Source: a virus
IMG/VR virus record: IMGVR_UViG_3300035698_035289
Coordinates: 1 to 24,296 of that record
Length of the DNA stretch: 24,296 bases
Strand: one strand, 5' to 3'
The notes under the pieces are model-generated. The model saw only the letters and a list, made by a program, of their open reading frames with translations, had not been told where the DNA came from and ran no database searches. The translations under genes were made by a program, and so were the position numbers. Positions 1 through 24,296 of the stretch are shown here, one piece after another (within the stretch, counting starts at the first letter, position 1; each line of letters begins with the position of its first letter).

Positions 1-2694
1 TTACTCGTCCTCGTCCTGCAGGAACGCCGTGCCGGCGCCGAACTGATCGGTTTCGGTGTCGTACTTGAAGTCGAAGACACCCTGAATTTCACGGTCTTCG
101 GCATCTACAAACGTGGCATCGGTGGCCATTTTGAGCCGTCCGCTGCTGATCTCGGCAAAGAATGTGGAGAGTGTGGTCATATTCATGCCCTCGCCGCCAA
201 GGTCGCGGGAATCAACGATCTTCGTGGTGGCGATATCGATAAGAGTCGGTTCCGCGACCTGATGGAAGCCGAAGTTTTCGAAGACGGGCGTGTCGATGCC
301 GGGCAGGCGTTCGTCATAGGTGACGGCCGCGCCGATGACCGGCTCGCCGGGCTCCTTGTCGCCTGCATCGGAGGGTTTTTGGTCACCCCGGTCTGACGTG
401 GACCGCTTGGCGACTTCGAAGCCAAAGGGATCGGGGTTGCCGTCATACTCTACCCGCACACCTCGGCGCATGTCGTAGCGGATGGGAAGTGCGCCGGTGG
501 CGTTGCGGCCGATACCAGTGCCGCCGTCGAACTCTTCTTCCTCTTCGACCGGCGTTGGGAACCGCAGTTCCTGAGACACGTCGGCCGGATAGGCGAAATC
601 GTAGGGCTCCATCTGTCCAGCCTTTACGGGCGTCCAACACTCGAAATCTATCGAGCGGGTGTCCGAGTTGTAGTCGGCTTTCTCGACCAGCGCCAGTACA
701 TCCGAGTTGGCGACGTAGGACGAGTTGAAATCAAGCGTCACGGCGTCGAACGTTTCGAGATTCAGCTTGGTGAGTGGCGTACTGAAGCGGACCTTCTTCC
801 AGGTGTTCGCATAGCGGATCAGCCAGAAGGTGGCGCTTTTGAGCACCATGTCAATCTTGTTGTAGATGTAGAAGTCGAACTCGCGATCCTTGGTGCCGTA
901 CTTCTTGACGTTGTGACGGAGGATAACACGGTTGTCCTCTTCCTGGGCACCGGTGGCCCGCCATCGGGCAACGAGCTTTGTGACGAGGTTTTCGGTCGTG
1001 GTGTGCGAAAGTTCGAACGTGCCGACTTCGATGTCCGATTCGGTGATCGTGTCGGCGGGCGCCGGTTCGGCCGGTAGATAGCGGAGATGGAACGTGTTGT
1101 CCTTGAGCACAATGGCACAGCGGGCCTGAAAGGCGATTTCTTCCAGGGCTTGGAGAATTTGCTTGCGGTCGGTCAGGGCAAAGTGGCTCGGGTAGTTGGC
1201 CAGTCTCGCCCGGACGGCATTGAACGAAGCACTGTCCGTATCGAAACCCGTGTTCTGTTGGATCAGGTACTCCAGGATGTCGACCGTATTCGGGCCGACC
1301 GTGCCTTTGAACATGATGTAGATTTGGTCGTCCCAGCCGAGATCGGTACGTTTTGAAAGAGCGTCTTTGAGCGTGACCATCGTGGCGGTGACCGAGCCGT
1401 ACTGTTCCGTCGTGACCGTATAAAAATCCTCGGGCACGTCGATCAGGAAGCGGCGGCCGGCGGATTGAATGAACGCTTTTACACGTTTGACCGCGCCGGG
1501 CGTGATGCTGGCGACAAATTTTTGCGGCTCGGGTATTGCCATACGGACCTGGGCACCGGCGTCAGCAAAGAAGTAGCCGGCCGTATCACCCGTGATATTG
1601 CCGTTGGGCACAAAGCGGGTGAATCCGAAGGGGCCACCGGGGAAGGTCGTGCCATCGGCGCGCGGCACGACCAGCGGTTCACCTTTTCGTGGGTGCTCGG
1701 CCGATTGCACGGAGAACTCGTCGGTTTCGCCAAGGAACGAACCGGTGAACCTAGCACCGTTGATCTCTAATGTAATCGTGCCGCGCGGGAACTCTTCGCC
1801 GCCGAAGATGCGAAACGTGGTAAACTGGGCCGTGGAGTTGTAGGTGTTTTGGCCGTCGCCTGTCCCGAATCTGGCCACGATGGTTCGGGCCTGATCGGTG
1901 AGCACGTCCAGTGTCTCGAACTTCTGATCCTCGAACCTCTGCTTGTTCGCCATGAAGCCTTCGAGTTGTTTTTTGAGTTGTTCATCGCCGGAGGTCGCCG
2001 CCTCGCTGACGCTCCAGAAGCCGTTGGCGTCGAGCCACTCCCCAATCTGCTCGTTGATGTAGGATAAGATGCGGTTTATGGCGAACAGCCGATAGGGCAA
2101 TAAGAAGTCGATGATTCCCACGCCGCTGGCCAGTGTGCCAACGGCCGGTTCATTCAGTGGCACACCCTCGACATGGACACAAGTCCCAAAACACATGGGC
2201 CACGCCCGACCGATCAGGTCTTCGGGAATGTTTTCGAACTGCCCTTCCTCGGGCGAGAAGCCGATCTCGGCGTCTTCGATTTGCGAGATGATGTCGAAGG
2301 ATACCGTGCGGTCGCCCTCGCTCCAGACGACCGGCGAGCTGATCTTGCCGCGGAACAACAGGAATTTATCGGACAAATCAAGGCCATCGAAGTATTGAAA
2401 GACCCGAACATCGCGTTGATGGACGTCATGCGTGTCGAGGATGGTTTTGATCGAACCGTCGCTGTCGTCGAGCGTGATGGTCAGCTGCTGGGAGTCGTTG
2501 TTGCCCGAGACGTTGATGACATTATCAAGCGATCCGACTTCGAGGATGCGGCCCGGGATGGGGCCGACCGTCCGATCGGCGTAGGAGAGCGGTGCGCCGT
2601 CGCCGGTCCAATCAACTTCGATGATCGTGATCGGTTCGTTGCCAAGCCGCTCGGCAATTATGTTGAGAGCATCTTGTGATAGGTTGCGTACCAT
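1..2694 (-). CDS. Tail-tip / baseplate hub-like protein (897 aa)
   Basis: Complete 897-residue ORF; its TAA stop is at the first bases of the window. The N-terminal part (about residues 45-160) has the beta-rich pattern typical of phage hub proteins: LTITLDDSDG, then LLFRGKISSP and a VSFDI strand. It is followed by a GRAWPMCFG segment (about 162-170) as seen between the early domains of such proteins. A middle region (about 510-690) with ILQALEEIAFQARCAIVL and LVTKLVARWR resembles the central hub part. An acidic EEEEE stretch then leads into a variable C-terminus ending LQDEDE. It is the last tail gene after tape measure and distal-tail-like genes, where siphoviruses encode the hub that closes the tube tip and carries fibres. 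Its ATG overlaps the preceding gene's stop by one base (TAATG), so translation is probably coupled. Role is inferred from position and pattern; no enzymatic motif was recognised. Confidence 0.65.
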   Translation of the reverse strand: MVRNLSQDALNIIAERLGNEPITIIEVDWTGDGAPLSYADRTVGPIPGRILEVGSLDNVINVSGNNDSQQLTITLDDSDGSIKTILDTHDVHQRDVRVFQYFDGLDLSDKFLLFRGKISSPVVWSEGDRTVSFDIISQIEDAEIGFSPEEGQFENIPEDLIGRAWPMCFGTCVHVEGVPLNEPAVGTLASGVGIIDFLLPYRLFAINRILSYINEQIGEWLDANGFWSVSEAATSGDEQLKKQLEGFMANKQRFEDQKFETLDVLTDQARTIVARFGTGDGQNTYNSTAQFTTFRIFGGEEFPRGTITLEINGARFTGSFLGETDEFSVQSAEHPRKGEPLVVPRADGTTFPGGPFGFTRFVPNGNITGDTAGYFFADAGAQVRMAIPEPQKFVASITPGAVKRVKAFIQSAGRRFLIDVPEDFYTVTTEQYGSVTATMVTLKDALSKRTDLGWDDQIYIMFKGTVGPNTVDILEYLIQQNTGFDTDSASFNAVRARLANYPSHFALTDRKQILQALEEIAFQARCAIVLKDNTFHLRYLPAEPAPADTITESDIEVGTFELSHTTTENLVTKLVARWRATGAQEEDNRVILRHNVKKYGTKDREFDFYIYNKIDMVLKSATFWLIRYANTWKKVRFSTPLTKLNLETFDAVTLDFNSSYVANSDVLALVEKADYNSDTRSIDFECWTPVKAGQMEPYDFAYPADVSQELRFPTPVEEEEEFDGGTGIGRNATGALPIRYDMRRGVRVEYDGNPDPFGFEVAKRSTSDRGDQKPSDAGDKEPGEPVIGAAVTYDERLPGIDTPVFENFGFHQVAEPTLIDIATTKIVDSRDLGGEGMNMTTLSTFFAEISSGRLKMATDATFVDAEDREIQGVFDFKYDTETDQFGAGTAFLQDEDE

Positions 2695-3080
2695 TACTGC
2701 TTTACCCCTTCATACTCCAACTGGATCGTTTGCATTTCTCCGCCTGGCCAGCCAGCGGCCCGTTTGTGTGTGCTGAATTCGAACGGATTGCTTGTGAAGT
2801 GCCCGATCCAAATCTGGCCGAGATGATCGGTGAGTCGGATTTTCGATGCAAAGTAGGATTGGACGAAGCCCCGCAGTTCCAGGGCCTTCATGCGGCTTAG
2901 CCTTAGTGGCAGCGTGAGCCGATGCCGGCCAGCTTTAGATTTGACGTAAGTGTAGAGCGTGCCGTCCATAGCCCGCCGGGTGACAACTTCGCACGTCTGG
3001 GCCTCGCCATCGCCGAATTGCGGATTGGGCAACAGCGTGACGGTCTGAATGGCTGGATAAGGGGCGGCTAATTCGATCAT
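2694..3080 (-). CDS. Small distal-tail-like protein (128 aa)
   Basis: A 128-residue beta-rich protein. By eye it has the same layout as the last 125 residues of the upstream 601-residue protein: a VTL strand, a charged strand, a GGTL-like or DGTLYTYV strand, an LTL strand, a helix with LELRGFVQSYF, a KIRLTDHLGQIWIG strand pair, and an ending of the LEYEGV type (LEFEGV in the neighbour). This arrangement suits the small distal-tail / tail-tip adaptor domain family. The start overlaps the upstream stop in an ATGA, and its own stop overlaps the next start (TAATG), so it sits in a translationally coupled tail-tip block. The functional name is inference from the domain pattern and location. Confidence 0.55.
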   Translation of the reverse strand: MIELAAPYPAIQTVTLLPNPQFGDGEAQTCEVVTRRAMDGTLYTYVKSKAGRHRLTLPLRLSRMKALELRGFVQSYFASKIRLTDHLGQIWIGHFTSNPFEFSTHKRAAGWPGGEMQTIQLEYEGVKQ

Positions 3081-4882
3081 ATGGGCACCCCCTCGAATTC
3101 AAGTGCCGTGCTGATGTTGTGTGGGCCGTTTCGCATAACCGGTTCGTCTGGCGAGATGATCACGCCGGCCCAATGGCGGTTCTCCCAATCACGCAGTCCG
3201 ACTTCCTTGCCGAGGGTTGCCCCGATGAACGTCAAAAGCGATTGGGCTTCATCTTCCTCCAGGCCAACGAACTCCAAGGTCAACTGCTGCACCTTGGGCC
3301 AGATCAGATCTGCAAAGACGACCAGCGTGCCGCCTCGGGTTTCACGATTGATTCGTTGGAAGCGGAGCCGATCTTTATTGTCCAGTTCCGGACCCCGCAA
3401 GGTAACTGTCATTGTCGGTGCATCGAGCGGCCAGTAGAGCTGCACGCCTTCTACCCGTTCGAGAGTCGGAACGGTAGTCGAAGGTGGGGCCGGTGCATTC
3501 GGATCGTCCGTTGAGCCAACAAACGGCGTGTACGTTCGGGTGACACAGCCTTCGACGAGCACGACATTAACCGTCTGGTGTAGGCCGAGCGTCGAGCCGG
3601 CCGAGACGAACCGCTCGATTGTCCGCGATGCTTGCTGGCCCAGCGCGAGCGTGCTGGTCGCCACCCGGCTGGCCGTTGCAGAAGCGGCGTGCCCAAGCGA
3701 GAGTTGGCTAGCAGCGTCACCTGCTAGCGTCGGGTTGGCCAATTGGGAAAGCGCCAGGTCGTTCGTTGCCGTGACGCTGGTCCCGTCGGCGCGAACGTGG
3801 ACGACTCCCGCTCGTTGGGCAAAAGACAGTATATTCCCGGTTGGCTCCGGATCGACGAAGATGTAGGAGCTGGCCGAAGCAAAAATGCCGTGCTCGACTT
3901 CAATTTCGTCGAACGTGAGCCGGTCGAGCGTGGTTTCGGTGAAGTAGATCGGCGTGGTGGCCGCGACCTGCGCGACCTTGTTGCCGTGGGCGTTGACATC
4001 CAACTCCAGGCCGTTTTGACCCGCAACGTGTTTTGTGGAGTTGCGTCCCTCGGCCAGATCCGACAGCCAAAGTTCATTGGTGGCAGAAACCTCGATCAGC
4101 GATACGCCGACGGCATCCGCCGAGCCAGACAACATGAGCGTGTTGGAAGCCGAGATCTCCTTGATAAGCCCGCCGTCTGCATGTTGGCCCAGCGATAGTG
4201 GGCTGGACGCGGAGAGTACTTCGGCATTGTCTGAAACGGCCTCGCCCGTGAGCAACAATGTGCTGCCAGCCGTCAGAATGATAACTCGGCTGGCCAGGGC
4301 CGAGTCATCCAACGTGAGCGTGCTTCCGGAGACAAGCCAGCGTGTCGCCAGGACGGTTGCTTGATCGGTCAATGCAAGTGCTGATCCGGCCGACTTCGCC
4401 ACCACACCGATTGCCTGAATCCCGAGGGAAAGTGTGTCCGCCGCCTGGATGCGAAAAACCGAACTCACTTCGGCCGCGCAGGATAAATTCAGCTCGCCAT
4501 CGGCGGAGCGGGCGACCGTTTGATTGGCAGCGGCAGTGTCCGCGAACGACAGCGTGTTCGAGGCCGAGCGGCCGGCAACGATGTTACATGAGGCCGTTTG
4601 TGTGATGGCAAGCGTGGTTTCCGCACCAACCGCCGTACCGTCTGACGGTGAATCGGAGGCCATCACCTCAACCGCCTGACGGGTGACACGCAGCAGCCGC
4701 TCAACTGACGGGTCGACGCCCATCACTTCGACCGCCTGACGGGTGACGCGTAGCACTCGCTCGGGCGACGGGTCCGATGCTACCACCTCGGCAACCTGCC
4801 GGGTTGCCCGCAGCAATCGCGCAGCCGGCGGGTCGGATGCCACAACTTCGGCGACTTGCCGGGTTACGCGGAGATCGGCCAT
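3077..4882 (-). CDS. Repeat-rich tail fibre-like protein with C-terminal distal-tail domain (601 aa)
   Basis: Three parts are visible. Residues 5-84 are four 20-residue repeats of the form RVTRQ(A/V)xEV(V/M)xxDPSxERLL. Residues about 85-445 are some 16 degenerate repeats of about 20 residues built on A(S/G)xTLxLxxxA, with every other residue hydrophobic, which suggests a beta-solenoid or elongated fibre. Residues about 478-601 are a compact domain (VTLRGPELDN, RETRGGTLVVFADLIWP, GLRDWENRHWAGVI, ending LEFEGVPI) that matches the neighbouring 128-residue protein in layout. A Pro-rich linker (NAPAPPSTTVP) joins fibre and domain. The likely role is a tail-tip structural or receptor-facing protein anchored by its C-terminal domain. 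The ATG is preceded by AGGAACG. Repeats of this kind can expand or contract by recombination. Function is inferred. Confidence 0.55.
   Translation of the reverse strand: MADLRVTRQVAEVVASDPPAARLLRATRQVAEVVASDPSPERVLRVTRQAVEVMGVDPSVERLLRVTRQAVEVMASDSPSDGTAVGAETTLAITQTASCNIVAGRSASNTLSFADTAAANQTVARSADGELNLSCAAEVSSVFRIQAADTLSLGIQAIGVVAKSAGSALALTDQATVLATRWLVSGSTLTLDDSALASRVIILTAGSTLLLTGEAVSDNAEVLSASSPLSLGQHADGGLIKEISASNTLMLSGSADAVGVSLIEVSATNELWLSDLAEGRNSTKHVAGQNGLELDVNAHGNKVAQVAATTPIYFTETTLDRLTFDEIEVEHGIFASASSYIFVDPEPTGNILSFAQRAGVVHVRADGTSVTATNDLALSQLANPTLAGDAASQLSLGHAASATASRVATSTLALGQQASRTIERFVSAGSTLGLHQTVNVVLVEGCVTRTYTPFVGSTDDPNAPAPPSTTVPTLERVEGVQLYWPLDAPTMTVTLRGPELDNKDRLRFQRINRETRGGTLVVFADLIWPKVQQLTLEFVGLEEDEAQSLLTFIGATLGKEVGLRDWENRHWAGVIISPDEPVMRNGPHNISTALEFEGVPI
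3548..4630 (-). repeat. Degenerate ~20-residue fibre repeats
   Basis: About 16 imperfect repeats of roughly 60 bases encode residues 85-445 of the 601-residue protein. The protein consensus is A(S/G)(S/N)TLxLxxxA followed by a variable strand such as ISxxxxVxxxS. Drift in unit length (18-25 residues) and one longer interruption near residues 318-370 show that the array is old. Confidence 0.75.
4631..4870 (-). repeat. Four tandem 60-bp coding repeats
   Basis: Four head-to-tail 60-base units encode residues 5-84 of the 601-residue protein. Each 20-residue unit reads R(V/A)TRQ followed by (V/A)(A/V)EV and DP(S/P) or DSP, then a leucine/arginine-rich end in the first three. Units are diverged but in perfect 20-residue register. 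Confidence 0.85.
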
Positions 4883-4905
4883 GCGGAAACGTTCCTATGC
4901 TGCGG

Positions 4906-5991
4906 TTAGGTTCCCACCTTGACGCCGAATTGCGTGCCGTTGACGCCCGACGCCGTCCACGCGGAGGAGGTATCCGGGTCGGTTTCAAGAATCCGCGTGG
5001 CAACTTCATAGTCGTCCGTGGCGATATTGCTTGGCTGCCCGTCGCTGGTCGTGCTGCCAGACTTGGTCGTCTGATAGAGATCGATATCTCCGGGAAACTC
5101 GTTCATGCGAACGTCCGTGTTGACCTGCACACCAACAATCGGTTCGGTGGTGATCGTCGAGAGGTTGGCGTAGTCGTAGAGATCTTCCGCATCCTCGGTG
5201 TTGCTCTCGACATAGGACGTTTCATCGTCGGGCGGAATGTCGTCGACCATGTCATAGTTGTCGGTGCCGGAGGTGGGTGTCCAATCGCTGCTATCGCCGT
5301 CGGCACTGGGAAGTATGCCTTCGATGACAACCTGACCGAGAAAGTCGTTGTTGATCGGGCCATCCGTGTCGCAGATATAGATGTCGTCGATACACTGGTA
5401 GTAATTCTGAAGTTGAAACAACACGTAGCGGGAATCTGCGCTGCCGCGGGTGTCCACGCCTGAGCCGCCCAAGACGGTTTGGCCATCGATATGGATTTCG
5501 TAAGACCCGGCCGTATCGTGACAGACGACCTTCGCCTCCACATAGTGCCAGGTTTCGGACGCGAAAACCGGGTTGGCCGTTGTGGTCAGCAGGGTGTTTC
5601 CGCCACCGCAGGCAGAGATTTTACCGTCGGATGTCACCTTGATCGAGAAATTGTAATAGGGGGAACTATCTGCGTTGCCGATAACGAGGATTTCCTTGTT
5701 GTCGGGGAACGACGAACCGAATTTGACCGCCATGCCGACGATCCAGGTATCGCTGGTCGGCACGTCGTCGGAGGCAACCACATAAAAGAACCGCTGCGAG
5801 GAAGTGGGATAGGCGTACGCACCCTGCAGCGAAAAGCCGCCTTTGCGGCCGTCCGCCAATTTGGCCTGGTCGCAAACAGGGTAAAGCGTCAGCCCGTGAA
5901 AGTTCCCGTACTTCCGGTTCAACTGATCCCCGAGCGTCGTGCCGAGCGTCGTGCCGAGCGTCTCGAAACCTTCCATCCATCGTAGAGACAT
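4906..5991 (-). CDS. LamG/concanavalin-like phage tail protein, copy 2 (361 aa)
   Basis: A 361-residue protein with a jelly-roll (LamG-like) core at about residues 70-210: TWIVGMAVKFGSS, GNTLLTTTANPVF, a WHYVEAKVVCHD strand, IDGQTVLGGSGVD, and DDIYICDTDGPINNDFLG. This order is well known in phage LamG-like proteins that bind glycans or decorate the tail tip. The C-terminal half (SADGDSSDWTP, ETSYVESN, DPDTSSAWTASGVN) is conserved with the adjacent copy at 6010-7089, so the pair arose by tandem duplication. The start is preceded by AGGTGG. Near the N-terminus the sequence GTTLGTTLG is encoded by a short 12-base tandem repeat. No signal peptide. A glycan-binding role is inferred from the fold. 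Confidence 0.65.
   Translation of the reverse strand: MSLRWMEGFETLGTTLGTTLGDQLNRKYGNFHGLTLYPVCDQAKLADGRKGGFSLQGAYAYPTSSQRFFYVVASDDVPTSDTWIVGMAVKFGSSFPDNKEILVIGNADSSPYYNFSIKVTSDGKISACGGGNTLLTTTANPVFASETWHYVEAKVVCHDTAGSYEIHIDGQTVLGGSGVDTRGSADSRYVLFQLQNYYQCIDDIYICDTDGPINNDFLGQVVIEGILPSADGDSSDWTPTSGTDNYDMVDDIPPDDETSYVESNTEDAEDLYDYANLSTITTEPIVGVQVNTDVRMNEFPGDIDLYQTTKSGSTTSDGQPSNIATDDYEVATRILETDPDTSSAWTASGVNGTQFGVKVGT
5929..5964. repeat. 12-bp tandem repeat, three units
   Basis: Three consecutive units close to gccgagcgtcgt lie near the 5' end of the second LamG-like gene and encode repeated TLGT residues. The unit is a multiple of three, so copy-number change would keep the frame. The paralogue at 6010-7089 has a diverged segment of the same length here. 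Confidence 0.8.
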
Positions 5992-6009
5992 GAACGTACC
6001 ACCTGTTTG

Positions 6010-7089
6010 CTATGTGCCCGTCTTGATACCGAACTGCACGGCGTTAACACCCGATGCCGTCCATGCGGAGGATGTGTCTGGGTCCGTTTCCAAAACACGT
6101 TGGACCGACTTGTAGGAATCGTCAGCGATGTTTACCGCCGCGCCATCGCTGGTTGTGGTTCCCGATTTGACGGTCTGATAGAGATCCAGATCGCCGGGAA
6201 ATGCCGTCATCCGCGGCTCCGTCTTGAGCACGACGCCGAGAATGTCTTCGTCCGTAATCGTCGCCAGATTGGTGTACCCGTAGAGGTCCGTCTCGTCCTC
6301 GATATTGCTCTCGACATAGGACGTGTCATCGTCCGTTGGATTATCGTCGACCATAGCGTAATTGTCGCTGCCGGAGGCGGGCGTCCAATCGCTGCTGTCG
6401 CCGTCCGCGTTGGGAAAGATGGCCTCGACAAGGATCTGCCCGAGGAAGTCGTTGTTGGTTGTGCCATCCGTGTCACAGATATAGATATCGTCCATGTACT
6501 GGTAGTATTCGTCCATGCGGAAGCGGACGAATCGCGTGTCGGCGCCGGCGCGCGTATCAACATTTGTGCCGCTCAAGACCGTGACGCCATCGATACGGAC
6601 CTCGTAAGATCCGGTCGTATCGTGGCAGACGACCTTCATCTCGAAATAATGCCACTGATTCCGCGCGAACACGGGGTCGGCGGTCGTAGCAAGCAGCGTA
6701 TTTCCGGCTCCAGCCACGGAAACCTTGCCTGTATCGAGCAGCTTCAGAGCGAAGTTCCAGTAGCTGGTCGACGAGTTGGTGTGTCCAAGGACGACTACTG
6801 AGTTGCTGCTGGGAAAGGTCGAATCGAATCTGACCGCCACGCCGATGATCCAGGTATCGTTGGTCGGCACGTCGTCGGCAGCAACCGCATGGAAGAAATA
6901 CTGATAGTTGCTGTTGCAAGCTTTGGCGGAATACCCACCGTTGCGGCCGGTCGCCAACTGCATCGACGCGGCATAGTTGCTCAGCACGAGGCCGAAGAAT
7001 TCGCTGTATCTGCGATCCAAGCCGGTTTGGATTGTGTTGCCGATGGTTGCCCCGAACGTTTCGAACCCTTCAGCCAGTCGTAAAGTCAT
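6010..7089 (-). CDS. LamG/concanavalin-like phage tail protein, copy 1 (359 aa)
   Basis: A 359-residue paralogue of the next gene downstream (4906-5991). Both share the N-terminal EGFET segment, TWI(I/V)G, NTLLxTTA(D/N)PVFA, WHY(F/V)E(M/A)KVVCHDT, a DDIYICDTDG loop and a long C-terminal half ending with a SSAWTASGVN segment. The middle is a LamG-like jelly roll with an IDGVTVLSG strand. By eye the C-terminal halves are more alike than the N-terminal 70 residues, where receptor-contact or anchoring differences might lie. The start has AAGGA upstream. The gene follows a strong intergenic hairpin (7125-7158). The probable role is a tail-tip lectin or fibre component; this is inference from fold and location. 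Confidence 0.65.
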   Translation of the reverse strand: MTLRLAEGFETFGATIGNTIQTGLDRRYSEFFGLVLSNYAASMQLATGRNGGYSAKACNSNYQYFFHAVAADDVPTNDTWIIGVAVRFDSTFPSSNSVVVLGHTNSSTSYWNFALKLLDTGKVSVAGAGNTLLATTADPVFARNQWHYFEMKVVCHDTTGSYEVRIDGVTVLSGTNVDTRAGADTRFVRFRMDEYYQYMDDIYICDTDGTTNNDFLGQILVEAIFPNADGDSSDWTPASGSDNYAMVDDNPTDDDTSYVESNIEDETDLYGYTNLATITDEDILGVVLKTEPRMTAFPGDLDLYQTVKSGTTTSDGAAVNIADDSYKSVQRVLETDPDTSSAWTASGVNAVQFGIKTGT

Positions 7090-7124
7090 TGCATCGCGTC
7101 CTTAACCTGACATGGGAACCCACA

Positions 7125-7158
7125 GCCGACCGGGCACTGTTCAACGTACCCGGTCGGC
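7125..7158 (-). terminator. Strong hairpin between virion protein and LamG genes
   Basis: A perfect 10-bp stem (GCCGACCGGG / CCCGGTCGGC) with a 14-base loop lies in the 84-base gap after the 201-residue gene and before the first LamG gene. There is no T-run on either strand, so a classical intrinsic terminator is doubtful. An attenuator or RNA-processing or stability element is as likely. Confidence 0.4.
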
Positions 7159-7173
7159 CACAGTGTTAATCAC

Positions 7174-7779
7174 TCACGCCGTGACCGTGTAAGTGGCCTT
7201 GAGCTGATCGCCGTTTTGAACGGGCACGTCGCCCGAATCGAACAGGGCCGTGGCCCAAAGGGTCGAACCGGCCGCGTGATCGCCCTTGTTCTCCGGGGCC
7301 GTGCCACCACCGACTAGCATCAGGCCCTTGACGGTACCGGAGGCCGTGACGTCAAACACGACGACCGTGCCGTTGCTGATCGCCTGCGTCGCAGCGGCAT
7401 CAGGATTCCACACCGGCCGGGTTGTGGTGCTGTCGCCGTTTCCGGGATCGGTGTAGTCGGCGAACTCGTCCCAACCGTTACCCGACTGGTCGATCTCGTC
7501 GTAGGTATCGCCGGCTGCAAGGGCCGTGAAATTGGCGTTGTCGATCAGCCCCAGATACCAGGTGGTAATCTGCGTGGCGGCATCGAACTGGGCGTTGAGC
7601 AGTTGGTCCTTGCCCTCGTTGGTAATGCCGTTGGGGAACTCGTACACGCCAATGAGCCGGCCGTCGCGCCAATGTTCGACCTTGAAGTGGCCATGCGGGT
7701 TGAGATCCGAAGCGGCCTGTTTGGCGGGACGTACGATCTTGATACCGGCATTTTGGGAGAGGTTGAGGTGACTTTTCAT
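7174..7779 (-). CDS. Putative virion / tail-tip protein (201 aa)
   Basis: The start was set at the ATG at 7779, which has an excellent GGAGGAAATC Shine-Dalgarno. The ORF stays open further upstream but there overlaps the tape measure gene. The N-terminal 65 residues contain GHFKVEHWRDGRLIG followed by FPNGITNEGKDQLLNAQF, a pattern I associate with small phage proteins that begin with a 'label plus NGITNEG' strand-helix unit. The rest is beta-rich with many Asp, Gly and Thr and ends in LKATYTV. It sits between the tape measure and the LamG-like genes, so it probably belongs to the tail tip or acts as a fibre adaptor. I do not recognise a named family with confidence. Confidence 0.55.
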   Translation of the reverse strand: MKSHLNLSQNAGIKIVRPAKQAASDLNPHGHFKVEHWRDGRLIGVYEFPNGITNEGKDQLLNAQFDAATQITTWYLGLIDNANFTALAAGDTYDEIDQSGNGWDEFADYTDPGNGDSTTTRPVWNPDAAATQAISNGTVVVFDVTASGTVKGLMLVGGGTAPENKGDHAAGSTLWATALFDSGDVPVQNGDQLKATYTVTA

Positions 7780-7825
7780 GATTTCCTCCGAAAGAGAAGA
7801 GAAAGGTGTGATGGGTGGGAAGTGG

Positions 7826-10800
7826 TTATAGAATAGACGTGCCACGGCGCAGTTCGCGGCGTACGCCGGCGGCGATGGTTCGCGCGGACTGACGGGCTGT
7901 TTCGTTACCGTTGACGTTTACGTGAATGTCACCGACGTTGGTGACCGGGCCGCCTTCCTGGCGGTAGACCGGCCGCACACCAGCATTGATGGCTACAAGC
8001 TGCGAGAAAAATTTTCGTGACGATCGAGCATTGACCACGAACTCGCCGGGCGAGAGCATGGCCGGAACCGTGTCAGTCCCTTGTGGAATACAACCGCCGC
8101 CTGCCAGTTTCCGCACCAACCCGCCCTTGGCCGAGGTAAGTATTGGCGTGGTCGGAATGCTCGGCATTGTGATCTGACTGCTCGCCCGGACCATCCGCTC
8201 CATCGCATCAGCTGTGGCCAGACTCAATTCGGCCAACGAGCGGGCGGGAGTTACAGTGTTTAGTAGATTCGACTGAAGATTACTGCTCGACGTGTTGTTC
8301 CGTTGCGTCTCCTCTCGCATTTTTTGGATAAACTGTTCCAATTCACGAAGCTGCTGCTGGCCGTCGCCGCCCGAGAACGGATTGTCGATCAGTGAATCGC
8401 GAAGCTCGAAGCTCTTCTTGAAGATGTCGAAGTTGCGGCTGAAAGCGGCCATCTCGGCGCTGGCCATGTCCAGTTTGCCCAAGCTGGCAACGAACACCTG
8501 GGCCCGCTGGGCTACACCCTCGAACACATCTTTTGTCAATTCGGAGCTTCCGCCGAGCGTGACCATTTCTCGGGTCAGCGACGCGATGCCTCGCTGCATA
8601 TCGTTGAGTTCTTGGTCCTTGGCACGATTGCCGAGAAACGCAAGAAACTCCTCTTCGCTGGCGCCGACCGGGCCGACACCGAGCCCACTGACATTGGCCT
8701 TCATGCGAGCGAAGTTGTAGCCCAACTCCGTTTGCACCTGCTGGGCCGTGCTTTGCTGCTGGATGAGCCTGTTGTACTTGCCGATCACGTCATCGACCGC
8801 CTCGCCAATCTTCTCGAAATCGCGGCCAAGTTCCGAATACTGGGGCAGGTTGAAGCTGAACTTCAAGTTGAGTAAGAGGTCATCCGTAGCGCGACGAATC
8901 TGATCATTCAAACCATCGAGTGCTTCCGGGGCTGCCCGAAGTGTGTTGATCTCTACCGAATCGAGTTGGCGGTTGAGGTTTTTGCCAAGATTTGCCAGGT
9001 CGATCACCCGGCCAACGTCGAGACTTTCGCTGGACAGTGCGATTTTCTGGAATTCGCGGAAGGCCGCCTGATACTCTTGAACCTGCTTGCGGCGTTGGTC
9101 GGCTGGAAGTTGCTTTCCATCGTCGTCGAACAGACTGGCCGACTCCTGCATCCGCCCGGACAGAACTTTGAGTCGTTCGAGATTGCGTTTCTCTTGATTG
9201 GCAAGCCGCTCGGCTTCTTGAGCACGCCGCTGCTGGGTCTGCTGTAGCCGTGTTTCGGCGACCAGTTGCTTTTGCAGCACGCCGCGAACCGCTTCGGCCG
9301 CCTTGGCTTCAAGCTGACGGTTCTTTGTTCGGTTGGCGATTGCGTCGGCCTGTTTTGCGAACCCGGACGCGCGGTCGAATTGGGCCAAGGCGTCGCTGAT
9401 CTGCTCGTCGCTCGTCGCCCCGGCCAACATTTTGGCAGCATACTCGGCGATCTGCTCGGATCGTTTGGCAAATCGGTCCAGTTGGCTCGTGTCGGCAAGC
9501 CGCCGGTTGTTTCTCTCGAAGGCATCGTCGGAGAGTTGGTCGCGGGCCGAGACACTCCGACGTTGCGACTGGTCGATCGCGGCCAGGGCATCCTCTTCCA
9601 TCTGCTGGAAGCGGCGAATGCGGTCCTCTTGAATCCGGATGATTGCTTCGGCTGTGCTCTTCGTGTTCTGGACGAGTTTTTCATTTGCCTTGGCGGCCGT
9701 GGCAATGCTGGTGTCGTATGCCGTATTTCTCGCCGTCACTTCCTTCTGAATTGCGGCCTGGATATTCTTGAATGACCCCTCGACCGTTTTGACTCGCTCG
9801 GCTTCAGCCTCGCGGAACTTCTTCATGTAATCGGCGACCAAGCCTCCAAACACCTCGTCGGCCTGGCCACGCTGATCCACAATCCAATCGCCGATCCAGT
9901 TGCCAACCGTTTTGGCACCCAGCCCCAGAGCCACGCCCAGCGAGAGTCCGCCGATTGCCTTGCTTGCCAATGACGCCTGTGTGGCGAGCGTTCGAGTCTG
10001 CACGGCCGCCCATGCCGCCTTGCCACCAAAACCTACCAAAGCGACTGCCCCGGCACCGATGACAGGAACCAAAGCCCGTGAAACCTGATACAGGCCCTCC
10101 GCGCCGCCGGTCGTGTCGAAAAACAGCCGAGTCGTTTTGACCAGGCTCGTCCCCAGCCCGGTCGTGAGCATGTTTTTCAGCTCGTTCAATTCCTTCGTCA
10201 CCCGCTCGACGTCCGTATCCATGATGGCCGTAAACTGATCATTGAGTTCAGTCAGATCCGTGCGGCCGAGTTCGGTGAGGCTTTTATTGTAGGCATCGGC
10301 GCCCGTACTGGTTAGTCGCAATACGGCGTTGAGACCACGCACTCGCGGAAAGAGTTTAGCAATCGAAGTCGTTGAGCCGTCGGTGGTCGAGATAACGGCG
10401 TTCATCACGCCCACGAACCCCAGCGCGGCAATCGCCTGTTCTGCCGAAGCGTATCCGAGTTTTTGGAACGCCTCTTTCATCGCGGTCGTCGGCTTGACCA
10501 TGCCCGTCATGGCGCCACGGATCTGCGTGGCCGCCTCAGCCGTTTTCACGCCGCCGATGGTCACGGCCGCGTACGACGCTTGCAGTTCTTCAAGACTCAC
10601 GCCAAGTTGCGCCGCCATTGGCGCGGTCCGCCCAAAGCTGACAGCCAACTCGCTCGCCCGGGTTCGACCCAGCTCGATTGTTTTGAAGAATTTTGCAGCC
10701 ACGTCCTCGGATCGGGAAGCGTCCATCCCAAAGGCGTTGAGCGTGCCCGTTAGGAGGTTCACTGAATCTTCGGTGCTGGCCACGGCGACTTTCGAGAACT

Positions 10801-11671
10801 TCATTGCGGTCGACAGCACGTCGACTTGATTGGCCGTGCCCTGAATCTGGTTAGAGATGACCTGGTAGTAACCTTCGCTCACGTCACCAAGTGGCTGGTT
10901 GAACTCGTCCGACAGGCCTCGGACCGTTGCGGCCAACTGGTTAAGGTTCTTGATCGGCGAGATGGTGCGGATCTCGGCAATCTGTCGTTGGAAGTCAAGC
11001 GAGTCGTTGTAGGCGTCGCCCAGGGCGTTGCGGACCATACTCAATGCCCGAACAATCGCCTGCGTGGCCACCACCCGAGCCATCGTTTCCCAACTGATCG
11101 TCAGGGCCTTGGTGGACCGGGTGCCCGTCTCGCCGAGCTTGCCGTAGGACTTTTCGACTCGCTGAAGCCCGTCGGCGATCTTGTTCTCCGTGCCGGTGAA
11201 GCTCTGGCCGAGGCCGTTTTGAATGCGACGCACGTCGTCCAGCGACTTGCCCGACCGCTTGGCATACTCGGCGACCTTCGTGGCTGCACTCTCAAACGCA
11301 CGTTTGTGATCGGTCCGGGCGATGGCCGGAATCTCAGCAAATTTGGCCTTAACGTTCGCCAGATGTGCCAGCACCGCATCGGCTTCCGAGCGGACCGACG
11401 CGGTCGTACCCGAAGTGCTTGCGGCCGAGCCGCCCATGGCAATGGCCCGTGCCCGAGTAAGCTTATCCAAACTAGCAAAAGCACGATCAGCGTTGCTCTT
11501 GATCTGCTTCAGCGCCCCGACCGTTTTGCCGGCCTGCTTATTAAAGAGATCCAGCCCTTTGCCGGTACCACCAACGGTTTTTTCGAATTTCGCCAGCACA
11601 CCATCCAACTCGCGCAGCGTAGCAAGTGCTTGCGCCGCGTCGAAGCCGAGTTGTTGGCGGATTTCTTCCAT
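7826..11671 (-). CDS. Tail tape measure protein (TP901 type, 1281 aa)
   Basis: At 1281 residues this is the longest gene of the window. The TP901-type core spans about residues 220-470: LDFQRQIAEIRTISP, ANQVDVLSTAMKFSKVAVAS, LTGTLNAFGM, and the ELAVSFGRTAPMAAQLGVS segment. Then follow hydrophobic stretches (about 533-597: VPVIGAGAVALVGFGG, LSLGVALGLGAKTVGNWIG), long Gln/Arg/Glu-rich coiled coil (about 620-850), and a typical C-terminal element KGGLVRKLAGGG...TDTVPAMLSPGEFVVN (about 1185-1220). This protein sets tail length and is passed into the host during DNA entry. By the usual rule of about 1.5 Angstrom per residue it would give a tail of roughly 190 nm, which points to a long-tailed siphovirus. 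The start codon has only a weak Shine-Dalgarno and lies 10 bases after the preceding stop, so translation may be coupled. Confidence 0.92.
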   Translation of the reverse strand: MEEIRQQLGFDAAQALATLRELDGVLAKFEKTVGGTGKGLDLFNKQAGKTVGALKQIKSNADRAFASLDKLTRARAIAMGGSAASTSGTTASVRSEADAVLAHLANVKAKFAEIPAIARTDHKRAFESAATKVAEYAKRSGKSLDDVRRIQNGLGQSFTGTENKIADGLQRVEKSYGKLGETGTRSTKALTISWETMARVVATQAIVRALSMVRNALGDAYNDSLDFQRQIAEIRTISPIKNLNQLAATVRGLSDEFNQPLGDVSEGYYQVISNQIQGTANQVDVLSTAMKFSKVAVASTEDSVNLLTGTLNAFGMDASRSEDVAAKFFKTIELGRTRASELAVSFGRTAPMAAQLGVSLEELQASYAAVTIGGVKTAEAATQIRGAMTGMVKPTTAMKEAFQKLGYASAEQAIAALGFVGVMNAVISTTDGSTTSIAKLFPRVRGLNAVLRLTSTGADAYNKSLTELGRTDLTELNDQFTAIMDTDVERVTKELNELKNMLTTGLGTSLVKTTRLFFDTTGGAEGLYQVSRALVPVIGAGAVALVGFGGKAAWAAVQTRTLATQASLASKAIGGLSLGVALGLGAKTVGNWIGDWIVDQRGQADEVFGGLVADYMKKFREAEAERVKTVEGSFKNIQAAIQKEVTARNTAYDTSIATAAKANEKLVQNTKSTAEAIIRIQEDRIRRFQQMEEDALAAIDQSQRRSVSARDQLSDDAFERNNRRLADTSQLDRFAKRSEQIAEYAAKMLAGATSDEQISDALAQFDRASGFAKQADAIANRTKNRQLEAKAAEAVRGVLQKQLVAETRLQQTQQRRAQEAERLANQEKRNLERLKVLSGRMQESASLFDDDGKQLPADQRRKQVQEYQAAFREFQKIALSSESLDVGRVIDLANLGKNLNRQLDSVEINTLRAAPEALDGLNDQIRRATDDLLLNLKFSFNLPQYSELGRDFEKIGEAVDDVIGKYNRLIQQQSTAQQVQTELGYNFARMKANVSGLGVGPVGASEEEFLAFLGNRAKDQELNDMQRGIASLTREMVTLGGSSELTKDVFEGVAQRAQVFVASLGKLDMASAEMAAFSRNFDIFKKSFELRDSLIDNPFSGGDGQQQLRELEQFIQKMREETQRNNTSSSNLQSNLLNTVTPARSLAELSLATADAMERMVRASSQITMPSIPTTPILTSAKGGLVRKLAGGGCIPQGTDTVPAMLSPGEFVVNARSSRKFFSQLVAINAGVRPVYRQEGGPVTNVGDIHVNVNGNETARQSARTIAAGVRRELRRGTSIL

Positions 11672-11681
11672 GGTGGATGGC

Positions 11682-12188
11682 CTAAGAGATTTTTATCTGG
11701 CTGATCTTGACATGGCGGCGGGGATCGGGCAATCGCACTTTCTGGGCGTACTGCCGAAATGCTTTGGCGCTGGCCTCTTGAAAGTGATACGGGCCGGGGG
11801 TTTTTAGACGGTAGAAGACATTGGGATCGGTATCCGGCGTGTTGAATTCATTGTGGATCAACCAGCGGAGTGTAGTTGCGTAGTGGAAATGGTACGTGCC
11901 TTTGGCTCGGTCGATCTCCAAACCACCGTCACTGGCGCGCCGGCCTTCACTGCGACGATCCGGAGCAACGCCAGCAGTCCCGGCCGTGAGCGAAAAACCC
12001 ACGGCTCGGGCCAGGTGATAAAACGTCGAAACCGACGCCCCACTCCACTGGGGAATCAGTGCGATGACCGTGGCGTCCAACCACTCATACGCCGCCTCAA
12101 TGATCGCCTCGCTCAACTGCTTGTGCAGAGCAGCACGGTAGCCGCTCAGGTCGATTCGCGGTGCTTTGAGCGTTCCTTTGAACTTCAT
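11682..12188 (-). CDS. Neck / tail-completion-like protein (168 aa)
   Basis: A 168-residue protein with an N-terminal helix (QLSEAIIEAAYEWLDATVIALIP), a WSG turn, a glycine-rich middle and a HYATTLRWLIHNEF segment followed by PGPYHFQEASAKAFRQYAQ. This order (helix, small loop, strand with 'YA...E', final helix FxxAxxxAF) resembles the HK97 gp10-type neck / tail-completion fold. Such genes usually lie before the tail tube, but this one lies immediately before the tape measure and just after the antisense insert. The assignment is therefore tentative. A short protein between chaperone and tape measure could also be a tape-measure partner. The start has no clear Shine-Dalgarno, perhaps because the insert upstream replaced the native leader. 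Confidence 0.4.
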   Translation of the reverse strand: MKFKGTLKAPRIDLSGYRAALHKQLSEAIIEAAYEWLDATVIALIPQWSGASVSTFYHLARAVGFSLTAGTAGVAPDRRSEGRRASDGGLEIDRAKGTYHFHYATTLRWLIHNEFNTPDTDPNVFYRLKTPGPYHFQEASAKAFRQYAQKVRLPDPRRHVKISQIKIS

Positions 12189-12251
12189 TGCCAGCGGTTT
12201 CCATAGCTTCTGTCGGGTGTCTTTAGTAAATCTTGCCGAATATACAATCGT

Positions 12252-12280
12252 TTGTCATGCCGCTATGCTCATGGTAGAAT
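12252..12280 (+). promoter_or_regulatory. Sigma70-type promoter reading into the antisense insert
   Basis: TTGTCA (12252-12257) and TAGAAT (12275-12280) are separated by exactly 17 bases; each hexamer differs from consensus at one position. It points rightwards, against the late operon, and would start transcription near 12287, upstream of the hairpins at 12307-12351 and the plus-strand gene at 12600. It is the best promoter match I noticed, though I did not scan the window systematically. Confidence 0.6.
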
Positions 12281-12302
12281 CTGGATGTCCAACATAAAGT
12301 AA

Positions 12303-12556
12303 TCAACCACGGCCATAGGCCGTGGCTTTGGCTTGCCCCGCCAAGCGGGGCGAAAATTTGAGTCTGAATGCGATGCATCACCGTTCAAAGGCTTTCACGA
12401 TTTGCCCGCCGTTGTCTCAATCCGCAACGGAAATTCCTTTGCAACACGCCGATTGTTTACGGTGCTGATGCTCAACACACCATCATTTATCGTTGAAATC
12501 ACGCCGGAACGGCAGAGCCTTTCAGGGTCGCACGGCCAAAGGCCGTGGGTTTATAA
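12303..12556. mobile_element. Palindrome-bounded IS200/IS605-like non-autonomous element (candidate)
   Basis: A roughly 250-base segment is bounded by near-identical short-loop palindromes: CCACGGCC-ATA-GGCCGTGG at 12307-12325 and CACGGCC-AAA-GGCCGTG at 12531-12547. A second hairpin GCCCCGC-CAA-GCGGGGC lies at 12335-12351. Subterminal hairpins at each end, with no usable inverted repeats beyond them, are the style of IS200/IS605 ends. Read on the minus strand, the left-hand part has two consecutive GC-rich hairpins followed by GGTTGATT, which resembles the 3' region of TnpB-linked omega RNAs. No transposase or tnpB is present, and a 79-codon plus-strand ORF inside looks like noise. Alternatively this is a structured leader RNA of the downstream gene. 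Confidence 0.4.
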
Positions 12557-12599
12557 CGTACTAATCCTGTAGATCATGAAAATAATTGGTGGGTGAGTG

Positions 12600-13058
12600 A
12601 TGGCACGATACAAAGAACAGTTAGAACGTGTGCGACGCTACTATAATCGCTTCAAGCAAATCAATAACGGGATGGAACAAACCTCGCCATCCGAAGAATT
12701 CATGGACGACATCTATGCATTCTTCCAGAACTGCTATCATCTTAAGGATTGGCTCATAAATGATTCCGCATTTACGAGATACACAGAATCAGAGATTGAG
12801 AAACACATAAAGAAAACGCCACCGCTTGCGATCTGCGCAGACATTTGTAACGCCTCCAAGCACCTTAAGCTCACAAGGATACGGAGTGGCGACAAACCTA
12901 TATTGGGAAGGAGAGTCATTAGTCTTGGCGTCACGACAGGGGGTGATGTTCCGACAAAAATTGCGATGCAAGTCGAATTTGAACACGATGGGAGAACATT
13001 GGATGCATTCCAAGTGGCAACAGATGCACTGAATTCGTGGGAATCCTTCTTGTCATAG
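12600..13058 (+). CDS. Antisense moron-like gene, conserved hypothetical protein (152 aa)
   Basis: The only convincing plus-strand gene in the window. It is visibly AT-richer than the phage genes around it, which suggests separate origin. It begins at ATG 12600 (a GTG directly precedes it at 12597) after GGTGGGTGAG. The protein is mainly helical: an N-terminal ERVRRYYNRF helix, then FFQNCYHLKDWL (about residues 42-53) and ICADICNASKHLKL (about 78-91), followed by a more strand-like C-terminal third ending ALNSWESFL. The NCYHLKDW and CNASKHL motifs occur, as far as I recall, in widespread uncharacterised bacterial proteins; the His-containing helices are loosely HEPN-like, but no RX4-6H nuclease motif is seen. 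Convergent with the tail chaperone and driven by its own promoter, it fits a lysogenic-conversion or exclusion gene. Function unknown. Confidence 0.75.
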   Translation: MARYKEQLERVRRYYNRFKQINNGMEQTSPSEEFMDDIYAFFQNCYHLKDWLINDSAFTRYTESEIEKHIKKTPPLAICADICNASKHLKLTRIRSGDKPILGRRVISLGVTTGGDVPTKIAMQVEFEHDGRTLDAFQVATDALNSWESFLS

Positions 13059-13113
13059 AATCATGCTCAGGATTTTATTTCTTTTCATGGTCAGCAACCC
13101 TTGTTCCCAGTCC

Positions 13114-13371
13114 TCACCCTCTTGGCGATTCGGCGGCGCCCCTGGGCATCCGTGCCCCGGCTAGGTGGGCGTCACGCTCCGTGTTGTCGTGATCGCGGAC
13201 TTGGTCGTAGGCGAGAATGAGCGCCTGGGTGTGAACGCCGCAGTCGTTCCAGTTGGGCTTTACGCCTGGGGGCCGGACGCCGAGTCGCTCGCAGGCTCGC
13301 CAGACGGCGTACTCGCCGGTTCGGTACTTGGGCCAGAGGATGCGTCGCTGGCCGGCTGCTGACCACGTAGA
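13114..13371 (-). CDS. Tail assembly chaperone, frameshift extension (T part, 85 codons)
   Basis: This -1 frame continues the chaperone gene after a probable ribosomal slip at 13371-13377. It encodes 85 residues beginning STWSAAGQRRILWPK and containing RTGEYAVWRACERLGVRPPGV, then a helix ALILAYDQVRDHD, and a basic end. In this stretch the -1 frame looks like a real folded protein, with aromatic and hydrophobic spacing, whereas the zero frame is low-complexity Ser/Pro/Ala. There is no independent start or ribosome site for it. The fused product would be 231 residues (146 from frame 0, 85 from frame -1), like lambda G-T and many siphovirus pairs, where the T part binds the tape measure and recruits tail tube protein. 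Confidence 0.7.
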   Translation of the reverse strand, partial: STWSAAGQRRILWPKYRTGEYAVWRACERLGVRPPGVKPNWNDCGVHTQALILAYDQVRDHDNTERDAHLAGARMPRGAAESPRG

Positions 13372-13808
13372 AAAACCGCCCGCGCCTGTTCGAGCTTGGC
13401 TTCGTCCAAGCAGTTGGCTTCCCAGACGAGCCCGACGATGCGGTTGATCTCCACTTGCGAGAAGCCCGCACGGCGGAGGTCGTCCGTGTAGTTCAGCCAC
13501 GTCTTGGGGTTGTCGGGATCGACGGTGTCCCACTCTATCTCGGACGGTTCGAGCGACTTGATGACCATATAGGCCACGCGACGACGACCGTGGGCGAGCA
13601 TGGCGGATCGCCAATTGGCGTCCTCTTCGTTGGGCTCCTTGCCTGCCTTGGTCAGCCGCACGGGCGGCTTGGGCTCGGGACACAGCTTGTCGAATTCGTC
13701 CATGTCCGGCAGGCCACGGGCGCGAAACACAATGTTTTCTTCACCCCGCGGCAGGACAAGGATATCTTCGGCCGGCAACGAGCCGGGGTCTATTCCAGCG
13801 ATTTTCAT
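13260..13808 (-). CDS. Tail assembly chaperone, unshifted form (G part, 182 aa)
   Basis: Start chosen at ATG 13808 (MKIAGIDPG) because GGAG stands 8 bases upstream; the ORF is open slightly further, but without a ribosome site. The 182-residue zero-frame product has an ordered region to about residue 146 (VFRARGLPDMDEFDKLCP, RVAYMVIKSLEPSEIEWD, WLNYTDDLRRAGFSQVEINRIVGLVWEAN), then a tail of only Ser, Pro, Ala, Gly, Glu and Gln. Position between the tail tube gene and tape measure, and the pairing with a frame-shifted domain, identify it as the G-type tail assembly chaperone. Such proteins coat the tape measure during tail assembly and are absent from the mature virion. Confidence 0.75.
   Translation of the reverse strand: MKIAGIDPGSLPAEDILVLPRGEENIVFRARGLPDMDEFDKLCPEPKPPVRLTKAGKEPNEEDANWRSAMLAHGRRRVAYMVIKSLEPSEIEWDTVDPDNPKTWLNYTDDLRRAGFSQVEINRIVGLVWEANCLDEAKLEQARAVFLRGQQPASDASSGPSTEPASTPSGEPASDSASGPQA
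13331..13377 (-). promoter_or_regulatory. Probable -1 ribosomal frameshift site with downstream hairpin
   Basis: The minus strand reads G GTT TTT C at 13377-13370 in the chaperone frame. A slip of one base back on TTT joins the frame to the T extension. A perfect 6-bp stem GGCCAG / CTGGCC (13348-13353 with 13331-13336, 11-base loop) starts 17 bases after the slip site, a little farther than the usual 5-9 spacing. The heptamer is not an ideal XXXYYYZ because Val tRNA would mispair on GGT, so single-codon slippage on the T-run is also possible. Confidence 0.6.
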
Positions 13809-13847
13809 ACGATTTCTCCGGAAGGTTGGGGGAAACAAGGAATAAAA

Positions 13848-14606
13848 CTACGATTGAGCGACCCGACTGATGGTCGGCTCGACGGCATTGCACCGGCCGG
13901 ACACCGAAACAGTTGCCTCGCCTAGGTCGAATTCCTTCGAGTCGGCGCGGAAGTCGGGGAAGATGGAGATTTCCATATCGGCGCCACCGCAGGGCGGGAT
14001 ATGCTCGACTTCTATGTCCACGGCGTAGGGTTCGCATGAGTCGGCCGAGGAGCTGACCCATTCGGCGGCCCCGCCGCGGCCCTTGATGGCGTCCATGGGC
14101 GTGATGGTCTCGCCCGTGCCGGTGGTGACAAACTCGTAGACGAAGTCGAGATTCACGTCCATTGGCACTTGGTTGCCTTCCCGCACGGTGTCCAACTGGC
14201 CACGATCCAGCTCGTATTCGTATTCCGAGTTCTCGGTGTAGGTGAGGTTGCCGTCGCCGACTTTTACGTCGATCTGCTGCGGCAGAAATGTAATCACCGC
14301 ATCGTCGACAGGGATACCATCGGTGGTGGCCAGTGCGGGTGTGAACTGGATATTCGTGGTCGTGGCACTGCCATCGGCGGGCATGCGGCCAGTGACGGTG
14401 TAGGTCACGTCAGTTGCGCCGACGACCGTAAACCGTGCCCCTATCGGAACTACGTCGGTTCCCAGTTTGCCATTGACCACAACGGTGTCGATGTCGAAAT
14501 CCGTGTTGCCGTCGGCCGGCGGTGTAACCGACTCATTGACGGCGCCCGTGCCGCTGAAACCGTCTTTGACTCGGATCGAAGCATGGCGAAGTTCTATTCT
14601 GGCCAT
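13848..14606 (-). CDS. Major tail tube protein with inserted beta module (252 aa)
   Basis: A 252-residue, beta-rich acidic protein. The N-terminus (RIELRHASIRVKDGF) and the C-terminal half (IDVKVGDGNLTYTENSEYEYELDRG, VPMDVNLDFVYEFV, DMEISIFPDFRADSKEFDL) fit a tail tube fold, in which subunits stack as hexamer rings around the tape measure. Between them, residues about 36-110 form an extra module (VNGKLGTDVVPIGARFTVVG, TYTVTGR, FTPALAT) resembling one in the major capsid protein. Three cysteines at about 191, 206 and 239 flank strands. It is followed by the tail chaperone, as expected for siphoviruses. The ATG has CGGAG upstream. Tail tube identity is from order and fold pattern, not from a search. 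Confidence 0.7.
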   Translation of the reverse strand: MARIELRHASIRVKDGFSGTGAVNESVTPPADGNTDFDIDTVVVNGKLGTDVVPIGARFTVVGATDVTYTVTGRMPADGSATTTNIQFTPALATTDGIPVDDAVITFLPQQIDVKVGDGNLTYTENSEYEYELDRGQLDTVREGNQVPMDVNLDFVYEFVTTGTGETITPMDAIKGRGGAAEWVSSSADSCEPYAVDIEVEHIPPCGGADMEISIFPDFRADSKEFDLGEATVSVSGRCNAVEPTISRVAQS

Positions 14607-14609
14607 TTA

Positions 14610-15113
14610 TTATTCTCCGTTGGTTGAAAGGAAGAGGTGATATCGGGCATCGACGGCGCTTTGACGAATACGATCGTCCCGACTGATCTGTCCAAAGTGA
14701 ATCACGCGAACCGCGTCCCGCTTGCCGGAGCGAAGCGTGAGGCACCCGAGTAACGCCGCATCGTCTTCCGGCCCTTCTCCCCACTTAATCACGGAAATCG
14801 GGCCGGTAGCGGCTTGCAGGAATATGCCGGCTTGCTGCACAATGTCGTAGGCATTGCGGGTTTGCCCACCCATCATGCTGGTCAACAAAAGGTTTACGTC
14901 CACGTCGAGCCGAAAATATCCCCGGCTGAGTTCCGTTACGGCCGGGCCGTTGAGGCGAAATTCCACATGATCGTTCGCACGGATCTTCTCTGCTTCGCGT
15001 TCGTCGATTCCCTCGATCAGGATAGGCCGGTTGATCCCGCTCGCCACCTGCTTGAAGTAATCGGCAACCGAGGCGAATATCCATCGCGGCCAGTGTGGAT
15101 TGGGAATGTTCAT
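14610..15113 (-). CDS. Tail terminator / neck-like protein (167 aa)
   Basis: A 167-residue protein that begins MNIPNPHWPRWIFASVADYFKQ and continues with alternating strands (RPILIEGID, HVEFRLNGPAVTEL, YFRLDVDVNLLLTSM), a helix (YDIVQQAGIFLQAA) and a final strand DARYHLFLST. This strand-helix order, and the place directly before the tail tube gene, fit a tail terminator or minor tail protein that caps the tube at the neck. The start overlaps the upstream stop (ATGA), showing translational coupling. The family is not recognised with certainty. Confidence 0.5.
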   Translation of the reverse strand: MNIPNPHWPRWIFASVADYFKQVASGINRPILIEGIDEREAEKIRANDHVEFRLNGPAVTELSRGYFRLDVDVNLLLTSMMGGQTRNAYDIVQQAGIFLQAATGPISVIKWGEGPEDDAALLGCLTLRSGKRDAVRVIHFGQISRDDRIRQSAVDARYHLFLSTNGE

Positions 15114-15610
15114 TGTCGATTGGCTCCCGTCGCAAGTCCCAGCAGGCTATCGGCCGCAACCAGGTGGACCTGCTCGACGATGCGGCCCATCAGTTCCTTG
15201 CCGATGATGATCCAAGCTGCGCCGAACTCGAATTCCCAGATGGCCTTGATTTCGTAGCGGCGGCCGTTGTAGACCAGCCAGTCGTCGTTGGTGAATTCAA
15301 AACCCGCGGGCAAGTCGCGGGCGTCGATGATGAATTTACGAAGCCCGCTATCAAAGCTGCCGCCGTAGACGAACGCTTTGTTGGCCGAAATCTGCGAGAT
15401 GCTCTGGAGCACCTCTCGGCTGACCTTGACTGGCAAGACGATGGCCCGCCGGACTACGAAGACGTCCTTGTCGATCTGTTTGCGGCCGGTCCGCACGTCG
15501 GTCTCTGCGTCGTTGAGACGATAGACGCTGACCGTACCCCCATACTGGCGTTTGAGCGAGTACAGGGTCTGCTGAATCATGCGGTTGAGTGTGCGGTCGG
15601 CCGGGTACAT
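15110..15610 (-). CDS. Head closure / head-tail connector-like protein (166 aa)
   Basis: A 166-residue protein. After an N-terminal helix (LNRMIQQTLYSLKRQYGG) come strands VSVYRLND and DVFVVRRAIVLPVKVS, a helix with VLQSISQISANKAF, and then a strand pair of the form DWLVYNGRRYEIKAIWEFE with a final IIIGKELMG helix. The 'D-x-hydrophobic, NGRRYEI' hairpin is characteristic of small head-closure (connector) proteins, which attach to the portal-adaptor ring and stop DNA leaking. It sits two genes after the capsid protein and overlaps the next gene by ATGA. The call rests on pattern and order. Confidence 0.55.
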   Translation of the reverse strand: MYPADRTLNRMIQQTLYSLKRQYGGTVSVYRLNDAETDVRTGRKQIDKDVFVVRRAIVLPVKVSREVLQSISQISANKAFVYGGSFDSGLRKFIIDARDLPAGFEFTNDDWLVYNGRRYEIKAIWEFEFGAAWIIIGKELMGRIVEQVHLVAADSLLGLATGANRQ

Positions 15611-15628
15611 GGATGTTTCCGTATGGGA

Positions 15629-15862
15629 CTACTTGTCCAAAGCCCTTTCCAATCGTTGCATGATGGCCGTGTTCTGGGCGATCACGGTCGAACATTTTGC
15701 CACCAATGGGAGGAGGACGTCCTGCTGTTGGTCTTCGAGGGTTTCGATCCGCGCAACCAGCCGATCTTCGCGGCGGTAGTCCCGCCAGAGGAAAAAGATT
15801 ACGGCAATCAACAGCGGTCCGAACTGTTTTAGTACCCACATCAGGTCCATAAAGTTGTCCAC
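15629..15862 (-). CDS. Small one-helix membrane protein, holin-like (77 aa)
   Basis: The start was placed at GTG 15862, 7 bases after GAGGA; an ATG at 15850 is the alternative. The protein has one clear membrane segment (about residues 10-24, FGPLLIAVIFFLW), then a basic DYRRED border and an amphipathic coiled coil (LVARIETLEDQQQDVLLPL, AQNTAIMQRLERAL) to the end. One N-terminal helix followed by an RE-rich coiled coil is the layout of small BhlA/UviB-type holin-like proteins and some phage spanin helpers. Its position between capsid and connector genes is unusual for lysis genes, so it could instead be a membrane-linked assembly protein. No endolysin is present in the window. Confidence 0.5.
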   Translation of the reverse strand: MDNFMDLMWVLKQFGPLLIAVIFFLWRDYRREDRLVARIETLEDQQQDVLLPLVAKCSTVIAQNTAIMQRLERALDK

Positions 15863-15902
15863 GGTGAGTTCCTCGAAGGCTTTGAGGGGAGGCGGGAGGG
15901 GA

Positions 15903-15930
15903 TGCCCGGCACAATAAAACGCACCGGGCA
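15903..15930 (-). terminator. Hairpin after the major capsid gene
   Basis: A 7-bp perfect stem (TGCCCGG / CCGGGCA) with a 14-base T-rich loop lies just downstream of the capsid stop and before the small membrane gene. There is no following T-run, so it may reduce read-through or protect the abundant capsid mRNA 3' end rather than terminate fully. Confidence 0.35.
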
Positions 15931-15953
15931 ATCCCCAAGAAACACGAGGGCAA

Positions 15954-17372
15954 TTAGCCCTGAAGAACCACGGCCAGGTCCGGATCAAGCACGGCGACGC
16001 CGGCCAGGATGTCCATGTTGACGACCGTGCCCTGCTTGATGCTGTTGTATTGCATCGTTATCCGCATGGCGATGTCGTTGTAGGACGCCACGGCGGCCAT
16101 CACGCCCATCGATTGGTTGGGCAGCGCCAGCGGCCGGGTGACCAGGGCCAATGCATCGCGATGCAGCGCCAGATTCATGGCGCCGGCCGGACCGGGGAAG
16201 GCCAGATCGTTGTCGGCCAAGGCGGCTGCCAGCGGGCGGTCGAGCCAGATGACCCGATCAGCGCCGGACACTTCGGACTCGATCACCGTGTAGGTGTGGC
16301 GGCTGCCCCCGGTGCCGAACGAAACAAGCTGTCCGATCTGGAGCGGTTGAGTGAAGCCGTCGATCGTGATGCCCTTGGTGTAGTTGACGGGGTAGGCACC
16401 TTGGACGCTCTGGGCCTTGTACACGGTGATGGCCGCGCCGGCCTCGGTGGCAAACTTGTTCGCTTCGTGCAGCGTCACGGCCGTGGTGTCACCCGCGGCA
16501 ACAGTGGCTGCCGTGATGTAGGTGGGCTGGTCATTGCCGGCCACGATGGCGTATTCGCCAGCCTGTGCCTCGTAACCTGTGATGCCCACCGCCTGCGAGC
16601 CGGTTGCGCCGATGCCCGCGGCATTGGTCACGGTGCCGGTCGCCGCATCGGACGTACCGAGAGCGATATCGTTGACGTTCTGGTCCATCCAGGTGTCGAA
16701 ACCCAGGATACGGCCCAGTCGGGCGTCTTCCAAGGCCGTGCCGCCATCGCCGCGCTGGTCGGCCGCGATGAACAGTTCGTTCTTCAACAGCGCTGTCTCG
16801 CTGGCCGAGCCGAGCACCAGGTTCCGACCGGTGACCGGGGCCTTGTTATCGTTGAGCACCTTGCGAGCTTCGAGCAGATAGTCCTTAGAATTCGTCTCGT
16901 CGAGGTTCAACAGCCGCCCAACACGGCCGGCCGGACCGGCCAGGAACTTGTGAACCTGGCCCAAAACGGCGCGATCGACGCCGCGGGCGATGACCTGCAT
17001 GGCCGGCAACAGATAGATCGCCACCAGTTCCTGGAACGACTTGCTGGCCTCGCCGTCCTTGATCACAAACGAGTTGTAGATGTGCTGGTCGAGCGGAACC
17101 TGCACGTTGGTCGAACGGGCGTCTTGCGTCTCGACATCGTCGTCATCCGTCTTGCGGCGGATCTTGAAGCTGGCTGGCTGTCGCGTATTGACCACGTCGC
17201 CGAACTCACGGACTTCGTCCTCGAAGTCGCGGTGGACCATCGAGGCGGCCACCATGTTCTCTTCCAGGATCGCCAAGCCCTCCTGCGCCCATCGCTCGGG
17301 AATGTAGGCGTCGTTGTCGTTGGCATAGCAGGTCGAGACGGCTTCAGACAGGTAGAGAGAATTTATCGTCAT
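15954..17372 (-). CDS. Major capsid protein (HK97 fold, P22 coat-like)
   Basis: A 472-residue protein following the scaffold gene. Residues about 25-140 (ERWAQEGLAILEENMVAASMVHRDFEDEV, then GDVVNTRQPASFKIRRK, and SFQELVAIYLLPAMQVIARGVDRAVL) look like the N-arm, E-loop and spine helix of an HK97-type coat protein. Residues 396-472 (AGAMNLALHRDALALVTRPLALP, then IAMRITMQYN and VNMDILAGVAVLDPDLAV) resemble the C-terminus of P22-type coat proteins. An inserted beta-rich portion lies at about 245-395, including a module similar to one in the tail tube protein. The first 21 residues carry the LYLSxxxxTCYxN motif also found at the start of the scaffold. A GGAG site lies 9 bases before the ATG. Capsid identity is firm; the exact family is less so. 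Confidence 0.85.
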   Translation of the reverse strand: MTINSLYLSEAVSTCYANDNDAYIPERWAQEGLAILEENMVAASMVHRDFEDEVREFGDVVNTRQPASFKIRRKTDDDDVETQDARSTNVQVPLDQHIYNSFVIKDGEASKSFQELVAIYLLPAMQVIARGVDRAVLGQVHKFLAGPAGRVGRLLNLDETNSKDYLLEARKVLNDNKAPVTGRNLVLGSASETALLKNELFIAADQRGDGGTALEDARLGRILGFDTWMDQNVNDIALGTSDAATGTVTNAAGIGATGSQAVGITGYEAQAGEYAIVAGNDQPTYITAATVAAGDTTAVTLHEANKFATEAGAAITVYKAQSVQGAYPVNYTKGITIDGFTQPLQIGQLVSFGTGGSRHTYTVIESEVSGADRVIWLDRPLAAALADNDLAFPGPAGAMNLALHRDALALVTRPLALPNQSMGVMAAVASYNDIAMRITMQYNSIKQGTVVNMDILAGVAVLDPDLAVVLQG

Positions 17373-17452
17373 ATGAAAAGTCTCCGTTTGTGTGTTGAGG
17401 TGTTGCGACAGAACGTCGCGAAAGGTTGGACTGACAAAACCCCTAATGAAGT

Positions 17453-18313
17453 TTAACGACCCTGCTTTGGCTTGAGACCGAGAAGCTCAGGGTTCTTCTC
17501 GCGGATCTCGCGGTACTGCGTGGGCGACAGTTTTCGCACGTCGATCTGGCCGTTGGCGCCCGCCGCCAGGCCGCCGGTTGCCGAATTGCCGCCGATGCCG
17601 CTAACGACGCCGCTCTTAAAAAGGTTCCCATACAGATCGGGTAACTCCTGCATCCGCTTCACGGCGTTTTCCGGTGTCCGTTGCGTCATCACCGATTCGC
17701 CCGTCTCCAAATCGACGTCGGCGAAATCGATCATCGGCTCGAACTCACCAAGCCCCCGTCCCTTTTCGTCGGTCTTCTCGACCATCTTGGTCATGGGCCG
17801 CAACATGGCGATGACCTGCGACGGGTTGTACGCCTCGTGCGAAACGGCCGCATCCTGCAATGCCCGTGAAATGGTCGATTCCATGTAGCGGTGCTGCCAC
17901 ACCTCGTACTGTTTCTCGGCGTCGGCCAATCGTCCACTATACTCCTCTTCAAGCTTCTTCCGCTCATGGGCCGCCTGCTGCTCCTTCGTGCGATATTGGG
18001 CACGCAGGTTTTCTAGCGATTCTTCCAGCCTGTTGCGGTCGTCCTTGCTAAGGCTCTCGTTTTCCAGGAGTTGCTGGTACGACTGCTCCAGCGATTCATA
18101 CTTCTCCTGGTGCTTGCGGCGGTCGGACGCCATGAACTTGTTGACTTCTTCCTGCGTGAAACGGCGGTCAGGGTCTTCGTGGCCATCGAGCTGACCACCA
18201 TCAGCACCGGCGTCTTGCATGGTGTTTTCGGCTTGTGAGCCTTCGCCCGCATTGTCGGCCTCGTTGTCGTAACAAGTGGCAATCGGGTCGGAGAGGTACA
18301 GTTCGCACAACAT
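17453..18313 (-). CDS. Capsid scaffolding protein (286 aa)
   Basis: A 286-residue, highly charged, mostly coiled-coil protein directly upstream of the major capsid gene, the classical place for a scaffold. The order is an N-terminal motif LYLSDPIATCYDN (residues 5-17), an acidic linker, RRFTQEEVNKFMASDRR (about 50-66; this 'FTQEEVNK' start of the helical region is common in phage scaffolds), then long Glu/Gln/Arg helices to about residue 145. After that come a short folded part and a Gly-rich region, ending in a basic tail (TQYREIREKNPELLGLKPKQGR) that could bind the coat protein. It would direct procapsid assembly and then leave or be degraded. AAGGA stands upstream of the start. No protease gene is visible nearby. 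Confidence 0.75.
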   Translation of the reverse strand: MLCELYLSDPIATCYDNEADNAGEGSQAENTMQDAGADGGQLDGHEDPDRRFTQEEVNKFMASDRRKHQEKYESLEQSYQQLLENESLSKDDRNRLEESLENLRAQYRTKEQQAAHERKKLEEEYSGRLADAEKQYEVWQHRYMESTISRALQDAAVSHEAYNPSQVIAMLRPMTKMVEKTDEKGRGLGEFEPMIDFADVDLETGESVMTQRTPENAVKRMQELPDLYGNLFKSGVVSGIGGNSATGGLAAGANGQIDVRKLSPTQYREIREKNPELLGLKPKQGR

Positions 18314-18331
18314 GGTCGCATTCCTTTTTAT

Positions 18332-19786
18332 CTAAGAAACCCTACTTAATCGAATGGCGTCGTCGTCCCGAAGGAACGGTCTCAGGTGCCGCCACGCCAA
18401 TACGTTGGGCACACCGTTGACAATATGTTCGATCGGGACATGGGCGCGGGAGTAGGTTGTCCGCACCGACGCATAACCCTGGGAAACGATCCCCAGATTT
18501 TCTAATTCCAGTTCAGGATCCTTGCCATCGAGCAAGGAATGGGCAATCTCATAACAGGCAATTCGTATCGCCTCGGGAACCTCCGTATCAGCACCGCGAG
18601 GGAACTCCAACGGTTGCCCGGCTTCGGCTGCGCGAATCGCTTCATCGCTTGCGCCCGAGCCGAGTGTATGGACCGAGTGCTTGCGGCCTTTGAAATTCAG
18701 CGTGTCGATCACCAGTGTCGCCGCGCGCAACGCCCTGGGACGGTCAATCGGCCTGGCCTGCGACCAGGCATGCTCGTGCAGCCGCATGGCAAAATAGTCC
18801 GCCGCTTCCTGAAGCGAGCCGTAGGTGTCTTGGGTGATTCCCTTGGGCTTGGGTGGATCCGTCGGTTGTGGAGGACTCGCCGGGCCGATCTTCAACACCT
18901 CGGTGCTATCAAATGGAATCCCATAAATCATTCCGCTTGGCGCCAGGACGGCACCTTGCCATTTGTTGGTGCCGGCAAGATTCCCGAAGATCAACGCGGT
19001 TTCGGTCACCGGTTCGATCTTCAACACCCCGGCGGCATTGTGAGGAACTGCGTAGACACAACCATTGGAAGCCAAGACGGCGGCGTTCCATTTATTGGTC
19101 CCGGGAAGGTTGCCGAAGGTGGACGTGGTGTCGGAGGCGGAGTTGATTTTCAGCACCCGAGTGTTGTCTCTGGGAATTCCGTAGATGATCCCATTTGGCG
19201 CCAAGACGCCGAAGGCCCACTTGTTGGAATCAGTTCCCAGGCTGCCGAAAGTGATTGCCGTATCGGCGGCCGGATCAATCTTCAATACCGCAGTGTGGTT
19301 TTTTGGAATTCCATAGATGCAACCGTTGGGCGCCAGAACGCCGTCAAACCATTTGTAGGATCCGGAAAAGTTGCCGAAGGTGGTCACCGTGTCGGTTGCC
19401 GGATCGATCTTCAAGACTTCGGTGCTGTTGTAGGGAATCCCGTAAATGCAACCGTTTGCTGCCAAAACGCCGCCGAGCCATTTGCTTGTACCGGGCAGAC
19501 TGCCAAAGGTGATGATGGTGTCATTGGTGGGATCGATTTTCAGTATCTCGGTGCTGCCAAACGGAATCCCGTAGATACAGCCATTTGGTGCCACAACGCC
19601 TGTAATCCATTTGTTTGTCCCGGCCAAGTTGCCAAACACGGACGTGGTGTCGGTGGCGGGATCGATCTTCAACACTTCCGTGGCGTAGTAGGGAATCCCG
19701 TAAATGCAACCATTGGGAGCCAAAACGCCGCCGACCCACTTGTAGGTTCCCGCGAAATTCCCGAATGTGGAGAGAGTGTCAGTCAT
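18332..19786 (-). CDS. Seven-repeat propeller fused to DnaT-like connector protein (484 aa)
   Basis: The start is the ATG at 19786, overlapping the portal stop by 8 bases; upstream in-frame sequence is only portal shadow. Residues 2-303 are seven 43-44-residue repeats with consensus TDT..FGN.(A/P)GT.KW..(G/A)VLAPNGCIYGIP...TEVLKIDPA, strongly suggesting a seven-bladed beta-propeller. A Pro-rich linker (PPQPTDPPKPKG) joins a C-terminal domain of about 165 residues: YGSLQEAADYFAMRLHEHAW, ALRAATLVIDTLNFKGRKH, LEFPRG, VPEAIRIACYEIAHSLL. That order is typical of the DnaT-like family found between portal and capsid genes, thought to be a head-tail adaptor. Such proteins are normally about 150-190 residues, so the propeller is an addition. 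It may decorate the virion neck or bind a ligand; this is inference. Confidence 0.7.
   Translation of the reverse strand: MTDTLSTFGNFAGTYKWVGGVLAPNGCIYGIPYYATEVLKIDPATDTTSVFGNLAGTNKWITGVVAPNGCIYGIPFGSTEILKIDPTNDTIITFGSLPGTSKWLGGVLAANGCIYGIPYNSTEVLKIDPATDTVTTFGNFSGSYKWFDGVLAPNGCIYGIPKNHTAVLKIDPAADTAITFGSLGTDSNKWAFGVLAPNGIIYGIPRDNTRVLKINSASDTTSTFGNLPGTNKWNAAVLASNGCVYAVPHNAAGVLKIEPVTETALIFGNLAGTNKWQGAVLAPSGMIYGIPFDSTEVLKIGPASPPQPTDPPKPKGITQDTYGSLQEAADYFAMRLHEHAWSQARPIDRPRALRAATLVIDTLNFKGRKHSVHTLGSGASDEAIRAAEAGQPLEFPRGADTEVPEAIRIACYEIAHSLLDGKDPELELENLGIVSQGYASVRTTYSRAHVPIEHIVNGVPNVLAWRHLRPFLRDDDAIRLSRVS
18878..19783 (-). repeat. Seven tandem ~129-bp repeats (propeller blades)
   Basis: Seven in-frame repeats of 129 bases (one of 132) encode residues 2-303 of the fusion protein. 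Conserved anchors in nearly every unit are FG, KW, NGxIYGIP and VLKI. The first four units are most alike; units 5-7 have drifted more (the sixth has YAVP in place of YGIP), consistent with duplication followed by divergence. Confidence 0.9.
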
Positions 19787-21587
19787 CGACCGGATCCTTC
19801 CCCACGCCACGCGTACGGTCCGTCGTCGTATCGTGGAGCGTGTTGTCGAGCGATTCGGCTTTTTCCTCACTGCCGGCCCCGGCCGGATCGGCCGAAAGGT
19901 CGTCAATACCGCGAGCGGCCGGGTCGCTGTTCTCATCGTCACTGCTGTCGTTACTGCTCTGTGCCGCCGCAATTCGCAGGATGCGTGCCGAGTGGTCTTC
20001 GCGAGCGGCCAGATGTTCCCCTTCATCGAAGCCCAGCGCCACCGACGCCGTTTTTTCGCCCACCAGCCCGGCGTTCTTGGCGTCGATGATCACCTTGGGA
20101 TCGCTGGTGGTGTAGTGCGAAGCGTCGATCTCGCGGTGGATCGCTTCGACCCGTTCCACACTCACCTTGCCGGCCAGCAACACGGTGACGATGTTCTTGG
20201 CGATCTCGCGTTTCACCGTTCGGCCGGGCACCGTATGCATCAGCTTGGCCAGTTTGTCGGCCTCGACGATCCGCTCTTGGTCCGACTTCAGACTGTAACG
20301 ATCCGGGTATTTTATTGTTGCAATCTGCCGCCGGGTCGGGCGACGTTCCTCATAAGCGGCCCAGAACTCGGCAATACGCCGCTCGGCGCTTTCCAGCACC
20401 AGTCCGATATACGATAGCCCTGCTTCGAGCCCCTGGTTATCCATCTGCTTCGACTCGGCCGAAACGCGGGTCGCAAGGTTCACCACGGCCAGGTTGACCA
20501 GCTTGCGAACGTCTTCCTCCAACTTCGCCTGGAGTTTTAGCGACGCTTCGAGCGGTTCCGACGGCGGCGCGATAAACGCCGGCGCGTTGGCCTTGATGTC
20601 GTATGCTCGACCTTGAGTGGAACCCACCTTGATGTCCGTGTCGGCCGCGCCCTGACCGCCCTGCGTGGCCGTGCCATCAGCGCTGGCCGCAACTTTCAAG
20701 TGCCCGCCGACCGCCCGGAGGTCGCGCTGTTCGATGTAGAACGGGAAATTGGCCTTGAGGGCATGGTTGACGTCGCTGGAGCCGAGATTCAATAACGCGA
20801 TCTGGTGTTGGCACACGTCCTTGATGAGACTGTCGCCAATGTCGAGCATCACGAAGGGGATGCGGTCCAGCTCGAGCTGCACGGGGCCGGCCGTGTTACC
20901 GTCGCGGTCAATCGGCTTGCCGCTGGTGTCGTAGAGCTGCAAGTTGACCTTGCCCGTCGCCGGGTCGATCCACAGCAGCCGATAGCGCTGAAAGGTTTGT
21001 GTGGGCAAGCCCGTCCGCTCGTCGCAGTCGAGGCAAGAGTCCCGCAACAGCAGCGATTGGAACTCGGATGGCTCTTCCGGTTTCGAGCAGGCCCACGACA
21101 GAATGTCTTCCACCTGATAGCTGTACAGATACGGCCGCCGCCCGCTGGCATCGGCCAGTGTGCCGATCCCTTCGACGACCGGGTGGTCTACATACACGCC
21201 CACGCGGCCCATCACCAATAGATCGGTCAACACCTTCATGCCCAAAAAGGCGGTCATTGTCAAACCGCGACGATCAACACCGCCATCCAGCCCGGCCACG
21301 GCTCGCATGTAGGCACCACTGCCACCGGTCCGCAGCACGTCGTTCATCCGCTGATAAATAGAATTGCGGATGTCGTTCACGGCCGCTTTGGCAAAGGCCG
21401 GGATCGGCGTCACCGTCCTGCGGCTATTGAAATCGCCTTGCTCTTCTCGGGCGCTGAACTGTTCCAGATACTTGTCACGGAATTCGTCCCCGCCGCGGTA
21501 GGTCACCCGCCACTTGGCCCAGTCCGACATGCAAGACAGGTAGTTCGGGTGCCGACTGTCGATGATATTATTGGTGGGCTGTTTCAT
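19779..21587 (-). CDS. Portal protein (DUF4055-like, 602 aa)
   Basis: A 602-residue protein directly after the large terminase gene. The N-terminus (HPNYLSCMSDWAKWRVTYRGGDEFRDKYL) with the W-RV-YRGGDE arrangement is typical of the DUF4055 family, whose members serve as portals. The middle includes GMKVLTDLLVMGRVGVYVDHP and RPYLYSYQVEDILSW. Residues about 400-470 hold the long helices expected of the portal stem and wing (RKLVNLAVVNLATRVSAESKQMDNQGLEAG, SAERRIAEFWAAYE). The last about 60 residues are acidic and Ser-rich, ending GVGKDPVDD. The portal forms the dodecameric ring that docks the terminase and later the connector. Its stop codon overlaps the next gene's start. Length fits the family. 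Confidence 0.75.
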   Translation of the reverse strand: MKQPTNNIIDSRHPNYLSCMSDWAKWRVTYRGGDEFRDKYLEQFSAREEQGDFNSRRTVTPIPAFAKAAVNDIRNSIYQRMNDVLRTGGSGAYMRAVAGLDGGVDRRGLTMTAFLGMKVLTDLLVMGRVGVYVDHPVVEGIGTLADASGRRPYLYSYQVEDILSWACSKPEEPSEFQSLLLRDSCLDCDERTGLPTQTFQRYRLLWIDPATGKVNLQLYDTSGKPIDRDGNTAGPVQLELDRIPFVMLDIGDSLIKDVCQHQIALLNLGSSDVNHALKANFPFYIEQRDLRAVGGHLKVAASADGTATQGGQGAADTDIKVGSTQGRAYDIKANAPAFIAPPSEPLEASLKLQAKLEEDVRKLVNLAVVNLATRVSAESKQMDNQGLEAGLSYIGLVLESAERRIAEFWAAYEERRPTRRQIATIKYPDRYSLKSDQERIVEADKLAKLMHTVPGRTVKREIAKNIVTVLLAGKVSVERVEAIHREIDASHYTTSDPKVIIDAKNAGLVGEKTASVALGFDEGEHLAAREDHSARILRIAAAQSSNDSSDDENSDPAARGIDDLSADPAGAGSEEKAESLDNTLHDTTTDRTRGVGKDPVDD

Positions 21588-21597
21588 GAATGACTCG

Positions 21598-23304
21598 TTA
21601 CAAGAACGACTTGATATCTTGATTAGTCTCTCGGGCCGCTACCAGCGGCAGGGCGATCTCGGCGTAGGTTCGGGCGTGGGCAAAATGGTCGGGGCCGGTC
21701 GAAACGAACGTGGCCACAACGTTGCCGCCACTTTTGGCTTGTTTGTCTTTCGTTGAATCCTTCTTCTCTCGCTCGTAGGTGCGAACCGGCGCTTTCAGGT
21801 GTTCTTGATATTCGCGCGAGACATCACGGGGCAGAACGATCCGACGCGGTTGCCGTAATCTGCCCAGCGATGCACTCAGCCAGTTGGTCCGATCCACCGT
21901 AGCCAGCGGCGCCCCATCGCCGTCGTCGGTGATCGAGATCTCTTTGGCGGTTACACCCCGCCGATAGCGGCACAGCCACACGTAGCCGGGGAACCGCTTG
22001 GCGAACCGCCGCGCTTCCATCGGCCAGGGGTCGGCGTCGATCACACAGGCCAGCACTTGCCATTCCCGCATCAGTTCGTCGAGCCGTTGGTCCCATTCGT
22101 TTTCGTAAAACTTGCCTTCCCAAAGGACCTTGGCCGTGGCCGCCACGTTCAAGTCCTGCGAGTAGCGGTCGAAGAACCACTCGCAGATTTCCACGTACGA
22201 CCATTTTCCCTGGTCGACGCCCATCGTAATGATCCGCTCGCCGCCCATCTCCGGCCGTGGGTCGTCCTTGGTGTGGTTGCGGATGCACGCCTGCAAATCG
22301 TCGTCGGTGACCTTGGCTCCATCGCCAATGAATGGAACGCCGAGTTTCGAGTTGTGGAATTCTTTGTTGGCCAGCTCGTCGCCAAAACCGCGGAAATAGG
22401 CAACCACCAGTTCGCCGGGCGTGACCGTGAAGCTGTACAACTGATTGATATGAAACCCACGAATATCCGGGTTGGCATTCTTCGCCATTGCGTTCCACGT
22501 GCCCGTGCCCAGCCAATCGGGCTTCGTCTCGTGAACGAGCTTGTGCTTGCACTGCTTGCACTTGAGGAACGATTCGTGACAGCGAATGTCGGCCACGTGT
22601 TCCCCGATGATCTCCACGCAATCGGGCCACACGAACTCCGTCCACCGCGAGCAGCACGGGCACTGAAACACAAAATGCTCTTGCGTGCTCGTCATGTAGA
22701 GCTTGTGGATGCCGTAGTTGGGGATGGTCGGCGTCGAGATGCCCCAAACGTGCTTGTGAACCTGACCCGAAAGCCGCTCCAAAGCCAGCCAGATTTGTTT
22801 TTGATCCATCTCGTCTACTTCGTCGAGGAATAATTCCGAGACGGGAATAGACTTCAAGTTGCTGTCGCCGCGCGAGCCGCGGATGTAGAGCGTGTTGGCG
22901 CCGGCCTGTTTCAGGTTGACCGTGTTGGTGTCCGTGAAAATATCGGCCAGCTTGGGGCTCAGCGCCAACGCCGTGGCAAACCGGGCTTTGCTGAAATCGC
23001 TCGCGTTCAGGGCAGTTGGCAAAACGTAGAGCACGTCGCGCCTCAGCTTGTCGAGCACGTAGAGCGCCCGGTTGATTGCTACCTCCGTTACCCCGGCCTG
23101 CGCCGACTTCATGGCGTAGTTGAACGACGCGCTGGAGTCGTGCATCTCGCGACTCCAGGGATGGTAGGTCCACGAGTAGGGCCCGGGGAACGGCTCGCCC
23201 ATAACGCGACGGTTGGCCGCCCAACGCGAGCAGCTCGTCAACGACCGGTCTGTAAGACCGTCCGCGATGGATTGCCGAAGTGCGTTGATCAGGTTGCCTA
23301 CCAT
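21598..23304 (-). CDS. terL: Terminase large subunit, GpA type (568 aa)
   Basis: The start was moved to ATG 23304 (MVGNLINAL), which has GAGAGG just upstream; further upstream sequence lacks a ribosome site. The ATPase half has a deviant Walker A (KSAQAGVTE, residues 66-74) and a Walker B (ELFLDEVDEM, 157-166). A zinc-binding-like insert follows: CPCC at 215-218 and C249/C252, as in GpA-type terminases. The nuclease half carries MGVDQG (D364) and VIDADP (D423/D425), candidate metal-binding aspartates. The enzyme packages DNA into the procapsid through the portal encoded next downstream and cuts it. No small terminase subunit is recognisable; one of the two small upstream proteins may fill that role. 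Confidence 0.88.
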   Translation of the reverse strand: MVGNLINALRQSIADGLTDRSLTSCSRWAANRRVMGEPFPGPYSWTYHPWSREMHDSSASFNYAMKSAQAGVTEVAINRALYVLDKLRRDVLYVLPTALNASDFSKARFATALALSPKLADIFTDTNTVNLKQAGANTLYIRGSRGDSNLKSIPVSELFLDEVDEMDQKQIWLALERLSGQVHKHVWGISTPTIPNYGIHKLYMTSTQEHFVFQCPCCSRWTEFVWPDCVEIIGEHVADIRCHESFLKCKQCKHKLVHETKPDWLGTGTWNAMAKNANPDIRGFHINQLYSFTVTPGELVVAYFRGFGDELANKEFHNSKLGVPFIGDGAKVTDDDLQACIRNHTKDDPRPEMGGERIITMGVDQGKWSYVEICEWFFDRYSQDLNVAATAKVLWEGKFYENEWDQRLDELMREWQVLACVIDADPWPMEARRFAKRFPGYVWLCRYRRGVTAKEISITDDGDGAPLATVDRTNWLSASLGRLRQPRRIVLPRDVSREYQEHLKAPVRTYEREKKDSTKDKQAKSGGNVVATFVSTGPDHFAHARTYAEIALPLVAARETNQDIKSFL

Positions 23305-23433
23305 CTGGCCTCTCGTTGGGGAATCGCACGCCCGAGTGGCAGACGAGCAGCAAAACGGCAATCGTTGATTGGAACATAGGGGCGATCGTTTCGGATTAAG
23401 GTCTCATTCGCTTTCAAAACGTTTCCACTAGTG

Positions 23434-23465
23434 CCGAGTCGCACGAAAATGTTTGTCCGACTCGG
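23434..23465. other. Inverted repeat upstream of the terminase gene
   Basis: Perfect 8-bp arms CCGAGTCG and CGACTCGG are separated by 16 bases in the non-coding 193-base stretch between the small unknown gene and the terminase start. There is no T-run. It could be an operator, an RNA hairpin or a packaging-related site; the sequence alone does not decide. Confidence 0.35.
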
Positions 23466-23497
23466 ACCTGTCGCGTTCATTCGGGCGTTCTCGCGTC

Positions 23498-23830
23498 TTA
23501 TAGTTGGGGAACTTCGGGCTTGGGCGAGTCTGCCTTCTTCTCGACGGGTTTAGACTTCATGGGAGGCCGTTCTGCCGACTTCGCCGGGTTTTCGTTCACG
23601 GCCTTCAAGACGATCGGCTCCATCCGCTTGTCGGGCTCGCCACGAGCGTTACAAAGTTGGGCCGTGACTTCGATCTGGTCCTCGCGCATCCCCCTCGGAA
23701 TCGCTACTTCCAAGGTCGCGTGGGAATCGTCCAGCGTCGTTGTGGTCTGACTTGTTGGCGTTTTCACCGTCACGCGCACGAGCGGGTGTGTCTGGCTCGA
23801 CGGAAGGTTTACTGTCAACATGTTTTGCAT
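23498..23830 (-). CDS. Small unknown phage protein (110 aa)
   Basis: The start was set at ATG 23830 (MQNMLTVNLPS), with AAGGA 8 bases upstream; the longer open frame lies inside the upstream gene and is unlikely. The protein has a beta-rich front (VRVTVKTPTSQTTTTLDD, ATLEVAIPRGMREDQIEVTAQLCN) and a Lys/Pro/Glu-rich disordered end (PPMKSKPVEKKADSPKPEVPQL). It lies between the overlapping small gene and terminase. The first part looks like a small single beta-sandwich; no family is recognised. It overlaps the upstream gene by 182 bases in another frame. Confidence 0.55.
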   Translation of the reverse strand: MQNMLTVNLPSSQTHPLVRVTVKTPTSQTTTTLDDSHATLEVAIPRGMREDQIEVTAQLCNARGEPDKRMEPIVLKAVNENPAKSAERPPMKSKPVEKKADSPKPEVPQL

Positions 23831-24155
23831 GATTTTGTTCCTTTTGTTCCTCAACGGTTTGGATGATGTTGTCGATCTGGTCGCGCAGACTGGCAAGTTG
23901 CGGAACCGAACAGCCGGGAATGCCGGACATGGCGTAGGTTTCCAGCATCCCCAGATGGGCATCAACGGCCGTGCAGACTCGCAACCACAGGCCCGCCCCC
24001 TGATCGTGTGTGAACTGCTCGGGCGTCACGACGAGCGTGGTGGTCGATGACGTCTGCTTCGTCTGACCGCAACCGGGGCACGGCTCCTTCGGTCGCGCCA
24101 AATTCGTTCCCGGCTGTGGGCCGCGTTGGTTCATGGGATCGTTGCGAACGGCCAT
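23649..24155 (-). CDS. Small unknown protein with CPGCG motif (168 aa)
   Basis: The start has a strong GGAGG site and lies 15 bases after the stop of the thioredoxin-like gene. The first 110 residues look protein-like: a CPGCG motif (about 26-30), TLVVTPEQF, LWLRVCTAVDAHLGMLETYAMSGIPGC, then LASLRDQIDNIIQTVEEQKEQ, a short coiled coil. The last about 60 residues are polar and disordered, and they overlap the next gene in a different frame, so the true C-terminus may be functionally unimportant. A lone Cys pair and a coiled coil suggest a small regulatory or terminase-linked protein. No family is recognised. Confidence 0.5.
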   Translation of the reverse strand: MAVRNDPMNQRGPQPGTNLARPKEPCPGCGQTKQTSSTTTLVVTPEQFTHDQGAGLWLRVCTAVDAHLGMLETYAMSGIPGCSVPQLASLRDQIDNIIQTVEEQKEQNHAKHVDSKPSVEPDTPARARDGENANKSDHNDAGRFPRDLGSSDSEGDARGPDRSHGPTL

Positions 24156-24170
24156 TGGTGCCTCCGTAAA

Positions 24171-24296
24171 TTAAAACAGACGAAACAGGAAGCGGAGGAT
24201 TTTGATTAGCCGATAAATACTTTCGGTCCGCTCCACTTCCTTGCCGTCTTTTAGGACGATATAGGTTGGCAGTCGCCGCACCCGGTATTTCCGCAC
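24171..24296 (-). CDS. Thioredoxin-like protein, C-terminal fragment (partial at window edge)
   Basis: Forty-one codons run in frame from the window edge to a TAA stop at 24171. The fragment reads VRRLPTYIVLKDGKEVER, followed by a basic, hydrophobic end (LIKILRFLFRLF). The LPT turn, a short hydrophobic strand, then DGKEVER match the cis-proline loop and last strand pair of thioredoxin folds. The catalytic CxxC part would lie outside the window. Its stop is just before the next gene's ribosome site, so it probably belongs to the same transcript. Partial, with the 5' part missing. Confidence 0.55.
   Translation of the reverse strand: MRKYRVRRLPTYIVLKDGKEVERTESIYRLIKILRFLFRLF

Follow-up and report, generated by a model that had tools for sequence, protein, structure and literature searches.

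A single open reading frame on the minus strand of a 24.3-kb viral contig (IMG/VR record IMGVR_UViG_3300035698_035289, whose 24,296 nucleotides are referred to here as the window) encodes a 484-residue protein in which a seven-bladed beta-propeller is joined to a head-tail adaptor domain of the Ad1 type. The fold and the fusion are well supported, and the same fusion is found in 13 further contigs from 11 metagenomes (L002-L014). We infer that the propeller binds the host, and we consider it likely that the protein is a subunit of the neck ring with its own adhesion module, the propeller serving as the host-binding head of a multi-copy neck collar. Neck adaptors are usually seen as conserved plumbing; in this group of phages, which is tied to Planctomycetota, they bear domains that resemble variable binding heads, and little is known of the phages of Planctomycetota and their receptors.

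Architecture of the fusion protein

The fusion gene (18332-19786, minus strand) and the portal gene share an 8-nt overlap. Its start at 19786 is supported because the ATG is preceded, 8 nt upstream, by a GAAGGA Shine-Dalgarno sequence (19795-19800, minus strand, read from the sequence), and a homologue, L004, has an in-frame stop just 5' of the equivalent ATG. The encoded protein consists of a propeller (residues 1-302; 18881-19786), a disordered Pro-rich linker (residues 303-318; 18833-18880), and an adaptor domain (residues 319-484; 18332-18832), all read from the minus strand. The first-pass annotation had described seven repeats of 43-44 residues set ahead of an adaptor domain by a Pro-rich linker, and this layout is borne out by a repeat HMM, Pfam, and PHROG. 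The single-repeat HMM counts seven repeats, which begin at residues 6, 49, 92, 135, 178, 222, and ~265 with a spacing of 43 or 44, and the region matches DUF6923 (PF21959, 'repeat of unknown function') at 44.5 bits against a gathering cut-off of 27, the best stretch being residues 27-139. A literature search found no papers on DUF6923.

An AlphaFold model of the full protein, built from a 42-row alignment, has a mean pLDDT of 85.7. Residues 3-302 are modeled as 28 strands, four per repeat, mostly with pLDDT >90; the linker, PASPPQPTDPPKPKG, is rich in proline and predicted to be disordered at residues 303-317 (pLDDT <50), and the residues that follow it are helical. In Foldseek, seven-bladed virginiamycin B lyases rank first among solved structures (TM 0.86-0.88 of target); the propeller shares just 12-14% identity with them. 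The structure prediction proposed with the earlier annotation has thus returned a propeller fold, modeled with high confidence as a closed ring of seven blades. Among viral models, the Hokovirus HKV1 collagen-repeat protein A0A1V0SG21 matches best (40% identity, 1.0 Å rmsd, 312 columns), which points to a binding module common to phages and protist giant viruses. The earlier suggestion that such repeats occur mostly in microbial eukaryotes is favored in part by this protist giant virus propeller, although most of the relatives found here are phage proteins.

The number of blades is strongly conserved: of the 68 complete propeller ORFs from a wide scan, some of them near-copies, the repeat HMM counts seven blades in 67, and the distant proteins of Vibrio and Cylindrospermopsis phages also have seven repeats each. 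Because seven recurs in nearly all complete relatives, the count exceeds what chance would give. Among the fused homologues, L014:5582-6514 has three repeats only, and L013:1-1386, at a contig edge, shows the blade order 3-4-3-4-5-6-7; these odd blades may reflect repeat recombination or collapse in assembly. Across an alignment of diverse propellers, the invariant columns include Gly, Trp, Tyr, Pro, Lys, Leu, and Asp, and none is His or Glu. The scaffold residues of the blade are near-fixed, and positions 10, 13, 28, and 32 are the most variable, a pattern that would fit a scaffold with a tunable face.

The adaptor domain and its neighborhood

Two profiles match within residues 319-484, DnaT_2 (PF20557; residues 319-448, 28.7 bits against a cut-off of 27) and phrog_477, 'head-tail adaptor Ad1' (residues 319-423, 8e-13; 1e-18 for the adaptor of L015). 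'DnaT-like' is only a family name, and none of the present evidence suggests that the protein binds DNA. The adaptor family comprises 48 sequences, its gene holding a fixed place ahead of the scaffold gene in a portal-to-tail module that also includes Hc1 and tail completion genes. An adaptor-only model is helical (pLDDT 82); a fold search with it gave no PDB match, and the adaptor profile matched no PDB sequence, so the assignment to a ring rests on the PHROG profiles and synteny. No rival adaptor gene was seen in the related loci. The extra gene between the major capsid protein and Hc1 was rejected as the true adaptor; it usually encodes a small holin-like membrane protein. Taken together, profiles and gene order argue strongly for a neck position of the fusion protein.

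The neighboring genes of the window, all on the minus strand, encode a gpA-type terminase large subunit (21598-23361; PF05876, 2e-30, and phrog_675), the portal protein (19779-21587; phrog_145, 1.4e-33), a scaffolding protein at a conserved position (17453-18313; phrog_206, 1.3e-5, and PF06810, 1.5e-4), and a P22-type major capsid protein (15954-17372; PF11651, 8.7e-25, and phrog_283). A probable head-closure protein, Hc1, lies at 15110-15610, as suggested by its homologues, its position, and a weak phrog_161 match (0.17; 0.025 for the L125 homologue). The tape measure protein (7826-11671; PF10145, 7e-22, and several PHROG tape measures) indicates a long-tailed phage. Downstream of it lie tandem phrog_2448 paralogues (4909-5991 and 6013-7089, minus strand), candidate tail-tip receptor proteins, the second of which weakly matches a polysaccharide lyase (5.7e-5). 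Between the tail genes, 12240-13060 is without a clear minus-strand gene and contains plus-strand ORFs of 153 and 79 aa.

Known Ad1 proteins have ~100 residues and are not known to carry a propeller, and the earlier remark that DnaT-like phage proteins normally lack one holds for the adaptors of the related phages. Some adaptors bear different N-terminal domains, of 135 aa in L024, 256 aa in L055, and 356 aa in L089, where the domain opens with five KLYLQSGQF repeats. Among the titles and abstracts listed by literature searches on propellers together with necks or connectors, none describes a propeller-adaptor fusion.

Conservation and origin of the fusion

In a quick tree of 88 propellers, all 13 adaptor-fused rows form one clade with a support of 100, beside stand-alone propellers encoded in the slot before the adaptor; in sequence terms, the fused form is a conserved clade of one origin. 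Between pairs of fused genes, the median dN/dS falls from 0.135 in the propeller to 0.107 in the linker and 0.064 in the adaptor. The earlier annotation had named an error of assembly as what might undo the fusion, and an artefact of assembly or annotation joining two genes could be imagined from L015, L063, and L076, where propeller and adaptor are separate neighbors; in L015 and L063, the propeller gene stops a few bases ahead of the adaptor start. Since the other contigs carry the same joined frame, at a synonymous divergence of ~0.6-0.75 and with purifying selection running across the linker (dN/dS ~0.11), we reject this explanation and regard its chance as negligible.

Typical stand-alone propellers have ~60 extra N-terminal residues and end with SRxFNKF, and several of those in the slot open with a KPLVLNGGxxQxL motif that occurs on other slot proteins too. 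The fused form has neither of these ends, and on the simplest reading it would have arisen by their loss. The ancestor would have been a separate virion protein gene between portal and adaptor, which lost its N-terminal anchor and C-terminal tail and was joined in frame to the adaptor to give the one-gene version.

A variable slot between portal and adaptor

Dozens of related loci share the gene order terminase-portal-[slot]-adaptor-scaffold-MCP. Counted over related loci that are not all independent, the gap between portal and adaptor exceeds 300 nt in 43 of 64 cases, as against 5/51 between terminase and portal, 6/90 between adaptor and scaffold, and 5/83 between scaffold and capsid; the portal-adaptor slot is an insertion hotspot. 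Its occupants (79 proteins) include Collagen (11), CBM_5_12 (6), and glycosyltransferase (2) matches and single cases of a concanavalin-like lectin, a depolymerase C-terminal domain, and polysaccharide lyase 14 (PL14), and their PHROG matches are dominated by tail-fibre families. These contents point to adsorption. In some related phages, the same propeller occupies the slot as a separate gene; in several others the slot is empty, so the module is dispensable.

Directly before the adaptor gene, L060:5797-6984, L090:1-1128, and L091:5821-6975 are glycosyltransferase-like genes. The slots of L060 and L091 hold fibre genes, and the glycosyltransferase-like products perhaps glycosylate the fibres. 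L100:6568-7968, in a prophage of a Planctomycetota MAG, encodes a slot protein with a different repeat, GFYGGVFDGRFVYFVPN, which may be another propeller.

Propellers and extensions on other neck proteins

The propeller also follows a second type of neck protein. In L124, it stands after a head completion protein Hc1 (PF05521, 1.1e-15), the N-terminus of the L146 protein is very similar to that of L124, and in L125, L132, L157, L160, and L162, the propeller comes after a homologue of the probable Hc1 of the window. The propellers of L120:5029-7053 and L124:5188-7074 are 98.7% identical and their next genes 97% identical, whereas their N-terminal domains differ, that of L120 matching no PHROG or Pfam family; near-identical propellers on different N-terminal domains show recent movement of the propeller module or of its anchor.

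Other extended proteins were seen in these loci. Homologues of Hc1 and of tail-completion-like proteins carry C-terminal extensions of ~370-460 aa (L162:7002-8786, L022:4617-6494, L101:11432-13282, and L038:10320-11900). L027, L037, L053, L056, L157, and others encode two adjacent paralogues of a putative tail tube protein, the second with an inserted domain of ~90 aa and a GGPWTVEF motif.

Host

Two Planctomycetota MAGs carry adaptor relatives on long contigs (G002:C1 and G003:C76), and each of these contigs also encodes a PSCyt2 domain, which is typical of planctomycetes. Some related phages are integrated in Planctomycetota genomes, and planctomycete bacteria are the hosts of the nearest relatives for which a host is identified. 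A Pirellulales MAG contains an adaptor that is 93% identical, on a short contig that could be a binning accident. Integration is rare, since one carrier was found when 294 Planctomycetota genomes were searched for the adaptor. For the phage of the window itself, a planctomycete host is probable from these relationships.

Proposed function and alternatives

In the model that we infer for the ring position, copy number, exposure, fusion direction, binding role, and ligand of the propeller-adaptor protein, the C-terminal domain would behave like SPP1 gp15, which forms a ring under the portal with its C-terminus inside the clip (PMC9701221): after packaging it would join a dodecamer under the portal and insert its own C-terminus into the clip. 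Up to twelve seven-bladed propellers, one per copy, would then surround the neck on flexible Pro-rich tethers, and a free N-terminus on a tether, with the adaptor at the C-terminal end, would suit display outside the ring. We estimate that twelve propellers of ~45-50 Å need a circle of ~95 Å radius, which the extended 16-residue linker could plausibly reach. The propeller would be an interchangeable surface-binding head, its target most likely glycans or proteins of the host envelope or capsule, and it would raise the odds of productive contact as an ancillary to the tail-tip receptor-binding proteins. Since relatives have fibres and sugar-binding proteins in this position, the neck probably acts as an extra host-gripping collar. 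It counts against adhesion at the neck that the genes downstream of the tape measure include further candidates for receptor-binding proteins, and that the propeller has a low dN/dS, with no sign of positive selection.

The dominance of purifying selection speaks for another reading, in which the propellers brace or seal the neck or the head-tail joint without binding the host. T7-like tails contain beta-propeller nozzle proteins (gp12), and there are weak fold matches to P22 gp10-type proteins; however, the window has a separate candidate stopper in Hc1, the propeller sits on a disordered tether and is absent from many relatives, and collagen, CBM, and lectin proteins fill the slot in others. 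We hold such a structural collar to be unlikely. Less probable still is attachment to mucus, particles, or biofilm matrix in place of the host cell. The collagen fibres and CBMs of the slot belong to the same class of module, and a related propeller sits on a giant-virus collagen-repeat protein. Nothing specific counts against such targets; sequence hardly distinguishes binding to them from binding to the host. It is very improbable that the propeller is an enzyme, like the fold-related lyase, with the host surface or a small molecule as its substrate: the top PDB match is to virginiamycin B lyase and one slot protein matches polysaccharide lyase 14, yet the identity to the lyases is low, and the invariant columns of the propeller alignment include neither His nor Glu, the conserved catalytic residues of the lyase. 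For want of such catalytic-type residues we set this reading aside.

Host binding by a neck-borne propeller remains the reading that we prefer; if it is true, neck-based host contact can be tested with a single recombinant domain. More tentatively, and with some doubt, we suggest that in this Planctomycetota-linked group the neck may be a docking platform, whose Ad1 and Hc1 rings gain host-binding heads by fusion; the propeller would move among neck, tail, and giant-virus collagen-repeat proteins, and about twelve propellers would form a second adhesion device.

Comparison with known systems

The same seven-repeat domain occurs in the DUF6923 propellers of Vibrio and Cylindrospermopsis phages, but its carrier is the protein that follows the tape measure (Vibrio) or a 1130-aa protein whose C-terminal part it forms, and not an adaptor. 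The Hokovirus protein, from a protist giant virus, has the same propeller joined, by its name, to collagen repeats and likewise not to an adaptor. The tail nozzles T7 gp12 and P22 gp10 resemble the fusion protein in placing a propeller fold close to the portal. They make up the nozzle as such, whereas here a separate Hc1 candidate is present, and no sequence relation to them was found. With the Ad1 proteins SPP1 gp15 and HK97 gp6 (PMC9701221, PMC4362835), the fusion protein shares a gene place near the portal, a helical domain, and the PHROG Ad1 profile; it differs from them in being encoded between the portal and scaffold genes.

The closest working counterpart is the neck passage structure of lactococcal 936 and TP901-1 siphophages, which, like the proposed collar, is located at the neck, multi-copy, and equipped with exchangeable carbohydrate-binding heads; these CBM heads bind host cells weakly and in many copies (PMC6669499). 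Its domains are shuffled (PMC10684548), and its gene, like the propeller, is variable and absent from some phages of its group. The neck passage structure is formed by a protein of its own, which combines a BppU-like N-terminal domain with coiled-coil fibres, whereas the AlphaFold model of the fusion protein consists of propeller, linker, and helical adaptor, with no BppU-like ring domain and no long helix for a coiled-coil fibre, and the propeller is covalently part of the adaptor.
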